Positions 1-64,000 of a DNA stretch of 64,000 nucleotides are shown in pieces. The stretch is from Micromonospora sp. BL4 (GTDB lineage: Bacteria > Actinomycetota > Actinomycetes > Mycobacteriales > Micromonosporaceae): NCBI RefSeq assembly GCF_003667505.1, contig NZ_RCVJ01000114.1:1-64000 (forward strand). The letters run 5' to 3'. The notes beneath the pieces were generated by a model, which saw only the letters and a program-made list of their open reading frames with translations, did not search any database and had not been told where the DNA came from. Numbering within the stretch: position 1 is the stretch's first letter; each line of letters opens with the position of its first letter. The translations under genes were made by a program, and so were the position numbers.

Positions 1-465
1 CACGTACACGTAGGTGGGGGCGGCGGCGAGGGTGCTCAGCCCACGGTCCGCGCTGATGCGGGGGGCGATCTCGATGATCTGCCGGTCGGCCGTCCGGTCG
101 ATCTGGTCGGTCACGTCAACCCGCAGGTCCGGTCGGATGTCGGCGAGGCCCAGGATGGCCAGCGGAGCGGCCACCTCGACGCCGGGGATGCGTTCGATCC
201 GCCGCCACTGGTCCATGGTGACGCCGCCGTAGGCCGCTGTGGGCCGGTGCTGGGGCAGCAGGCCCGCGTCGGGCACTGACGGGTGGACCAGGATGTCGTA
301 CGACGGCCGGAACTGACCGTCGATGGAACCGCGGGCGACCAGCCGGGAGGTGGAGGCGACGCCGGTGAGCACGGTGAACCCGGTGGTCGCAACCAACACG
401 GCGGCGAACACCGCCAGGCTCCGGCCGGGCGTGTGCCGCAGTTGTGACCAGACCATCCGCAACAT
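1..465 (-). CDS. ABC transporter permease, FtsX/MacB type (N-terminal part, runs off window)
   Basis: The frame is open from an ATG at 465 to the window edge, giving the first 155 residues. It begins MLRMVWSQLRHTPGRSLAVF, followed by a hydrophobic segment at about residues 17-37, then a soluble stretch that would lie outside the membrane. This is the usual N-terminus of MacB/FtsX-like exporter permeases, in which one membrane helix precedes a large periplasm-facing domain. A GAGAAG sits upstream of the start as a weak ribosome site. The ATPase gene lies 192 bases upstream on the same strand, so the two probably form an exporter of unknown substrate. The rest of the protein is outside the window. 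Confidence 0.75.
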   Translation of the reverse strand, partial: MLRMVWSQLRHTPGRSLAVFAAVLVATTGFTVLTGVASTSRLVARGSIDGQFRPSYDILVHPSVPDAGLLPQHRPTAAYGGVTMDQWRRIERIPGVEVAAPLAILGLADIRPDLRVDVTDQIDRTADRQIIEIAPRISADRGLSTLAAAPTYVYV

Positions 466-657
466 GGGTGGGGGCTTCTCCGCTCTGGCTGTGCCGTCAG
501 CTTCGGAACGGACATGCTGAGCATCCGGTCCGCTGCCGCTTCGAGCATTCGTACCGTTTCCACTCCCTCCGATCGACCTGTCGTGAGTGCCGTACGAATT
601 CGTGACGCTGTCGGTTCCTGATGGCCTCACCCCCGTTTGCGCGCCAGTACGTCGGCG

Positions 658-1353
658 CTAGACAATCCGTCCGTCGTGAATCCCGACGGTCCGGTCACAG
701 CGGTCCGCCAGCGACGCCTCGTGGGTCGCCATGAGCAGGGTCATGCCGTGCTCGTCACGGAGCCGCCAGAGCAGGTCGATGATTCCGGCGCCCGTGGCGG
801 AGTCCAGGTTGCCGGTCGGTTCGTCGGCCAGCAGCAGCCGGGGCCGACCGACCAGGGCCCGCGCGATGGCGACGCGCTGCTGCTGGCCGCCGGAGAGCTG
901 CCCGGGCATGGCGCGTTCCCGGCCGGCCAGCCCCACCTCGGCCAGCAGGTTCCGGGCCCTTTCCACCTCGTCGAACCCGGGCCGGGTCGGCACCAGGGGG
1001 GCGAGAACGTTGTCCAGCGCGGAGAGCGCGGGCAGCAGGTGGAAGCGCTGGAAGACGAAACCGATGCCGTTGCGGTACTTGGCGAGCCGCCTGCCCGACA
1101 GGCGGGTCACCTCCACGTCGTCGACCTCGATGCGGCCCTCGTCGGCGCGTTCGATCGCGCCGATCAGGTGCAGCAGGGTGGACTTGCCCGAACCACTCCG
1201 GCCGGTCACCGCGACGGTGGCGCCCGCCGGCACGTCGAGGGTGATCCGGTCCACGCCGACGATCGTTTCGTCACCCGAGCGGAACCGCTTAACCAGATCG
1301 GTCACCCGAACGGGCGTGCCCCGGGTGTCGGTGCGCTGGCCGCCGGCGTTCAT
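658..1353 (-). CDS. ABC transporter ATP-binding protein, MacB/LolD type
   Basis: A 231-residue nucleotide-binding subunit. Walker A (GRSGSGKST) is at residues 51-59, followed by a Q-loop (FVFQRF), the signature LSGGQQQR, Walker B LLLADEP with the TGNLD D-loop, and an H-loop ATHE. The LADEPTGNLDS string is typical of the LolD/MacB subfamily that drives FtsX-like permeases, which matches the partial permease gene downstream. The frame stays open to 1452, but the upstream part is arginine-rich and unlike the family. The ATG at 1353 is preferred because the ATPase fold begins about 15 residues later. Substrate unknown. Confidence 0.9.
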   Translation of the reverse strand: MNAGGQRTDTRGTPVRVTDLVKRFRSGDETIVGVDRITLDVPAGATVAVTGRSGSGKSTLLHLIGAIERADEGRIEVDDVEVTRLSGRRLAKYRNGIGFVFQRFHLLPALSALDNVLAPLVPTRPGFDEVERARNLLAEVGLAGRERAMPGQLSGGQQQRVAIARALVGRPRLLLADEPTGNLDSATGAGIIDLLWRLRDEHGMTLLMATHEASLADRCDRTVGIHDGRIV

Positions 1354-1731
1354 CGGGCACCGGGCGTCGTCAACGCTGCGAAATCGCGCCGAAATGGAGA
1401 ATGCACGAGAAGCTCGCTCATTGCCCAGCCCCCGTACTGCTCGGCATGACACGAGAAGCTACATGAGTGAGCGTCAATCAATCAACCATCAGCGGCGTGG
1501 AGTTTGAACCGTATCCCGGACCGTGTCGATGCTGTTCGTCCACCCCGGGCTCGCGCACCTGCGCCGTCTCGCCAGGTCCCACAGCTGCTCCCGCCGAGTG
1601 GGATTTGCACCCGTAGTGCATTTGCCTCCGGTTCCGTGGCTGCCTGGGCCACCGGCCTTCGACAAGGTGATCTACAAGAAGCGCAACGTCGTGGAACGCT
1701 GCTTCACTGCCCGTCGTCGGGCGCGTTCCAT
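1354..1731. other. gene-free stretch upstream of the ABC ATPase gene
   Basis: About 380 bases with no reading frame that resembles a protein. It separates the ABC ATPase gene, which reads left from 1353, from the end of the alpha/beta hydrolase gene at 1732. A possible leftward promoter lies at 1456-1485. Nothing else was recognised. Confidence 0.5.
1456..1485 (-). promoter_or_regulatory. candidate sigma-70-like promoter of the ABC exporter operon
   Basis: On the minus strand TTGATT (1485-1480) is followed after 18 bases by TAGCTT (1461-1456). This would start transcription roughly 95 bases before the ATPase start at 1353. The match is only moderate and rests on pattern alone. Confidence 0.3.
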
Positions 1732-2466
1732 TCAGCGGGAGAGGCCGTCGAGGGCCTGCATGATGACGTCGGTGACTGCTTGGGCTTGGGTGACCATGAC
1801 GACGTGGGAGGCGTCGATCTCGGTGATCGTGGCGCCGGCGCGTTGGGCCATCTGGAGCAGGACATCGCTGCCAGCGGCCTTGTCCCCGGTGGCGACGATG
1901 GCCCAGGAGGGCAGCTTCTTCCAGGCGGGGTCCGACGTGGGTGTGGAGAATGCCAGCGAGGAGGCAGAGCGCTGGGTTGCCGCCATGACCGCGGCGTCCT
2001 TTTCGGCGACATCGGCGGCGAACGCGTCGTGAAACTTCGCCGGGTCGATGTAGAACTCAGTCTCGGTGCCCGACGTGGTCGGGTACTGCACCGGCAGCAG
2101 CACCGCGGTCAAGACGCTGTCCTTTGAGTTGCCTTCGACATCCATCAGGCTCTCGCCCTCGTCGGGCGCGAAGGCGGCGACGTAGACAAGACCGACGACG
2201 TTGTCAGCGCGCGAGGCGGCATTGGTGATGACGGCCCCGCCGTAGGAGTGGCCCACGGCGAGTACCGGCCCCTCGATCTGCTGTAGTTGGCTCGCGACGT
2301 ATGCGGCGTCCTCCGTGATCCCACGCAGCGGATTGGACACCGCCTTCACCGCGATTCCTGTGGCTAAAAGGCGGGCCACGACCCCGCTCCAACTGGAGCT
2401 GTCGGCGAAGGCGCCGTGCACGAGAACGACCGTCGGTGTGCCGGTACGGGAAGCGGCGGTGGTCAT
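1732..2466 (-). CDS. alpha/beta hydrolase
   Basis: A 244-residue single-domain alpha/beta hydrolase. The N-terminal VVLVHGAFADSSSW carries the oxyanion-hole HG motif. The nucleophile elbow is GHSYGG, the later acid is probably in the ATGDK segment, and the histidine is in DASHVVM near the C-terminus, so the triad looks complete. This arrangement is that of the EstC/salicylate-esterase-like group (Abhydrolase_6), whose substrates vary. The ATG at 2466 has GAGGGAGAG just upstream and is preferred to the frame start at 2541. It stands alone, with no operon partner. The substrate cannot be read from the sequence. Confidence 0.88.
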   Translation of the reverse strand: MTTAASRTGTPTVVLVHGAFADSSSWSGVVARLLATGIAVKAVSNPLRGITEDAAYVASQLQQIEGPVLAVGHSYGGAVITNAASRADNVVGLVYVAAFAPDEGESLMDVEGNSKDSVLTAVLLPVQYPTTSGTETEFYIDPAKFHDAFAADVAEKDAAVMAATQRSASSLAFSTPTSDPAWKKLPSWAIVATGDKAAGSDVLLQMAQRAGATITEIDASHVVMVTQAQAVTDVIMQALDGLSR

Positions 2467-2740
2467 CTTCTCTCCCTCATCGACGGGTGTCATCCTCAGC
2501 CCAGCCGCTGTGGAAGGAGCTGGCTTCGCTCCGGGCTCCACTGAGTGACGCGGGGGCCCTTCTTTGCTGACCGTAACCGTCGGGGATGCCTCGCGTGTCT
2601 TAACTGCTTATCTAGCTGGTCCGTCATTCGTAGTGCTGGCCCGGCGGTTGAACGATCTTGTCCGGGTGGCCCAATCGGGCGTGGTAGGACGAGTCAGCTC
2701 AGCTGTCGAGCGGCAACGCGGGCAGCTGAAGCAGTAGCAG

Positions 2741-3007
2741 CTACCGCCCGAGGACGCGTCCCGCCTCGCTGCGGACGGCCGAAGACGTGACGGGCGCCCA
2801 AACGGCAAACAGTTCGCGGAAATAAGCCTGGTGCATATCGAGCAGCGACGGCATCTGAGCGATGACGTCCAACTCGTTGACGATGCTCAGATCGACCAAC
2901 GGGGTCAGCTGGTCGGAGCGGACCCTCCTTGTCTGCCCGGTGAAGCGGTCGTGGACCTCCCCGCTGGTTGCGAGCTGCCGCCACGAACGCTTCCGGTCGC
3001 ACGCCAT
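2741..3007 (-). CDS. small hypothetical protein
   Basis: An 88-residue frame from an ATG at 3007. The middle section (VDLSIVNELDVIAQMPSLLDMHQAYFRELFAVW) looks like folded amphipathic helices rather than an antisense shadow. No ribosome site is evident. A 7-bp tandem repeat lies just upstream of the start, and because the unit is not a multiple of three a coding frame through the repeat is unlikely, which supports the 3007 start. No family recognised. It could be the remnant of a longer gene. Confidence 0.4.
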   Translation of the reverse strand: MACDRKRSWRQLATSGEVHDRFTGQTRRVRSDQLTPLVDLSIVNELDVIAQMPSLLDMHQAYFRELFAVWAPVTSSAVRSEAGRVLGR

Positions 3008-3014
3008 ACAGTCT

Positions 3015-3055
3015 CGGGTGCCGGGTGCCGGGTGCCGGGTGCCGGGTGCCGGGTG
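3015..3055. repeat. heptanucleotide tandem repeat (CCGGGTG)n
   Basis: Five full copies of CCGGGTG from 3021 to 3055, preceded by a partial copy (CGGGTG) from 3015. The copies are identical. It lies 8 bases upstream of the candidate start at 3007, in the 5' region of that small leftward gene. Confidence 0.95.
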
Positions 3056-3096
3056 GCTGGTCGCACCCGCAGCAGGCGCACAGACGAGCAAGCAGA

Positions 3097-3366
3097 CTAT
3101 GGGGTGCCGCCGGATTCACTCGTCACGCCAGCGCTGAGAGCCTGACCCGCGTCACCACCACCGCCCCTACCACGAAGACTGCCACGGCGACGCCGACGGC
3201 TCTCGCGAGCGCTCTGGCGGATCGCCTTCCGCGCGGTAACCAGTTCCATTTTCCTGCTGTCCGCCAGGGACGACGCCCTGCGCCGACGCCGTAGTGCCAC
3301 GACGACGACCAACACAAGGACGACCAGCAGAGGCAGAGCGAGCCACGCGAGGCGAATCCCGGCCAT
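3097..3366 (-). CDS. small single-pass membrane protein
   Basis: An 89-residue frame. An N-terminal hydrophobic helix (about residues 5-25, rich in Leu and Val) is followed at once by RRRRR and a strongly basic tail with many Arg, Ser and Gly. This fits a membrane-anchored peptide with a cytoplasmic basic tail. The ribosome site is weak. No family is recognised, and the low complexity of the C-terminal half leaves doubt that it is translated. Confidence 0.45.
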   Translation of the reverse strand: MAGIRLAWLALPLLVVLVLVVVVALRRRRRASSLADSRKMELVTARKAIRQSARESRRRRRGSLRGRGGGGDAGQALSAGVTSESGGTP

Positions 3367-3818
3367 ACCTGGAGGGTAGAGGCATCAGTCGATGAAGGGA
3401 CTCGGACGAACTGCCGGCATGCCGACCCGTGCCCGATCTATCGGTCAACGCGGGTCAGCAGGGGTAGCGGCACGGCCTCGGACCGCGCCGCTCCGTCCTT
3501 CGCGACCAGTCTCACGCCAGCTCACCTCGTCGAGCTGATCGGCGACTGTGGTCGGCCAGGCACCGTCCAAACTGACCGTGCGAGGATGATTGAGCATGAG
3601 CCTCGACGCCTGGAGCTTGCTTGACGGCAGAGCTGAGCGTGCAAGGCGGTCGTGGTCAGCGGTCACGCCGACACGTCCTCTGGGCGAACGAGTCCGCGCC
3701 CGGGCGATCGCGGCGAGGCCGTTCGGCATCTTCTCGAGATCTGCCCGGCTTGTAGACGTGAGCCATCGCGGTGGGGGTCCTCCTCGGGCTCACCCCACCG
3801 CGGTCCCTCGTGGCGACC
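3367..3818. other. gene-poor stretch with a terminator-like hairpin at its right end
   Basis: About 450 bases. Frames on both strands here are arginine- and serine-rich and do not look like folded proteins. The only structure seen is the inverted repeat at 3767-3802 beyond the small secreted protein gene. Confidence 0.45.
3767..3802 (-). terminator. terminator-like hairpin after the small secreted protein gene
   Basis: CGCGGTGGGG (3767-3776) pairs perfectly with CCCCACCGCG (3793-3802) across a 16-base loop. It lies 17 bases past the stop at 3819. There is no T-run, as is usual in high-GC actinomycetes. Confidence 0.55.
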
Positions 3819-4208
3819 TCAGCAACCGGGCATGCGCGTCACGCTGACGTAGACCTTGCTGACCACGGCGTTCTGGCCGGGCGTGCCGGTGACCCACAGC
3901 GACTGGTTGTCGCAGAACAGTGTCTTCCGGCTTCCGACCTGGAACCAGCCGGACCAGTTGTTCGACTCGAAGAGGTCGCCGCTCTTGTTGACGGTGAAGG
4001 TGCCGGCGCACACGGACAACCAGGACATGGCGCTGTTCGGCCAGTTGGCGTAGAGCCCGACGATCTGGCCGTTCTGGCAGTTGGCTGGGGCTGCCTGCGC
4101 CGCGGTCGCGGTGACCAGCGACGTCGACAGGCCCAGCACCGCGGCCGCGACGCCAGCCGCCACCCGTCGCCGTGCGGTGATTCGAGGGGCTCGGGGACTC
4201 GTGCGCAT
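3819..4208 (-). CDS. small secreted cysteine-containing protein
   Basis: A 129-residue protein with a clear Sec signal peptide: basic MRTSPRAPRITARRR, a hydrophobic core at about 17-38, and an AQA-A cleavage site near residue 39. The mature part is about 90 residues, with four cysteines (about residues 44, 67, 99 and the last residue), which suggests two disulfides. It is rich in Trp, Asn, Ser and Gly, like small secreted beta-sheet proteins of actinomycetes. AGGAG precedes the ATG. No enzymatic motif and no recognised family. It may be a cell-surface or inhibitor-like protein. Confidence 0.8.
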   Translation of the reverse strand: MRTSPRAPRITARRRVAAGVAAAVLGLSTSLVTATAAQAAPANCQNGQIVGLYANWPNSAMSWLSVCAGTFTVNKSGDLFESNNWSGWFQVGSRKTLFCDNQSLWVTGTPGQNAVVSKVYVSVTRMPGC

Positions 4209-4221
4209 GTGACGCTCCTGT

Positions 4222-4497
4222 TCGTGTGGGGTGACCGGCGGCGCCGATCAGGGACAAGAGCGTGCCTGACAGATGTTGGATTTGTGTTGGATCGTTCTGC
4301 TCCAGCCCGGCGAGGATGTCCTGCATTTCCGGCAGGCGGCGGTCGCCGAGCGGTTCGAGCAGGCCAATCGCGTCCCTCATGGCGTCGGCGGCGCCCGGTC
4401 GCCGTGGGGTGAGGACGTCGGAGACGGCGTGCAGCGAGGACGCCGCACGCATCCGATCGCCGCTGCGCCTGGCGAGGGCGACGTCCTGCCGGGTCAT
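4222..4497 (-). pseudogene. possible degraded small gene upstream of the secreted protein
   Basis: From an ATG at 4497 the minus strand reads a helical, leucine-patterned stretch of about 80 residues (containing SSLHAVSDVL, DAMRDAIGLLEPL and LPEMQDILAGLEQ). It then runs without a stop into the secreted-protein gene in another frame. The first part looks like a real protein and the tail does not, so this may be a frameshifted remnant. Chance coding on GC-rich DNA is the alternative. No family recognised. Confidence 0.25.
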
Positions 4498-4665
4498 CGA
4501 TGCCCACCTGCGATGCCCCGTCCTGCAGCGTCGTCTCGCCGAACTCCCAGAACACGCCGACGCATCCGTAGTGGATGTTCGAGGTTGGCAGGTCCACGGC
4601 TGGGTGGGACTGACTGGCCCGGAAATGCAGTTCGATGGGGTTGGCTGGCAGGGCAGGATGTCGGG

Positions 4666-6255
4666 GTGATCTGGGGCAGACGCGACGGTCAGGTCCTCCC
4701 GCCCTCGATGGTCGGGCAGGACCGGCTGCTTGGGGCGGTGCGAGTTGCTGTCGGAAACGCCGGAGCAGGCCAATGGGACGCGGTTGACCGTTTGGTCGAC
4801 GCGCTGCTCAAGGTCGATGCCGTAGGCGATGAGGTGCTGGCGCGGTCGGCATTGGGGCTGGTGGCCGGCGTACCGCGGTTGGTGGTTCGACTCGACGAGC
4901 ACGCGCGGTCGGCACCGTGGTACGACCAGTACCGGGAGCCCGCGTGGCGGCGGGTCGCGGGACGGTTCTCGGGTGCGTCGTCGGGGCCGGTGGCGACGGC
5001 GCTCGCGAGCATGCACGGTGACGGGCGGATCCGGGAGCGTGCGGTCGCGGCGATGGTTGCCCGCCCGTACGCGGAGGTGATGCCGTTCCTGGTGGTGCGT
5101 ACCGCTGATTGGGTCGGGCCGGTGCGGGATCGGGCGCGGGCCGGGCTCGCGGTGTCGCTCGCCGACGGCGCTGCTCTCTACCTGCCCGCCGTTCTGCCGA
5201 TGGCGCTGCGCCTTGAGGCGCGTCTGCGCGCTGGCTTCGCGGTCATCCAGGTGCGGGCAGCGGTGTTGGCTGCGACGGAGCAGTCGTGGCGCGGCCTGTT
5301 CGGCTCGGGTGATCGTCGGGAGCGGCGGTTCGTCTTCGACGTCGTGCTGGCGCAGGGTCGGCTGCGTGTGCCGGAACTCGTGACCCTCGCCGAGTCGGAT
5401 CCGGATGTGCGAGTGCGGGCGCGGGCGGCGGAGGCGGCGTGCCGTGACGCGGTCTGGACTCGCCGCCACGATGTCCTACGCCGGCTGGCGCGGTCGACTC
5501 GGGCCGAGGTACGGGTGGTGGCGTTGACCGGGCTGGTGCGGGTGGGCCAGGACGCCGACGTCGTCCGGTACCTGGATGACGGCGCGCCGTTGGTGCGGGC
5601 CGTGGCCCGAGACGCGGCCCGCCGCCTCGGTACGGACGCGCGGGAGCACTACCGGAGAGGCGTCGACACCGACGAGCCGGCTGTCGGGGCGATCGCCGGA
5701 CTCGCCGAGACCGGCTCCGTGGCGGACGGCCCGTTGCTGCTTCGGCTGCTCGGCCACGAGCGGCCGAGGGTACGTGCCCAGGCGGTACGGGGTCTGCGGC
5801 TGCTGGACGCAGTCGTGGCGGGGGAGCTGGTGGCGTTGGTACGAGACCCGTCGCCGGCGGTGGTGCGGGAGGTGACCCTGGCGCTGCGCCCGGTCGCCGG
5901 CGCTCTGCCACCGGCCCTGCCGTGGGACCTGCTCCGGGATGGCCGTGCGGAGTTGCGTCGGGCCGGCTACAAGCTCCTGCGTGGCCGTGGCGTCGGCATC
6001 GAGCTGCGGGCGGCCCTGATCCTGGCCGCCGACGTGGACCCACGCCTGGCCGAGCGGGGCAAGGCCGATGCCACCCGGATCACCCGCGATGCTGCGTTCA
6101 CCGCCTGGCGATCTGCTCCTCGGCCGGAGTTGCAGGTCACCGCGACGGAACACGCCGAACTGGTCACGCTGGCGGCGCGAGCGGCGGCTGCGCTCGGAGA
6201 GGAGACCGGTCGGCAGCTCGCTGATTGGCTGACGAGTGGCCGCCCCGGCGAGTGA
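4666..6255 (+). CDS. HEAT-like repeat protein
   Basis: A 529-residue, mostly helical protein. It is built from repeated pairs of helices with motifs such as DPDVRVRARAAEAACRDAV, RAEVRVVALTGLVRVG and RPRVRAQAVRGLRLL, the pattern of HEAT/PBS-lyase repeats. Such repeats form a curved scaffold for protein binding, and no catalytic motif is present. A GTG at 4666 with GGCAGGA upstream is the likely start; the frame extends left to 4273 but that part overlaps the opposite-strand genes and is unlike the family. It stands alone. Two further repeat proteins in the window (8524-10410, 57592-58500) share the style but not obvious close similarity. Confidence 0.8.
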   Translation: MIWGRRDGQVLPPSMVGQDRLLGAVRVAVGNAGAGQWDAVDRLVDALLKVDAVGDEVLARSALGLVAGVPRLVVRLDEHARSAPWYDQYREPAWRRVAGRFSGASSGPVATALASMHGDGRIRERAVAAMVARPYAEVMPFLVVRTADWVGPVRDRARAGLAVSLADGAALYLPAVLPMALRLEARLRAGFAVIQVRAAVLAATEQSWRGLFGSGDRRERRFVFDVVLAQGRLRVPELVTLAESDPDVRVRARAAEAACRDAVWTRRHDVLRRLARSTRAEVRVVALTGLVRVGQDADVVRYLDDGAPLVRAVARDAARRLGTDAREHYRRGVDTDEPAVGAIAGLAETGSVADGPLLLRLLGHERPRVRAQAVRGLRLLDAVVAGELVALVRDPSPAVVREVTLALRPVAGALPPALPWDLLRDGRAELRRAGYKLLRGRGVGIELRAALILAADVDPRLAERGKADATRITRDAAFTAWRSAPRPELQVTATEHAELVTLAARAAAALGEETGRQLADWLTSGRPGE

Positions 6256-6372
6256 CGACGCCACTGGCCGGGAGGGCGCGGCGATCCGCGCGCCGTCGTC
6301 GCCCGTGAGACCTTTCAGATGTGTTGAGGTCGGCCCACCGTCAAAGGATGAGTCAGAGCGGCCGGGTGCGGC

Positions 6373-6987
6373 TCAGCCCGATGAGGTCGAACCCGCCGGA
6401 TCTCGGCGGCGGGTGGCGAGCTGGGCGAGCGCGCGGAGTCCTGCGATCACCTCGGCGCTCGCCGGGGCGTGGTCGGGGTCGCTGACCCACTGGAACATCA
6501 ACCCGGAGATCAGAGCGGTCTGTACCGCCCCGACGGTGCGAACGTCATGCTCGGACACCTCATCGACCGCTCGGCCGGTCAGCCCGGCCGTAAGGCTGCG
6601 CAGGCCCTCCCGCTGACCGGCGGCAAGCTGCTCGCGTAGCTGGGGGTTGTGCTCCGACTGCAGGAACGCCTCGATGGTGGCGATCCACAATGGTCGGTGA
6701 GTCACGAAGGACGTGATCACGCCCTCCCACTCGCGTTCATACCGTTCCGCGGGGTCGGTCACCGTCGCCACCCGCTCAGCGATGAGTTGGCCCACCTGGG
6801 TGCCCCACTCCTCCAGGGCCTGGAACATCGCCGTGTTCAGCAACGCCTCGCGCGACCCGTAGTGGTATCCGATCGCTGCGGTGCTCACGCCAGCCGCCGC
6901 CGCGATGTCGCGGGCGGTGGTCCTTGCGTAACCCTTCTCCAGCAGACACTGCTTGGCCCCGTCGAGCAGGTCTTCCCTGTTGCCCAT
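6373..6987 (-). CDS. TetR family transcriptional regulator
   Basis: A 204-residue TetR protein. The N-terminal helix-turn-helix covers about residues 5-50 (TTARDIAAAAGVSTAAIGYHYGSREALL), and the rest is a helical ligand-binding domain with no recognised ligand. It is divergent from the DUF418 membrane protein gene at 7125. The 137-base gap between them holds repeated TTGCAC half-sites, so the likely role is autoregulation and control of that neighbour. Confidence 0.9.
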   Translation of the reverse strand: MGNREDLLDGAKQCLLEKGYARTTARDIAAAAGVSTAAIGYHYGSREALLNTAMFQALEEWGTQVGQLIAERVATVTDPAERYEREWEGVITSFVTHRPLWIATIEAFLQSEHNPQLREQLAAGQREGLRSLTAGLTGRAVDEVSEHDVRTVGAVQTALISGLMFQWVSDPDHAPASAEVIAGLRALAQLATRRRDPAGSTSSG

Positions 6988-7007
6988 GCGAGCAGTCTAC
7001 CAGCTTG

Positions 7008-7076
7008 TTGCACGGGTGGCTCAGACAAGCGTGTTGCACAAACGTATTGCACAAGCGTGCAAGTGGTTGTTACGGT
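7008..7076. promoter_or_regulatory. promoter and TetR operator candidates between divergent genes
   Basis: TTGCAC occurs at 7008-7013, 7034-7039 and 7047-7052. The last forms an inverted repeat with GTGCAA at 7057-7062 (TTGCAC, AAGC, GTGCAA). A rightward promoter can be drawn with TTGCAC (7047-7052) as -35 and TACGGT (7071-7076) as -10, spacing 18. The operator would then cover the -35 box and allow the TetR protein to block the DUF418 gene. Confidence 0.45.
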
Positions 7077-7124
7077 CGGTCCACTTCGGAACCACAGGGA
7101 GCACGGGTCACTGGAGGTAGAGCG

Positions 7125-8363
7125 ATGACGAAGATGCGAAACGCCGCAGCGAGCAACGATCAGCGGGAAACGGACCGACAGCCCCGGCCCGGCGAGCGCG
7201 AGCGCTCCGGTCCGGGGCGTGACGTGCGGCGAATCCTGGACGTCGACGCGCTGCGCGGCTTCGCGCTGCTCGGCATCCTCGTGGTGAACGTGTGGTACTT
7301 CGCCTCGGGGTTCGCGTTCCACCGGGTACTCGATCCGGCCTACGACAGCGGCCTGGACCACGGCGTGCACACCGCGGTGGCGTTGCTCTTCGAGATGAAG
7401 TTCTACCTGCTGTTCTCGTTCCTGTTCGGCTACAGCTTCACCCTGCAACTCGACTCGGCCAACCGGCACGGCGCCGCGTTCCGCCCCCGCTTCCTGCGCC
7501 GGCTCGCCGGGCTCTTCGTCCTCGGCGGCATCCACGCACTGCTGCTCTTCCAGGGCGACATCCTCAGCACGTACGCGGTGCTCGGGCTGGTGCTGCTCGC
7601 CGTACAGCGGATCCGGCCGCGCACCGCGCTCATCCTGGCCGGCGTCCTGATCGGGCTGGTGGTGCTGTTCTTCGCCTCTCTGGCGCTGGCCAGCGTCTCC
7701 TCGGTCGACCAGGCGGCGGCCCTGACCGCCGGACAGCAGACCACCGAGGCGCTGGCGGGCGGTCCCTCGTCGGTGATCGCCGAGCACCTGCGCACCCTGC
7801 CGACGATGGTGGCCGGGACGATCGTCCTCCAAGCACCGGTCGCCTTCGCCATGTTCCTGCTCGGGCTGGCCGCCGGACGCCGCCGGATCCTCGCCGACGT
7901 ATCGTCATACCGCCGCGGCCTGCGGCTGCTCCAGTTGATCGGCTACCCGATCGGCCTGGCTGGTGCGATGACAGTTGTCGGGCTGGGCGGTATCGCCACC
8001 GTCGAAGGGCTCGCCCTCACCACCGCCACCGGCCCCGCCCTGGCCGCCGCATACGCGGCCAGCATGCTCCAGCTCTTTCACACCGGAGCCGGCCGGCGGG
8101 TGGCCGCGGCGCTCGCCCCGGGCGGGCGGATGGCGCTGACCAACTACCTTGGCCAGTCCCTGGTCTGTGTGCTGCTCTTCACCGGTGTCGGATTCGGCCT
8201 GGTCGGTCGGATCGCCCCGCTGGGCGTACTGGCCATCGCGGCCGGCATTTTCGCCGCCCAACTGGCGGTGAGCGCGTACTGGCTGCGCGGCCACCGGTAC
8301 GGGCCGGTCGAATGGCTGCTGCGGGCGGTCACCAACGCCGAGCGGCCGGCCTGGCGGCGCTGA
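7125..8363 (+). CDS. DUF418 family membrane protein
   Basis: A 412-residue polytopic protein with about eight to ten hydrophobic helices. After a charged N-terminal 35 residues comes DVDALRGFALLGILVVNV (about 39-56), the hallmark of the DUF418/YeiB family. The C-terminal half holds the family-typical LTNYLGQSL stretch. These proteins are predicted transporters or acyltransferase-like membrane proteins of unknown substrate. Start ATG 7125 with GGAGG 8 bases upstream. Expression is probably controlled by the adjacent divergent TetR gene. Confidence 0.88.
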   Translation: MTKMRNAAASNDQRETDRQPRPGERERSGPGRDVRRILDVDALRGFALLGILVVNVWYFASGFAFHRVLDPAYDSGLDHGVHTAVALLFEMKFYLLFSFLFGYSFTLQLDSANRHGAAFRPRFLRRLAGLFVLGGIHALLLFQGDILSTYAVLGLVLLAVQRIRPRTALILAGVLIGLVVLFFASLALASVSSVDQAAALTAGQQTTEALAGGPSSVIAEHLRTLPTMVAGTIVLQAPVAFAMFLLGLAAGRRRILADVSSYRRGLRLLQLIGYPIGLAGAMTVVGLGGIATVEGLALTTATGPALAAAYAASMLQLFHTGAGRRVAAALAPGGRMALTNYLGQSLVCVLLFTGVGFGLVGRIAPLGVLAIAAGIFAAQLAVSAYWLRGHRYGPVEWLLRAVTNAERPAWRR

Positions 8364-8379
8364 CCCTGGAGCAGAGCAG

Positions 8380-8411
8380 CGGTGGCGCCGGTCGACGGAC
8401 CGGCGCCACCG
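8380..8411 (+). terminator. strong hairpin terminator after the DUF418 gene
   Basis: A perfect 14-bp stem, CGGTGGCGCCGGTC at 8380-8393 and its complement at 8398-8411, closes over a GACG loop. It begins 17 bases after the stop at 8363. No T-run. Confidence 0.75.
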
Positions 8412-8523
8412 TCCTGCCCCGACCGTCGTCTATTCGGCGCATGCTCCATGCCGTCGATTCGTTCAGTCCGTCGGTCTGCCGCAAGACCTCGGCTTGCCGA
8501 GGATCTGGCACCCGTGACAGGGT

Positions 8524-10410
8524 GTGCGACATGACGATCAGAATCGAGTTCCGCCCGACCTGGTGAGCGACGTCGACGAGCGCGAGGCGCTCGGTCTGCC
8601 GACGATCCTCAATCACGCCACCGCCGCGCACGCCGCCCATCCCGACGGCCCGCTCCCCAGTGGCGGCCGGCCGTACCCGGACCCCGACCACGTCGCAAGC
8701 GCCTCATCGATCGGCGCGTCGTACCGCGACCGTAAGCGGCTTCTCATCGACCTGGTGACGTCGGTTCACCAGGCTGTACCTTCACCCGCCGCTGCTGGGA
8801 AACGCTTGACTGAGGCGTTGGCGTCAATGCGCGTCGATCACCGCGTGGTTGTCCCACTTCTGGAGGCGGTCGCTGACGTCGATCCGCGATGGCGGCGACA
8901 GGTGGGCCGGGAACTCGCCTACGGTGGTCGACAGCGTGGCACGGTGAGTGTCGGACTGGCGCTGCTGACTGGCGTCGCCGAGCCTCACGATGCCGGCCCG
9001 GTTCGCCTCCTCGGGCTGCTGAGCAGTCCTTTTGGTGAGCTGGCCATCCGGGTTCTGCGCGATGTTCCCGGCGCCGCGGGTGATCTGGTCTGGCTGGCCG
9101 AGCGCTCGGACCGGTGGCGGCACGCGCAGGCGGTCGCAGCTCTGTGCGCCCTCGCGGAGCCGGCGACGTTCGACTGGCTGCTCGAGCACGGCATCAGACT
9201 CGACGGCCGGTCGGTGACAGCCGCTCGCCCGATCGCCGAGACCGTCAATATCGCCGACCGGGTGGCGGCTGACGACGTCAACGAGGATGTTGTCGAGCAG
9301 GTTGGGCGGGTGCTCCTGGCGATGACCCAGCGGGCCGCAGGGAACGCCGAGCTCCGCGCGTACCGCGACGCGCGCACCGCGATCACTCGCTTCGCGTACG
9401 CAGCCCCGGTCATGACCGCGACGCTCGACCGGTACGCGTTGATCGTTGGACTGCTGTCGGACCTCGCCATCGGCCAGGCGGCGACCCTCAGGTGGCAGCG
9501 CCAGGATCTGGACCGGGTGAGATCGGGGCTCGATCGGCTCCTTGCTCAGCCGGCCTGGGCTGACGTCCTGGAAACTGCTCAACGATCTGCCGATCCCAAG
9601 GCCTGTCACCGAGCGCACTGGGCTGTCTGGGCTCGAACGACGTACCGGCCGCCACAACCGATAGGACTCACCATGGGCGGTGCTACCAGCCGAATGTCGA
9701 TCCGGGTCGCAGTAGCTGACCCGGAGTATGCCGGTGCCGTGGAGACGAGAATATTCATCGACGATCGGCCCATCGTCGTGGAGACGTTCACCCTCGGACC
9801 GGCCGAGCCGCCCGAGTACCTTCTCGGTCCCGCCCATCGGCTCCACGCCGACGTCGAGCCACACGAGGTGCGGTTGGCCGAAGCGGGGTGCACCGAGGGC
9901 TGCTGCGGCGCTCTCTACGTCACCATCCAGCGACGCGGCGACGAAGTCGTGTGGCGCGACTGGCGGAACCCGGACGACTCTGACCTCACCGTGCCGGTGT
10001 TCACGTTCGACGCGGCTCAGTACGACGCCGAGATCGCCCGCGCCGAATCCGACCGCACCTGGGAGTGGCACGAGCGGACCGTGGCCCGCCTCGTGCGTGG
10101 GCGACTGAGCGACGAACCCGAACTGCTGGGCAGATGGGACTGCCACCCCGGCTGGATGGAAGCCCGTCCGAATGACCGCGGACGCATCCACGTGTCGTAC
10201 CTCTTCCCGCGGCGTCAGACCGGCGGCGCCGAACCGTGGCTCCAGTTCGTGGCCGTTCTCGACGTTCCCGCGGGCGAGCCGGCGACCGTCGCCGACGACA
10301 TCGTCAAAGAACTCTGTGACCGCGACCCGCGCAGGCAGGACCGGCTGGCCGGCGGTAGCCGGGAAGCCGCGGAACAGCTCGGCTTCCAGTGGCCACCGCA
10401 CCGAGCGTAG
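8524..10410 (+). CDS. large hypothetical protein with helical-repeat N-terminus
   Basis: Up to 628 residues from a GTG at 8524; a GTG at 8563 (VSDVDEREALGLP) is an alternative, and neither has a good ribosome site. Residues 60-380 are helix-rich with HEAT-like pairs (RQVGRELAYGG, RWRHAQAVAALCALAEPATFDWLL). From about 390 the protein changes to a beta-rich domain with IFIDDRPIVVETFTLGP and a compact CTEGCCGALYV cysteine cluster, then a segment rich in Trp, Glu and Asp. I recognise no family for the C-terminal domain. Its mixed scaffold plus acidic domain recalls immunity or adaptor proteins, but that is speculation. Confidence 0.7.
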   Translation: MRHDDQNRVPPDLVSDVDEREALGLPTILNHATAAHAAHPDGPLPSGGRPYPDPDHVASASSIGASYRDRKRLLIDLVTSVHQAVPSPAAAGKRLTEALASMRVDHRVVVPLLEAVADVDPRWRRQVGRELAYGGRQRGTVSVGLALLTGVAEPHDAGPVRLLGLLSSPFGELAIRVLRDVPGAAGDLVWLAERSDRWRHAQAVAALCALAEPATFDWLLEHGIRLDGRSVTAARPIAETVNIADRVAADDVNEDVVEQVGRVLLAMTQRAAGNAELRAYRDARTAITRFAYAAPVMTATLDRYALIVGLLSDLAIGQAATLRWQRQDLDRVRSGLDRLLAQPAWADVLETAQRSADPKACHRAHWAVWARTTYRPPQPIGLTMGGATSRMSIRVAVADPEYAGAVETRIFIDDRPIVVETFTLGPAEPPEYLLGPAHRLHADVEPHEVRLAEAGCTEGCCGALYVTIQRRGDEVVWRDWRNPDDSDLTVPVFTFDAAQYDAEIARAESDRTWEWHERTVARLVRGRLSDEPELLGRWDCHPGWMEARPNDRGRIHVSYLFPRRQTGGAEPWLQFVAVLDVPAGEPATVADDIVKELCDRDPRRQDRLAGGSREAAEQLGFQWPPHRA

Positions 10411-10440
10411 GACTGACGACGGCTCGGGCCGGCCCGGCGG

Positions 10441-11505
10441 CTACGGCGCGTCGCCGCGCACGGACCGGTCGGCGGCGCGACGCAGGCGGTCGTGCCGGGA
10501 GGGCTCCTCCCGGGCGGGCATCCGCTGCCGGACGGGGTCCACCGGCCGGGCCGGCACGCGCGGGGCCTGCCCGCTCTCCGTCAGCAGGTCCTCCGTCTCC
10601 TGGACCAGGTAGTGCGGGCGGCGTTTGGTCTCGTAGTAGATCCGGCCGATGTATTCCCCGACGACGCCGAGGATCATCATCTGGATCCCGCCGAGACCGA
10701 TCACGCTGACGATGATGGTGGTGTAGCCGGGCACGTCGATGCCCTTCTCGACGGCGTCGGCGACCACCCAGATCATGTATCCCAGCGCGATCAGGGTGAG
10801 GAACAGGCCGCCGTAGATGGCCAGTCGCAGCGGCCGGTTGTTGAACGACAGGAGACCGTCGAAGGCGTAGTTGAAGAGCTTGCCGAACGTCCACCGGCTT
10901 CGACCGGCCCGACGTGTCTCGTTGCGGTGCGCGACCACGACCGTCCGGAACCCGATCCAGGAGAACAGTCCCTTGGAGAACCGGTTGTACTCGGGCATGG
11001 CGAGCACGGCGTCCACCGCGAGCCGGGACAGCAGCCGGAAGTCACCCGCGCCGTCCAGCAGCCGTACGTCGATCCACCAGTTGACCACCCGGTAGAAGGA
11101 TCGCGAGGCGAGCATCCGCAGGAACCGGTCGCCATGCCGGTCTCGGCGGGCGATCACCTGGTCGAAACCCTGGCGGTACAACGCCACCATGTCGGGCAGC
11201 AGCCGCGGCGGGTGCTGCAGGTCGGCGTCCATAATGACCACGGCGTCCCCGGTGGCGCGCTCCAGGCCGGCCAGCATCGCCGCCTCCTTGCCGAAGTTCC
11301 GGCTCAGCGACGTGTACCGCACCGACGGGTCGCCGGCGGCCAGCCGGCGAAGCGCCACGAGGGTGCCGTCCGCGCTCCCGTCGTCGACGTAGACCACCTC
11401 GACATCGACGTCGGACAGCTCGGCCAGCGCGGCGGTCACCGCCCGGTGCAGCCCTTCCACCGACGCTTCCTCGTTGAAGCAGGGGACCACTACCGACAGC
11501 CGCAC
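10441..11505 (-). CDS. GT2 family glycosyltransferase, GtrB/DPM1-like
   Basis: A 354-residue GT-A glycosyltransferase. It begins VRLSVVVPCFNEE, with DDG at residues 41-43 and the metal-binding DAD in MDADLQHP at 93-95. Two membrane helices follow at about 235-260 and 270-295, and the tail is long and basic. This is the polyprenyl-phosphate glycosyltransferase architecture (GtrB, DPMS), which loads a sugar on undecaprenyl phosphate at the membrane. GTG 11505 gives the family-typical start. A GTG at 11544 would overlap the upstream stop by four bases and is an alternative. The upstream membrane protein probably uses or moves the lipid-linked sugar. Confidence 0.88.
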   Translation of the reverse strand: MRLSVVVPCFNEEASVEGLHRAVTAALAELSDVDVEVVYVDDGSADGTLVALRRLAAGDPSVRYTSLSRNFGKEAAMLAGLERATGDAVVIMDADLQHPPRLLPDMVALYRQGFDQVIARRDRHGDRFLRMLASRSFYRVVNWWIDVRLLDGAGDFRLLSRLAVDAVLAMPEYNRFSKGLFSWIGFRTVVVAHRNETRRAGRSRWTFGKLFNYAFDGLLSFNNRPLRLAIYGGLFLTLIALGYMIWVVADAVEKGIDVPGYTTIIVSVIGLGGIQMMILGVVGEYIGRIYYETKRRPHYLVQETEDLLTESGQAPRVPARPVDPVRQRMPAREEPSRHDRLRRAADRSVRGDAP

Positions 11506-11540
11506 GTCGTCACCCCGCCCGGCCCGTATCGGGAGAGCCG

Positions 11541-13334
11541 TCACCCGAGGTCGTAGACCAGCGCACCGTCGAGCTCCTCCCGCGTGATGCCCAGTCCGTC
11601 GACCGGCCGGGCCGCGATGCCCTCCCACGGCGTCCCCACGGCCCGGTCGGGCAGGACCACGACCGACCGGACGCCGATTCCGCGCAGGTAGGCGACGCTG
11701 CCGGGATCGGGGAAGGTGGCCGCCGTCGTCCGGGTCTGCGCCAGGGTGGCGGGCTCGAAGCCGGCGAGCCCGTTCGCCACCCGGGGAAACCCGTCGGTCG
11801 TCCACAGCATGTAGTGCAGGTCGTTCGTGCCGCCGATCGGCAGCAGCAGGACGGGCTCCTGCGCCACCCGCATCGCGGCCGGTGGCCGCGGCACCACCAG
11901 GTGCGGCGTCCGGTTGACCCCCTCCAGCCCGACCAGGACCAGCGGTATCAGGAGAAGCGCCGGCGTCAGCAACCGCGTGCGCCTCCGGGTGGGGGAGCGT
12001 TGCCCCGACTCGGCGATCGCCGTCACCAGCCCGGCCGCCAGCACCGCCAGCAGCAGGCTGGTCCAGTGCATCATCCGGCCCGGCGTCCGCAGCGCGTCCC
12101 AGCCGGGCAGGTGCCGCGACAGCGTGAGGTAGCCGGGGTCACCATCGCCGCCCAGCGTGACGCCGAGGCCCAGCAGCACCGTCCCGAGGACGCCCAGCGC
12201 CAACGCGACCCGGTGCCGGACCGGATACACCGAGACGAACAGCCCCGCCATGGCCATCCCGATCAGGGCCATCCCGGGCAGCAACGCCATCTCCGGGGGC
12301 CAGGACAGCTGTGCCCGGGCCGCCGCGTGCCGCTCACCCCACAACCAGGAGTCCGCCGGCGCGGTGATGAAGCCGATCGGCGGCGGCGAGAACATCTCCG
12401 TCCAGTCCAGCGACCGCACGGCCTGCGGATTGAGGTCGACGACCCGCAGGTAGAGCAGCCCCAGGAGCAGCGTCACCGCGCCGAAGACGAGCCCCCCGGC
12501 CAGATCGGCCAGCAGTAACCGGCGGCCGAACGGGACTCTCGTCCGCTGCCGCCACCACGACCAGCCGTAGCAGCCGGCGGCCACCAGCACCGCGGCGAGC
12601 AGGAAGTAGACCAGTGGCAGCCCGATGCCGAAGCCCAGGCTGACCTGCCAGGCGGCGACGACCCAACCGGCCAACGCCCACCCAGGTCGGCGTCGCTCCG
12701 GCCGGTACCCGTGCCGCAACGACCAGCCGTGCCCGCGCGCCAGCATCGCCAGGGACAACGCGATCCCACCGCTGGACAGGATGTTCAGGTGACCCGCGTG
12801 CGCCAACCGCCACGGCGCGAACGCCCACGCGAGCCCGGCGACCGCGCCGCCCCACCGGCCCGCCCCGAGCTGGCGAACCAACGCGTACGCCCCGACGAAC
12901 GCCAACGCGTGTGCCAGCACGTACATGATGTTGTAGTGGACCAGTGCGGCCTCGAAGCCCGAGCCGAGCGCGCCCATCGGGGCGTATCCGAGGAGGGTGT
13001 CGCTGTAGGCGAACGTGTACCTCTCCGGGTAGAAGGTGTTCGAGTGCCAGAGGTCGAGGGGCTGGCTCACCAGCGCGTGGCCCGACCAGGCGATCTGCCA
13101 CGCCTGCAACGTCGGGTCGCCGAGGTCGCCGGGCACCGTGCTGGCCGGGTGCCGCATCGTGGGCCAGGTCAGCGCCACCGCGAGCAGCACGCCACCGACC
13201 ATGACGCCGGTCCATTCGTGGCGTAGCCAGCGCCACCGGGCCCAGCGGTCACGGGTCGGGGTGGGGGCCGGGCTGTGGTCGTCGCTCGCGGCGACCGGCG
13301 GGCCGTCGGCGGCTCGGGTAGACACGATATGCAT
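11541..13334 (-). CDS. polytopic membrane protein, GT-C-like
   Basis: A 597-residue protein with about ten to twelve hydrophobic helices. A cytoplasmic N-terminus is followed by a first helix and a loop (STVPGDLGDPTLQAWQIAW) with acidic residues in the position where GT-C transferases carry catalytic Asp or Glu. The C-terminal 120 residues are soluble. ATG 13334 has GAGG upstream. It is directly followed by the GtrB-like gene, with 35 bases or a 4-base overlap depending on that start. The pair probably builds a lipid-linked sugar and transfers it to a surface acceptor. The sugar is unknown. Confidence 0.75.
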   Translation of the reverse strand: MHIVSTRAADGPPVAASDDHSPAPTPTRDRWARWRWLRHEWTGVMVGGVLLAVALTWPTMRHPASTVPGDLGDPTLQAWQIAWSGHALVSQPLDLWHSNTFYPERYTFAYSDTLLGYAPMGALGSGFEAALVHYNIMYVLAHALAFVGAYALVRQLGAGRWGGAVAGLAWAFAPWRLAHAGHLNILSSGGIALSLAMLARGHGWSLRHGYRPERRRPGWALAGWVVAAWQVSLGFGIGLPLVYFLLAAVLVAAGCYGWSWWRQRTRVPFGRRLLLADLAGGLVFGAVTLLLGLLYLRVVDLNPQAVRSLDWTEMFSPPPIGFITAPADSWLWGERHAAARAQLSWPPEMALLPGMALIGMAMAGLFVSVYPVRHRVALALGVLGTVLLGLGVTLGGDGDPGYLTLSRHLPGWDALRTPGRMMHWTSLLLAVLAAGLVTAIAESGQRSPTRRRTRLLTPALLLIPLVLVGLEGVNRTPHLVVPRPPAAMRVAQEPVLLLPIGGTNDLHYMLWTTDGFPRVANGLAGFEPATLAQTRTTAATFPDPGSVAYLRGIGVRSVVVLPDRAVGTPWEGIAARPVDGLGITREELDGALVYDLG

Positions 13335-13847
13335 GATCCTCGATGCTGATCGTGTTGTCGACGGTCGACCCGAAGTGTGGACTCGCCGAGTGATCGGTCG
13401 GAACTGGTGATCCAGGCGAGCATGATGCCGCCGGTGATCATTGCCAGCGCGGTGGAGCGGCCGGAATGCTGACCGGGTCCCTGTGCAGGACGATTCCGAG
13501 CGAGATCGCGCCGCTCGTGCCGATGCCGGTGAACACGGCGTAGGCGGTACCGGCCGGCAGGTCCTGCATCGCCCGCGCTGGCCGAACCCGTTCCCGCCCC
13601 AGACCCGGGTATCCCGCCGTCTCCAAGCGGCCCGATTCGCACTGCGACGCCGAGCCCCATTGGCCCGCGAGCACACCTCCGCCCCGACCGGCCGGTACCG
13701 CCTATGGCCGGTACCGCCGCGATCGGGGCGGTTGTGCATCTACTGGCCACCGCCATCGAGGAGGGCCGGGGCCTGCCCTCGATGAGCGGCGTGCTGGCCG
13801 GCGCCGCCTACCGCTTGCTGGTCTGGCGGCGGGGCCCCGGCCTGCGG
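13335..13847. other. stretch with transporter remnant and no intact gene
   Basis: About 510 bases between the membrane protein gene and the second hydrolase. It contains the frameshifted SMR transporter remnant described separately (13395-13580). The rest shows no protein-like frame. Confidence 0.5.
13395..13580 (-). pseudogene. SMR (EmrE/SugE-like) multidrug transporter remnant
   Basis: Two minus-strand frames together spell the C-terminal half of a small multidrug resistance protein. One gives DLPAGTAYAVFTGIGTSGA, then ISLGIVLHRDPVSI, matching the conserved IPxGtAYAVWtGIG and GxxxfgEP segments. After a frameshift near 13460-13480 the next gives ALAMITGGIMLAWITS, matching the last helix. 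The first two helices with the essential Glu are not found upstream, so the gene is truncated as well as frameshifted and cannot make a working transporter. Confidence 0.7.
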
Positions 13848-14582
13848 CTAGCGCAGATGCCGGGCGAAGAACCCGGCCGCGTCCTCCCCTGCGAACTGCG
13901 GGACACCGGTGTGTCCGCCCATGTTGGCGTGCAGCGATTTCTCCTTGGAGCCGAAGGCGTCGAACAGGTCCAGCGCCGCCTGCCGGTCGTTTCCTTCGTC
14001 ATCCCACTGCAGCAGGACATGCAGCGGAATGGTGACCTGTCGGGCCTCCTCGAACATGATGCGAGGCACGAAACTCCCGGCGAAGAAGCCGGCGGCCACA
14101 ATGCGCGGCTCGACCACCGCGAGCCGGATGCCGACGGAGATCACTCCCCCCGAGTACCCGACCGGGCCGCCGATCTCGGGCAGCGACAGGAGGGCGTCCA
14201 GGGCGGCCTGCGCTTCCGGGACCGCCTTGTCGACGAGCGGGAGGATGAGGGCGTCGATGATCTCGGCGGTGACCGGCTCGCCGGCCTCCATCGCCCGGCG
14301 GAGGTCGGCGCGGGCCTGCTCGGCGGCGGCCCAACGGGGCCGGTCACCGCTCCCGGGGAGCTCGATGGTGGCCGCAGCGAAGCCCTCCGCCACGGCGTGC
14401 CGGGCCCGCGCCACCAGGCGGGGGTACATCTTGTGCAGTCCGAGCGGGGGGTGGCCGAACAGGATCAGCGGGACCGGTGTGGATGCGGACGCGGGCGTCC
14501 ACAGGATGCCGGGGATCTCGCCGAGGGTGAATTCCCGTTCGAGGACGCTGTCATCGAGGCGCCGTTCAGAAGTGAATCGCAT
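13848..14582 (-). CDS. alpha/beta hydrolase, dienelactone-hydrolase-like
   Basis: A 244-residue protein. The core has PLILFGHPPLGLHK, a nucleophile elbow GYSGG (Ser near residue 144), an Asp in LLQWDDEGND and a His in NMGGHTG, which would complete the triad. The order and the WDDEGND and HTG motifs fit the dienelactone-hydrolase-like group. ATG 14582 has GAAGGG upstream. It is a monocistronic gene between decayed material on both sides. Substrate unknown. Confidence 0.82.
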   Translation of the reverse strand: MRFTSERRLDDSVLEREFTLGEIPGILWTPASASTPVPLILFGHPPLGLHKMYPRLVARARHAVAEGFAAATIELPGSGDRPRWAAAEQARADLRRAMEAGEPVTAEIIDALILPLVDKAVPEAQAALDALLSLPEIGGPVGYSGGVISVGIRLAVVEPRIVAAGFFAGSFVPRIMFEEARQVTIPLHVLLQWDDEGNDRQAALDLFDAFGSKEKSLHANMGGHTGVPQFAGEDAAGFFARHLR

Positions 14583-14982
14583 GGTCGTGCCCTTCGGGAG
14601 TGCTCGTGAACGGCGCTCCCGGACGACCTATCGCCCGACCGTGACCCCAGAGGGGAGCACCCATGTCGAAACGTTCACGGGTACCACCTCCTCGGTCTCT
14701 CGCACGGCCTCCGGAAAACTAGCAGCGGCCGCCGTGATCCGCCAAACGATTTCTGCGCAGGCTCCGTGGCCGGATGCCACGGACAGGCCGCAGTCGACCG
14801 GCGCGGTCGAGACCAAGCAGGTCCAGGCGTTGACGGCTGCTGACCAGCATTAGCTGCACCTGCCGGGCGGCTATTGGTTTTGCGTGCGTGTCGGGGCGGC
14901 GCGGTTGGCGTTGCGGATGATGCGCGGCCTGGTCGTGCTCGGCGCGAGGTGTGGCGGGGCGGTGGTTGACGATGTGTCCGAC
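14583..14982. other. gene-free stretch left of the CRISPR-like cluster
   Basis: About 400 bases with only biased, low-complexity frames on both strands. It could hold remnants of a mobile element, but nothing was recognised with confidence. Confidence 0.4.
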
Positions 14983-15303
14983 AAGAAGCTGCCCGCGCGT
15001 GCGGGGACGACGCCAGGCGAACGCCCGCGGCCGGGCTTACGTAGGGAAGACCCCGCTTGCAGGGAGGGCGGGGCCAGCATCCGCGGCAGCAACAGCTACA
15101 TCGGAAGACCTCCGCACGCGCGGGGGCCTTTCGGACCTGTATCGGCCGACCCGGGCGTCGTCCCCGCACACACGGAGGGTCTTCCGGGCTATGCGTATGC
15201 GCAGAGGGGCCTGAAGGCGTCGTCCCCGCACGCGGGGATCTTTCCACGACGGCGCTGCGGCGGTCGGACCACGACCGGTTGTCCCGCAAGCCGGGCGTCT
15301 TCC
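14983..15303. CRISPR. decayed type I-E-like CRISPR repeat cluster (six degenerate repeats)
   Basis: Six degenerate 26-29-base repeats with a CCCCGCACGCGGGG-type core and GTCGTC or TCTTCC flanks lie about 60 bases apart. The left three read as minus strand: 14983-15011 (GTCGTCCCCGCACGCGCGGG), 15045-15073 and 15103-15131, both ending GGTCTTCC. The right three read as plus strand: 15157-15185, 15219-15245 (GTCGTCCCCGCACGCGGGG) and 15278-15303. Period 58-62. This is the repeat style and spacing of actinomycete type I-E arrays. The repeats differ from one another at several positions and no cas gene is in the window, so the cluster looks like a relic. The cores are near-palindromic, so orientation is less certain than presence. 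Confidence 0.6.
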
Positions 15304-15381
15304 CGAGCTGTCAAGGCGGCGACCACCACAAGCGTTTCTGCGTGGACTTGCTCAAGGGACCAGTTCGGGCGACGTGAACCC

Positions 15382-16287
15382 TCACGCTGCTCCGGCGCTC
15401 ACCGCGATTTCGCCGTTCATGCCGGCTGGGTAGAAGCCACCCGAAGCCGCCGAGGTCGGGCTCAAGTACACGATGTTCAAGATGGACTGGGCCGATCGGC
15501 CGTAGCACATCCCGTTTTCATCCGTGGGGATGAAATTCGGGTCCGCCGCCGTGCCGACACCCTGATCGTCATCGGCCGGACCATCAAGACTGTTACGCGC
15601 GTCGGAGATCTTTTTTACCGAGTCAAATACTGTGTCTTCGGCCAGTCCGGCGCTGTAGAGCGCGGATCGGACAACGCCCGCGTGATATGCCTCGGTGGCC
15701 AGCAGACCGGCTGCCGCATCAAGGTACGTTTTGTTCGACAACAGTGACGCGGATCCTTTGAAGGCCGAAACTCCGACGTCTTCGAAGAGGAACGCCGCAA
15801 AGAGGAAGTTGAGATCGTTCGCGTACGGATCGAAGCTTTCGCCTTGCTTGATCAGCCCAGCGGCAGTCGCCGCCGCAGTGAAGCTCGTGTCCAGCGAAAT
15901 CGCGGGACGGGCAACAGCCGCATTGCCGAGCGCGGATCGCAAGAAAGCCACATGCTGCATCTCGTCGGACGCAATTTCCTTCGCGAATCTCTGCACGAAG
16001 TTGCTGCTGAAGTTGACTGATCCTCCGCCGGACACCTCGCCGCGCACCCCGGCGCCGGTAGTCATGTCGTCAGGCAGCCCGGATCCCGTCGTCGCACGAA
16101 GATAGAACTCAGCTTCGAGATATTCGAGGTTGAGGGCGAAGTTGAGGATAGCCGCGTCGCTCGGCGAGCCACCACCCGCCGGGTCGGCTTTGCACACCCC
16201 TGGATCTACCAAGGCCGCCAGCCTCCGCCGATCCGTTTCGGATTCTGCACTGCGTGACACTGCCTCTGTGATGAACCAGTTGTCCAT
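15382..16287 (-). CDS. ferritin-like domain protein (desiccation-related type)
   Basis: A 301-residue, mostly helical protein. Conserved Glu and His residues occur in NFALNLEYLEAEFYLRA, KEIASDEMQHVAFLR and LLATEAYHAGVVR, the pattern of the Ferritin_2 four-helix family that includes the plant desiccation-related protein PCC13-62. Those residues would bind a di-metal centre. Bacterial members are linked to oxidative or stress protection, which is inference here. The start at ATG 16287 (MDNWFITEAVS) has GGAGG five bases upstream, far better than the frame start at 16359. Its lower GC third positions (for example GATCTTTTTTACC) differ from neighbours and suggest horizontal origin. Confidence 0.88.
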   Translation of the reverse strand: MDNWFITEAVSRSAESETDRRRLAALVDPGVCKADPAGGGSPSDAAILNFALNLEYLEAEFYLRATTGSGLPDDMTTGAGVRGEVSGGGSVNFSSNFVQRFAKEIASDEMQHVAFLRSALGNAAVARPAISLDTSFTAAATAAGLIKQGESFDPYANDLNFLFAAFLFEDVGVSAFKGSASLLSNKTYLDAAAGLLATEAYHAGVVRSALYSAGLAEDTVFDSVKKISDARNSLDGPADDDQGVGTAADPNFIPTDENGMCYGRSAQSILNIVYLSPTSAASGGFYPAGMNGEIAVSAGAA

Positions 16288-16733
16288 GCCGCCTCCGTTT
16301 TGATGCATCCAGGTCCCCTGGCTGTCCGCGCCGGCCGACCTGAGTGGAAGGGATGACACTCACGTTAGGTTGCGCAGACGAACCTCAGGAATTGTTTGCC
16401 GAAAGGCGGTACGGGATGAATCAAACTTCGACTACGCTGCGCGCGGTGGACCGTGCACCGGTGCGCGGCGCGCGCAGTCGCCAAGGTACGCCGGCTCCTC
16501 GGGGGTCCGGCTGACCGTGGGTGCCGGTGACCGCGGAGGTGCGTTGGTCATACGGCGCTTTCAAGGTCGAGCAGGGCGTGTTTGGCGAGGGGTCGCCGCG
16601 GTAGCTCCCGGCAGCACGGTGCGGCGGAATCCGCGCGACAGTTGCCAGTTCGGGGGGCAGGCCGAGTTCGAGGTCGGCAGCAGGCAGAACGGACGGCTGC
16701 ACGTCTCTTGCGACGACAGGGCCGGGTATCAAC
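16288..16733. other. gene-free stretch between ferritin-like and AhpD-like genes
   Basis: About 445 bases. Frames here are low in hydrophobic pattern and look like noise. A promoter for the ferritin-like gene must lie at its left end (AT-richer run around 16360-16440), but no clear boxes were assigned. Confidence 0.4.
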
Positions 16734-17216
16734 TCACACGGGAGGCGCGGTCGTGGGCATGGCACCTTCGGCGAGCTTGAGTCGCGTCCAGACGTTCATG
16801 TTGATCACAACGCCCACGATCTCCAGGATCTCGTCCTGCGTGAAGTGCGTGGTCATCCTGTCGTGTGCCTCCTGGAACCGGTTGTTGACGGTGGCGTCGG
16901 CGGCTCGGGTCAACGCCTCGGCGTAGGCCAGCGCGGCTCGCTCCTCCTCGGTGAACAGGTGCGTCTCCCACCACGCGGTGAGGGTCTCGATCTTGGATGG
17001 CGGGATGTCGGCGGTACGGGCAGCGGCGTGGTGCACCAGAAGGCAGTAGCTGCAATTGTTGATCTGTGCGACGCGTAACCGCAGAAGCTGGGCCAGTGCC
17101 GGTTCCACCTGGAGTGTGGCGGTATGGCCGAAAGCTGCGGCCCCGGCGTTTGCCAGAGCCATGAGTTGCTCGTTTGACGTGGCGTTCAGTCGGACGTTCT
17201 GGATCTTGGTATCCAA
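16734..17216 (-). CDS. carboxymuconolactone decarboxylase / AhpD-like protein
   Basis: A 160-residue protein of the AhpD-like superfamily. The redox motif NCSYCLLVHH places Cys55 and Cys58 ahead of His62-63, the CxxC-xxxH arrangement of alkylhydroperoxidase AhpD. The start codon is TTG at 17216, supported by CCAGGAGG seven to eight bases upstream; no ATG or GTG start in frame leaves the N-terminal helix intact. A role in peroxide reduction is likely but untested. It stands alone, near msrAB and the ferritin-like gene. Confidence 0.88.
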   Translation of the reverse strand: MDTKIQNVRLNATSNEQLMALANAGAAAFGHTATLQVEPALAQLLRLRVAQINNCSYCLLVHHAAARTADIPPSKIETLTAWWETHLFTEEERAALAYAEALTRAADATVNNRFQEAHDRMTTHFTQDEILEIVGVVINMNVWTRLKLAEGAMPTTAPPV

Positions 17217-17467
17217 GTGATGACCTCCTGGAGGTCACAACGACAACACCGGTGTGGGGATGTCCACGTAGCTGGACAGCCGCATCCGCGAGTCCCAGCA
17301 GCCTTGATAGCTGGCGTAGGTCGCGTATCGCGTCCTCAGGTGCGCAAGCCCGGTGACGGGCATGCCCCGGCATCTGGAATCAAGAGCCTGCACCCATCCG
17401 GCTGACTCCTCGTCCACGCCTCGGCCCCGTGCCGGCGCGCGGACCCGGGATCCGCGCGCCGGAGGTG

Positions 17468-17974
17468 TCAGGCCGTCGCCCGCTTCGGGAGCTTCCACCC
17501 GGGGCGGGGGAAGTGGCAGGTGTAACCGTTGGGGTAGGTCTGCAGGTAGTTCTGGTGCTCGGGCTCAGCTTCCCAGAAGTCGCCTGCCGGGGTGACCTCG
17601 GTAACGACCTTGCCGGGCCACAGGCCTGAGGCGTCGACGTCGGCGATGGTGTCCTCGGCGACCCGCTTCTGCTCGTCGTTGGTGTAGAAGATCGCCGAGC
17701 GGTAGCTGATGCCGATGTCGTTGCCCTGGCGGTTCTTCGTCGAGGGGTCGTGGACCTGGAAGAAGAACTCGAGCAGCGCGCGGAAGTCGGTCTTCTCGGT
17801 GTCGTATACGACCTCGATGGACTCCGCGTGGGTGCCGTGGTTGCGGTAGGTGGCGTTCGGGACGTCGCCGCCGCTGTAGCCGACGCGCGTGGACACGACG
17901 CCGGGCTGGTGGCGGAAGAGCTCCTCCATGCCCCAGAAGCAGCCGCCGGCGAGGATCGCCTTTTCGGTGGTCAC
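17468..17974 (-). CDS. msrA: peptide methionine (S)-S-oxide reductase
   Basis: A 168-residue MsrA. The catalytic GGCFWGME places Cys12 as nucleophile. Family blocks [22 protein letters not shown] and [24 protein letters not shown] follow. It reduces the S-diastereomer of methionine sulfoxide with thioredoxin. It lies nine bases after msrB and is clearly the second gene of an msrB-msrA operon. Normal length for the family. Confidence 0.97.
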
Positions 17975-17983
17975 ATCGTCTCC

Positions 17984-18463
17984 TTACTTGTCGTCGGTGT
18001 CAGTGTTGCTGCCACTCGTGAACAGGGTGCGGTATTCGCCGTACCCCGCGTTCGCGAGGTCGTCGAGGTGGATGAACCGCAACGACGCGGAGTTGATGCA
18101 GTAGCGCAGTCCACCCTTGTCGCGGGGACCGTCGTTGAAGACGTGGCCGAGGTGGCTGTCCCCGTGCAGCGAGCGGGCCTCAGTCCGGATCATCCCGTGG
18201 CTGGAGTCTTTGCTCTCGACGACGTTCGTCTTGGCGATCGGCTTCGTGAAGCTCGGCCAGCCGGAGTTGCTGTCGTACTTGTCGACCGATGCGAACAGCG
18301 GCTCGCCGGACACGACGTCGACGTAGATGCCGGGCTCGTGGTTGTCCCAGTACGCGTTGGCGAACGGCCGCTCGGTGCCGTTCTCCTGGGTCACGCGGTA
18401 CTGCTCCGGGTCAAGCTGCGAAACGGCGTCCGGGTTCTTGTGGTAGTGGGTCTGCTGGGGCAC
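17984..18463 (-). CDS. msrB: peptide methionine (R)-S-oxide reductase
   Basis: A 159-residue MsrB. Blocks [31 protein letters not shown] and RYCINSASL are present, with Cys122 as catalytic residue. The two CxxC zinc motifs of many MsrB proteins are absent, so this is the zinc-less form. A GTG at 18463 with GGGAG seven bases upstream is chosen; the longer frame to 18529 adds a tail unlike the family. It reduces the R-form of methionine sulfoxide, complementing MsrA downstream. Confidence 0.96.
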
Positions 18464-18857
18464 AGCTCTCCCTTCCCGGCCTTTCGGCGTGGAACTGGGG
18501 AACGAGGCGAAACGCACCTGTAGAGACACCCTGCGGGCCGGCTGTATTCCCGCGGCCCTCAGCTTCCTTGGACCATCAAGTCCGGGATGACTATTGAAAG
18601 TTCGCGGCTAGGTGGCGTCGCTGTGGCGGGTGGCCTCGGAGATGTCGCCGCCACAGTAGCACCGGCGTGATCCCAAGAGTGGACTTGACCGACCAGTTCT
18701 ACCGCGACTAGGTTCGGGGCGGCCGACGGGGTGCCTCCGCTGGCGACGAACTGTCCGACGTGCCTACCGGCGTCGAGTTCACGGACGTCGTGTCACTCTC
18801 GGGGCGCCGGGTGCGGCCAACACACACCGCGATTGGGTGGGGAAGGGGCCAACTGTC
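18464..18857. other. gene-free stretch upstream of the broken SDR gene
   Basis: About 390 bases without a protein-like frame. It must carry the leftward msrBA promoter. A rightward promoter candidate lies at 18685-18714. Confidence 0.4.
18685..18714 (+). promoter_or_regulatory. candidate promoter of the broken SDR gene
   Basis: TTGACC (18685-18690) and TAGGTT (18709-18714) are spaced by 18 bases. They lie about 145 bases upstream of the GTG at 18858. Pattern-based only. Confidence 0.3.
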
Positions 18858-19108
18858 GTGAGTGAGGGTTTCGGGGGCCGTAAGGTCGTGGTCGTCGGCG
18901 GCGGAAGCGGCATGGGTCTCGCCACGGCCCACCAGGTCGTCGCGGGGGGCGGCACCGCCGTGATCACGGGCCGCGACCAGGACAAGGTCGGGGCCCGCCG
19001 TCCGGAGGAGATCGCGAAGCGGTGTCATCCCTGCTGTCGGTGAAGTCGAGCTGGATGACCGGCGCCATCGTCGAGGTCGACGGCGGCACCGTGGCCGGCC
19101 GCAACTGA
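18858..19108 (+). pseudogene. internally deleted short-chain dehydrogenase (SDR)
   Basis: From a GTG at 18858 the frame reads the N-terminal Rossmann segment ([22 protein letters not shown], cofactor loop GGGSGMG) to about [10 protein letters not shown]. It then jumps directly to the family C-terminus RRPEEIAK, continuing after a one-base frameshift near 19019 as [21 protein letters not shown] and a stop at 19106-19108. The central 150 or so residues, including the NAG motif and the Ser-Tyr-Lys active site, are gone. This is a dead gene with one internal deletion and one frameshift. Confidence 0.8.
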
Positions 19109-19326
19109 CTCTCGAAACGTAACGCCGGGGTCGCGCTGGCGGAGCCTCGACCCCGGCGCCGCATCACCGACGACTTCGCTGTCGCGCTCGTTCCTCGACA
19201 CTCTCGCGCCACAACCGCTACCGATCAACGTGGTGAGACACCGAGGCCTGACGCCGCTGATGCTGGTGAAACGAAACGTGCACCTCGTGCCCGTGCAAAC
19301 GAGGACTGGATACAGGGAGGCGCCGG

Positions 19327-20244
19327 ATGAAGGCGATCGTAGTGACGGACGAGGCCGCGGGAATGGCCGGGATGACGCTAATGGAGCGGCCCGAGCCGGA
19401 CGCGGCGCTGAACGACGTCGTTGTTCAGGTCCATGCGTCGGGATTCGTCCCGACTGAGTTGGCGTGGCCCTCGACCTGGACCGATCGCCTCGGTCGTGAC
19501 CGGACGCCGTCGATCCCCGGGCACGAGCTGGCCGGGGTGGTCACCGCTCTCGGCTATGGCACCACGGGTCTGTCGGTGGGGCAGCGGGTGTTCGGCCTCA
19601 CGGACTGGACCCGCGACGGCACCCTGGCGGAGTATGTGGCCGTCGAGGCGCGTAACCTCGCGCCGCTTCCCGGCGACGTCGACTTCACGGTGGGCGCGAG
19701 CCTGCCGATCTCGGGCCTGACCGCGTGGCAGGGACTGTTCGAGCACGGCCGCCTTCGGGCGGGTCAGAGCGTCCTCGTGCACGGCGCGGCCGGCGCAGTC
19801 GGTTCGATGGTGACGCAGCTCGCACGCGAGTTCGGCGCCTACGTCATCGGCACCGGGCGCGCTGCCGACCGTCAGACGGCGCTCGACTTCGGCGCGCAGG
19901 AGTTCGTTGACCTCGAGAATGATGTCCTCGAAGACGTCGGCGGAGTCGAGCTGGTGTTCGATGTCATCGGCGGAGACATCGGGAAGCGGTCCGCAGGCCT
20001 GATTCGAGCCGGAGGAACGCTGGTATCCGTCGTCGGCCCGCCGGAGGCGCGGCCCGCCGACGGCCTGGCGGTCGACTTCGTCGTCGAGCCCGACCGCGCT
20101 CACCTGGGTGAGGTCGTCCGACGGGTGCGGGACGGACGACTGCGGACGAACATCGGCAGGGCCGCGACCCTCGACGACGCCGTCGCCGCTTTCAATTCGA
20201 CCGAGCGGATCACCGGGAAGACGGTCATCCGCGTTCGTCCGTAA
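19327..20244 (+). CDS. NADP-dependent zinc-type oxidoreductase (quinone reductase-like MDR)
   Basis: A 305-residue medium-chain dehydrogenase/reductase without zinc. The GroES-like N-terminal half has PGHELAGVV, and the Rossmann half has the cofactor motif VLVHGAAGAVGSMVTQLA (about residues 149-166). It lacks the zinc-ligand cysteines, as in quinone reductases and alkenal reductases that use NADPH. ATG 19327 is preceded by GGGAGGCGCCGG. It stands alone. The substrate is not readable. Confidence 0.9.
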   Translation: MKAIVVTDEAAGMAGMTLMERPEPDAALNDVVVQVHASGFVPTELAWPSTWTDRLGRDRTPSIPGHELAGVVTALGYGTTGLSVGQRVFGLTDWTRDGTLAEYVAVEARNLAPLPGDVDFTVGASLPISGLTAWQGLFEHGRLRAGQSVLVHGAAGAVGSMVTQLAREFGAYVIGTGRAADRQTALDFGAQEFVDLENDVLEDVGGVELVFDVIGGDIGKRSAGLIRAGGTLVSVVGPPEARPADGLAVDFVVEPDRAHLGEVVRRVRDGRLRTNIGRAATLDDAVAAFNSTERITGKTVIRVRP

Positions 20245-20630
20245 GGAGTGGGAGGCAGCCCTCCTTGTGGATCAGCGTCAACCCGGGGTCGAATCATGGT
20301 CAGCCGCGATTGACCCTCGGAACGTAACGGCGGTTGAGCTGCGGACGTGCCGGTACGCGTCCGCAGCCCCCGCCCGCCGGAGACCACCAGCACTCCTTGC
20401 CCCGCCCCGGCCAACTGGCGCGGCTCCAGCCTGACGTCGACGAGCTTGCCGAGTGCATCGCGGTACTCGTCGCCGGCGCCCACCTAGAATCTCGCGTCTG
20501 GTCAGCGACCTGGGAGTGCCCAGTCAGGTCGGATGAAGCGGCAGGACTATCCCGCCCCGGACTGTTGGGTGACCGATGTCGGAGACGTGGGCATGTCCGG
20601 ATGCGTCACGATTGAGCGGATTCTCAGCGC
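20245..20630. other. gene-free stretch with a diverged copy of an upstream 30-base sequence
   Basis: About 385 bases. The segment 20304-20333 matches 19099-19128, over the end of the broken SDR gene, at 25 of 30 bases. No coding frame looks real. Confidence 0.4.
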
Positions 20631-20927
20631 TCAGGCAGTCGGCACCGGCAGGCTGAGGACGAGCGACCCACGCAGGTCGACCAGGACACGACCGGCCGTG
20701 CGCACCACGCGCATAACGACGTCCTCGCAGCCGGGACACCGGGCGACGAGGCCGGGCGCTCGGTCGAACACGCGCATCGCGGCCAGCGGACGGGTCGTCC
20801 GGCACCCGGCGCAGGTGAGCTCGGCAACGGTGAGGTCGGTCCCCATGATCTCGCCGAGCGGCCCGGCGAGGGCGTTGCCGTCCACCCAGGGTGCGTCGTC
20901 GGCTCCGACGTTGGTCGGCATGCTCAT
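20631..20927 (-). CDS. DUF6510 family zinc-ribbon-like small protein
   Basis: A 98-residue protein with two CxxC pairs: CAGC (about residues 39-42) and CPGC (about 64-67). These should bind one zinc ion, with a short beta tail. This matches the DUF6510 family as I recall it, often encoded beside oxidoreductases. It overlaps the FAD gene by four bases (ATGA), so the two are translationally coupled. The role is unknown; an accessory or electron-transfer partner is possible. Confidence 0.8.
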   Translation of the reverse strand: MSMPTNVGADDAPWVDGNALAGPLGEIMGTDLTVAELTCAGCRTTRPLAAMRVFDRAPGLVARCPGCEDVVMRVVRTAGRVLVDLRGSLVLSLPVPTA

Positions 20928-21664
20928 CCTCCGGTGGGTCCGAAACGTTCAGTGCGGATGTTCGTGGGATCGTGGCCGATGTCGACGAGGAGGTCGGCAA
21001 CGGTCTCGACGAAGCCGGTGGGTCCGCAGACGAACGCCACAGCGTCGGCATCGCGGGGCCAGGCGACGCGAGCGAGGGCGTCCGCGTCCAGTCGTCGGGG
21101 TGGAGCCGGCGAACCAGGAGGCGCGACCCTGGTATAGACGTGTGTGACGGCGATGCGCCCATCGCCTGCGGTTTGTGCAGCGGCAAGATCCGCCGTGAAC
21201 AGCGCATCGGAAGGGGATCGCGTCGAGTAGAGCAGCCTGGTGGGATTCGTCGCCGCGCGCACCATCGACATCAGCGGTGCCACGCCGGACCCGCCGCCGA
21301 TCAGCAGCGCCGGGCGCGGATCGGCGGGTCGGCGTACGAACCAGCCGCCGAGCGGCCCACGGATCTCGAGCTGGTCACCCGGTTCTGCAACGTCGACGAG
21401 GTACGGCGAGACCTCACCGTCGGGCACCGCCTGGACGGTCACCTCGAGCCGGTCGGGCCCCGGGGCGGATGCGATCGAGTAGCTGCGGTACGCCGTGTAG
21501 CCGTCGGGAGCCGTCAACCGGACGTCGACGTGCTGGCCTGGCACGTGACCTGTCCAGCCGTCGACGTCGAGGACCAGGGTCCGCGCCGTCGCAGTCTCCG
21601 CGCGGGTGGCGGCGACGGTCGCCGGCTGCCAGGTCAGTCTGACAGGTATCGCTGCTCGCGCCAT
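20924..21664 (-). CDS. FAD/NAD(P)-binding oxidoreductase, ferredoxin-reductase-like
   Basis: A 246-residue flavoprotein reductase. The FAD domain carries RSYSIAS (RxYS motif), the flavin/phosphate loop and GPLGGWFV. The NAD(P) domain begins ALLIGGGSGVAPLMSM and ends with VCGPTGFVETV. There is no iron-sulfur domain, so electrons go from NAD(P)H through FAD to a partner, most likely the molybdenum protein encoded just upstream. Its start at 21664 lies 31 bases inside the end of that gene. Confidence 0.9.
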   Translation of the reverse strand: MARAAIPVRLTWQPATVAATRAETATARTLVLDVDGWTGHVPGQHVDVRLTAPDGYTAYRSYSIASAPGPDRLEVTVQAVPDGEVSPYLVDVAEPGDQLEIRGPLGGWFVRRPADPRPALLIGGGSGVAPLMSMVRAATNPTRLLYSTRSPSDALFTADLAAAQTAGDGRIAVTHVYTRVAPPGSPAPPRRLDADALARVAWPRDADAVAFVCGPTGFVETVADLLVDIGHDPTNIRTERFGPTGG

Positions 21665-22230
21665 GGGTCCCCGTAGTTGTGATAGCCGGCCGTCTCCCAG
21701 AACCCAGGCTCGTCGTCGAGGCGCAGTTCCAGAGCGCGCAGCCACTTCGCGCTCTTCCAGAAGTACAGGTGAGGAACGAGGAGACGCGCTGGCCCGCCGT
21801 GCACCGGAACCAGCGGCTCACCGTCGAACTCGTACGCCACCCAGGCCTGGCCGTCGAGAAGGTCCTCGAGCGGCAGGTTCGTGGTGTAGCCGCCGTAGGA
21901 GTGGGCGACGACGTACTCGGCCGTCGTCTCGACGTCGGCCAGCAGCGTGTCCACCGAGACGCCTCGCCAGCGCGTGCCGAACTTCGACCAGTGCGTCACG
22001 CAATGGATGTCCACGGTCGGTTCTTCGGCAGGAAGGGCGGTGAACTCCGCCCATGACCACGTGCTCCGCTCGCCGGTCTCGGTGACGACGGCGAGCTCCC
22101 ACCGGTCGAGGCCGATGCGCGGTGTCGGTCCCGCCGACAGCACCGGAAAGTCGTCCGTGCGGTACTGGCCGGGCGGGAGGTCCGTGTCGTCGCGTCTGCG
22201 GCCCCCGAAACCGCGTGTGATCAATGCCAT
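21634..22230 (-). CDS. molybdopterin-dependent oxidoreductase, sulfite-oxidase fold
   Basis: A 198-residue protein with the SUOX molybdopterin fold. HCVTHWSKFGTRWRGVSV holds the conserved Cys that ligates molybdenum. GGYTTNLPLEDLL, VHGGPARLLVPHLYFWKSAKW and the C-terminal FWETAGYHNYGDPW are typical of short MsrP/YedY-like members. There is no Tat signal, so it should act in the cytoplasm. ATG 22230 has GGGAGGGACGC upstream. It is first in a three-gene operon with the FAD reductase and DUF6510. The substrate is unknown (sulfoxide, N-oxide or similar). Confidence 0.92.
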   Translation of the reverse strand: MALITRGFGGRRRDDTDLPPGQYRTDDFPVLSAGPTPRIGLDRWELAVVTETGERSTWSWAEFTALPAEEPTVDIHCVTHWSKFGTRWRGVSVDTLLADVETTAEYVVAHSYGGYTTNLPLEDLLDGQAWVAYEFDGEPLVPVHGGPARLLVPHLYFWKSAKWLRALELRLDDEPGFWETAGYHNYGDPWREQRYLSD

Positions 22231-22381
22231 GCGTCCCTCCCCATGTGGCCAGGCGGCCGCGATCCCGTTGCTGCCCGTGCTTCCGCTCGGCCGGTGATCC
22301 ACCCCGCCCGTGACGTCATCGTCTGCGAGTGCCCCGGTAATGAGATTTCACCCGTTGGGACCGTAGTCGCCCGCAGTCCGG

Positions 22382-22408
22382 AGTATATTGACTGGACCAT
22401 GACGTCCA
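22382..22408 (-). promoter_or_regulatory. promoter and TetR operator of the molybdenum oxidoreductase operon
   Basis: On the minus strand TATACT (22387-22382) is a strong -10 box. Just upstream lies the palindrome TGGAC, six bases, GTCCA (22393-22408), filling the -10/-35 spacer. The same palindrome occurs before the small gene at 22652 and before the TetR gene, so this is the likely binding site of that TetR protein. Confidence 0.55.
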
Positions 22409-22536
22409 GAATAGGCTGGCGTGGCGCCAGCCGGCAAATCCCTCCACTGGCCGCCAGTGGGTGGGGTCAACAGGGGGACTGGCGGTCGTGGCGGTGCGTA
22501 CCCCATCTGGCGGATAACTCCGCAGCGCGAGTATAA

Positions 22537-22552
22537 AGGACTATGGAGTCCA
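22537..22552 (+). promoter_or_regulatory. TetR-type operator upstream of the 22652 gene
   Basis: AGGACTATGGAGTCCA. On the minus strand it reads TGGAC, six bases, GTCC, the same half-sites and spacing as 22393-22408 and 23778-23793. A TATAAA just before it (22532-22537) may be part of the promoter. Confidence 0.5.
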
Positions 22553-22651
22553 TGCGGCGCGGCTAGGGACTGTTCCGAGTTGGTCGTCGACATGTTGCAG
22601 CCGGTGCGAGATGGCCGCGGGCCAGGTCTTGTCCGATGTCAGGAGAGTTTG

Positions 22652-22981
22652 ATGAACCCTGTTCCCTCCGGTGGGGACGTTGTCGATGGCCAGCCCGTCG
22701 ATGCGGCGGACATGATCGCCGCCCTGACCGCTGCACAGTTCGTGTTCCAAGACGGCGCCACACAATCGTTCACGGCAGAGGGTCGAACGACCTACGTCGA
22801 CAGGGGCACACCGTCGGCTGGCGAGTGGTCTGTTACGGGTGACGGGACCTTCGCTTCGTTCTGGCCGCCAACGTACCGGGCGACGTACACGGTTCGGTGG
22901 ATCGTCGAGGACGGCGTGCGAGTGGGCGTCAGCTTCACGGATGCCCGGAGCCGAGTCCGCTACGACGGCCGATACCGATGA
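22652..22981 (+). CDS. hypothetical protein, SnoaL/DUF-like small beta protein
   Basis: A 109-residue protein starting MNPVPSGGDVVDGQPVDAAD with CAGGAGAG upstream of the ATG. The body reads as alternating beta strands: VFQDGATQSFTAEGRTTYVD, GEWSVTGDGTFASFWPPTYRATYTVRWI. The GEWSVxGDGxFxSFWPPxYRATY stretch looks like a conserved family signature, but I cannot name it. An operator shared with the adjacent TetR gene suggests it belongs to that regulon. Confidence 0.75.
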   Translation: MNPVPSGGDVVDGQPVDAADMIAALTAAQFVFQDGATQSFTAEGRTTYVDRGTPSAGEWSVTGDGTFASFWPPTYRATYTVRWIVEDGVRVGVSFTDARSRVRYDGRYR

Positions 22982-23074
22982 CTGGACGAGATGCGAGCCA
23001 TACGTCGAACCACGATTGGCTCCGTGCTTCCTCTGCTCGCACCCGCCGTGACCAGTCTGATGAACAGGGTTCAA

Positions 23075-23731
23075 CTAACGGGTCGGCTCGCCGGACGGCT
23101 CCGAGAGGAACGATTTGATGTGGTCCAGCGCCATGTCCAGAGCAACTTCCATGGGTTCGACGTTGTGCGCGGCGTTCGCCAGCAGGTAGCCGCCTTGCAA
23201 GGCTGCCATCAACCCCGTGGCCAACTTCTCCGGGTCGGCGTCCTGGCGCAGTGCGCCGCTGTCCCGCATCCGGTGCAGACCATCACTGATCAGCTTTCCC
23301 CATGCCGCAAACGTCTCCGACAGCATCGATCGAGCCTGCTCATCTTGATCAGACAGCTCGACAGCCATCGACCCGAGGCCGCACCCGTACTTGCCGTTGT
23401 TCAGTGAGTTGGCCTGGACCAGCGCGTTACGCCACCGGACCAGCCCTGAGAACGATCTCAGTCGTTCGAGCCCTGCGCGCTCACGCTGAAGCACAAGCGC
23501 GCCTCGATATTTGACCAACTCGCGCACGAGCTCCTGCTTGTCCGCGAAGTGGTGGTAAAGCTGCGACTTGCTCGTCTGGCTTGCCTCGCGGACGTCGTCA
23601 AGGGTCGTCGCGTTCACCCCGCGCACGAACATCAGCCGGTTCGCCGCCTCGAGGATCCGTTCTCGGGTCGCGATGCCCCGTTGGCTGATCCTCCGCTGCT
23701 TCGTCGGCGCAGCCACCTGCTCGTCGCCCAT
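23075..23731 (-). CDS. TetR/AcrR family regulator, LmrA/YxaF-like
   Basis: A 218-residue TetR regulator. The helix-turn-helix is at about residues 20-65 (ATRERILEAANRLMFVRGVNATTLDDV, SKSQLYHHF), and the C-terminal domain has the GCGLGSMAVELSDQDEQAR pattern seen in LmrA/YxaF-type regulators. A palindrome (23778-23793) sits 47 bases upstream of its start, and two copies flank the neighbouring molybdenum operon. It probably represses itself and those genes. Inducer unknown. Confidence 0.9.
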   Translation of the reverse strand: MGDEQVAAPTKQRRISQRGIATRERILEAANRLMFVRGVNATTLDDVREASQTSKSQLYHHFADKQELVRELVKYRGALVLQRERAGLERLRSFSGLVRWRNALVQANSLNNGKYGCGLGSMAVELSDQDEQARSMLSETFAAWGKLISDGLHRMRDSGALRQDADPEKLATGLMAALQGGYLLANAAHNVEPMEVALDMALDHIKSFLSEPSGEPTR

Positions 23732-24186
23732 CGGTCAAGTGTATCCATCGGCGCGCGCTAAATAATCTACGAAGGATGGGACCTTGGAGTCCATTCAGCG
23801 CGATGTCGCATTGACGTGATGGTGAAGGACGAGCGGATGCCCTGCCAGCTTGGTGGGACGGGTGCTATGTCCGCGGGATCATCAATAGGGCGAATCTTTG
23901 CCCGGACCATACGGTCCTCATTGTGGCAAGTTGCTGCTGAGAGTTGCTCGGCGCTGCGTCACGGGCGGTGCGCCGGAGGACAGCCATGTCAACACTCGTT
24001 GACATACGTGGGTACGTCACGCGCATCACCGCGGCTGACCTGGCTGCGGCCAGGAAACAACAAGGGGGGAATCAACGGAGCAAACAAGTGAACGCGAGGA
24101 AGTCCTCGCGTCAGCGAGGTGTTCAGCGGCAGCGGGGAACTTGACCAGATTGCCGGTATTCGGGTTCGCCAGGCCTGGATACGTGG
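23732..24186. other. gene-free stretch upstream of the TetR gene
   Basis: About 455 bases. Apart from the operator at 23778-23793, no convincing gene is seen. A short rightward frame from about 23985 (STLVDIRGYVTRITAADLAAARKQQGG) is weakly protein-like. Confidence 0.4.
23778..23793 (-). promoter_or_regulatory. autoregulatory TetR operator
   Basis: Minus-strand TGGAC, six bases, GTCCC. It lies 47 bases upstream of the TetR start at 23731, just ahead of an AT-rich AGATTATTT that may be the -10 region. Half-sites and spacing are the same as at 22393 and 22537. Confidence 0.55.
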
Positions 24187-25392
24187 TCATTTCGCCGCGG
24201 CAGTTGGTTGCCAAGTGATCCGTTCGTAGCAGACCAGGGCGATCAGGATGATGGCGACTAGAGCGAGGGCGGCGAGGGCGGGAAGGTGTCGGGCGACCGG
24301 CAGCAGCGCGAGAATGATGCCGGCCGCGAGGATCGGGGCGGGTGGGGTGTGCCGGACGGTGAGTCGAAGGAACAGGGCCCGACCAACGAGGTAGAGGGCC
24401 GGGCCGCCGAGCAGAGCTGCGGTCGAAGTCCAGTCCAGCGAGGTCCCAGCGGGCCGCCGGGGCGGGTGGTGGGTCATGTGGGCGAGCACCACCTCTATGC
24501 CGACGGCCAGGTAGATGATCCCGGCGATGAGCACGAAGTGAGTCAAGCTGTAGGCGATGCTGCCTGTCCGAGTCCGGTCGGCAACGGGGATCCGCGCCAG
24601 GGCTTGACCGGCGGGTGCGGCGGCGTTTTCGAAGTACAGCCACCACAGAGTCAGCGCCGTGGTCAGGGCGAGCAGCGCAGCGATCAGGACCGGCCAACGA
24701 ATGACCGCCGATCCGGCGCCGACGCCCACCGCGATCAGCGACTCGCCCAGAGCAATGATCACTATCAGGCCGTGCCGCTCGGCGAAATGGCCGGGGCTTG
24801 GCAACGGAGCGCGTCCGGCAGACACCGCGATGAACAGGCCGCCGACGCAGTCGATGAGGAACGCCGCGGTCCACAACAGCGTCTGCGTGGCGCCGCCGAA
24901 CACCGCGCCGAGAAGCAGAGCAGGAAAGCCCAGCGAGACCGGGATGAGCCGCAAGCGCAGCGAAGCGCGTAGCCGCGCGTTACCGGCCGAAATGTGCCAG
25001 ACGAGGGCCAGATACACCGCCCGGATGACGATGTAGACGAGGGCCAGGGTCATGGGCGCGGCCAGTGACTGGCTGTCGTGCCGCCACGCCTGGGGGAGGA
25101 CCAGGGCGGCCACGAACATCGCGGCCATGACAGCGGTGTTTCCGGCGCGGACCAGGCCCACGTCGGCGCGGACCTGGTTGGCCAACCAGGCGTAGTTGGT
25201 GAACGGCCACCACAGCAGCAGCAGGAGCACAAGGCTGTGCGCCAGCCTGAGTGGCGTCGGCGCCTGTGCCGTGAACGTTGCCACCTGGATGAATGCGAAC
25301 ACGAACACCAGGTCGAAGAACACCTCGAACGGCGTGGTCCGATGGGCTTCCTCGGTCGGCACCGGCGGCCTGGCCTGGAAGATGCGTTTCAT
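24187..25392 (-). CDS. low temperature requirement protein A family membrane protein
   Basis: A 401-residue polytopic protein with about ten to eleven hydrophobic helices. The N-terminal TTPFEVFFDLVFVFAFIQVATF, then the central ERHGLIVIIALGESLIAVG motif, are diagnostic of the LtrA family. The function is unknown; the first member was linked to growth at low temperature in Listeria. ATG 25392 begins the conserved KRIFQARPPVPTEEAHRTT; upstream sequence in the frame is not family-like. Monocistronic. Confidence 0.92.
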   Translation of the reverse strand: MKRIFQARPPVPTEEAHRTTPFEVFFDLVFVFAFIQVATFTAQAPTPLRLAHSLVLLLLLWWPFTNYAWLANQVRADVGLVRAGNTAVMAAMFVAALVLPQAWRHDSQSLAAPMTLALVYIVIRAVYLALVWHISAGNARLRASLRLRLIPVSLGFPALLLGAVFGGATQTLLWTAAFLIDCVGGLFIAVSAGRAPLPSPGHFAERHGLIVIIALGESLIAVGVGAGSAVIRWPVLIAALLALTTALTLWWLYFENAAAPAGQALARIPVADRTRTGSIAYSLTHFVLIAGIIYLAVGIEVVLAHMTHHPPRRPAGTSLDWTSTAALLGGPALYLVGRALFLRLTVRHTPPAPILAAGIILALLPVARHLPALAALALVAIILIALVCYERITWQPTAAAK

Positions 25393-25601
25393 GGGCCTAT
25401 CTTGTTTCGCCCAACGACCGGCAGATCCGGACTCAACACTTAAACCCGGCAGCCGCCGCCGGGCATCACGGATGACTTCGGCGCGGATGACCTGTCGAAA
25501 CGTCGATGCTCGCCGGTGAAGCCCTTCGGTGTGTGTGGCGGACCCCAGCGGGTAATGGTCCCCGGCACGCCGACCGTCGACACAGCGACTAGGAGCGAGC
25601 G

Positions 25602-26069
25602 ATGGGCACACGACATGCCTTGGCCGATGACCTCGCTTCCGTGGGGTTCTCGGTCCTGCGCTCCGCACTGGCGACGAACATCTTGTGGATCGGTGCGCTC
25701 AAATTCAAGCAGTACGAGGTCGAGAACGATGAGCCCCTGGTCACCTCGAGTCCGCTGTTCTCGCGGTTCCGGACGAAGCTGGGCGCACGAAAGCTCAACC
25801 GACTCATCGGTGTCACGGAGATCACCGTGGGCTCTCTGATCGCCGCGAAGCCCTTTGCGCCCAGAGCGTCGGCGATCGGCAGCTTCGGGGCGGCGGGGAT
25901 GTTCCTCACCACGCTCAGTTTCCTGGCCACGGCACCCGGAACTCGGCAGGAAGGGCAGGGGAAGTTCAGCCTTTCTCAGCTGGGGCAATTCCTGTTGAAG
26001 GACACGGTGCTCCTCGGTGCCGCTCTCTTGACAGCTGCCGAGTCGCTGCGCGTCGCCGGCCACCGGTAA
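25602..26069 (+). CDS. DUF417 family membrane protein
   Basis: A 155-residue protein with about four hydrophobic segments. LATNILWIGALKFKQYE(VEN)DE, then LVTSSPLFSRF and RLIGVTEITVGSLIAA, match the DUF417/YkgB family of small inner-membrane proteins, some of which respond to reactive chlorine in E. coli (RclC). AGGAGCGAGCG precedes the ATG. A role in oxidative stress would fit the neighbourhood but is inference. Confidence 0.88.
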   Translation: MGTRHALADDLASVGFSVLRSALATNILWIGALKFKQYEVENDEPLVTSSPLFSRFRTKLGARKLNRLIGVTEITVGSLIAAKPFAPRASAIGSFGAAGMFLTTLSFLATAPGTRQEGQGKFSLSQLGQFLLKDTVLLGAALLTAAESLRVAGHR

Positions 26070-26481
26070 CGCCTGAGTTTCCCTCGCTTTGATGGAGCGT
26101 GGGCATCTGCCTGCGCTCGCTGACCCAGAACTAGCTGCACCGTACGAGTAGCTGACGAAAAAGCTCCGCGGTGACCGGCTGCTTCGAGCTGGCCCGGCCT
26201 TCTTCAGGTGGGACGAATCGCGCCACAGGCGTTGCTTAGGCCTGCTCTGGCTGGGAACAGGGACGAACAACCCAGGTGAGCATCGTCGGACACGACGAAA
26301 TCCGGCCCTGCAGCGGCCACCAAGCGGGCTCAGGCCCGTGGGGCGCGTCCGTGTCCGAGCCCGGTTCGCTGTCGCGACGCCCAGTCGGGCCCGGTGGCGA
26401 CGGCGCCGCTGGCGTTGCTACAGTCAGTTTGTTGCCGAATCAAATTTCTCAGCGGCAACTACCTTTGAAAGGACCCCTCCG
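26070..26481. other. intergenic stretch upstream of wrbA
   Basis: About 410 bases with no convincing gene. The only structure seen is the inverted repeat at 26431-26459. Confidence 0.45.
26431..26459 (+). promoter_or_regulatory. inverted repeat, candidate operator of wrbA
   Basis: GTTGCCG (26431-26437) and CGGCAAC (26453-26459) are separated by 15 AT-rich bases. It ends 22 bases before the wrbA start. The spacing would suit a dimeric redox-sensing regulator such as HxlR or MarR, but none is encoded nearby. Confidence 0.4.
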
Positions 26482-27081
26482 ATGACCAAGCTCTCCGTCA
26501 TCTACTACTCCTCGACCGGCACGGTCCACGCCATGGCCAGGCGGCTCGCCGAGGCTGGCGAGAAGGCCGGCGCCGAGGTGCGGCTGCGCCAGGTTCCGGA
26601 GCTTGCACCCGAGGAGGCCATCGCCTCCAACGCCGCCTGGAGCCAGCACTTCGACGCCACGAAGAGCGAGGCAAAGGCGACCGCCGACGACGTCGTCTGG
26701 GCCGACGCCGTGCTGTTCGGCACCCCCACCCGCTACGGCAACGTCTCCAGCCAGCTGAAGCAGTTCATCGACACCCTAGGCCCGCAGTGGGGCCAGGGGC
26801 TGCTGGCCGACAAGGTGTACGCCGGCTTCACCGCATCCATGACCGCCCACGGCGGCCAGGAGTCGACGCTCCTGGCGCTCTACAACACGATCCACCACTT
26901 CGGCGGTCTGGTCGTCGCCCCCGGCTACACCGACCCGTTGAAGTTCGGCGACGGCAACCCGTACGGCGTCTCGCACGTCACCGGCGGCGGCAACGACGCT
27001 CCGCTGGGCGACGCCCAGCTCAACGCCCTCGACCACATGGCCCAGCGGGTCGTCAAGATCGCCAGCAAGCTCAGCGCCTGA
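26482..27081 (+). CDS. wrbA: NAD(P)H:quinone oxidoreductase, WrbA type
   Basis: A 199-residue flavodoxin-fold protein. It begins KLSVIYYSSTGTVHAMA (FMN phosphate loop SSTGT), with PTRYGNVSSQLKQFID, SMTAHGGQESTLLALYNTIHHFGG and the C-terminal QLNALDHMAQRVVKIASKL. These are the standard WrbA blocks; it reduces quinones by two electrons and protects from redox cycling. ATG 26482 with GAAAGGA upstream. Monocistronic, with a strong terminator after it. Confidence 0.95.
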   Translation: MTKLSVIYYSSTGTVHAMARRLAEAGEKAGAEVRLRQVPELAPEEAIASNAAWSQHFDATKSEAKATADDVVWADAVLFGTPTRYGNVSSQLKQFIDTLGPQWGQGLLADKVYAGFTASMTAHGGQESTLLALYNTIHHFGGLVVAPGYTDPLKFGDGNPYGVSHVTGGGNDAPLGDAQLNALDHMAQRVVKIASKLSA

Positions 27082-27417
27082 CAAACCCGCAGGCGCCGGT
27101 CGTCTCCGAGCGGCCGTAGAACGATCAGAGGGCAGCGGTTCGAGCCCGCAGCAGGCCAAGGGCCGGTCTCCCCGCACGGGAGACCGGCCCTGGTCCGCCG
27201 CTTGAGGGACCGCTCGACGTCGTCCCGGACGCACGCTGTCGCCGGGTAGCTGCCGTGCCCCGAGCCTTCGCGGACTGGTGGTCGGTGAACGCCGGGGCGA
27301 CGCGTCGACGGTCGGGCGGAAACGGTTGGGGGAGTGCTCAGCCCCGGCCGCCCGAGTTGTCAGCCCCGGTCCTGGAAACCGAGTCCCCCACTGCGTGCAA
27401 CACGGTAATTTTCCGCT
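27082..27417. other. intergenic stretch after wrbA
   Basis: About 335 bases. It contains the terminator at 27159-27191. Nothing else was recognised. Confidence 0.45.
27159..27191 (+). terminator. strong hairpin terminator after wrbA
   Basis: A perfect 14-bp stem, AGGGCCGGTCTCCC at 27159-27172 and its complement at 27178-27191, with a 5-base loop. It lies 78 bases past the wrbA stop. No T-run. Confidence 0.75.
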
Positions 27418-27573
27418 ATGGGCATCACCGGCGGCATAGCATGCGTCTTTCTGATTGCCGTCATCGTGGCGGGCATCGCGTTCTGGGCGGTGCGGTACGG
27501 GTTGGGCCCGAAGAAGCCACCGCCACCATCGGACGTTCTGGAGCCGCCGCAGCATCCGCGCGACGGTCGCTGA
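27418..27573 (+). CDS. 51-residue single-pass membrane peptide
   Basis: ATG 27418 opens a 51-residue frame. It starts MGITGGIACVFLIAVIVAGI, continues as a hydrophobic helix to AFWAV, and then has a proline-rich charged tail (GPKKPPPPSD, EPPQHPRDGR). The clean helix followed by KK obeys the positive-inside rule with the N-terminus outside. AT-richer sequence precedes it (GTAATTTTCCGCT) and could be a promoter region; there is no clear ribosome site. Function unknown. Confidence 0.45.
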   Translation: MGITGGIACVFLIAVIVAGIAFWAVRYGLGPKKPPPPSDVLEPPQHPRDGR

Positions 27574-27868
27574 CGCGGCGACCGGCGAAACCGGGGCTTT
27601 CCTGGCCACTCCGGTCGACCGTCCCGTGAGCACGGCCGCGCGCGCCCTGATCTCGCTGGTCAGCGAGATCATGCCCGGAGGAGGCGCTGCGACGCCCGAG
27701 GATCGGGCGTGAGGCCCTTCCCGCCGGCCCACGGCCGTGCTCGGCGCCCGCGGCCGTGGCGCGCTGAGCGCCGACTCAGGTTCTGATCGGGTTGACGGGG
27801 ACACGTTCTGCGTCGTGGATGGCGAGCGAAGACGGCCCATCCGGGTATCTGGCGGTAGGGTCCTCGAC

Positions 27869-28303
27869 GTGCTGCGGCGGTGGACCCTGACGATCCTGAT
27901 GGCGACGTGCGGCGTGCTGGTCCTGGTGGCGCAACTGGCCGCCGGCTTGCCCGTCGTCGGCGGCGTCGAGTTGCTGATCTTCTTGGCACTGGCACTGCTG
28001 CTGTCGCCGCGGGCCTTTCCCCGCTCAATGGACGCCGCCGAAGCGCAGCGGGCCAGCGCCGCGGACGGCAGGCCGATCGTGTACTGGCGCCCCGGCTGTC
28101 GCTACTGCCTTCAGCTCCGGTTCTCCCTCGGCCGGCTCGCCCGGAGGGCGCACTGGGTGGACATCTGGCGCGACCCGGCGGGTGCCGCCGCTGTCCGGGC
28201 GGTGGCCGACGGCAACGAGACCGTGCCCACCGTCGTGCTCGGCGGTCGGGCTGTCGTGAACCCTGACCGGGCCTGGTTCCGCGAGCAGCTCCGCTCGTTC
28301 TGA
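27869..28303 (+). CDS. membrane-anchored glutaredoxin-like protein
   Basis: A 144-residue protein. Two hydrophobic helices (about 7-27 and 34-52) are followed by a glutaredoxin-like domain: PIVYWRPGCRYCLQLRFSL with the CRYC redox motif, WVDIWRDPAGAAAVRAV, and the cis-Pro loop ETVPTVVLGG. The N-terminus is predicted to place the redox domain in the cytoplasm, where mycothiol would be the natural reductant in an actinomycete. GTG 27869 with GGTAGGG upstream is chosen over a longer frame from 27737. Confidence 0.82.
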   Translation: MLRRWTLTILMATCGVLVLVAQLAAGLPVVGGVELLIFLALALLLSPRAFPRSMDAAEAQRASAADGRPIVYWRPGCRYCLQLRFSLGRLARRAHWVDIWRDPAGAAAVRAVADGNETVPTVVLGGRAVVNPDRAWFREQLRSF

Positions 28304-28705
28304 GCGCGCCCGGCGAGGTTGTCGGCTGCCCCATGGCGTGGCGGTAGCCGTCAGCGCGTACGACGTTCGGCATCTCGGTGAGCCGTACCGGATTGGTCTC
28401 GTGAAGTTCGATGTCGGCGATGCGCCGGTGCCCGCGCTCGGCGAGGTGGGCGACGATCAGGCCGGCGCCTACGAAATTGTCGTCTGCGACGGTGTCGTGG
28501 ACGGCCGAGTGTCCGCATCGCCCGCGGCGCGGCAGCGCCGCAGGCCGCCGACCCTGGCGTTCAGCACGGGCCGGCCCAGGACGTGGCGGCTGCGAGCCCC
28601 CGGCCGCGGTGACCCTGGCGAGCATTCTGTCCGTCGACCGGTGGACACCCGCCCTCGACCGACCGGTCGTCCCGCGACCGGGCTCGGCGGGCGGAGCATC
28701 GGGAC
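28304..28705. other. stretch holding a LacI-family relic
   Basis: About 400 bases with no intact gene. The minus strand at 28326-28520 carries a LacI-like fragment. The remainder up to the ABC ATPase start looks non-coding and must hold that operon's promoter. Confidence 0.45.
28326..28520 (-). pseudogene. fragment of a LacI-family regulator (ligand-binding domain)
   Basis: The minus strand reads VADDNFVGAGLIVAHLAERG, then HRRIADIELHETN and, a little later, VRADGYRHAMG. This matches the conserved core of LacI/GalR sensor domains (D..Ga..a..hL...GHrrIa.I, then R..Gy..Am). No DNA-binding domain or C-terminal half is attached on either side, so this is an isolated relic of about 65 residues. 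Confidence 0.6.
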
Positions 28706-29560
28706 ATGACGGAATCCCCCGCGGTCCGGGTACGCGGACTGCACAAGCGGTACGGCCGGCGCGCCGCGCTGGCCGGGATCGACCTGGACATCGCGTACGG
28801 CGAGGTGGTCGCCCTGCTCGGCCCCAATGGCGCGGGCAAGACCAGCACCGTGGAGATCCTGGAGGGACACCGGAGCCGCGACGGCGGCGAGGTGACCGTG
28901 CTCGGGGTGGACCCGGCGCGGGTCGGCCGGTTCGGTCGGGCCGCCCGGGACTGGCGGTCCGACATCGGCATCGTGCTCCAGGAGGCCACTGACCTCGGCG
29001 AGTTGACCGTGGGCGAGACGGTCCGGCACTTCGCCCGCTACTACCCCGCGCCCCGCGACCCGGCCGAGGTGATCGAGGTGGTCGGACTGACCGACCGGAC
29101 CCGGACCCGGGTCCGCAAGCTCTCCGGCGGCCAGCGGCGCCGGCTGGACGTGGCCGTCGGTCTGGTCGGCGACCCCCGCCTGGTGTTCCTCGACGAGCCG
29201 ACCACCGGCTTCGACCCGGCCGCCCGGCGGGCGTTCTGGGAGCTGATCCGAACCCTGGCCGGAGGCGGCACCACGATCCTGCTCACCACGCACTACCTGG
29301 ACGAGGCCGAAACCCTCGCCGACCGGGTGGTGGTGCTGGCCAGCGGCCGGGTGGTCGCCGACGACCCGCCGACAGCCCTCGCCGAGCGGGCCGGCCACCA
29401 GGTCACGGTGCGGTGGTCCGGCGGCGAGCGCCGGACCGACGACCCGGCGACGGTGATCGCCGAGCTGACCCGGCGGTTCGGCGGCCCGATCCCCGGGCTC
29501 ACCGTGACCAGACCCAGCCTGGAAGACGTCTACCTCGACCTGATCGGACACCGGCCATGA
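28706..29560 (+). CDS. ABC-2 type exporter ATP-binding protein
   Basis: A 284-residue ATPase of the DrrA/ABC-2 class. Walker A GPNGAGKTS, Q-loop VLQEATDL, signature LSGGQRRRLD, Walker B LVFLDEP and H-loop LTTHYLDEAE are all present, followed by a C-terminal extension ending SLEDVYLDLIG, typical of daunorubicin-type ATPases. It overlaps the permease start (ATGA). The four-gene operon it heads also encodes a two-component system, an arrangement common for antibiotic or lipid-stress exporters. Substrate unknown. Confidence 0.95.
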   Translation: MTESPAVRVRGLHKRYGRRAALAGIDLDIAYGEVVALLGPNGAGKTSTVEILEGHRSRDGGEVTVLGVDPARVGRFGRAARDWRSDIGIVLQEATDLGELTVGETVRHFARYYPAPRDPAEVIEVVGLTDRTRTRVRKLSGGQRRRLDVAVGLVGDPRLVFLDEPTTGFDPAARRAFWELIRTLAGGGTTILLTTHYLDEAETLADRVVVLASGRVVADDPPTALAERAGHQVTVRWSGGERRTDDPATVIAELTRRFGGPIPGLTVTRPSLEDVYLDLIGHRP

Positions 29561-30381
29561 CGATGACCAGCGGCACCAACCACCCGTCCGCGGTGACGCT
29601 CGGCCTGCACCGCGGCGTCGTCGAGCTGAAGGCGTTCTTCCGCGAGTGGGATGCGGTGGCCTTCACGTTCGCCCTGCCGGTGGTCACCCTGGCACTGCTC
29701 GGCTCGCTCATCTCCGGGGTCTACCCGGGCAGCGACGTCACCTCCGCCCAGTACCTGGCGCCCAGCATGATCGCGGCGGGGATAGCGGCCGTCACCTTCG
29801 TCAACCTCGGCGCCGGCATCGCCAGCGACCGGGAGGACGGCACCCTCAAGCGGCTCCGTGGCGCACCGATGCCACCGATCGCGTACTTCCTGGGCAAGAC
29901 GGTGCAGACGATGGTCGTGGTCGCGGCCGAGATCGTGCTGCTGCTCGCCGTCGGGGTGGCCCTGTTCGACCTGCGGCTGCCCACCGATCCGGGGCGCTGG
30001 CTCACCTTCGGTTGGGTGCTCCTGCTCGGCGTCACCGCCTGCTCGCTGCTCGGCATCGCGGTGAGCAGCGTGATCCGCTCGGCCCGCAGCGCGGGCGCGG
30101 TGACCCAACTGCCGTACCTGGTGCTGGCCTTCGTCTCGGGCATCTTCTTCACCCCGGTCAGCGCCCTGCCGCAGCCGCTGCTGGTGCTGGGTTCGGTCTT
30201 CCCGCTGAAATGGATGGCCCAGGGCTTCCGCTCGGCGCTGCTGCCCGACACGATTCTCGGTGCGGAGGTCGTACGCGACTGGGAGCACGGGCGGACCGCG
30301 CTCATCCTCGCGGCCTGGTGCATCGGAGGTCTGCTGCTGTGTCTGACCACCTTCCGCTGGCGCGGCCGACGGGACCGGTGA
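29557..30381 (+). CDS. ABC-2 type exporter permease
   Basis: A 274-residue permease with six predicted helices. REDGTLKRLRGAPMPPIAYFLGK is the amphipathic coupling-helix region typical of ABC2 membrane proteins, and FFTPVSALPQPLLVLGSVFPLKWMAQGFRSALLP is the conserved last third. ATG 29557 overlaps the ATPase stop by four bases, and its own stop overlaps the sensor kinase GTG. It should form the membrane half of the exporter with the preceding ATPase. Confidence 0.93.
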   Translation: MTMTSGTNHPSAVTLGLHRGVVELKAFFREWDAVAFTFALPVVTLALLGSLISGVYPGSDVTSAQYLAPSMIAAGIAAVTFVNLGAGIASDREDGTLKRLRGAPMPPIAYFLGKTVQTMVVVAAEIVLLLAVGVALFDLRLPTDPGRWLTFGWVLLLGVTACSLLGIAVSSVIRSARSAGAVTQLPYLVLAFVSGIFFTPVSALPQPLLVLGSVFPLKWMAQGFRSALLPDTILGAEVVRDWEHGRTALILAAWCIGGLLLCLTTFRWRGRRDR

Positions 30382-31562
30382 GCGCGGGCGATCCGCCGCC
30401 CTCGGCGGCGTGGGTCGCCCGGTTCCCACTCTGGGACGCCTACTTCGCGGTGCTGACCGTCGCCATCGGGGTCGCCGTGGCGACCAGCGCCCCACCCGTG
30501 CCGTACCGCGTCGGGTCCGTCGCGCTGCTGGCCACGATCAGCATCTGGTACGCCGTCTTCGGCCGGGCGCTCATGCGGTACGGGGTCGGGGGCTCGCAGC
30601 CGTACCTCTATCTAAGCGTCGCCCTCGCGCTCTACGTGGCGGCGGTGGCGCTGGCGTCGTCCGCGTCGTTCGCCCTGTTCGTGCTCCTGCCGCAGGCGTT
30701 CATGCTGCTGCCGACGGCGTCCGCGGTCGGCGCGGTGGTGGTGTTCACCGCTGTCCAGGTGGTGCTGGACTGGCTGCGCTCCGGCGGCGGCCCGGACGCC
30801 CGGGAGACGCTGCTGGCGGCCGTGATGATCGCCGTCGTGGTGTCGGTGACCGGAAGCTGGGTGCAGCACCTGTTCGTCGACGCCGACCGGCGGGCCGCGC
30901 TGGTCGACGAGCTGGCCGCCTCCCGTGACGAGGTGGCCCGACTGTCCCGGCAGGCCGGCGTCGACGCCGAGCGGCAACGGCTGGCCGGCGAGATCCACGA
31001 CACGATCGCCCAGGGACTGTCCAGTGTGGTCATGCTGATTCAGGCGGCCGACGCGGAGTTGGACCGCGACACCGGGCAGGCCCGCCGCCACCTGGCCCTC
31101 GCCGTGACCACCGCCCGGGCCAACCTGGCCGAGGCGCGGGCACTCGTCGCCGCGCTGACCCCGGCGGAGCTGGCCGGGTCACCACTGGTCGAGGCGGTGC
31201 GGCGGGTGGCGGACCGGTTCACGGCCGAGACCGGCGTGCCGGTCACCCTGGCCACACCCGGAACGCAGCGTCCGCTGCCCACCCCGGTCGAGGTGGTCCT
31301 GCTACGGGTCACCCAGGAGGCGTTGGCCAACGCGCGCAAGCACGCCGCCGCCGGCCGGGTCGAGGTGCGCCTCGAAGGGCGGGACGGCGTCGTCGTGCTG
31401 GAGGTCCGCGACGACGGCTGCGGCTTCACCATCCCGCCGGCCGGCGACGGGTACGGTCTGGCCAGCATGCGGAACCGGGTCGAGCAGGTCGCCGGCACGC
31501 TGCGGGTGTCGTCCAGCCCCGGGGCCGGCACCACGGTACGGGCGGAGGTGCCGATCGGATGA
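30378..31562 (+). CDS. sensor histidine kinase, NarL-type partner
   Basis: A 394-residue kinase. About four to five helices span residues 20-160 with almost no extracellular loops. Then come a short coiled coil and the HisKA_3 motif ERQRLAGEIHDTIAQGL with phospho-acceptor His207. The ATPase domain has QEALANARKHA (N-box), VRDDGCGF (G1) and GYGLASMRNR (G2). The lack of a large sensor domain suggests intramembrane sensing, as in kinases that watch the membrane or their own ABC transporter. GTG 30378 overlaps the permease stop. Confidence 0.93.
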   Translation: MSAGDPPPSAAWVARFPLWDAYFAVLTVAIGVAVATSAPPVPYRVGSVALLATISIWYAVFGRALMRYGVGGSQPYLYLSVALALYVAAVALASSASFALFVLLPQAFMLLPTASAVGAVVVFTAVQVVLDWLRSGGGPDARETLLAAVMIAVVVSVTGSWVQHLFVDADRRAALVDELAASRDEVARLSRQAGVDAERQRLAGEIHDTIAQGLSSVVMLIQAADAELDRDTGQARRHLALAVTTARANLAEARALVAALTPAELAGSPLVEAVRRVADRFTAETGVPVTLATPGTQRPLPTPVEVVLLRVTQEALANARKHAAAGRVEVRLEGRDGVVVLEVRDDGCGFTIPPAGDGYGLASMRNRVEQVAGTLRVSSSPGAGTTVRAEVPIG

Positions 31563-32182
31563 TCTCGGTGCTGCTGGTGGACGACCATCCGGTGGTGCGG
31601 GCCGGGGTGCGCGGCATGCTCGCCGGCGAACCGGACATCGAGGTGGTCGGCGAGTCCGCCTCGGCCGTCGAGGCGGTCACCGCCGTCCGGGCGGTGCGCC
31701 CCGACGTCGTGCTCATGGACCTCCGGATGCCCGGGGTGGACGGCGCGGCGGCGACCGCCGAGGTGCTGGCCGTGGCGCCCGGCACGCGGGTGGTCGTGCT
31801 CACCACGTACGAGACGGACGGGGACATCCTGCGCGCGGTCGAGGCCGGAGCGGCGGGGTACCTGCTCAAGGACGTGTCCCGGGCCGAGCTGGTGGACGCG
31901 GTCCGCGGCGCCGCCCGCGGCGAGACCGTGCTGGCGCCGTCGGTGGCCGGCCGGGTGCTCCGTCAACTCCGCAACCCCCGGCCGGCCACCCTGTCACCGC
32001 GTGAGGTCGACGTGCTGCGGCTGGTCGCGCAGGGTCTGTCCAATGGTGAGATCGGGCTGCGGCTGCACATCACCGAGGCCACCGTGAAGACGCACCTGCT
32101 GCGCGCGTTCGCGAAGCTCGGCGTCACCGACCGGACCGCGGCGGTGACGACCGCGATGGCCGCGGGCCTGCTGCCGTCCTGA
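31559..32182 (+). CDS. response regulator, NarL/LuxR family
   Basis: A 207-residue regulator. The receiver domain has LLVDDHPVVRAGV, the phospho-acceptor Asp54 in VLMDLRMPG, and K in YLLKD. The C-terminal LuxR helix-turn-helix is LSPREVDVLRLVAQGLSNGEIGLRLHITEATVKTHL. It overlaps the kinase by four bases and is the cognate regulator. It most likely controls this exporter operon. Confidence 0.96.
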   Translation: MISVLLVDDHPVVRAGVRGMLAGEPDIEVVGESASAVEAVTAVRAVRPDVVLMDLRMPGVDGAAATAEVLAVAPGTRVVVLTTYETDGDILRAVEAGAAGYLLKDVSRAELVDAVRGAARGETVLAPSVAGRVLRQLRNPRPATLSPREVDVLRLVAQGLSNGEIGLRLHITEATVKTHLLRAFAKLGVTDRTAAVTTAMAAGLLPS

Positions 32183-32268
32183 CTCAGCGGTCACCCGCGG
32201 CCAGCCGGTCCGGCGACCGTCGCATCACTGCTGTGGTCGCCGGAGACGTCAGCCCGCGGCGGCAGTGC

Positions 32269-32613
32269 CTACAGGGCGTCCGTGGTCTCTTTCAGGATGC
32301 GGGCAAGTGCGTCGTAGTCGACGCTCTGCCCATCTTTGATGTCGACGGCTTTGCGTTCACCGTTGCCCAGAGCCCGAAGGAACCCCTTGACCTCCGGAAT
32401 GTCCGTTGCGTTGAACACCATGAACGAGACCTTGTCCTTGGCCACCGCGATGACGGCCGCGTAGTGCCCGTTCTTGAGGTAGTGCGGCTTGCCGTACTGG
32501 AGCCGCTCCTCGACATCCGGAATGGTCTGGCGGACCATCGCACGTAGTTTCTCGCAGACATCGATCTGCCACGGCTGCGCCTTGTTGACGTACTGGGTGA
32601 CCTCGTCACTCAT
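32269..32613 (-). CDS. DUF1801 domain protein
   Basis: A 114-residue protein. The fold signature is VEERLQYGKPHYLKNGHYAAVIAVAKDKVSFMVFNA, ending SVDYDALARILKE. This is the DUF1801/YdhG family of small alpha-beta proteins, structurally characterised but of unknown function. ATG 32613 has GGGGGAAG upstream. It lies 84 bases past the end of the exporter operon, on the opposite strand. Confidence 0.88.
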   Translation of the reverse strand: MSDEVTQYVNKAQPWQIDVCEKLRAMVRQTIPDVEERLQYGKPHYLKNGHYAAVIAVAKDKVSFMVFNATDIPEVKGFLRALGNGERKAVDIKDGQSVDYDALARILKETTDAL

Positions 32614-32685
32614 CGTCTTCCCCCTCATCGTCGTTGCCAAGAACGACGGCCCCGGTCGAGACCGACGCGACGCGCCGTGCATAGG

Positions 32686-32719
32686 CCGGTACAGGCTCTC
32701 CGAGGAGAGCCTGTACCGG
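32686..32719 (-). terminator. perfect 16-bp hairpin after the M14 peptidase gene
   Basis: CCGGTACAGGCTCTCC (32686-32701) is the exact complement of 32704-32719, with only two bases between. It lies about 70 bases past the peptidase stop at 32787 and upstream of the DUF1801 gene on the same strand, so it most likely ends the peptidase message. No T-run. Confidence 0.65.
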
Positions 32720-32786
32720 AGGATCAATCTAATCCAGTTGGGTGCGCAAAACTGTCCCGGCGATCCCGCCCGGACCGGACGGACGC

Positions 32787-35273
32787 CTACCTCTGGCGAA
32801 TGGTGATCGTCGCCTTGCGGTAGTTGTTGCGCTTGTCGCTCTTCGTCGGGTCGTAGTTCTGTTCGATGTTTCCGGCCGCGTCGACGGAGAACCAGTGGAA
32901 CGTCGTCGTCTCGGTCACGTGGAACACCTCGCCCGGCTCCCGGAACTCGGTCGCCTCGTAGCGCGGCGACTGGAGCGTGGGCCGGCTGCCGTCCGTCGTG
33001 TAGTAGATCGTGGCCGGCTCGTTGGTCTCGAAGCGCACGTCGACGGGCTTGGAGTACTTCCCGCCGCCGGGAACGAGCGTGGAGCGCGGGTCCTTCTTGT
33101 CCTTGCCCCAGTCCGCCGCGACCCGGAACATCTCCATGATTCCGTTGGCGTACTCCATCGTCTCGGCGTGTCCGCTGACGAGGTTGGGATCGCCCTCCCA
33201 CACCGGCTGGAACGAGCCGCCCTGCCAGTTGCCAGTGGCCGGGTTGTAGACCGAGCCGCCGACCTCCCAGCCGAAGGCGTAGATCCCATAGGTGTGGTAC
33301 AGGTCCTCGCGCACGTTGCCGGCGGAGGAGTAGAGGACGTCCGACGAGCCGCCGACGTTCTCCGGCGTCACGACGGTCTCCCGGTGCGCCTTGACCTGCG
33401 ACAGGATCCTGCCCGCCGACTGCCAGTAGAACGCCTCGTCGCCCAGCGGCGGGCGCGGCGTGGTGATCCGCCCGTCCGCGATGTAGGCGCCGGGCTGCCA
33501 GAACAGCTGGCCGCCGTTGGAGTGCACCGACATCATGAACTTGATGTTCTTGTACTTCTCGACCAGCCAGATGATGTTCGCCGCCTCAGGTTCGGACAGC
33601 TTCTCCGGTCCCTGGTAGGTGTCGCTGACGCAGCTGGTCGACGCACCCGCGTAGCCGTCGTGACCCGACCCGACCCGGTAGTTGCGGTTCAGGTCGACGC
33701 CCCAGGAGTTGCGGCGGGCCGGATCGGCGTTCTCGTCCGGGCAGTGGTTCGTCATGTTCCGGCGCTGTGAGGCGAAGTTGTAGAAGCTGTAGTTCGCCCC
33801 GTCCGGGTTGTTGGACAGAATGAAGAAGACGTCGGTGCTCTCGACGATCTTCTTCGTCTCCCTGTCGGACTTGTAGTTGTGCACCAGACGCTCGGCCGAC
33901 TCCAGCGACGTCGTCGCGGGCACCCACTCGCGGGCGTGGTCCTGCGCCTGGATCAGGACGCCGGGGTTCCGGCCGTCGCGGTGCTTACCGATCCGCAGGA
34001 CGGGGATCGTGACCGGGCCACGCGGCACCTCGCCCTCCGGAGCGCCGACGCGCTTCTGGTCGAGGAAGTCGGTCAGCGCGACCGGGCCGGACGTCGGCGC
34101 GACGATGCCGGTGCCCGCGTTGGTCCGGTACGGGTGTGACCGGTCGATGAGGCCCTGGGACTGGGTCTCCAGCGCCGCCGCCACCTCGGTAGCCGTACTC
34201 GCGACCGCGGCGGAGGCGTCCTTCGCGAGGAGGACGCGCACTGCCTTGCCCGCCACCTCGACGCTGAGCGGGAGGTCCGCCCCCGGCCGGTCCACGAACT
34301 CGACGGTGATGTCGTTGCCGCCCTCGTGGCCCCACGCCGCCGAGCTGACGACGACCGCGGACTGCCCGGTGCCACCGATGGTGGCCTGCGCCTTGCGCTG
34401 GTAGCCGTTCGTCTGGTTCGGCAGGTAGACGATCTCGGCGATGTCCGGGTACTGCCGGGCGATCTCCTTGGCGCGGCTGTAGAGCTGCTGGGGGTTGCGG
34501 TAGCCGTCGACGAAGTCCGACTTGTAGCCCCGGTTCTCCGTCAGCGGCGGCGGAGCGTCCTCGAGCCAGTCCGAGACGTCGCCGGTGGTGACGCCGCCGG
34601 TCGAGCTGGTGACCCGGATCTGGTTCGGGCGCGCGTCGAGCTTGAACAGGTTCCGGTGGAACATGTACTGCCCGGAGTCGACGAATCGGCTCATCGTCCG
34701 GGCGAAGCCGAACGGGGTGCGGCGGCCCGAGTCGTTCTCGAGCTGCATCGTGACGATCGGGTCGGCCTGCTGCCCTTCGGTGGTGCGCGCCTCGACGTAG
34801 AGGAAACCCTGGCCCTTGGTGGTGAACCAGTCAGCGCGGACGACCCGTACCGTCTCCTCGTGGCTGAGCGGCTGGGCAGCTTGCGTACGGAGAGCCTGGA
34901 TGCCGCCGTCGGCCTCCTCGCTCCAGGCGAAGCCCTCGTTGTCGCCGAGGATCTTGACGCCCATCGCCTTCAGTTCGGCAGTCTGTTCGGCGGTCAGCAC
35001 CGCCTCGCCCTCGATGCCGCTGGGCACGCGCCGGAGGCCGTGTTCGAGGTCGAAGCCGGCGGCGACCACCTTGTCCAGCATGTCGGCGCCGGTCAGCTGG
35101 ATGCGTACGGGGCGCACCAACTCCTGGTCCTCGAGGTGGGAACGCCCCGAGCCCGCCGTCGCTGCGGAATCCGCGGGATCCGCGCCTGCGGGCGCGGGCG
35201 CGGGCACGGTGAGGACGCTCGCCACCAGGGCGGGCAGCGCGAGAAGCGCGATGCGCAGTCGTCTGCGGTGCAT
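32787..35273 (-). CDS. secreted zinc carboxypeptidase, M14 family, with C-terminal beta domain
   Basis: An 828-residue secreted peptidase. Signal peptide at residues 1-30 (MHRRRLRIALLALPALVASV). The M14 zinc site is His446 and Glu449 in QAQDHAREW with a third ligand at His584 in MSVHSNGG; NNPDG (489-493) and DLNRNY (527-532) are the usual substrate-binding motifs. About 100 residues (313-415, rich in Ala and Val) are inserted between the first strand and the zinc motif. The C-terminus (about 730-828) is a chitobiase/Ig-like domain (EPATIYYTTDGSRPTLQS). GGAGG precedes the ATG. It trims peptides outside the cell. Neighbours give no further hint. Confidence 0.93.
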   Translation of the reverse strand: MHRRRLRIALLALPALVASVLTVPAPAPAGADPADSAATAGSGRSHLEDQELVRPVRIQLTGADMLDKVVAAGFDLEHGLRRVPSGIEGEAVLTAEQTAELKAMGVKILGDNEGFAWSEEADGGIQALRTQAAQPLSHEETVRVVRADWFTTKGQGFLYVEARTTEGQQADPIVTMQLENDSGRRTPFGFARTMSRFVDSGQYMFHRNLFKLDARPNQIRVTSSTGGVTTGDVSDWLEDAPPPLTENRGYKSDFVDGYRNPQQLYSRAKEIARQYPDIAEIVYLPNQTNGYQRKAQATIGGTGQSAVVVSSAAWGHEGGNDITVEFVDRPGADLPLSVEVAGKAVRVLLAKDASAAVASTATEVAAALETQSQGLIDRSHPYRTNAGTGIVAPTSGPVALTDFLDQKRVGAPEGEVPRGPVTIPVLRIGKHRDGRNPGVLIQAQDHAREWVPATTSLESAERLVHNYKSDRETKKIVESTDVFFILSNNPDGANYSFYNFASQRRNMTNHCPDENADPARRNSWGVDLNRNYRVGSGHDGYAGASTSCVSDTYQGPEKLSEPEAANIIWLVEKYKNIKFMMSVHSNGGQLFWQPGAYIADGRITTPRPPLGDEAFYWQSAGRILSQVKAHRETVVTPENVGGSSDVLYSSAGNVREDLYHTYGIYAFGWEVGGSVYNPATGNWQGGSFQPVWEGDPNLVSGHAETMEYANGIMEMFRVAADWGKDKKDPRSTLVPGGGKYSKPVDVRFETNEPATIYYTTDGSRPTLQSPRYEATEFREPGEVFHVTETTTFHWFSVDAAGNIEQNYDPTKSDKRNNYRKATITIRQR

Positions 35274-35388
35274 GCTTCCCTCCTTCTGTTTGCGGCCTGT
35301 GGTTGATGCCGTGGCCGACCCACGAACGGACGGGACCGGTCCAGGTAGGACGGCCGTGCTGAGCTCACCCACGGCGAGCCTGGATACG

Positions 35389-35405
35389 ACGACGGTCACC
35401 GTCGT
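35389..35405. promoter_or_regulatory. 17-bp palindrome upstream of the M14 peptidase gene
   Basis: ACGACGGT, one base, ACCGTCGT. It lies about 115 bases before the peptidase start at 35273 and about 135 bases before the PatB-like gene at 35540. A regulator binding there could serve either gene. Confidence 0.35.
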
Positions 35406-35539
35406 AAGAGGAGCGTGCGGGCTGTGGGCGACCTGAGTGCGGTGAGTGTATGCACGTTCTTCGCATCGACGGGTCGCGTGAGCCGGATCTTGAGCATTGC
35501 TTGAGTTGGCCGTTCGAGGCGGCGGAATAGGCTTCAGCC

Positions 35540-36718
35540 ATGAGTGGCGTGCAGAGCGGTGTCCGGAACGCGGTGAATCCCCTTCGTCAGCTCACGATCG
35601 ACCAGCTTCGGCAACGGACGAGCCTCAAGTGGCGGGAGTACCCGGACGACGTGCTGCCGCTCTGGGTGGCGGAGATGGACGTGCCGCTGGCCGAGCCGGT
35701 CGCGCGGGCGATCACCGACGCCGTCGCGCGCGGCGACACCGGCTACACCGCCGGCACGGCGTACGCGCGGGCGCTGGCGGAGTTCGCCCGGCGGCGGTGG
35801 GGGTGGGACGGCCTGGCCGTCGAGCGCACCGCGCTGACGCCCGACGTGATGCACGGCGTCGTCGAGGCGCTGCGCCTGGTCACCGAGCCGGGGGACGCGG
35901 TGGTCGTCAACTGCCCGGTCTACCCGCCGTTCTACGAGTTCGTGGCGCACGCCGGCCGCCGGATCGTGGAGGCGCCGCTCGGCGAGGATCTGCGGATCGA
36001 CCTCGGCACACTGAAAGACGCGTTCCGGCAGGCTCGGGCCGGTGGGCGGCCAGCGGCGTACCTGCTGTGCAACCCGCACAACCCGACCGGCGTCACCCAC
36101 ACCGCGGACGAGTTGGCCGCCGTCGCCGGCCTGGCCGAGCGGCACGGGGTGCGGGTCGTCGCCGACGAGATCCACGCTCCGGTGCTGGCCGCGGGGGAGC
36201 GTTTCGTGCCGTACCTCTCGGTGCCCGGCGCGGAGAACGGCCTGTCGCTCATGTCCGCCTCCAAGGGGTGGAACCTGGCCGGCCTGCGCGCTGCGCTGCT
36301 CGTCGCCGGCCCGGCCGCCGCCGGCGACCTGGCCCGCGTTCCGTACGAGGTCAGCGTCAGCACCAGCCACCTCGGCGTGATCGCCCACACCGCCGCCTTC
36401 CGCGACGGCGGCGAGTGGCTCGACGCCTTGTTGACCGGCCTGGACGACAACCGTCGGCTCCTCGCCGGGCTGCTCGCCGAGCACCTGCCGGCGATCCGTC
36501 ACCGCCCCGGTCAGGCCACCTATCTCGCCTGGCTCGACTGTCGTGCCCTGGGCCTGGGCGACGACCCCGCCACCGTGTTCCTCGAGCGTGGCCGGGTGGC
36601 CCTCAACTCCGGATCGGCCTTCGGCACCGGCGGCGACGGGCACGTGCGGCTGAATCTGGCCACCGCACCGGAGCTGATCACCGAGGCGGTACGCCGGATG
36701 GCCACCGCCGTCGCCTGA
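35540..36718 (+). CDS. PLP-dependent aminotransferase, MalY/PatB C-S lyase type
   Basis: A 392-residue fold-type I PLP enzyme. NPHNPTG (179-184) and the Schiff-base lysine Lys242 in [12 protein letters not shown] are present. The N-terminal [27 protein letters not shown] is the MalY/PatB signature, so cystathionine beta-lyase-like C-S lyase activity is more likely than transamination. Normal family length. Monocistronic, with a shared terminator at its end. Confidence 0.92.
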
Positions 36719-36750
36719 CGATCCCGTCACGCGTACGCGAGCAGGATTGC

Positions 36751-36793
36751 GGCGGCGGGCGAACGCGTCCCCTGATCGTGTTCGCCCGCCGCC
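36751..36793. terminator. bidirectional hairpin between convergent genes
   Basis: GGCGGCGGGCGAAC (36751-36764) pairs perfectly with 36780-36793 over a 15-base loop. It lies between the stops of the PatB-like gene (36718) and the DUF4127 gene (36818), and can end both. Confidence 0.65.
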
Positions 36794-36817
36794 GGCCCGC
36801 GTGCTCGTCGGCCCCGG

Positions 36818-38458
36818 TCAGGCCAGGCGCAGCCGAGGCTCCAGGATCACCTCGAAGAGCCGGTCCCACGGCAGCTCTACCCGCGCCGACTCGAAGCCGG
36901 CCAGGGCCGCCGTGAACGTCTTCGCGCCCCGGTGGCCCAGCACGATGCGGTGCCCCGCGAAGTGGTCGGCGAAGTACCGCTCGGTCAGCGGCACCAGCCG
37001 GTCGCGCACCCAGCCGTCGAAGTAGCTCTTCTGCTCGGGGGTGAGCGCGAGCGGGTCCCAGCCCTGCGCCCGGGCGTGCGCGTACGCCTCGACCTGCACG
37101 ACGTTCTTCCACGGGTCGTCCTTGACGAGCCGGTAGAGCAGGTACTCGGCGTGCGCCTGGCCGGGCCCGCGCAGGTCCGGCACGCCGAACCCGCTGCCGG
37201 AGGAGCGAAGGTACGCCCACCGCGCGGTGCCGTGGCCGAGCGCCAGGCCGAGGGCGTTGCCGCCGGTGTTCCACCCCGAGTACGACAGCAGCGCCGCGAG
37301 ATCCAGGCGGCTCTCCATCCGCGCGACCAGGTCGTGGTCCGCCTTGTTCACGATGAGCGGGTCCACCACGATGACCGGGGTGCCGGCAGCCAGCAGCGTC
37401 CCGATCCGTCCGACGAAGGCGTCCAGGTCGGCGGCCCGCTGCCCGGGCGCCGAGGACGGGGTGTTCACGGCGAGCACGATGTCCGCGTCGCCGCTGACGA
37501 CCCGGCCCCCCACGGCGGTCACGTGCCGACGGATGTTCTCCGCGAACGGGATGCCCTCCAGTTGGGCGGTCCAGTCCTCGCCGGAGACGCCCGCGTACTC
37601 CACGCGGTAGGTGGGCTTCGTGGGGGCTGCGATCACGCGCGCGACCAGCAATGCGTCGACCTCGTCGGCGCCGGGGAAGATCTCCACTCGATCGCCGACG
37701 CCGAGTTCAGTGACGAGCGCCTCCAACTCCACGCGCTCGGCTCGGGCCAGGCCGACCGGCGCGGTGTCGTCCTCGGAGAGCACGAGGTGGCTGATGGTGC
37801 CGTCGGCGACCCACTCGACCATCAGCCGGTTGACCTGGTGGTTGCGGGCCCGCGCGGCGAGATAGTCCTCCACGACCTGGTCGGGGATCCGCGCCCGGAC
37901 GGCGTCGAGTTGGGCCCGCAGCTCCTCCTGCCCGAGGTTCACCACCTGGTCGTAGAGCTTCGCCCAGGTGACCAGCAGGTCGCGGTATTCGTCCAACCCG
38001 GTGCCGGTGCTGGTGATGGCGAGACGCTGGATGGTGTCGTGCACCTCGATCACCGCCCCCGGCCGGGCCGAGCGCAGGTTGCGGATCGCGGCAAGGTTCT
38101 CCAGGGCGGCCGCCAGGGTCGGGGCGGCGGTGCGGGAGGCGATCAGGCCGCCGTAGGCGAGCATGCTGACCGAGATCACGTACCCGTCGACGCCCTCGGT
38201 GGTGCCGAGCCAGCGGGCGATGGCGGCCCCGTCGCCGGGGGTGAAGAAGCGGCCGAGCAGGTCCCGTGGCGGCAGCCGCACCTGGGCGCCGGCGCTCGCG
38301 GCGGTCATCTGCGGGGCGTAGGTGTTGACCGGCCGGTCGTCCAACGGGACCAGCGCCATGGTCAGCTGCCGACCGGCGGGCTTGGCGAACGCGGGTCGGC
38401 CGATGGCCACGGTGCTCAGCCCGGCCACGCCGGTGGCCAGGAGGGTACGCCTTCTCAT
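36818..38458 (-). CDS. DUF4127 family exported protein
   Basis: A 546-residue protein. It opens with a Tat-like signal (MRRRTLLATGVAGLSTVAIG, cleavage near AFA at 25). The mature part has the DUF4127 blocks: LVPLDDRPVNTYAPQ, VDGYVISVSMLAYGGLIASR, LVLSEDDTAPVG, IFPGADEVDALLVAR, VVDPLIVNKADHDLV and LLSYSGWNTGGNALGLALGHG. The many conserved Asp, Asn and Gly residues look catalytic, but the family has no established reaction. It is the last gene of the operon, two bases after NanE. The export signal suggests action outside the cytoplasm, which is odd beside cytoplasmic kinases. Confidence 0.85.
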   Translation of the reverse strand: MRRRTLLATGVAGLSTVAIGRPAFAKPAGRQLTMALVPLDDRPVNTYAPQMTAASAGAQVRLPPRDLLGRFFTPGDGAAIARWLGTTEGVDGYVISVSMLAYGGLIASRTAAPTLAAALENLAAIRNLRSARPGAVIEVHDTIQRLAITSTGTGLDEYRDLLVTWAKLYDQVVNLGQEELRAQLDAVRARIPDQVVEDYLAARARNHQVNRLMVEWVADGTISHLVLSEDDTAPVGLARAERVELEALVTELGVGDRVEIFPGADEVDALLVARVIAAPTKPTYRVEYAGVSGEDWTAQLEGIPFAENIRRHVTAVGGRVVSGDADIVLAVNTPSSAPGQRAADLDAFVGRIGTLLAAGTPVIVVDPLIVNKADHDLVARMESRLDLAALLSYSGWNTGGNALGLALGHGTARWAYLRSSGSGFGVPDLRGPGQAHAEYLLYRLVKDDPWKNVVQVEAYAHARAQGWDPLALTPEQKSYFDGWVRDRLVPLTERYFADHFAGHRIVLGHRGAKTFTAALAGFESARVELPWDRLFEVILEPRLRLA

Positions 38459-38460
38459 CC

Positions 38461-39168
38461 TCACTCCTTCTTTCTCGGGGCGCTCGCCGCGCGGGGGGTG
38501 CTCGGCACGAGCCGGCGGGTGATCCACAGCGGTGAGGTGACGGCGTTGCCCGTCACCACCGCGTGCGCACCCGCCTCGAAGGCCCGGCCGATCTGGTCCG
38601 TGCCGCGGTACCGCCCTTCGGCGATCACCGGCACGGGCAGCAGGGCGACGAGTCGCGCCACGAGCCCGAGGTCGGGCCCGTCAGTCGGTGGGCTGGCCGG
38701 GGTGTAGCCGGACAGCGTGGTGGCCACGGCGTCCGCGCCGGCCTCGACGGCGGCGACGCCCTCGGCCGGGGTGGAGACGTCGGCCAGGACCAGCGCGTCG
38801 GTCCGTTCGCGGAGCACGCGGACCGTGTCGGCGAAGGAGCGTCCGTCCGGTCGGGGGCGGTCGGTGGCGTCGATCGCGATGATGTCCGCACCGGCCAGCG
38901 CCACCTCGAGCGCGTGCGCCGCCGTCGGGGTGATGAAGACGCCCTCGGTGCCGTGCTTGTACAGCCCGATCACCGGAACGTCGACGGCGGCGCGTACGGC
39001 CGCGACGTCGTCCGGTCCGTTGACCCGGACCGCCACCGCGCCGCCGCGGACCACCGCGGCCGCCACCCGGGCCTGGACGTACGGGTCCCGCATCGGGTCG
39101 TCCGGCTCGTCCGGCAGCGGTTGGCAGGACACCACCAGCCCGCCGGCCAGGTCGTCGAGCACGCTCAC
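38461..39168 (-). CDS. nanE: N-acetylmannosamine-6-phosphate 2-epimerase
   Basis: A 235-residue TIM-barrel epimerase. LAGGLVVSCQPLPDEPDDPM, VIGLYKHGTEGVFITPT, IIAIDATDRPRP, LADVSTPAEGVAA and VIAEGRYRG are NanE family blocks. It turns ManNAc-6-P into GlcNAc-6-P. The GTG start at 39168 overlaps the kinase stop by four bases. It should take the product of the preceding ROK kinase. No NagA or NagB for the next steps is in the window; they may lie elsewhere. Confidence 0.92.
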   Translation of the reverse strand: MSVLDDLAGGLVVSCQPLPDEPDDPMRDPYVQARVAAAVVRGGAVAVRVNGPDDVAAVRAAVDVPVIGLYKHGTEGVFITPTAAHALEVALAGADIIAIDATDRPRPDGRSFADTVRVLRERTDALVLADVSTPAEGVAAVEAGADAVATTLSGYTPASPPTDGPDLGLVARLVALLPVPVIAEGRYRGTDQIGRAFEAGAHAVVTGNAVTSPLWITRRLVPSTPRAASAPRKKE

Positions 39169-40079
39169 CCGGTGCTCCTTTCGATGTCATGTTCGTCGAT
39201 GGCCAGTCGGGCCGCGCCGACCACGACCGCGTCAGCGCCCAGCGTGGCGGGCAGCAGCGCAACGTCGGCCCAGCCCGCCGGCACCTCGGCCGAGTAGGCG
39301 CCCGACGCGGCGGGCAGCAGGGCGCCGGCCGCCCCGCCGGCAACCAGGACAGCGTCCGGGTCGAGCAGGGCCACCAACCCCGCCAGGGCCGCACCGAGGG
39401 CGCTGCCGGCCCGCTCCACGACCCGCCGGGCGACCTCGTCCCCGGCCGTCGCGCGGTCCGCCACCGTCCGCCCGCTGACGCGGGCGCCGGTCTCGATGCG
39501 GTACGCGGCGGCCAGTCCGCTGCCCGAGGCGATCGCCTCCAGGTGCCCGTACCGGCCGCAGCCGCAGCGCAGCCGTTCGGCCCCCGGGGCGGGCAGGTGC
39601 CCGACCTCGCCGGCGGCGCCACGGGCACCGGCCTCGACGCGGCCGTTGCGGACGACCGCGCCGCCCAACCCGGTGCCGACGGCCACCAGCAGCACATGAG
39701 CGCGGTCCCGTCCGGCGCCGGCCCAGCATTCGCCCAGCGCGGCGGCGTTCACGTCGTTGGTGACCCGCACTCCTCGACCCAGCCGGGCGGCCAACGCGTC
39801 GGCGACCGGGGTGCCGGTCCAGCCGGGCAGGCTGTCGGTGGCGTACCGGATGCCGCCGGTCGCGGGGTCGACCGTGCCGGCGGTGCCCACCCCCACCGGC
39901 CCGGCGGTCGCGCCGAGCAGGTCGGTGGCCAGCCGGGCGGCGGCGTCCAGCACGGCCTCGGGCCCGGACCGGGCCGGCGTGGGCGCCTCGCGGCGCTCCA
40001 ACACCCGCCCGGCCCGGTCGACCAGCGCGGCGGCCGTCTTGGTGCCGCCGATGTCGATGCCGACAACCGGTGTCGTCAT
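39165..40079 (-). CDS. nanK: ROK family sugar kinase, probable N-acetylmannosamine kinase
   Basis: A 304-residue ROK kinase without a DNA-binding domain. GIDIGGTKTAAAL is the phosphate-1 loop, VTNDVNAAALGE holds the catalytic Asp, and GTGLGGAVV the second phosphate loop. The zinc motif reads CGCGRYGHLEA, with His in place of the usual third Cys. Adjacency to NanE makes ManNAc the likely substrate, though ROK specificity cannot be read from sequence. It overlaps the permease gene before it and nanE after it by four bases each. Confidence 0.85.
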   Translation of the reverse strand: MTTPVVGIDIGGTKTAAALVDRAGRVLERREAPTPARSGPEAVLDAAARLATDLLGATAGPVGVGTAGTVDPATGGIRYATDSLPGWTGTPVADALAARLGRGVRVTNDVNAAALGECWAGAGRDRAHVLLVAVGTGLGGAVVRNGRVEAGARGAAGEVGHLPAPGAERLRCGCGRYGHLEAIASGSGLAAAYRIETGARVSGRTVADRATAGDEVARRVVERAGSALGAALAGLVALLDPDAVLVAGGAAGALLPAASGAYSAEVPAGWADVALLPATLGADAVVVGAARLAIDEHDIERSTG

Positions 40080-40918
40080 CCCTTGAGGCCGGTGTGCGCG
40101 AGACCCTCGACGAACTGCTTCTGCGCGATGACGAACACCACCAGGACGGGCAGCGCGGTCATCGACGCCGCGGCCATCTGGACGTCCCACATGGGGCCGC
40201 CGTAGGCGTCGACGAACTGGGTGAGCGCCTGGGGCAGGGTGAACTTCTCCGGAGAGGAGAGGAACACGATCGGTTCCAGGTAGAGGTTCCAGCTGTGCAG
40301 GAAGGTGAAGATGGCCACCGCGCCCAGCGCCGGCCGCGACAGCGGCAGGGCGATCCGCCAGAAGGTGGCGAACCGGCCCAGCCCGTCGACCCGGGCCGCC
40401 TCCTCCAGCTCACCGGGGAGGCTGATGAAGAACTGCCGCATGATGAACGTCGCCAGGACACTCGGCGCGCCGAAGATCGGCACCAGGATCAGCGGCCAGT
40501 GGGTGTTGACCAGGCCGAGTTTGAAGAACATCTGGAACAGCGGCACGATCGTCACCTCGCTGGGAATGAGCAGGCCCGCGAGGACGACAAGGAACAACAC
40601 GTTCTGGCCGCGGAACCGGATGCGCGCGAACGCGTACCCGGCCAGCGCCGAGACGGCCATCGTGCCGACCGTGACGACCAGCGCGATGTAGAGGCTGTTC
40701 AGGTACTGCTGCCCGAACGGCTGCAACTCGAACACCCGCTGGTAGGCGTCGAACCGCGGGTTGGTCGGCAGGAGCTGCGGCGGGAAGGCGAAGATGTCCG
40801 CCACCGGCTTCAGCGACGAGGTGACCATCCACCAGGTCGGGAAGACGAACGGGATCGCCAGGACCAGCAGCACCCCGTAGAGCACCAGCTTGGTCCGCCG
40901 GGACAGGTCACGACTCAT
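40076..40918 (-). CDS. carbohydrate ABC transporter permease, MalG type
   Basis: A 280-residue inner-membrane permease with six helices. The EAA loop is EEAARVDGLGRFATFWRIALPLSRPA, the CUT1 consensus. ATG 40918 lies 11 bases inside the end of the other permease gene. It forms the sugar channel with that permease; no dedicated ATPase gene is in the operon, so a shared MsiK-type ATPase is likely, as in other actinomycetes. Confidence 0.94.
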   Translation of the reverse strand: MSRDLSRRTKLVLYGVLLVLAIPFVFPTWWMVTSSLKPVADIFAFPPQLLPTNPRFDAYQRVFELQPFGQQYLNSLYIALVVTVGTMAVSALAGYAFARIRFRGQNVLFLVVLAGLLIPSEVTIVPLFQMFFKLGLVNTHWPLILVPIFGAPSVLATFIMRQFFISLPGELEEAARVDGLGRFATFWRIALPLSRPALGAVAIFTFLHSWNLYLEPIVFLSSPEKFTLPQALTQFVDAYGGPMWDVQMAAASMTALPVLVVFVIAQKQFVEGLAHTGLKG

Positions 40919-41855
40919 GGAAGACCCACCTCTTGCGCATCTGCCACTGCAACACGGTGAGGGCGAGCACGATGACGAACAGCAGGATCGACAGCGTGGC
41001 CCCGTAGCCGAAGTGGTGGAACTGGAAGGCCTGCTGGTACAGGTAGTAGACGAGCACCGTCGTCGACGTGCCGGGGCCACCCTGGGTGAGCACCGCGATC
41101 TGCGCGAAGACCTGCAACGACCCGACCACGGTGATGATCGAGGTCAGCAGGATCGTCGGGCTGATCAGCGGAACGGTGATCCGCCAGAACTGGCGCATCC
41201 GGCTCGCCCCGTCCACCTCCGCGGCCTCGTACAGCTCGGCCGGCACGCCCTGAAGGGCGGCCAGGAACAGCACCATGTTCAGGCCGACGTTCTTGAACAC
41301 CTGCACGACGATCACGGACACCATCGCGGTGCTCTCGCCGCGCAGCCAGTTCGGCCCGTCCACGCCGATGGTGTCGAGCAGCCCGTTGATCCCGCCGTTG
41401 TCCTGGAGCAGGAAGCCCCAGACGATGGTCCACGCCACCAGCGAGACCACCACCGGGGAGAAGAACAGGGTGCGGAACACGATCGTGCCCCGCAGCCTCT
41501 GGTTGAGCAGAACGGCCAGCAGCAGGGCCAGGCCGAGGTTCAGCACCACCAGGCCGACGGAGAACAGCCCGGTGGCGCGCAGCACCGCGCCGAGGTTGGG
41601 ATCATCGGCGAGAGCCGTGTAGTTGTCCGTGCCGACGAAGTCGAAGGTCCCGGCGAGCACGTTCCACTCGTGCAGGCTGTACCAGAGCACGAGGATCAGC
41701 GGCAGGATCACGAAGACGGCGCTGCCGAGCAGTTGCGGGGCGATGAACACGAAACCGGTGAGCTGGTCCCGGCGGCGGCTGGTCCAGAACGGCCGGGCCG
41801 GGCCCGGGGCGGGCCCGGCAGCAGCCGAGCCCACCCTGGTGTCCGTCTGGGTCAT
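40908..41855 (-). CDS. carbohydrate ABC transporter permease, MalF type
   Basis: A 315-residue permease with six to seven helices. The EAA loop is YEAAEVDGASRMRQFWRITVPLISPT. The N-terminal 30 residues are soluble. ATG 41855 is 11 bases after the binding-protein stop. Partner of the MalG-type permease. Confidence 0.94.
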   Translation of the reverse strand: MTQTDTRVGSAAAGPAPGPARPFWTSRRRDQLTGFVFIAPQLLGSAVFVILPLILVLWYSLHEWNVLAGTFDFVGTDNYTALADDPNLGAVLRATGLFSVGLVVLNLGLALLLAVLLNQRLRGTIVFRTLFFSPVVVSLVAWTIVWGFLLQDNGGINGLLDTIGVDGPNWLRGESTAMVSVIVVQVFKNVGLNMVLFLAALQGVPAELYEAAEVDGASRMRQFWRITVPLISPTILLTSIITVVGSLQVFAQIAVLTQGGPGTSTTVLVYYLYQQAFQFHHFGYGATLSILLFVIVLALTVLQWQMRKRWVFHES

Positions 41856-41866
41856 GATCGTTGGCC

Positions 41867-43150
41867 TTACTTCGCCAGCAGTGGCTGGATCTTGGCGCAG
41901 ACGCCGTCGAGTACGGCCTTGACGTCCGCGGTCGGCTGCCACAGCGGGTCGAGCCCGGCGCGGACCTGCTGGCTCAGCTCGGCCTGCCCGGAGTGGCTCG
42001 GCTTGACCACGCCGCTGGTGATGCCGTCGATGACGACCTTCTGCAACTGCTCCGGCTTGAGCTGCGGGTTCGTCTTGGCGAGGGTCTCGGCGGTCAGCTG
42101 CGACTGTCGGGGCGGCGGGAAGAACTGGGCGAGCTTTGCCGAGTTCGTGGGGTTGGTGAGGAAGGCCAGGAAGTCGGCCGCCTGCTTGGCGTGCGGGCTC
42201 TTCTTCATCACCCCGACGCCGGCCTGGCCGACCACCGCGTAGTTCCCCTTCGGCCCCGCCGGCAGCGGCACCAGGTCCCACCCGAAGCCGCCGTCCTTCA
42301 GCAGCGAGGCGCGGGAGATCTGCGTGATCGTCATGGCCGAGTCACCGGCGAAGAAGTCGGCGGTCGTGCCCGGACCGGGCAGCGCCTTCTGGGTGAAGGT
42401 GGCCCGGTGCAGCGTGGTCATCGCGTCGACCATCTCGGGGCTGTTGAAGCCGCAGGCCTTGCCGTCCTGGCTCCACGCCTGGGCTCCCCACCCGGCCCAG
42501 AAGGTGGACAGGTTGTCCCAGCCCTTGTAGTCGAAATCCCGAATGACCATGCCGGCCTTGCCGGACTTCGTCGCCGTCGCCGCGGCGGTGGCCAGGGCGT
42601 TGTCCCAGGTCCACTGACCGGCCGCGATCAGCTCGGCCGGGGTCTTCTGCCCGGCCTTCTTGACCATGTCGGTGTTGACGAAGACCCCGAACGGCGAGGT
42701 GGAGAAGGGGTACGCGTACAGCTTCCCGTCGTTCTGCCACAGCTTGAGCGTGGCGGGGGAGATGTCCTCGTACTGGTAACCCTCGGCCTTCTTGAGAGCG
42801 TCGTCGAGGGGCAGCAGCGCGCCCGACGCGACGAAGTCGGGGGCGGAGTTCTCGAACACCCACGCGAGGTCGGGCGCGTTCCCGCCCGCGATCTGGGTGG
42901 TCAGGGTCGTGGTGTAGGTGTCGAACGGCAGCGGATCGAACTTGATCTCCGCCACGTCCGGGTGGCTCGTGCGGTACTCGTCGGCGATCTCGTTGAACAG
43001 CTTGAGATGCGCCTCGTTGGCCGACCAGACGGTCATCCGCAGCTTCGCCGGGCCACTGTCCTCGGCCTCGCCACCGCCGCCGCAGGCGGTCAGGGCGAGC
43101 GCGCCGGCCAGTGCCACGGCGACGCCGCGCAGGGCCTTTCCTGCTCTCAC
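41867..43150 (-). CDS. extracellular sugar-binding lipoprotein of ABC transporter
   Basis: A 427-residue solute-binding protein of the CUT1 family. The lipoprotein signal has the lipobox LTAC at about residues 20-23, followed by GGGGE. The mature protein shows SBP_bac_1 features: LFNEIADEYRTSHPDVAEIKFDPLPFDTYTTTLTTQIAGGNAPDLAWV and PFSTSPFGVFVNTDMVKKAG. GTG 43150 with GAGGAGAAG upstream. It captures the sugar or glycoside outside the cell for the two following permeases. Confidence 0.94.
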   Translation of the reverse strand: MRAGKALRGVAVALAGALALTACGGGGEAEDSGPAKLRMTVWSANEAHLKLFNEIADEYRTSHPDVAEIKFDPLPFDTYTTTLTTQIAGGNAPDLAWVFENSAPDFVASGALLPLDDALKKAEGYQYEDISPATLKLWQNDGKLYAYPFSTSPFGVFVNTDMVKKAGQKTPAELIAAGQWTWDNALATAAATATKSGKAGMVIRDFDYKGWDNLSTFWAGWGAQAWSQDGKACGFNSPEMVDAMTTLHRATFTQKALPGPGTTADFFAGDSAMTITQISRASLLKDGGFGWDLVPLPAGPKGNYAVVGQAGVGVMKKSPHAKQAADFLAFLTNPTNSAKLAQFFPPPRQSQLTAETLAKTNPQLKPEQLQKVVIDGITSGVVKPSHSGQAELSQQVRAGLDPLWQPTADVKAVLDGVCAKIQPLLAK

Positions 43151-43177
43151 AATCTTCTCCTCACCGGGGGTGTGTGT

Positions 43178-44782
43178 TCAGTAGCCCGCGATCCGCGGCC
43201 AGCGCTGTTCCACGCCGGCCGCGGTGAGGCGGTCCTGGAAATCGGCCAGCAGACCGGGGGTGTTGCGGACCGCACGCGGGGACTCGCCCCGCGCCAGACA
43301 GAAGTCGGCGAGCAGGCCGGCGACCTCGCCGACGTTCCACTCGACCGGATGCAGCCGGTAGCTGCCGTTGGTGACGTGCGTGGTGCCGATGTTCTTGCCG
43401 GCCGGTAGCAGGTTCTCCATCCGCCGCGGGATCAGCGCGCCCAGCGGGATCTCGAACGGGCAGGAGCCGACGTCGATGTAGTTGTCGCCGCCCGTCGACG
43501 GGTGCAGGTCGATGCGGTACATGCCCACGCCCACCGCGTCCGGGTAGCTGACCGCGCCGTGGTCACCGCGGACCGCCAGGGACAGGTCCTGCTCGGCCAC
43601 GGTGTACTCGGCCCGGATCCGGCGGGACTCGCGGATGTACGGTGCCTGGGCCAGGCCGTCCGCGCTGCCGGTCACGTCGCCGCGCAGCCGCAGCCCCGGG
43701 AAGCCGGTGCCGCCGTCCGGCCGGGGCGCCTCCGTCTGGAGCCAGTAGAGCACCGAGTACGACAGCTCGCGGGCCTTGGCCAGGTGCCACGAAGCGTTCG
43801 GCACATCGATGACCGGACCCTCGAAGTAGTCGATCATCGGCCAGTTGACCAGCGTGATGTCGCTGCCGTACGCGCCGTCGGTGAAGTTGCGCCGCGCGGC
43901 GATCCGCCGGAACGTCCACAGGTTGCCGTCACCGGGGTTGACGCGTTGGTCGGCGTTGACGCTCAGCGGGTCGTCGTCCGGGTTGGGGGTGAAGCTGCGC
44001 TCGACGATCTCCAGCGTGCGGGGGTGCGGCGACTTCCAGGACAGCAGCCGGTCACCCCAGAAGTCGGGCTTGTAGTCGCGCCAGAAGTCGTACCCCGCGG
44101 GGCGGTCGATGGTGTGGTCGCCGTCGACGTGGTCGAGGGCGAAACAGACCGACACCGCCTGCATGTTCATCGGCTGCGCCTCGGCCGGTGCGCTCGGCTC
44201 ACCGGTGTCCGCCTGCGACTCGAACCCGGTGACGTACTCGGTGCCCGTCAGCGGCAGCAACTCGCCGGTCTCGGTGGCGTCCAGGACGTACGGCGCGACC
44301 ACGTCGATCCGCTCGTCCCGGTCGCGGTGCGCCAGCGTCACGCCGGTCACCCGGTCCCCGTCGGTCTCCGCGGCGACCGGCCGGTACGGCTGCAGCACCC
44401 GCAGTCGTCCCGAACCGATGTACGGGGCGAGCATCTGGTCGAGGACGGCGACGGCCACCCGCGGCTCGTGGCAGAGCCGGCTCACCCAACCCGCACCGGG
44501 GTTGAGGTCCGTCCAGGCCCGGGACCGTTCGGTCAACGGGTAGTGGCGACGGTAGTAGTCGCGGATGCCGTTGCGCAGCGCCCGGTAGCTGGCGGTGGCG
44601 CCGAACTGCTCGATCCAGGAGTGTTCGTCCGGCGGGACGGCCTGGCTGGTGAGTTGCCCGCCGAGCCAGTCGAACTCCTCGGTCAGGATGACGGACCGGC
44701 CGGCCCGGACCGCGGCGAGCGCCGCGGCGACGCCGCCCAGTCCGCCCCCGACGACGAGGACGTCCGTACGCATGAGTACCAC
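43178..44782 (-). CDS. FAD-dependent oxidoreductase (FAD_oxidored, PF12831-like)
   Basis: A 534-residue flavoprotein. The N-terminal dinucleotide motif is DVLVVGGGLGGVAAALAAVRAGRSVILTEEFDWLGGQ. The C-terminal half has RMENLLPAGKNIGTTHVTNGSYRLHPVEWNVGEVAG, the FAD-binding end of this family. The middle is Trp- and Tyr-rich (FWRDYKPDFWGDRLLSWK), as expected for a glycan site. No signal peptide, so it acts in the cytoplasm on imported material. GTG 44782 has GGAAGGA upstream; ATG 44773 is an alternative. Members occur in sugar operons, but no reaction is established to my knowledge. Confidence 0.88.
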   Translation of the reverse strand: MVLMRTDVLVVGGGLGGVAAALAAVRAGRSVILTEEFDWLGGQLTSQAVPPDEHSWIEQFGATASYRALRNGIRDYYRRHYPLTERSRAWTDLNPGAGWVSRLCHEPRVAVAVLDQMLAPYIGSGRLRVLQPYRPVAAETDGDRVTGVTLAHRDRDERIDVVAPYVLDATETGELLPLTGTEYVTGFESQADTGEPSAPAEAQPMNMQAVSVCFALDHVDGDHTIDRPAGYDFWRDYKPDFWGDRLLSWKSPHPRTLEIVERSFTPNPDDDPLSVNADQRVNPGDGNLWTFRRIAARRNFTDGAYGSDITLVNWPMIDYFEGPVIDVPNASWHLAKARELSYSVLYWLQTEAPRPDGGTGFPGLRLRGDVTGSADGLAQAPYIRESRRIRAEYTVAEQDLSLAVRGDHGAVSYPDAVGVGMYRIDLHPSTGGDNYIDVGSCPFEIPLGALIPRRMENLLPAGKNIGTTHVTNGSYRLHPVEWNVGEVAGLLADFCLARGESPRAVRNTPGLLADFQDRLTAAGVEQRWPRIAGY

Positions 44783-44812
44783 GTGCTTCCTTCCAGTTGC
44801 GCGGACGACCGT

Positions 44813-45859
44813 TCAGCGCTGGTCGACCGCCGGATCAGGGGTGCCGAGGGTCCTGCCCTCGACGAGTTCGCAGGCGAGAAGTCGCTGGTGGAGGCCGGCG
44901 GCGCTGCCATCGATGACGCCCGTCAGCACCTCGACCGACTGCCGGCCCATCTCCTCGCGGGGGATGCGGAATCCGGTGAACGCGATGTCGGTGGGGACCG
45001 GGGACGTCGGATCGCCGAGGGTCACGATCGACAGGTCGCCGGGCACGCTCAGGCCGCGCCGACGGGCGGCGGACTCCAGCGCGACCGCCGTGGCGAAGTC
45101 CTCCACGAAGACGACGGTGGTCCCGTCGGCCAGCAGGGTGTCGACGGTCGCGTCGGCCTCCCCGGCCGACGCCGACATCTGCCCGGCGCTCTCCGCGGTC
45201 GTCGCGGCGGCCCGGAACCCCCGGAGCCGGTCTTCGGAGGATTCCGCGGGGGCGCCCATGCTCACGTACGTCAGGCGGCGGTGACCGCGCCGCAGCGCCG
45301 CCTCGACGAGCTGGGCCACCGCCGAGGCGTAGTCGGCGCCGACGTAGGGGACCGGCCCGCCGGCGTCGTCGCGGCGCCCGACGGCGACGTACGGATATCC
45401 GTCCCGGTTGAGCCGGTGCAGCTCCGCGCCGTCGATCTCGCGCCCGAGCAGGATGCACCCGTCGGCCAGGCGTAGCCGGTTGTCGTGGTGGAAGATGCGT
45501 CGCCGGCCGTCCACCACCGGTGCGCTGGTGAGCAGCAGCAGGTCGCAGCCGACCCGCTCGGCGTACTCCTCGATACCGAGCAGGAACGGGTGGAAGAAGT
45601 CCCGGCTGCCGCTGGGGAAGGCGGGCTCGTACGTGAAGACGCCGATGATCCGGTTGAACCGCGAGGCGAGCCGGCGGGCCACGGGGTCGGCGGCGTAGCC
45701 GGTCTCGGTGATGACCCGCAGCACCCGGTCCCGGGTCTCCGGGGCGATGCGGACGTCGGCGTCGGTGCGGTTGTTGAGCACCAGCGACACGGTCGCCTGA
45801 CTGACGCCGGCCATCCGCGCGATGTCACGTTGGGTGACGCGTCTGGGGGGAGCGGTCAC
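44813..45859 (-). CDS. LacI family transcriptional regulator
   Basis: A 348-residue LacI/GalR repressor. The DNA-binding headpiece is VTQRDIARMAGVSQATVSLVLNN (residues 8-30), with a hinge helix ARRLASRFNRIIGVF. The sensor domain follows (RRGHRRLTYV, ALESAARRRGLSVPGDLSIV). GTG 45859. It heads the eight-gene operon, and the three palindromes at 45880-46116 are its likely operators. It should repress both the operon and the divergent secreted protein until an inducing sugar arrives. Confidence 0.95.
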   Translation of the reverse strand: MTAPPRRVTQRDIARMAGVSQATVSLVLNNRTDADVRIAPETRDRVLRVITETGYAADPVARRLASRFNRIIGVFTYEPAFPSGSRDFFHPFLLGIEEYAERVGCDLLLLTSAPVVDGRRRIFHHDNRLRLADGCILLGREIDGAELHRLNRDGYPYVAVGRRDDAGGPVPYVGADYASAVAQLVEAALRRGHRRLTYVSMGAPAESSEDRLRGFRAAATTAESAGQMSASAGEADATVDTLLADGTTVVFVEDFATAVALESAARRRGLSVPGDLSIVTLGDPTSPVPTDIAFTGFRIPREEMGRQSVEVLTGVIDGSAAGLHQRLLACELVEGRTLGTPDPAVDQR

Positions 45860-45879
45860 GGCGGGTCCTTCCGGTGCGG

Positions 45880-45895
45880 CTAATGCGTATTAGCG
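45880..45895. promoter_or_regulatory. LacI operator 1
   Basis: GCTAATGCGTATTAGC, a near-perfect 16-bp palindrome with the TAATRCGYATTA core. It lies 20 bases upstream of the LacI start, placed to block the leftward operon. Confidence 0.8.
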
Positions 45896-45978
45896 CTCGT
45901 GTTGGCAAGGAGCCTCGTGGGTGAAGCGGCGTGTGTCAAGGGGTGGCCGCAAGATTTCGGCGCGGTAAAACCGCTGGA

Positions 45979-45993
45979 GTAATGCGCATTAGC
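45979..45993. promoter_or_regulatory. LacI operator 2
   Basis: GTAATGCGCATTAGC, with TAATGCGCATTA (45980-45991) as a perfect palindrome. It sits in the middle of the divergent region. Confidence 0.75.
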
Positions 45994-46100
45994 GGTCAGG
46001 GTCCCCACCGGGCTGGCGGGTGGCCCGGCCGGATTGGCGGACACCGAGCGGCCTCTTGACAGAACCGGCGCCCGGCGAGCAACATTCGAGAAACATAGGT

Positions 46101-46116
46101 GCTAATACGTATTAGC
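46101..46116. promoter_or_regulatory. LacI operator 3
   Basis: GCTAATACGTATTAGC, a perfect 16-bp palindrome. It lies 107 bases before the start of the divergent secreted protein, probably over its promoter. Confidence 0.8.
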
Positions 46117-46222
46117 TCGACGACGCCAAGGGGCATCCGTCGAGCGGTGTCCCCTGTGTTCTTACTGAGCGTCACCCCGGGCCGCTCGTGCCGCCGATCC
46201 GACCGACCGAAGAGGAAGCCGC

Positions 46223-47578
46223 ATGACGAGACCACCCGCCCCATCGTCCCGACGCGCCGTCCTGGCGGCCGCCAGTGCCGGCCTGCTCGTCGCCGCCGTG
46301 GCCGGCGCCCAGCCGGCAGCCGCCGAACCAGGGCTGGACTTCCCCCAGTTCACCTACCAGGGCACCGCGTTCGACAAGGGCGCCCTCGCCTACAACCCGA
46401 CGAACGAGTTCATCTTCCCGAGCGTCATCCGGGCCGCCGACTACTTCCCCAACCCGCTCGGCACGTACTACCTGTACTACGCGCCGCACGAGCGCCCCGG
46501 CGGCATCGCCCTCGCGTACTCCGACTCGATCAACGGTCCGTGGACCGAGTACGCCGACAACCCCCTGATCAGCAACACCTGGCTGCCGAACTACCCGACG
46601 GTCAGCCATGTCTCCTCGCCGCACGCGGTGTGGATCGAGGGCGAAGGCAAACTCTTCCTCTACTTCCACGGCGAGAACTCGATCACCCGGTACGCGACCT
46701 CCGACGACGGCATCCACTTCAGCTACGGCGGGACGGCGATCAGCCGGAACGACACGACCGGTGGCGAGACCTCGTACGCCCGGGTGTTCGAGCAGTCCGT
46801 GCCGCGCCTGGGCACCCGGTACCTGATGCTCTTCATGGACAACCCGACCGCGGCACTGCCGGGACCGACCGGGCCCGTGTCACGGCGGATCCGCTGGGCG
46901 GTCTCCAACGACGCGCGGACCTGGAGCATGCAGCCCGAACCGATCGTGACCCCGCAGGGCGTCGAAGGCCCGAACGCCTCGGGACCGTTCTTCCTGCGCT
47001 GGAACGACCACAACCTGGTGATCTACCACGCCGCCGACGGCAACATGCACGCGGTGGACGTCGGGCAGGACTTCGACCAGGAGATCCACCTCGGCGTCGT
47101 GCACGACTCGATGGCCACCGCGCCCGACCTCGGCCGCTCGGCCGCGCCGACGTTCTACTTCGACGGGCGTACCGCGCACATGTACTACGAAGCCGGCGGC
47201 CGGCTCACCGCGACCATCGGACACGCCACCGCCACCCTGGCGAACCCGTTGCCGGCGCGGCAGCTGGACTGTGTGGCGGACCGCCCGGTCCTGTGGCCGC
47301 CGAACCACAAGCTGGTCGACGTGAACGTCAACGTGGACCTGCACGACGGCGTACTCGGACCGAACGCGTTCGCCCTGACCGGCGTGAGCGGGGGTGACGC
47401 CGCGGACGTCACCGACTTCGCCATCGGCACGCCGGACACGAGTGGCAGGCTCCGGGCCGAACGAGCCGGGAACGGGGGAGACCGGGTGTACCACCTCACG
47501 TATGCCGGCCACGACGAGATCGGGCGGCCGGTCGGCTGCACCGTCACCGTCACCGTCCCACACGACCGGGGCAACTAG
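46223..47578 (+). CDS. secreted five-bladed beta-propeller hydrolase-like protein with Ig-like tail
   Basis: A 451-residue protein. A twin-arginine signal (SSRRAVLAAASAGLLVAAVA) is cleaved near AAA-E at residue 35. The mature N-terminal 300 residues show the repeated blade pattern of GH43/GH32/GH117-type propellers: NEFIFPSVIRAADYFPNPLG, YYLYYAPHE, ALAYSDSINGPWTEY, KLFLYFHGEN, RYATSDDGIHFSY, GPFFLRWND. The C-terminus (about 350-451) is an Ig-like domain with LWPPNHKLVDV and a VPHD end, found in surface proteins. Substrate unknown. It is divergent from the sugar operon and shares its operators, so it should release the sugar that operon imports. Confidence 0.85.
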   Translation: MTRPPAPSSRRAVLAAASAGLLVAAVAGAQPAAAEPGLDFPQFTYQGTAFDKGALAYNPTNEFIFPSVIRAADYFPNPLGTYYLYYAPHERPGGIALAYSDSINGPWTEYADNPLISNTWLPNYPTVSHVSSPHAVWIEGEGKLFLYFHGENSITRYATSDDGIHFSYGGTAISRNDTTGGETSYARVFEQSVPRLGTRYLMLFMDNPTAALPGPTGPVSRRIRWAVSNDARTWSMQPEPIVTPQGVEGPNASGPFFLRWNDHNLVIYHAADGNMHAVDVGQDFDQEIHLGVVHDSMATAPDLGRSAAPTFYFDGRTAHMYYEAGGRLTATIGHATATLANPLPARQLDCVADRPVLWPPNHKLVDVNVNVDLHDGVLGPNAFALTGVSGGDAADVTDFAIGTPDTSGRLRAERAGNGGDRVYHLTYAGHDEIGRPVGCTVTVTVPHDRGN

Positions 47579-47610
47579 CGAGGGTGGTCGAGGGGCGGCC
47601 CAGTCGGAGC

Positions 47611-47661
47611 CGGCCGGCTCCGGTGGGTGTCGGCCGGCTCCGGTGGGTGTCGGCCGGCTCC
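47611..47661. repeat. 20-bp tandem repeat, 2.5 copies
   Basis: CGGCCGGCTCCGGTGGGTGT at 47611-47630 and 47631-47650 (identical), then a partial copy CGGCCGGCTCC to 47661. It lies just past the stop of the secreted propeller gene. GGAGCCGGCCGGCTCC at its left edge is itself a palindrome and could end transcription. Confidence 0.9.
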
Positions 47662-47779
47662 GCGCTTCGTGCCGCCGGCTACCCGATCGGAGCCCCGGGT
47701 GCCGACGCGGGCGGCGGCAACTCGTCCAGCGGCACGGCGGGGTCGGCCAGTCGACCGAGGTCGACCGGACCGGCCCTGG

Positions 47780-49003
47780 TCAGTCGACCGCCGGGGGAGC
47801 CGGGTTCCGTCGGGCGTCCTTGACGAAGACGACGCCGTCGGTGCTGCTGACGTGGGCCGGATCGAGCGGGGAGTAACCGAACCAGGGGGAGACCCGGGCG
47901 GCGGGCGTCACGGTGGCGAGCGCGCTGGCCAGACGGCGGGGGTCGACGATGTACCGCTCCTGCGGGAGCGCGTACAGCAGCCCCTCGATGCTGTCCGGAG
48001 GCGGCGCGTCCACGCCATGGTCACGGATCGTGCCGAGGGCTGTGGCCAGGAAGGCGTACTCCTGGCCCAGGTGCGCGCTGACGATCGCGCCGGCGCTCCA
48101 CCATTGGACCGGCAGGCCGCCCATCCGCATGCTGCTCCTGTCCCGCTGGAGGTGGCCGTTGTGGGCGTTCACCAGCGCCGGGCCCCGCTCCGCGATGGCG
48201 AGCAGGTTGCCGGCCATCATCGAATCCCGTACGGCGAGCAGCTTCGCCATGCGGCTGGGTGACGGGTCGGCCATCGCGGCGTGGTAGCGCAGCAGGCCGA
48301 CGGCGGTGCGCCCGTACAGGCGTGCCCGGTGCCAGTCCTCCCGGCCGGTCGCCGCGACCAGGTGTGGTGTCTGCGCGTCGAGCAGGGCGACGAGGTCGTC
48401 GGCGAGCAGCCGCAGCTGGGCGGCCGCGGGCGTCCGCCCCACGGACTGGGACGGGTCCATCATCGCGGCGGGGTTGGTCCACCGGTCGTCGGCGCCGAGC
48501 AGGCGATCCAGCGTCTCCGCGGCGCAGGGAAGAAGGTCGGCGTCGACCCAGGCGGCGAGGTAGGCGTGGAGTGCGGCGAGGGCCTGCCGGGGGCTCGCGG
48601 CGCCGGTGATCTCCAGCGGGCCGTCGAAACCGGCGAAGCGCAGCCGCTCCGCCGGTGACCGGCCCTCGTTGTACGCGCGCATCCAGCGCACCAGCTCACG
48701 GTTGCCCGCGAAGGCGCCCCACTCGTGGCTGAAGCCGCGCTCCATGGCCTCGTCGAGGGTGCCGGTGCCCGAGGTGACGTAGCCGTCCACGACCAGGCCC
48801 ATCAGGCAGTCGCTCTCGATGGCGATCGTCCGGTAGCCCTCCTGCTCGACGAGCTGCCGGAAAAGATCGTTCCGCAGTTCGAGCAGATCGCCCTCGCCGT
48901 GGGTCGGCTCACCCAGGGCGAGCAGCCGTGGCCGGGTCGGGAGCAGGCCGAGGACGTTAGGAGCGTCGACGACGTGGGCGGCGTCGGTGATACCAGCAGT
49001 CAT
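47780..49003 (-). CDS. erythromycin esterase family hydrolase
   Basis: A 407-residue protein of the EreA/EreB-like family. LLALGEPTHGEGDLLELRNDLF holds the conserved Glu and catalytic His, IAIESDCLMGLVVDGYV the next block, and LVNAHNGHLQRD a second His block. The family includes macrolide esterases but also many members of unknown role, including the biosynthetic homologue succinoglycan BP-like enzymes. No resistance claim is possible from sequence. ATG 49003 is chosen; a TTG at 49036 gives a longer form, but TTGCAT there is better read as a -35 box. Confidence 0.85.
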   Translation of the reverse strand: MTAGITDAAHVVDAPNVLGLLPTRPRLLALGEPTHGEGDLLELRNDLFRQLVEQEGYRTIAIESDCLMGLVVDGYVTSGTGTLDEAMERGFSHEWGAFAGNRELVRWMRAYNEGRSPAERLRFAGFDGPLEITGAASPRQALAALHAYLAAWVDADLLPCAAETLDRLLGADDRWTNPAAMMDPSQSVGRTPAAAQLRLLADDLVALLDAQTPHLVAATGREDWHRARLYGRTAVGLLRYHAAMADPSPSRMAKLLAVRDSMMAGNLLAIAERGPALVNAHNGHLQRDRSSMRMGGLPVQWWSAGAIVSAHLGQEYAFLATALGTIRDHGVDAPPPDSIEGLLYALPQERYIVDPRRLASALATVTPAARVSPWFGYSPLDPAHVSSTDGVVFVKDARRNPAPPAVD

Positions 49004-49075
49004 GCCATAAACCGTATCGTTGAACCACCAATGCAAACTTACCGCTGATTTCAGCAGGGAAGTGACGCCGAACCT

Positions 49076-50878
49076 TCAAAGCTCCGTGGGGGCGTCGCGA
49101 ATGGCGAGCGCGGCCTGGACGAGCGCGGCGTGGGTCAGCGTCTGGGGGTAGTTGCCGAGGTGTGCGCCGGTCGCGGGGTCCAGCTCTTCGGGGTAGAGGC
49201 CGAGTGGGCTGGCGTAATCGAGCATGGTCTCGAACAACTCGACCGCCTCGGTGCGGCGCCCGGTGCGGGCGAGGGCTTGAACCAGCCAGAACGAGCAGGG
49301 CAGGAACGCGCCTTCGGTGCCCGGAAAGCCGTCAGACCCCGGCGGGTAGCGGTAGAGCAGCGGGCCGCCGGCGGAGAGCTGGTCCCGAATGGCGTCGATG
49401 GTGCCCCGCACGAGGGGTGACTCGACGCTGTCCATGTTGAGCAGCGGCAGGACGAGCAGGGCCGCATCCAGGTCCTCCGAGCCGTATCTGCGCATGTAGC
49501 TGCCCGCCGTGGGGTCGAAGCCGGATGCCCGGACCTCGTTGGCGATGGCGTCTCGTGCCTTCTGCCAGCGTCGACGTTGGCGGCCCGGCAGGGCGTGCGT
49601 GTCGGCGATGCACAGCGCGCGGTCCAGCGCGAGCCAGCCCATGAGCTTGGAATGGACGTGTTGGGCAGGTTCGCGGACCTCCCAGATGCCGGCGTCGGGC
49701 TCCCGCCAGCAACGGGCCACCACGTCGGCGAAGCCGCGCACCGCCCGCCACGTCTCGCTGGAGAGCCTCTGCCCTGCCTGTGCGAACGCCCAGGTGGCGT
49801 CGATCACCCAGCCGTAACCGTCGAGCTGGTGTTGCCCGGCGGCGCCGTTGCCGATCCGTACCGGGACGCTGCCGAGGTAGCCGGGCCAGCCGGACAGGTC
49901 CCGTTCCGCCGGCACGTGGCGCCCGTGCAGGGTGAGCACCGCCGGCAGGCGTGGCCGCTCCAGCCGGCTGGCGTGCAGCAGCCACGCGAGGAAACCGTGC
50001 GCCTCGTCGGGTTTGCCCACGCTGAGGAAGGCACTGACGCCGATGCTGGCGTCCCGGGGCCAGACATAGCGGTAGTCCCAGTTCCGTATCCCGCCGGGAT
50101 CCTCGGGCAACGACGTTGTAGGTGCGGCCACCGGGGCCCCCGAGGGCGAGTACGTCAGCAGCCGCAGGGTCAACAGACTTCGTACGACGTGTTCCCGGAA
50201 GGGCAGTGCGCGGTCGATCTCGGCGGTCCAGGCCCGCCAACGGTCCTCGTCCTCGGTCAGCAGGTCCCAGGCCGCAGCCGGGTCGACGTGAATCAGCGGT
50301 TCGCGGTGCGCCACGGCCAGCACGAGGATGACCGGACGGCCCGGGCTGACCCTGATCCGGGTAGGCCGACCTGGTTCGACGCTGACGGTGGGCGCACTGC
50401 CCAGCGAGACCGCGAGGGACCCCCACTCGCACACCAGGGCCTCGCGCCGATGCTGGATCCGGGGCCGACGGTGCCGTACACCGAAGCGGGGGTCGAACTC
50501 GACGACGGCGTCGACCGCCGCGTCATCGGTCGACAGACGCCGCACGATCAGTGTCGTGGGCAGCAGGCGGCCGCTGACCTCGGCCACCATCCCCTCGGTG
50601 AGGGTGAGTCGACTGTCGCCTACCGCCCACGTCGTCTCCAGAGTGGCGGTGTGCTGCCGGTAGCGCCGGTGGACGATCGTGGCGGGTCCGGCCGGGCCGA
50701 CCCGGAACGTTCCCGCTTCGAGGCCCCCGACCAGCCGGCCGAAGAGCGACTCGCCGTCGAAGCGGGGCACGCAGAGCCAGTCGATCCCCCCGTCACCGGC
50801 GACGAGGGCGGCGGTGCGGGTGTCACCCAGCAGCCCGTAGTCGCTGATCGCCGCCGGCGTGTCGTGCCCACCGCTCAT
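49076..50878 (-). CDS. glycoside hydrolase family 15 protein (glucoamylase/trehalase-like)
   Basis: A 600-residue two-domain GH15 enzyme. The N-terminal beta domain begins ISDYGLLGDTRTAALVAGDGGIDWLCVPRFDG. The (alpha/alpha)6 domain has IRNWDYRYVWPRDAS in the substrate pocket, the general acid Glu in DAGIWEVREPAQHVHSKLMGW, and the base Glu in YPEELDPATGAHLGNYPQTLTHA. There is no signal peptide, so it acts inside the cell, on trehalose or alpha-glucans. ATG 50878 with GAGGAAG upstream. It lies near a PfkB kinase and a debranching-type glucosidase. Confidence 0.93.
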   Translation of the reverse strand: MSGGHDTPAAISDYGLLGDTRTAALVAGDGGIDWLCVPRFDGESLFGRLVGGLEAGTFRVGPAGPATIVHRRYRQHTATLETTWAVGDSRLTLTEGMVAEVSGRLLPTTLIVRRLSTDDAAVDAVVEFDPRFGVRHRRPRIQHRREALVCEWGSLAVSLGSAPTVSVEPGRPTRIRVSPGRPVILVLAVAHREPLIHVDPAAAWDLLTEDEDRWRAWTAEIDRALPFREHVVRSLLTLRLLTYSPSGAPVAAPTTSLPEDPGGIRNWDYRYVWPRDASIGVSAFLSVGKPDEAHGFLAWLLHASRLERPRLPAVLTLHGRHVPAERDLSGWPGYLGSVPVRIGNGAAGQHQLDGYGWVIDATWAFAQAGQRLSSETWRAVRGFADVVARCWREPDAGIWEVREPAQHVHSKLMGWLALDRALCIADTHALPGRQRRRWQKARDAIANEVRASGFDPTAGSYMRRYGSEDLDAALLVLPLLNMDSVESPLVRGTIDAIRDQLSAGGPLLYRYPPGSDGFPGTEGAFLPCSFWLVQALARTGRRTEAVELFETMLDYASPLGLYPEELDPATGAHLGNYPQTLTHAALVQAALAIRDAPTEL

Positions 50879-50912
50879 GGGGATCGCTTCCTCACCAGAC
50901 GTCCGACGCGGC

Positions 50913-51389
50913 TCAATCGGCTTGCAGGAGCACCCCGAGGACCACCCCGTAGAGGACGTGGACGACAGCCACGACCGCGGGAGTCTGGATGCCGTAGTTG
51001 ACGGCGAACAGGCCCGGCGGCTCCAGCACTGCCGTGCTGGCCGGGCCCGCCCGCTGGGAGGCCATGCGCGGGTGGACACCCGGAAGCAGGGGCAGGAGCA
51101 CCGTCAGCGCGATCCCGACGTGGATGGTCCCCAGCAGCGCCCCGATCCACCAGGTGGCGCGGTGCAGCAGCGCGAACGTGGCCGCGTAGCCGAGGGCGAA
51201 GCCCTGACCGGCGCAGAGATGGATGAGGAACCCGACGACCCGGGCCCGGTCGGGATCCTCGGTGACGAGGGTCCCGAGTACCAGGGGAAAGTCGAGGCGG
51301 GTGAGGCCGGCCAGTTGAGCGGTGATGAGCACCGCGGTCAGCACCGCGGTGGCGACCAACCCGAACAACGCCCATCCGGCCCAGTCCAT
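50913..51389 (-). CDS. hypothetical four-helix membrane protein
   Basis: A 158-residue protein with four hydrophobic helices: 5-27, 52-74, 80-104 and 134-156. The loop between helices 3 and 4 is polar (GVHPRMASQRAGPASTAVLEPPG). It resembles small actinomycete membrane proteins of unknown role. It ends 34 bases before the GH15 gene and is probably co-transcribed with it. Confidence 0.72.
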   Translation of the reverse strand: MDWAGWALFGLVATAVLTAVLITAQLAGLTRLDFPLVLGTLVTEDPDRARVVGFLIHLCAGQGFALGYAATFALLHRATWWIGALLGTIHVGIALTVLLPLLPGVHPRMASQRAGPASTAVLEPPGLFAVNYGIQTPAVVAVVHVLYGVVLGVLLQAD

Positions 51390-51611
51390 CTCAACGGTGG
51401 ATCCGAGCCGTCGGCACGCGGCACCGCGACGTTCTCTCGGTCATCGGTCCGTCCTTCGGCTGGCCAACGGGAAAGGTCTGAGATCCTGATCTGGATGCCG
51501 GCGTCGTACCAACATCGGACAGTGGCCGCGCCGACTTTTCACCATAGGTCACCGGGCTGGGCCGTATCGCCTGCTCAACGAGATGCAACCGGCCGCGTGG
51601 CGTCCGCGATC

Positions 51612-52574
51612 TCACCGGCTTGTCGATGCGGGCCCCGGCGCACGGTCGCCGAGCCGGGCGCGCAACGCGTCCGCGTTCAGGTTCGGCCGGCCGCCGGGAT
51701 GTCCGACGGTCGCCCCGGCCGCGGCGACGGCGTATCGGGCGGCGGCCGGAGGCGGGTCGCCGCGCAGGAGCGCCGCCGTCAGAGCGGCGACCAGGGCATC
51801 GCCGGCTCCCGTGGTGTCCACCACCGTCTGATCGGTCAGGGGGACGAGCAGATGTCCGTCGCCCCACCGCTGGTTGCGCCAGACGAAGAGGTTCCCGGCG
51901 TCCACGCCGAAGGCGAGCAGCCCCGGCCCGGCCGCCAGGATGTCACCGGCCGCGGTCAGCACCCGGTCGATGTCGTCGGTGGGCGCCGCGGTCCACAAGC
52001 GTGTTTCGTGGGCGTCGGCGCGGACGACGTCCGCCGCGGCGAGCAACGCCGGACGGTCGCTCTCGCTGGCCGGCGCACCGTCCAGAACCACGAGCCGACC
52101 AGCGTCGTGGGCCAGGCGCGCGGCGGCGAGGGCCGTCGCGGGTGGCTGCTGCAACTGCACGAGTACGACGTCCGCGGCGCGGAGCAGCTCGGCGGAGGCG
52201 TCGACGTCGGCGACGGTGAGCAGCACCTCGGTGGGCAGGTGTTGCAGGTACCGCCACCGCCCGTCCCCGTCGAGCGCCTCCACGATCAGCCCGGTGGGGG
52301 TGTCCCGGCGGCGGGCCACCTGTGTGACGTCCACCCCGTCCCGGCTGGCCTGCGCGAGCAGGCTGTCGCCGACGTCGTCATCGCCGGCCGCGGCGACCAG
52401 CGCCACCGTCACGCCGAGCTGAGCGAGCGCCACCGCCTGGTTGGCGCCCTTGCCGCCCAGCATCTCGCGCCGCCCCCGGACGTCGGCCGCGTGACCGACC
52501 TCCGGCCACTGGTCGACCTGAAGGACCAGGTCGCGGGCCAGCTGGCCGATCACCACCGCGCGGGGCATGCTCAT
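51612..52574 (-). CDS. PfkB family carbohydrate kinase (ribokinase-like)
   Basis: A 320-residue kinase of the ribokinase/PfkB superfamily. The first signature is LGGKGANQAVALAQLG (39-54). The second, DTTGAGDALVAALTAALLRG (253-272), contains the catalytic base Asp260 and the anion hole. The N-terminal GGKGANQA form points to ribokinase or a close relative rather than 6-phosphofructokinase. ATG 52574, with ATG 52568 also possible. Substrate probably a free pentose or a deoxy sugar. Confidence 0.9.
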   Translation of the reverse strand: MSMPRAVVIGQLARDLVLQVDQWPEVGHAADVRGRREMLGGKGANQAVALAQLGVTVALVAAAGDDDVGDSLLAQASRDGVDVTQVARRRDTPTGLIVEALDGDGRWRYLQHLPTEVLLTVADVDASAELLRAADVVLVQLQQPPATALAAARLAHDAGRLVVLDGAPASESDRPALLAAADVVRADAHETRLWTAAPTDDIDRVLTAAGDILAAGPGLLAFGVDAGNLFVWRNQRWGDGHLLVPLTDQTVVDTTGAGDALVAALTAALLRGDPPPAAARYAVAAAGATVGHPGGRPNLNADALRARLGDRAPGPASTSR

Positions 52575-52720
52575 GTCGCTGGGTTACCCCGTAACGGCCC
52601 TGACTACCGATCCGGCGAGACGAGTGGGCCGACGGGACGTTGGCCACGTCGCGGAGCCGTGCCCGGGGCGTCACGGTTTCACGGTCCGAGGTGGACCGGC
52701 CCAACGGCTCCAAAGTCTGC

Positions 52721-53467
52721 CTAGGGTTCCTGCATCCGGGATCTGAGCACGTCGAATTCGCACCCGGGCGCGTCCGGATCGAAGCCGTGCTCGATCAGCC
52801 AGTGCGACGCCACCAGGCTGCGCAGCGACCACCAGGCGCGGATCACGTCCCGGTCCGCGCCGGCGCCGTAGCCGGCAAGCAGGTCGTCCAGGCGTTCCTC
52901 GTGCCCGAGCGTCAAGGTGGCGAGGTCGAACATGGCGTCGCCGGGGGCGGCCTCGGACCAGTCGATGACGCCGGTGACCTTGTCGCCGTCGACGAACACG
53001 TGGGTGATCTGCAGGTCGCCGTGGATGAACACCGGTTTCCACGGCCGGAGCGCGGCCTCGGCGATCTCCCGGTTCCGCCGGATCACCTCGGCGGGCAGAA
53101 CGGCGTGGGCGAGCAGCCACGCGCACTCGCTGTCGAGCTCCGCTGCTACGTCGTCGAGGCTGGGCCCCGGCCACGGCGGCAACGGCGCGTCGTGCAGCCT
53201 CCGTATGGCGGCACCCGCCGCAGCCCACGCCGCCGGCGACGCGGCCGACGGTTCGCCGAGGAGGCCGAGCGCCCTGCCGGGCACGGCGGCGATCGCGAGC
53301 ACGGGCGGCTCGCGCCAGAGGATCGCCGGGGTCGGTATCGGCGCCATGGCCATCGCCCGCACCTCGACGTCGGCGTGCGCCGGGTCGCCGTCGACCTTCA
53401 GGAACACGTCGCCGACGCGCAGCGTCGCGCGCTGGCTGTGGGCGACGACGACTTCCACCTCCTCCAT
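52721..53467 (-). CDS. phosphotransferase enzyme family protein (APH fold)
   Basis: A 248-residue kinase of the aminoglycoside phosphotransferase fold. FIHGDLQITHVFVDGDKVTGVIDWSEAAPGDAMFDLA holds the catalytic HGD and the metal-binding D in IDW. The N-terminal ATP loop is short, and AMAMAPIPTPAILW follows. The fold covers kinases for antibiotics, choline, homoserine and sugars, so a resistance role cannot be claimed. ATG 53467 is chosen because the upstream 56 residues in the frame are low-complexity. Confidence 0.85.
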   Translation of the reverse strand: MEEVEVVVAHSQRATLRVGDVFLKVDGDPAHADVEVRAMAMAPIPTPAILWREPPVLAIAAVPGRALGLLGEPSAASPAAWAAAGAAIRRLHDAPLPPWPGPSLDDVAAELDSECAWLLAHAVLPAEVIRRNREIAEAALRPWKPVFIHGDLQITHVFVDGDKVTGVIDWSEAAPGDAMFDLATLTLGHEERLDDLLAGYGAGADRDVIRAWWSLRSLVASHWLIEHGFDPDAPGCEFDVLRSRMQEP

Positions 53468-53588
53468 ACCGGCCATCCTGGCGGGGACGGCCGCCGATGT
53501 CGTCGGATTTTGCGGCCGGCGGGCAGCGCACTCTCTCGGTGGTGGCGGCGGTGTCGATGCTGGCGTATTCCGTGCTGCCGTATGCGGC

Positions 53589-55748
53589 CTAGTCGACGGA
53601 CGAGATGCGGAAATCGGAACCGGTGGCGTCGACACTCCACCGCCGGCCGGCCACCGGCACGCCGTGCAGGCCGACCCGTCCGAGTTCGACGGGGACGTGG
53701 GCGTCGGCCAGGAGGTGGTCCTCGCCCGGTTCGAGGCCGAGCATGGTGCGCAGGAACAGCAACGGTGCCCCGCTGGCCCAGGCCTGCGGGTTGCAGGCGG
53801 TGGGGTACGGCACGGGCTGACGACCGAAGGACCGGTCGTAGCCGGAGAACGCCTCGGGCAGCCGGTGGTCGGAGTGCTGCGAGGCCTCCAGCATCGCCAT
53901 CGCGATCCGGTTCGCTTCCTCCCGGTAGCCGTAACGGGCCAGCCCCGCCGCGATGATGGAGTTGTCGTGCGGCCAGACCGTGCCGACGTGATAGCCGATC
54001 GGGTTGTAGCCGACGTCGAGAGTCGACAGGGTGCGGACGCCCCATCCCGAGAACATCTCCGGAGACATGAGGTGTCGCGCGAGCTGACCGGCGCGATCGT
54101 CGGGGACGATGCCGCTCCACAGCAGGTGACCCATGTTGGAGGTCATCGAGTCGATGGGCCGCTTGTCGCCGTCCAGGCCGATGGCGTAGTAGCCGCCCCG
54201 CTCGGGGATCCAGTAGTCCCGGTTGAACCTCTCGCGCAGCTGCGCGGCCTCGGCGCGGAGGCGCCGGGCCAGCGCCGGGTCGTCCCACGGCCCGTCGGCG
54301 AGTTCCGCCACGCGCAGTTTCGCGTCGTAGGTGTAGCCCTGCGTCTCGCAGGTCGCGATCGGCAGAACCGGAATCGTCCCGTCGGCGTACTGCACACCGT
54401 CGGGTGAGTCCCGCCAGCACTGGTTGCCCAGGCCCTGGGTGGAGCGGGTGGCGTACTCGACGTAGCCGTCGCCGTCGCGGTCGCCGTGGTGGTCGATCCA
54501 CCGCAGCGCGGCCTCGGCGTTGCCGCGCAACCGGCGCACCAGCGTGGCGTCCCGCGTCCAGCGCCAGTACTCGGACAGCAGGATCAGCCAGAGCGCCGTG
54601 GTGTCGGCGCCGCCGTAGTAGGGACGGTAGGGCTTGATACCGAGCCGGCTGAGCTCACCCGAGCGGTACTCGTGGAAGATCTTGCCCGGCTCCTGGTCGG
54701 TGAAGTCGTCGAACACGGTGGCCTGATGCCGGGCCAGCACGATCAGCGCTCCCCGGGCAACCTCCGAGCCGCAGGTCATGGTCTGGTAGGCGGTGATCAG
54801 CGTGTCGCGGCCGAAGGCGGTCAGGAACCACGGCAGACCCGCGGACAGGAGGACAACGGGTTCGCCGGCGATGGTCTTCTCGAGCCGCATGGACACCAGA
54901 TCGATCGCCGACCGGTGGTAGACGTCGCGCAGCAGATCCGTCTCCGCGTGCAGACGCGGCTTCTCCGTGCCCCATCGCGTCGACGGGTCCTCCGGCCCAT
55001 GATCGAAGGCCTCGCCGAACCCGCGTACCACGGGTCGGCGGTCCTCACCGCCGCACCGCAGCGGCACACTCAACTCACAGCCCCACTGCTGTCCCCGTTC
55101 GAGGCGCAGGTTCCACACCAGGGCATCGCCCTCGATCAGGTCGGCCGGTGGGTCGGCCTCGACGCTCACCGAGGCGGCGTAGCTGCCGTTGCGGTAGTGG
55201 AATCCGAGTGCCGAGCCGTCCGGCCCGTCCTGGCGGATGATGTCCGGGGTGCGGTCACGACCGGACCCCTTGATCTCGAACAGGTCGGCGAAGTCGGTCC
55301 CGACGGCCAGGCGCAGTTGGATCGAGGTCGGCTCGGTGCCGAAGTAGCGCAGTTCGACGCGCTCGTAGAGGCCGTCGCCCACGAAGCGCTGCCGGCGCAC
55401 GCCGACCCGATTCGCGGGCAGGTGGGGCAGGTCGCCGTTCGCCAGGAAGAACGCCGCCGAGTAGGCGTCGACGGTCCCGGAGGAGAGCACCAGCAGTGGG
55501 GCGTCGTCGATCGTCAGCACCCACTGGTTGAGGAACCGGGTGTCGTCATGGACGAGACCGCCGATCGAGCCCTTCGGCACGTTCCCCGCGGCGTCGGAGA
55601 ACATGAACGTCCGGCCTTCCAGCACACCGACCGCGTCGGGCCCCAACTCGGGAGGCAGGTCTCGAGAGGCGCCGCTGGACACCCCGTGTCTCACGGACAT
55701 GTCCGGCCGGGGATCCGCAGGCGTCGGCCGCCGTGATGTCGCGGTCAC
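53589..55748 (-). CDS. amylo-alpha-1,6-glucosidase / glycogen-debranching-type protein
   Basis: A 719-residue enzyme. An N-terminal beta domain (VLEGRTFMFSDAAGNVPKGSIGGLVHDDTRFLNQW) precedes an (alpha/alpha)6 glucosidase domain. The latter has LPWFLTAFGRDTLITAYQTM, CWRDSPDGVQYADG, NPIGYHVGTVWPHDNSIIAAGLARYG and TACNPQAWASGAPLLFL. This is the GDE_C type seen in bacterial debranching-like proteins. No signal peptide. A GTG at 55748 sits six bases after GAGGAGG; the GTG at 55754 would abut it. It likely acts on alpha-glucans. Confidence 0.92.
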   Translation of the reverse strand: MTATSRRPTPADPRPDMSVRHGVSSGASRDLPPELGPDAVGVLEGRTFMFSDAAGNVPKGSIGGLVHDDTRFLNQWVLTIDDAPLLVLSSGTVDAYSAAFFLANGDLPHLPANRVGVRRQRFVGDGLYERVELRYFGTEPTSIQLRLAVGTDFADLFEIKGSGRDRTPDIIRQDGPDGSALGFHYRNGSYAASVSVEADPPADLIEGDALVWNLRLERGQQWGCELSVPLRCGGEDRRPVVRGFGEAFDHGPEDPSTRWGTEKPRLHAETDLLRDVYHRSAIDLVSMRLEKTIAGEPVVLLSAGLPWFLTAFGRDTLITAYQTMTCGSEVARGALIVLARHQATVFDDFTDQEPGKIFHEYRSGELSRLGIKPYRPYYGGADTTALWLILLSEYWRWTRDATLVRRLRGNAEAALRWIDHHGDRDGDGYVEYATRSTQGLGNQCWRDSPDGVQYADGTIPVLPIATCETQGYTYDAKLRVAELADGPWDDPALARRLRAEAAQLRERFNRDYWIPERGGYYAIGLDGDKRPIDSMTSNMGHLLWSGIVPDDRAGQLARHLMSPEMFSGWGVRTLSTLDVGYNPIGYHVGTVWPHDNSIIAAGLARYGYREEANRIAMAMLEASQHSDHRLPEAFSGYDRSFGRQPVPYPTACNPQAWASGAPLLFLRTMLGLEPGEDHLLADAHVPVELGRVGLHGVPVAGRRWSVDATGSDFRISSVD

Positions 55749-56031
55749 CCACACCTCCTCAGGTTGTCGATGCGTGCCGGCCGCGGCCGCTGCCCGCCGA
55801 GACCGCCGCCTGATGTCAGCGCACCGGGTTCCCGGTCACACGCAACTCATCCCGCCGCGTTCGCCGCGACTGGCGGTTGCGCGAATCCGGGTGTCGAACG
55901 CCGCGATGGGCGGTACGGAGCCGACTGGCCGGTTCGGCCGGGATCGCGGCGACAACCGGCCAGTCGGTCCGCTCCTGCGAGACTCAGCCGCGCCTCGGCG
56001 ACGGCGGCCGGCTACGGATCATCCGGCCCGC

Positions 56032-56511
56032 TCAGCTGTCCTGCGTGACCAGCGCGGCGTAGCGCGCGAGGTACAGCGGCCACCCTTCGTCGTGGGAGAC
56101 GCCGTCGCTGACGGCCTGCCACCCGGGGCCGTGCCGGTCGATGTGGCGGTGCTCAAGTTCGACCCTGGTGCGCTGCGGGGTCTCGGCGACGAACCGGACC
56201 TCGACCTCGCTGGTGTTGTCCGGCTCGGTCTCGACCTGCCACTGCGGGCTGATGTCCCAGCTGAACACGACCCGGTTCGGCGGTTCGTAGGCGAGCACGC
56301 GCGCCCAGCGGCATTCGCTGCCGTCGGCGGCCCGGTCGTAGATGTGACCGCCGACCTTCGGTTCGAACACGGTCTCGGCGATCGGTGCGCCGAGCAGATT
56401 GTGCTCGGGCGGCTTGAAGTCGCCGAACCGCTCGGTGAACACGGCGAAGGCTCGCGCGATCGACGCCTCGACGACGATCTGTCGGATCACCACGTCGGTT
56501 GCCTGGGTCAT
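56032..56511 (-). CDS. SRPBCC (AHSA1-like) domain protein
   Basis: A 159-residue START-like protein. IVVEASIARAFAVFTERFGDFKPPEHN, GGHIYDRAADGSECRWARVLAYEPPNRVVFSWDIS and TPQRTRVELEHRHIDRHG are the usual blocks of this family. Its ATG at 56511 overlaps the ArsR stop by four bases. ArsR-SRPBCC pairs are common in actinomycetes; the SRPBCC protein may bind a hydrophobic ligand that the pair senses. Confidence 0.9.
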   Translation of the reverse strand: MTQATDVVIRQIVVEASIARAFAVFTERFGDFKPPEHNLLGAPIAETVFEPKVGGHIYDRAADGSECRWARVLAYEPPNRVVFSWDISPQWQVETEPDNTSEVEVRFVAETPQRTRVELEHRHIDRHGPGWQAVSDGVSHDEGWPLYLARYAALVTQDS

Positions 56512-56831
56512 TGCTCCTCCTCGGTCGGTTCTTCGACGACGTCCTGATAGCTGTCCAGTGCCCGGTTCCAGAACGTCTCCAGCTGATCTCGCAGCGCGGC
56601 CACGCCCGCCGGATTGAGCCGATAGACCCGCCGCGCGCCCGCCGCGCGGTCGGTGACCAGCCCGGCGTCCTTGAGCACCTTCAGATGCTGGGACACCGCC
56701 GGTCGGCTGATCGGCAACTCGTCGGCGAGCTCGCCGACGGCCCGGGGCCGTTCGGCCAGGCACGCGACGATGGCGCGCCTGGTGGGGTCTCCCAGCGCGT
56801 CCCAACCATCACCAGCTCGGTAAGTAGCCAC
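56508..56831 (-). CDS. ArsR family transcriptional regulator
   Basis: A 107-residue winged-helix regulator. DALGDPTRRAIVACLAERPRAVGELADELPISRPAVSQHLKVLKDAGLVTDRAAGARRVYRLNP is a full ArsR HTH without metal-binding cysteines. GTG 56831 is chosen: the upstream frame would need a TTG at 56867 that is better read as the -35 box, and the -10 box ends eight bases before the GTG, so the message is probably leaderless. It pairs with the SRPBCC gene downstream. Confidence 0.92.
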   Translation of the reverse strand: MATYRAGDGWDALGDPTRRAIVACLAERPRAVGELADELPISRPAVSQHLKVLKDAGLVTDRAAGARRVYRLNPAGVAALRDQLETFWNRALDSYQDVVEEPTEEEQ

Positions 56832-56833
56832 GA

Positions 56834-56867
56834 ACGGTAAGCTACGACTTACCAATGCACGAGTCAA
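56834..56867 (-). promoter_or_regulatory. promoter with overlapping operator of the ArsR-SRPBCC pair
   Basis: On the minus strand TTGACT (56867-56862) and TAGCTT (56844-56839) are spaced by 17 bases, a strong -35/-10 pair. An inverted repeat, GGTAAG, six bases, CTTACC (56836-56853), covers the -10 box. The ArsR protein can thus block its own promoter. Transcription should begin at or next to the GTG start. Confidence 0.65.
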
Positions 56868-56958
56868 GGCGCAGAGCGGGCAGAACCCGGGCTGGTGCCG
56901 CCGCTGCCCGCCCGCGAAGGGGATGGCACGGCCATCGGCAACCGGCGATCATGCCTCC

Positions 56959-57528
56959 ATGAATCCTGCCCCGGGCGCCGTCTCCGTCGATCCGCTCCGG
57001 CCCCGTCGAATCTGGTACGCCGTCGCGGCGCTGATCGCCGCCGGCGGTGTGCTCGCCGCCGTCGCGGTGCTGTTCCTGGTTCCGTTCGGAGGTGACCTCG
57101 GACAGCGGGTCACGTCCGGGCAACCGGTCACGATGCACCTTCCCGAGGGCGGAAAGATGGTGTGGGCCAAGGTCAGCGGCCCGGACGCACCAGGTGTGGA
57201 CTGCGCACCCTCGCGGGCGGAGGACCAGGGGCTTGGGGAGTGGCACGCGGTGTCGGCGCGCCTCGACGATCTCTCTCTGGAGGCGGACGGCGAACGCTGG
57301 CGCGCGGTGCTGACGATTGCCGCCAGGCCGACCGGCACGTACACGGTGACCTGCACGGCTTCGAGCGGGCAGGGGACCGCGTCGCTGTCGATCGGTGATC
57401 CTCCCCGTTTCCACGACCCGCGTTCGAAGGCACTGGCGGGGCTGGCCGCCTCCGTCCTGGCACCCCTCGGCGTGCTGGTCGGCGCCGGGTTGGCGGGTGT
57501 CGTCGCGGTCCGGCGCCGGCGGCGGTGA
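56959..57528 (+). CDS. hypothetical membrane protein with extracytoplasmic domain
   Basis: A 189-residue protein with a helix at about 17-41 (IWYAVAALIAAGGVLAAVAV), an extracytoplasmic beta-rich domain of about 100 residues with two cysteines (VDCAPS, VTCTAS), and a second helix near the C-terminus before RRRRR. ATG 56959 is chosen over 56923 because PLRPRRIWY is close to the usual start of such proteins; the ribosome site is weak for both. No family name. A homologue-like shape is common in Micromonosporaceae, by recollection only. Confidence 0.6.
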   Translation: MNPAPGAVSVDPLRPRRIWYAVAALIAAGGVLAAVAVLFLVPFGGDLGQRVTSGQPVTMHLPEGGKMVWAKVSGPDAPGVDCAPSRAEDQGLGEWHAVSARLDDLSLEADGERWRAVLTIAARPTGTYTVTCTASSGQGTASLSIGDPPRFHDPRSKALAGLAASVLAPLGVLVGAGLAGVVAVRRRRR

Positions 57529-57591
57529 TCCGTCATCGACGGCTGGTCACGCTCGCGCTGCCCCCAGTCGGCCCGTGACATGATTGCGCTC

Positions 57592-58500
57592 ATGGGGAAG
57601 CAGCAGGACGTCGGCGGGCCCGACCGTCAGAGCGGGTCAGGCACCACCAACCACCCTGCGGGCGAGGTCGGCGCGGACGCACGGCTCGCCCTCGCGCAGG
57701 ACCCCGCAACGTCACAGATGACCCTCATCGACCTGGCGTCCGACCCGTCGACGGTGGTTCGTAAGGCGGTCGCGTCCCGCACCGACGCACCCGCGCAGGC
57801 GTTGCGAACGCTGACCCGGGACCCGGATCGTCAGGTCCGGGAGGCCGTGGCGAGAAACTCCTCGACCTCGGTCGGCAATCTCCTGCGGCTCGTCAAGGAC
57901 GCCGACCGGTGGGTCCGCTGGGCGGTCGCCGGCAACCCGGCCTGTGACGAGTCGGTTCGCCAGGTGATGGCGGCGGCGCCCGACAAGGAGCTTCGCGGCC
58001 TGCTCGCGGAGACGCAGGGGCTGGAGCCGGAGCTGGCCGCCAGGCTGATCAACGACGTCTCACCCGAGGTACGGGAACGACTCGCCACCGCCACCCACGA
58101 CCCGGACGTGATCACCGCCCTGATGGCCGATCGCACCGCGCGCGTACGCAAGGGGGTTGCCCGCAATCCGCGGACCACCGCGGCGCAGCGCAGCGTCCTC
58201 GCCCAGGATCCCGTGGTCGACGTCCGCGCCGCGCTCGTTCGGGCGGTCGAGCTGGACGAGGCGGATCTGGAGCGCCTGGTCGACGACCGTTCGGCGCAGG
58301 TCCGACTGGCGATGGCGAAATCCGAGATCGTCCCGTCGCGGATCCGGGAGGCCCTCGGGCGTGACCCCGACGACACGGTGGCCAGCGCGGCGCGCAGTTT
58401 CCGGCCGGGAGCCGGCAACTCCTCGGTGGTACGGGCTCCCCGCGTCGGTCATCGGCGCTCCGGGGCCGGCCCGGGTCGACCGGGCGGCGCCACGCGCTGA
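57592..58500 (+). CDS. HEAT/leucine-rich-variant repeat protein
   Basis: A 302-residue helical repeat protein. About eight repeats of roughly 24 residues share a DP.. .VR.AVA.N pattern: DPSTVVRKAVASRTDAP, DPDRQVREAVARNSSTS, DADRWVRWAVAGNPAC, DRTARVRKGVARNPRTT, DRSAQVRLAMAKSEIVP. This is the variant leucine-rich (LRV) repeat style. No catalytic motif. ATG 57592 rather than 57580. A scaffold or DNA/protein-binding role is possible. Confidence 0.82.
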   Translation: MGKQQDVGGPDRQSGSGTTNHPAGEVGADARLALAQDPATSQMTLIDLASDPSTVVRKAVASRTDAPAQALRTLTRDPDRQVREAVARNSSTSVGNLLRLVKDADRWVRWAVAGNPACDESVRQVMAAAPDKELRGLLAETQGLEPELAARLINDVSPEVRERLATATHDPDVITALMADRTARVRKGVARNPRTTAAQRSVLAQDPVVDVRAALVRAVELDEADLERLVDDRSAQVRLAMAKSEIVPSRIREALGRDPDDTVASAARSFRPGAGNSSVVRAPRVGHRRSGAGPGRPGGATR

Positions 58501-58611
58501 GGAGCCGGCGACAAAGGCAGCCACCCGCACGGGTGACTCCCGGACACGGCCCGCCTCGGCCATGACCAGGACTGTTAACCTCCGGGATTCCATCTCGGGG
58601 GAGGTAACACG

Positions 58612-59901
58612 ATGGATGGTCCGACGACATCGCCGACCGAGGATCTCGGGCAGCTGCCACCGGCGCCGCCAGCCCGGCGTCGTTCGCCGTGGGTGCTGGG
58701 TGGCCTGCTGGTCCTGCTGCTGCTCATCGGCGGCGGGCTGTACGCCGTCGCGCCGCTGCGCAACCCGCTGCCGGCCCCGACGGTCGAGCTGACCCTGCCG
58801 GCGTCGATGACCATCCCCGGCGCGGCGCCGCGACTGCCCTGGCCGCGTTCGGGTCAGGCGATGATCTCGGTGGACGGGCTGGGGACGCTCGGCGCCTTCG
58901 GCGGGTCGGAGCCCGTGCCGATCGCGAGCGTGACGAAGGTGATGACGGCCTACGTCATCCTCACCGAGCACCCGCTGGACGTCGGCGAGCAGGGGCCGGA
59001 GCTGACGGTCAGCGCCGAGCAGGCGGCCGCGTACCCGGCGGAGCAGGCACGCGGCGAGTCGCTCGTCGAGGTGCGGGCCGGCGAGGTGATCACCGAACGG
59101 CAGGCGTTGCAGGCGGTGCTCCTGCCCTCGGCGAACAACATGGCGCGCATCCTCGCGGCCTGGGACTCCGGCAGCGTCGCCGCCTTCGTCGAGAAGATGA
59201 ACGCTGTCGCGGACGACCTCGGCATGTCCGACACCCACTACACGGACCCGTCCGGACTCGACCCCGACACCATGAGCACGGCGCGCGACCAGGTGATTCT
59301 GGCGAGCAGGGCGATGGCACTGCCGGCATTCGCCGAGATCGTCAAGCAGAAGCAGGCGACCATACCGGTGGCCGGCACGGTGCAGAACTACAACGAGCTG
59401 GTCGGCCGCGACGGGGTGGTGGGAATCAAGACCGGCTCCACCGACGAGGCCGGCGGCTGTCTCGTCTTCGCGGCGGTGGTCACCGTGGGCGGCCGCACGG
59501 TCAGCATCGTCGGCGCCGTCCTGGGCCAGCCCGGCGCGAACACCCCGGTCCAGCTGGATCGGGTCTTCGCGGCGACCCGGTCGTTGCTGCGCTCGACAGC
59601 GGCCGCGCTCAGGGTCCACACGCTCGTCGAGCCCGGCGAGCAGGTTGCCACCGTGCGCGGCCCGCTCGACTCCGGAAGCACCATCAACGCCGCCGGGAAG
59701 ATCGAGGTCGTCGGCTGGCCGGGCCTGCCGGTACGGCTCGACGCGCAGATCCCCGCGCTGTCGTCGCGGATCGCCGCCGGCGCGGAACACGGCCAGCTCA
59801 CCGCCACGGTTGGTGACGGCGAGCCGGTCGCCACGGCGCTACGCACCGGGGCGGCGATGGAACCGCCGAGCACCTGGGAACGCATCCGCCACCACCGCTG
59901 A
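58612..59901 (+). CDS. D-alanyl-D-alanine carboxypeptidase, S11 family
   Basis: A 429-residue penicillin-binding protein. A cytoplasmic Pro-rich tail and one helix (about 27-48) anchor it. The catalytic motifs are all in order: SVTK (106-109), SAN (173-175) and KTG (273-275). The C-terminal 100 residues form a beta domain. It trims the terminal D-Ala of peptidoglycan stem peptides outside the membrane. ATG 58612 with GGGGGAGG upstream. Confidence 0.94.
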   Translation: MDGPTTSPTEDLGQLPPAPPARRRSPWVLGGLLVLLLLIGGGLYAVAPLRNPLPAPTVELTLPASMTIPGAAPRLPWPRSGQAMISVDGLGTLGAFGGSEPVPIASVTKVMTAYVILTEHPLDVGEQGPELTVSAEQAAAYPAEQARGESLVEVRAGEVITERQALQAVLLPSANNMARILAAWDSGSVAAFVEKMNAVADDLGMSDTHYTDPSGLDPDTMSTARDQVILASRAMALPAFAEIVKQKQATIPVAGTVQNYNELVGRDGVVGIKTGSTDEAGGCLVFAAVVTVGGRTVSIVGAVLGQPGANTPVQLDRVFAATRSLLRSTAAALRVHTLVEPGEQVATVRGPLDSGSTINAAGKIEVVGWPGLPVRLDAQIPALSSRIAAGAEHGQLTATVGDGEPVATALRTGAAMEPPSTWERIRHHR

Positions 59902-59952
59902 TCGTGGTGCCGCGGTCGTGCGGGCGCGCCGGCTGTCTTGACCGCCAACGTG

Positions 59953-59980
59953 CTGCTTTACTATGCCACTAGTAAAGCAG
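59953..59980. promoter_or_regulatory. YtrA-type operator
   Basis: CTGCTTTACTA, six bases (TGCCAC), TAGTAAAGCAG: a perfect 11-bp inverted repeat. It lies 12 bases before the GTG of the GntR gene, overlapping the expected promoter. The AT-rich half-sites stand out from the surrounding GC-rich DNA, so this is very likely the autoregulatory operator. Confidence 0.75.
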
Positions 59981-59992
59981 TAAGGGGCTACC

Positions 59993-60388
59993 GTGTTCGT
60001 CTTCCGGCTCGACACCCACTCCGGCGTGCCGCCGTACCTGCAACTCGTCCAGCAGGTCCGCCAGGCAGTGCTGCTGGGCTTCCTCCAACCCGGCGACCGC
60101 CTCCCGCTCATCCGCGAGGTGGTCGAGGACCTGGCGATCAATCCGAACACCGTCGCCAAGGCGTACCGGCAGATGGAGCAGGAGAACCTGGTCACCGGCC
60201 GGCCCGGTCAGGGCACGTTCGTCAATGAACAGCAGTCGGCCGCGATGTCGGCATCGACGTACACGTCGCTGGGCCGCGGCCTGGCGACCTGGCTGCGCCG
60301 CGCCTACGCCGCCGGCCTCGACGAGCAGGCGGTCAACGCGCTTTTTGCTTCCGTCCACCAGCAGACCAGGAATGAGGACGTGGCGTGA
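59993..60388 (+). CDS. GntR family regulator, YtrA subfamily
   Basis: A 131-residue regulator with an N-terminal winged helix: PPYLQLVQQVRQAVLLGFLQPGDRLPLIREVVEDLAINPNTVAKAYRQMEQENLVTGRPGQGTFV. There is only a short helical tail, the mark of the YtrA subgroup. Its stop overlaps the ABC ATPase GTG by four bases. As in Bacillus YtrA, it should repress its own exporter operon through the palindrome at 59953-59980. Confidence 0.94.
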   Translation: MFVFRLDTHSGVPPYLQLVQQVRQAVLLGFLQPGDRLPLIREVVEDLAINPNTVAKAYRQMEQENLVTGRPGQGTFVNEQQSAAMSASTYTSLGRGLATWLRRAYAAGLDEQAVNALFASVHQQTRNEDVA

Positions 60389-61284
60389 CAGAGACCGAGT
60401 TCGCGCTGCGCACCGACGGTGTGGGCAAGCGATACCGGAAGGGCTGGGCGCTGCGCGACTGCACCCTGGCCCTGCCTGCGGGCGGCGTGATCGCCCTGGT
60501 CGGACCGAACGGCGCGGGCAAGACCACGCTGCTGCGCCTGGTCGTCGGGTTGCTGGCACCGAGCACCGGCACCGTGGAGGTCCTCGGCCACGGCGTCACG
60601 GTCAGCACCCCGCACACTCTGTCCCGGGTCGGGTTCCTGGCCCAGGACCACCCGCTGTACAAGCGCTTCACCGTCGCCGAGATGCTCCGCTTCGGCCGGG
60701 CCTGCAACCTGCGGTTCGACCAGGGGCTGGCCGAACGCCGGCTGGCGAAGCTGGGCATCCCACTCGACCGCAGAACCGGTACGCTCTCCGGCGGGCAGCA
60801 GGCCCAGGTCGCGTTGGCCCTGGCCCTGGCGAAGCGACCGGACCTGCTCGTCCTCGACGAGCCGGTGGCCAGCCTCGATCCGCTGGCCCGGCACGAGTTC
60901 CTCCAGGTCCTCATGGGCGCGGTCGCCGAAGGCGGGGTGACCGTCCTGTTCTCCTCCCACCTCGTGCACGAGCTGGAGCGCGTCTGCGACCACCTGATCG
61001 TGCTCAACCACGGCCGGGTCACGCTCACCGGTGACATCGACACCCTCCTCGCCGAGCACCGGCTGCTCGTCGGCCCTCGCACGGCCACCGACCTCGACCG
61101 GGCCGGCACTGTCGTGGAGGCCGTCCACAGCGACCGGCACACGACCCTGCTGGTACGCGACGGCGGGATCCCCGCCGCGCCCGGGTGGCAGCCCCAGCCG
61201 GTCGCGCTGGAGGACCTGGTGCTGGCGTACCTGCGCCGGCCGTCCGAGCCGAGCGCCGCGGCCCCTTCGGCGGTGGCGGCATGA
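60385..61284 (+). CDS. ABC exporter ATP-binding protein, YtrB-like
   Basis: A 299-residue ATPase. Walker A GPNGAGKTT (40-48), Q-loop FLAQDHPLYK, signature LSGGQQAQVALALALAKRP, Walker B LLVLDEP and H-loop LFSSHLVHELE. The C-terminal 80 residues are a regulatory extension. GTG 60385 overlaps the GntR stop. It powers the membrane protein encoded next. Substrate unknown; related systems respond to cell-wall antibiotics. Confidence 0.94.
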   Translation: MTETEFALRTDGVGKRYRKGWALRDCTLALPAGGVIALVGPNGAGKTTLLRLVVGLLAPSTGTVEVLGHGVTVSTPHTLSRVGFLAQDHPLYKRFTVAEMLRFGRACNLRFDQGLAERRLAKLGIPLDRRTGTLSGGQQAQVALALALAKRPDLLVLDEPVASLDPLARHEFLQVLMGAVAEGGVTVLFSSHLVHELERVCDHLIVLNHGRVTLTGDIDTLLAEHRLLVGPRTATDLDRAGTVVEAVHSDRHTTLLVRDGGIPAAPGWQPQPVALEDLVLAYLRRPSEPSAAAPSAVAA

Positions 61285-62258
61285 CCTGGTTGATCTGGCG
61301 CCAGCACCGGACCGAGGTCTGCGTCCTGGGTCTGCTTGTCGGCATGTTCGGCATCGCCCTGCTCGTGCTCGGGACGCAGGCCCACGACCTGTTCCCCGGC
61401 GGTCCCACCCGGTGTGCGGGAGAGGCCGGCATCAACGAGGGCTGCGCGGCCTCCTTCCGCCGGCTCGACGAGGAGTACGGGTACGTCGAGAACCTCCTGG
61501 CGGCCTTCTATCTGGTCCCCGTCGTCATCGGTGCGTTCCTCGGTGCGCCGCTGCTCGCGCGTGAACTGGAGGGCGGCACCTGGCAGCTCGCCTGGACGCA
61601 GGCCGTGCCGCGGATGCGCTGGCTGGCCGCCAAGCTCGCGGCACTCGCCGGCGTCACCGTCACGCTCACCGCGCTGTTCACCGCGGTGCTCACCTGGTTC
61701 CGTCAGCCATTCGACGCGTGGGAAGGGCGGTTCCAGTACGACGCCTTCGACCTGGAGGGACTTGTTCCGGTGGCGTACGCGCTGTTCGCGTTCGGCGTCG
61801 CCACCGCCGCCGGGGCGATCCTGCGGCGCAGCCTGCCCGCGTTCGGTGTCGCGTTCGGGGCGTTCCTCGCCGCCCGGATGTCGGTGGCGCTGTTGGCCCG
61901 TCCCGCGTACGCCACACCGCTCACCGCCATGGAGCCGGTCCCCGTCGGCGGCTCGAAGGACCAGGCGGGGCACCGGCCCGTGGCCGGCTTCGCCGACTGG
62001 ACGATCGAGCACGGCTACGCAGACGCCACCGGGCGCAGGCTGAGCTCGACCGAGTACCACGAGCTGGAGGGCGCCGCCAACCGGGCCGGCACCAACCTCA
62101 ACCAGTTCCTGCACGCGCGGGGCATCCAGCAGTTCGGGGTCTACCACCCGGCCGACCGGTTCTGGACGTTCCAGCTCATCGAGGCGGCCCTGTTCGTCGC
62201 CGTCGCGGCGATCCTGATCGGTGTGGTGGTATGGCGGGTACGGCGCCGTGTGATCTAG
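61281..62258 (+). CDS. ABC exporter membrane protein
   Basis: A 325-residue protein with about six helices and a larger extracytoplasmic loop near residues 225-290. The N-terminal MTWLIWRQHRTE and GGTWQLAWTQAVPRMRWLAAKL are typical of the ABC-2-like permeases that accompany YtrA/YtrB-type ATPases in actinomycetes. ATG 61281 overlaps the ATPase stop by four bases. Confidence 0.9.
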   Translation: MTWLIWRQHRTEVCVLGLLVGMFGIALLVLGTQAHDLFPGGPTRCAGEAGINEGCAASFRRLDEEYGYVENLLAAFYLVPVVIGAFLGAPLLARELEGGTWQLAWTQAVPRMRWLAAKLAALAGVTVTLTALFTAVLTWFRQPFDAWEGRFQYDAFDLEGLVPVAYALFAFGVATAAGAILRRSLPAFGVAFGAFLAARMSVALLARPAYATPLTAMEPVPVGGSKDQAGHRPVAGFADWTIEHGYADATGRRLSSTEYHELEGAANRAGTNLNQFLHARGIQQFGVYHPADRFWTFQLIEAALFVAVAAILIGVVVWRVRRRVI

Positions 62259-62284
62259 TGCCCGATCACCTGGCCCACAACACT

Positions 62285-62301
62285 GGGACCCGGCGGGTCC
62301 C
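62285..62301 (+). terminator. short hairpin after the YtrA-type exporter operon
   Basis: GGGACCC, three bases, GGGTCCC, 26 bases after the permease stop. A weak terminator candidate. Confidence 0.4.
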
Positions 62302-62344
62302 GATCGGTTGACCTCAACCAGAGTTCAGATGCTTCACTTCGGCC

Positions 62345-63064
62345 ATGAATCTTGACGGCCTGCGCGTCGCCATCACCGGTGCCGCACGTGACACCGGACG
62401 ACTACTGGCCGAAGCCTTCGCCGAGCGCGGTGCACAGATCTTCCTCTCGGCCCGCGACCTGGCTGCGGCCGAACATGTTGCGGATGCGATCAGCCAGCGG
62501 GGGCCAGGTCGGGCTGATTCATTTCACTGCGACCTCGCCGTACCGGAGTCGGTGCGCGCGTTCGCCGCCGCCGTGGCCGAACGGACGAAGCACCTCGATG
62601 TGCTGATCAACAATGGTGCCCCATACATCGACGGTGACGACCTGGGAGACGTCTCGGACGACAAGATCGAAAGCGTGATGGATGCGGGCGGGACCGGCAC
62701 CATGTTGGTGACCAAACATCTACTGCCGCTGCTACGGGCATCTCTGCGGCCCGACATCGTCAACATGATCTCCGCATGCGGCGAGGTGGGGCACCGCCGC
62801 TCGGGTGCACATCCGGCGTTCTACGCCGCTAAGCATGCCCACGCCGGACTCGCTGAGATCCTGTCGCACCGGCTCCGGCCAGAAGGGATCCGGGTGATCT
62901 CACTGTTTCCGCCGGACTTCGTTCAGGACGGGCCCCGACAGGCAAACAGCGACCTCACCGCGCGATCGGTCGTCGACTGCGCGCTTTTCGCGGTCGGCCA
63001 ACCACGGGACTGCTTCATTCGCGAGTTCCACTTCGAGCAGGTTCGGCGGGCGTCCACACCCTGA
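62345..63064 (+). CDS. short-chain dehydrogenase/reductase
   Basis: A 239-residue SDR. The cofactor loop is TGAARDTG (close to the classical TGxxxGxG), CDLAVPES the adenine-binding region, NNGAP the structural motif, ISACGEVG the catalytic Ser region and YAAKH the Tyr-Lys pair. The ARD after the second strand suggests NADP preference. It stands alone. Substrate unknown. Confidence 0.9.
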   Translation: MNLDGLRVAITGAARDTGRLLAEAFAERGAQIFLSARDLAAAEHVADAISQRGPGRADSFHCDLAVPESVRAFAAAVAERTKHLDVLINNGAPYIDGDDLGDVSDDKIESVMDAGGTGTMLVTKHLLPLLRASLRPDIVNMISACGEVGHRRSGAHPAFYAAKHAHAGLAEILSHRLRPEGIRVISLFPPDFVQDGPRQANSDLTARSVVDCALFAVGQPRDCFIREFHFEQVRRASTP

Positions 63065-63273
63065 CCCTCACCGCGCGAAGCAGCCCGAGCCCGGTCGGGG
63101 GCCCTCGGCAGAGATCCGCCCTTGAGACTGTCACCGTCTGAACCGAGGTGAGGTGCGCGGATCTGTCGAGGTGCCTGTGGGGGGATTGAGGGGTCGCAAC
63201 GGCGATGAGTTTCGTAGCGGCGTCCAGTCTGTATTCCTGTACACCCGATCTCCCGACTCTCAAGGAGAGCGTC

Positions 63274-63303
63274 ATGAGCGCTACGTACAGGAGGCAAGCG
63301 TGA
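63274..63303 (+). CDS. nine-residue leader peptide (possible)
   Basis: ATG 63274 opens MSATYRRQA, ending in a TGA that overlaps the GTG start of the peptidase E gene by four bases (GTGA). AAGGAGAG precedes this ATG at good spacing, and a second ribosome site, GGAGG, lies inside the short frame. It may couple translation of the peptidase gene to the leader, or be an accident. Confidence 0.35.
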   Translation: MSATYRRQA

Positions 63304-63953
63304 AGCTTCTTCTCACGTCGGCAGGCGTCCAGAACACGAGCATCCGCGATGCGCTGGTCGACCTGCTGGGCAAGCCGATCGCCGAATCCAGTGCCCTGTG
63401 CATCCCTACGGCGGTCCACCCCATGGGCGGGCCGGCATCGGCCTGGCGCTTCATCACCGGTCAGACGCCGCTACCCATGTGCGGCCTGGGCTGGAAGTCG
63501 CTGGGCGTCCTCGAGCTGACAGCGCTGCCCAGCATCGGCGAGCAGCGGTGGGTCCCCTGGGTCCGGGAGGCTGACGTCATGCTCGTGGCCGGCGGCGATG
63601 CGACGTACCTGTGCCACTGGATGCGGCAGTCCGGGCTGGCGGACCTCCTGCCGTCGCTGCGGGACACCGTCTGGGTGGGGTTGAGTGCTGGGAGCATGGT
63701 GCTGACCCCCCGGATCGGCGCGGACTTCGTCGAGTGGCAGTCCGCGCCCGACGACCGCACACTGGGAGTCGTCGACTTCTCGATCTTCCCGCACCTGGGT
63801 CTCGAGCCGGACAACACCATGGCTGGTGCCGAGAAATGGGCGGCCGAGATCGCGGGTCCGGCGTACGCAATCGACGACCAGACGGCCATCAAGGTGACCG
63901 ACGGCACCGTCGAGGTCGTCTCCGAGGGGCACTGGAAGCGGTTCCCCGCGTAG
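63300..63953 (+). CDS. peptidase E (S51 family)
   Basis: A 217-residue protein of the S51 aspartyl dipeptidase family. LLLTSAGVQN opens the Rossmann-like fold, DVMLVAGGDATYLCHWMR the next block, and VGLSAGSMVL holds the nucleophile Ser129. IFPHLG (region of the His) follows. GTG 63300 has AGGAGG upstream. It would cleave N-terminal Asp dipeptides in the cytoplasm; many actinomycete members are annotated only as type 1 glutamine amidotransferase-like. Confidence 0.88.
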   Translation: MKLLLTSAGVQNTSIRDALVDLLGKPIAESSALCIPTAVHPMGGPASAWRFITGQTPLPMCGLGWKSLGVLELTALPSIGEQRWVPWVREADVMLVAGGDATYLCHWMRQSGLADLLPSLRDTVWVGLSAGSMVLTPRIGADFVEWQSAPDDRTLGVVDFSIFPHLGLEPDNTMAGAEKWAAEIAGPAYAIDDQTAIKVTDGTVEVVSEGHWKRFPA

Positions 63954-64000
63954 CCGCGGCCAACGGTGACCGGCGTGACGAAGCACCGCTCATGCCGCCA
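63954..64000. other. non-coding end of window
   Basis: The last 47 bases follow the peptidase E stop. No feature seen. Confidence 0.5.

Follow-up and report, generated by a model that had tools for sequence, protein, structure and literature searches.

Comparative footprinting points to a conserved TetR regulon of redox genes, probably autoregulated, in Micromonospora and its relatives

A 64,000-nucleotide stretch of the genome of Micromonospora sp. BL4 (hereafter, the window) carries three palindromes with a six-base spacer between positions 22393 and 23793, which raises the question of which regulator acts on them and how many genes it would control. The first-pass annotation had proposed a local regulon in which one TetR repressor of the LmrA/YxaF type governs three units with a shared inducer: its own gene, an operon for a molybdenum (Mo) protein, a FAD reductase and a DUF6510 protein, and a small gene at 22652. 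We extended this three-site observation by comparative footprinting; the features concerned are listed in the table. In the reading that we favour, with a probability of about 0.7, a NemR/AltR-like TetR repressor of redox-defence genes, which also controls its own gene, uses the palindromes as operators, and its Cys117 would act as a switch for oxidants or electrophiles. The sites, their conservation, the controls, the co-occurrence with a target and the invariant cysteine were obtained by computation, and from these we infer binding, repression, the inducer class and the cysteine switch. Neither the motif nor the regulon is described in any title or abstract opening among the matches listed from the open-licence PMC literature.

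Table. Genes, predicted operators and candidate promoters of the putative regulon in the window
Feature	Position	Strand	Basis
msrA	17468–17974	−	PMSR, TIGR00401
msrB, listed start GTG	17984–18529	−	SelR, TIGR00357
SigR-like promoter of msrB, GGGAAT-N18-GTC	18525–18551	−	sole match in the window, 1.91 expected by chance
Predicted operator before msrB	18569–18584		15.8 bits; sites in 8/8 full cluster copies of msrB
Weak predicted partner operator, 111 bp from 18569–18584	18680–18695		9.9 bits (same matrix); each of the 8 full cluster copies of msrB has a partner there
PIG3-like quinone/zinc oxidoreductase	19327–20244	+	ADH_N, ADH_zinc_N; PIG3 the best NCBIfam match, below cut-off
DUF6510 protein, two CxxC pairs	20631–20927	−	PF20120; CxxC pairs from the translation
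FAD/NAD-binding reductase, start assumed	20924–21664	−	FAD_binding_6, NAD_binding_1
Molybdenum oxidoreductase of the sulfite-oxidase fold	21634–22230	−	Oxidored_molyb; PDB sulfite oxidases and 1xdq
Predicted operator proximal to the Mo operon, perfect palindrome	22393–22408		20.4 bits; site in 9/9 cluster copies
Candidate conserved promoter of the Mo operon	22408–22438	−	TTTGCC (22433–22438), 19 bases, TATTCT (22408–22413); ends on the operator
Predicted second operator, Mo promoter region	22537–22552		24.6 bits; 144 bp from 22393–22408; may also serve the 22652 gene
Small gene, 109 aa, no family match	22652–22981	+	no Pfam match; relatives L008 (87%), L144 (84%)
TetR-family regulator, 218 aa	23075–23731	−	Pfam TetR_N, TetR_C_13, TetR_C_13_2 above cut-off; single cysteine Cys117; helix-turn-helix ..TSKSQLYHHF
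Predicted operator, tetR proximal, about −57	23778–23793		23.4 bits; 27/28 named ortholog loci
Predicted operator, tetR distal, overlooked in the first-pass annotation	23903–23918		17.1 bits; distal site in 23/28 named loci

Direct reading of the window confirms the three palindromes at the positions reported for them and gives GGAC-N6-GTCC as their common core. The longer half-sites of TGGAC-N6-GTCC, which had been described as shared, hold in part: the site at 22393–22408, TGGACCATGACGTCCA, is the sole perfect TGGAC-N6-GTCCA among the three, and those at 22537–22552, AGGACTATGGAGTCCA, and 23778–23793, GGGACCTTGGAGTCCA, each have one outer mismatch and show TGGAC-N6-GTCC on the minus strand only. 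The window holds 7 matches to the pattern, where 1.16 would be expected (sd 1.17; maximum 5 in 100 shuffles); three of them lie elsewhere (14487, 18569, 39074), and two are one palindrome read on both strands. In the whole genome it is not enriched (89 + 99 matches against 163 + 159 for the reversed control, or 188 versus 322); hence, the pattern alone proves little, and the case rests on position and conservation.

A weight matrix was trained on 48 sites upstream of tetR in 28 named Micromonosporaceae orthologs, the window being left out. At 14 bits or more, it gives five matches in the window (0.3 expected from 20 simulated sequences), namely, at 22538 (24.6 bits), 23779 (23.4 bits), 22394 (20.4 bits), 23904 (17.1 bits), and 18570 (15.8 bits), the last two of which are absent from the earlier three-site observation. 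At 13 bits or more, 147 sites were found, five in the window (its first 32 kb scanned) and the others in the 28 named loci. Many of these lie upstream of tetR, of an OsmC-like gene, of the Mo operon, or of msrB-msrA, which faces a PIG3-like quinone reductase; others precede GNAT and SnoaL-like genes. At 16 bits or more, the intergenic regions (44,055 bases) hold 85 sites, and the called ORFs (301,652 bases), which are crude picks and in part spurious, hold 30. A sequence-profile search of the genome with the site model, a method too insensitive for a 24-base site, returned two weak matches only (best E 1.54).

Upstream of tetR itself, the 28 named orthologs (85–97% identity; Micromonospora, Asanoa, Planosporangium, and Rugosimonospora) and the window share two sites, a distal one and a proximal one about 57 bp from the start, which stand out of less conserved flanks. 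It should be noted that the counts of 27 of 28 proximal and 23 of 28 distal sites, made at 13 bits, are partly circular because the matrix was trained on those sites; the counts on all other genes are free of this circularity. Neither site reaches the threshold in locus L006, and the distal one is missing at 13 bits in L012, L016, L023, and L024. The distribution of the regulator is patchy: an ortholog of at least 89% identity was found in 20 of the 61 own-genus genomes searched, the source genome included. Of 37 genus genomes, 13 carry the TetR ortholog, and it is in those same 13 that a quinone reductase of about 85% identity or more is found (Fisher p = 3 × 10−10, relatedness ignored).

Homologs of three targets, the Mo protein, msrB, and the quinone reductase, were sought in 61 genomes (37 of the genus and 24 of the order). 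For the Mo protein, 38 of the 57 places listed were read. A site lies within 450 bp of each of the nine cluster copies (identity of 91% or more), and none of the 29 other homologs read, which comprise 21 homologs and 8 within-genome paralogs and include the second copy in the source genome, has one of at least 9 bits. The first-pass annotation had named absence of the motif from orthologous loci with the same gene order as grounds for giving up its proposal; at the nine cluster loci, the motif is kept. The partner of the proximal site is found in 8 of the 9 copies, weakly in L143 (10.9 bits) and L142 (12.7 bits), and not in L148.

Two of the three units proposed at the outset thus retain their sites, upstream of tetR and upstream of the Mo operon, and the assignment of 22537–22552 to the small gene fares less well. 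Among the loci compared, L008 and L144 are the only ones besides the window in which the small gene was found, and the partner site is kept in six of the seven cluster copies where this gene was not found (two of these being the weak ones), which suggests that 22537–22552 may serve the Mo promoter. The AlphaFold model of the small protein (pLDDT 69.6) gave no Foldseek match in the PDB at E 0.001 or better, so that it was placed in no family. The Mo protein reaches 40.7 of the 207 bits required by the MsrP equivalog of NCBIfam, with only the sulfite-oxidase-type domain in common, and is far below the cut-off of the SoxC model.

The "good leftward promoter" that had been placed around 22393–22408 did not stand: a scan of 22200–24200 for the sigma-70 consensus found no match, and the other eight cluster copies aligned do not share the TATACT hexamer named for it at this position, so this promoter was rejected. 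Conserved instead is TTTGCC-N19-TANNNT upstream of the Mo gene, present in 7 of 9 cluster copies (8 of 9 in the form TTGCC-N19-TANNNT). Because this element ends on the operator, the repressor may cover the transcription start.

The regulon would also be larger than three sites, as indicated by the sites at msrB-msrA, the quinone reductase, the second site of tetR, and an unlinked locus. For msrB, all 18 places were read. The eight full cluster copies all carry the pair of sites, and none of nine non-cluster copies has sites; the tenth copy counted as other (L188) is a truncated one in the tetR cluster L004 (4759–5213), which keeps both operators outside the scanned stretch. The SigR-like element GGGAAT-N18-GTC is likewise present in all eight full cluster copies, with GTC against the GTT of the consensus quoted in the excerpt of PMC3489674, where msrB is among the genes tabulated as raised in an rshA mutant. 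The element overlaps the listed GTG, so the true start of msrB is probably further downstream.

In the case of the quinone reductase (30 of 43 places read), a site lies within 450 bp in 10 of 14 cluster copies and in none of 16 others, four of which (L211–L214, 76–80%) are second copies inside tetR clusters. Three of the four cluster copies without a site this close have a pair 646–1278 bp upstream (in the window, at 646 and 757 bp); the fourth, L191, shows none over the 1.5 kb examined.

Promoters of the set usually carry two predicted operators. In all, there are 81 distinct pairs at 20–200 bp, a few of them chance neighbours, and 69 of the pairs are spaced by 100–146 bp; in the window, the spacings are 125 bp (tetR), 144 bp (Mo), and 111 bp (msrB). 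Among the orthologous tetR loci (L001–L028), the spacings fall at 67–69, 77–78, 89, 100, and 118–125 bp, as if in steps near 11 bp, with weak statistics: a period near 11 bp has p = 0.04 for the tetR pairs alone, p = 0.22 for all classes of pairs, and p = 0.79 for the non-tetR pairs. A value of p = 0.0002 came from a subset picked after the fact and is not relied on.

A WrbA-type NAD(P)H:quinone oxidoreductase (26338–27081, + strand), another redox gene close to the predicted regulon, has no listed site, and a DUF417 protein (25602–26069, + strand) has no site of at least 6 bits listed near it; according to the excerpt of PMC9600549, DUF417 is the family of the HOCl-resistance proteins RclC and RcrB. 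An NhaA antiporter fused to a DsbA-like thioredoxin domain is encoded in L002 (7984–9876), and its family is found in 12 of the clustered loci.

As to the regulator itself, Pfam places it in the TetR family by its N-terminal helix-turn-helix (PF00440, 48.7 bits; cut-off 24). The LmrA/YxaF type assigned to it earlier is borne out to the extent that the C-terminal domain PF21993 (TetR_C_13_2, LmrA/YxaF-like) scores 47.4 bits against a cut-off of 27; PF16925 (TetR_C_13) is also above its cut-off and scores higher still (50.2 bits). Among solved structures, NemR (4yze, E 1.7e-9) is about as close as YxaF (1sgm, E 5.2e-9), two unnamed TetRs being closer. From the gene set, an oxidant or electrophile is a likelier signal than a flavonoid. 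An AlphaFold model of the regulator, for which 11 close relatives were aligned, reached a mean pLDDT of 51.9 and was not used.

Cys117 is the sole cysteine of the regulator, is present in all 29 orthologs, and aligns with Cys106 of NemR. Lys175, the partner of Cys106 in NemR, aligns with Asn186 here (NemR numbering inferred, with an offset of 2 from the cysteine); hence, the sulfenamide switch of NemR is not expected as such, and we do not file the protein as NemR. A cysteine at the Cys117 position is not specific, since each of the 31 other TetRs aligned has one, whether or not it carries the motif.

Beyond the ortholog group, 30 TetR homologs of 34–51% identity were read, and in 9 of them a site scoring 12 bits or more precedes the start of the gene, the starts being extrapolated. 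Three plasmid TetRs were also read, out of 405 records with a match: two from Streptomyces (56.5% identity) have a site of 22–24 bits 56–57 bp before the start, and one from Mycobacteroides (53% identity; L230, NC_021278.1 13083–25631) has no matrix site. The last is divergent from genes for a flavodoxin and a cation:proton antiporter, which recalls kefF/kefC. The motif is therefore not confined to the TetR of the window but extends to part of a TetR subfamily.

In the source genome, a TetR paralog of about 30% identity (G000:C113:47921–48499) has a 19.7-bit site at its own promoter (C113:48560), which faces a divergent aldo/keto reductase gene (L110 4033–4148); seven other listed TetRs with an alignment have no site before their start, and three more gave no alignment. 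A tighter pattern finds 37 places in this genome and misses two of the five window sites, so the list is incomplete. Among these places, the highest matrix score outside the window (24.8 bits) belongs to C112:122032, which is flanked by convergent 3′ ends and is probably a decoy. The site at C68:6685 has a partner 143 bp away and stands before SnoaL/DUF4440, MFS, and GNAT genes. This promoter (L222 2490–2880) is similar to the one before OsmC in relatives, and by eye the short stretch behind it looks like the start of OsmC; the promoter may have outlived its gene. One query with OsmC gave no match in the genome, an empty answer that proves little.

The same operators and regulon could belong to a sensor of small molecules, comparable to LmrA/YxaF (flavonoids), AcuR (acrylate), or ScbR (butyrolactones), with Cys117 in a structural role. 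We regard this as possible though unlikely. The score of PF21993, the presence of the cysteine across the family whatever the targets, and the species names of several hosts, which suggest association with plants, would fit such a sensor, as would the fact that ScbR and AcuR are the top NCBIfam models; both remain far below their curated cut-offs, however (60.2 of 150 and 47.7 of 247 bits). The targets, moreover, are Msr, the Mo oxidoreductase, the quinone reductase, and OsmC, and no flavonoid dioxygenase or lactone gene is among the gene families listed for the TetR loci. These targets are redox-repair or quinone enzymes, and it is the targets, the cysteine, and the published cases of NemR and AltR that lead us to favour an oxidant or electrophile as the signal.

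The claim that one regulator controls all units is open to a different objection, since the C113 paralog has the same motif before its own start, so that a single regulator is not proved and cross-talk is possible. That the two proteins share the sites, and that induction is not by one signal, seems to us rather improbable, given that their recognition helices differ (TSKGQLFHYF in the paralog, TSKSQLYHHF in the window TetR) and that the window TetR co-occurs with a target. What ties the protein to the sites is their position, and some other regulator might bind them with TetR as a mere target; the motif before 9 of the 30 homologs and before the two TetRs on plasmids of another family makes this very unlikely. 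As for 22537–22552, a terminator scan lists it as a five-pair stem followed by TTTATACT (two found, 1.0 expected), but its score of 24.6 bits and the partner present in seven of the other eight cluster copies (two weak) leave hardly any room for a chance palindrome or a weak terminator.

Under the favoured reading, the TetR would repress its own gene through the palindromes and would also repress the Mo/FAD/DUF6510 operon, msrB-msrA, and the nearby quinone reductase, usually from two operators per promoter, mostly 60–146 bp apart. At the Mo operon, the proximal operator would lie directly on the transcription start, so that a bound dimer would block RNA polymerase. Modification of Cys117 by a thiol-reactive oxidant or electrophile would release the repressor and switch all units on together, and msrB may have a SigR-type promoter besides.

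A bolder proposal, which we consider doubtful, is a mobile redox-defence regulon of Micromonosporaceae in which the single-cysteine TetR senses a thiol-reactive oxidant, each promoter is repressed from two helically phased operators, perhaps by way of a DNA loop, and Mo/FAD/DUF6510 form a cytoplasmic reductase of S-oxides (methionine sulfoxide) beside MsrA and MsrB. If the favoured reading is true, it would provide a thiol-switch regulon of the NemR/AltR kind with a defined operator in actinobacteria. It would also tie two proteins of the operon, the DUF6510 protein and the uncharacterised molybdenum enzyme, to quinone defence and to the repair of methionine sulfoxide, and so open their function to direct tests.

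Among known systems, LmrA/YxaF (QdoR) of Bacillus subtilis has two operators on one target promoter and one on its own, according to the excerpt of PMC8481877, and shares the TetR_C_13_2 domain and the match to 1sgm; it differs in responding to flavonoids and in having a quercetin dioxygenase as target, a gene not seen among the gene families listed for the TetR loci. CssR was rejected as a model, since in the excerpted text of PMC8176726 its operator differs and it is without redox-active cysteines. The excerpt on the allicin-resistance islands of Pseudomonas, PfAR-1 (PMC7119367), lists osmC, sdr, tetR, dsbA, ahpD, and an antiporter. OsmC, SDR, TetR, an NhaA-DsbA fusion, and an AhpD-like (CMD) protein occur near this TetR in various loci; the resemblance is one of general gene content, and the excerpt does not mention Msr or the Mo operon.

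NemR of Escherichia coli, a TetR repressor that senses bleach and electrophiles, represses detoxification genes (excerpt of PMC7464077) and itself (excerpt of PMC13178969). It is related to the window TetR by family, by the close solved sequence 4yze, and by the aligned Cys106, and it differs in having six cysteines against one, Lys175 against Asn186, and other targets; its operator sequence was not found in the literature searched. AltR of Pantoea ananatis, a thiosulfinate-responsive TetR, has one key cysteine and further boxes in its gene cluster, as described in the excerpt of PMC13178969. Its half-site is CAATCTAC rather than TGGAC, and its host and gene set are other ones. By the same excerpt, AltR represses itself through an inverted repeat with a six-base spacer in its own promoter, a spacing also found in the palindromes upstream of the window tetR. 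In sum, the palindromes probably mark a conserved, autoregulated TetR regulon of a known general kind, wider than first reported.
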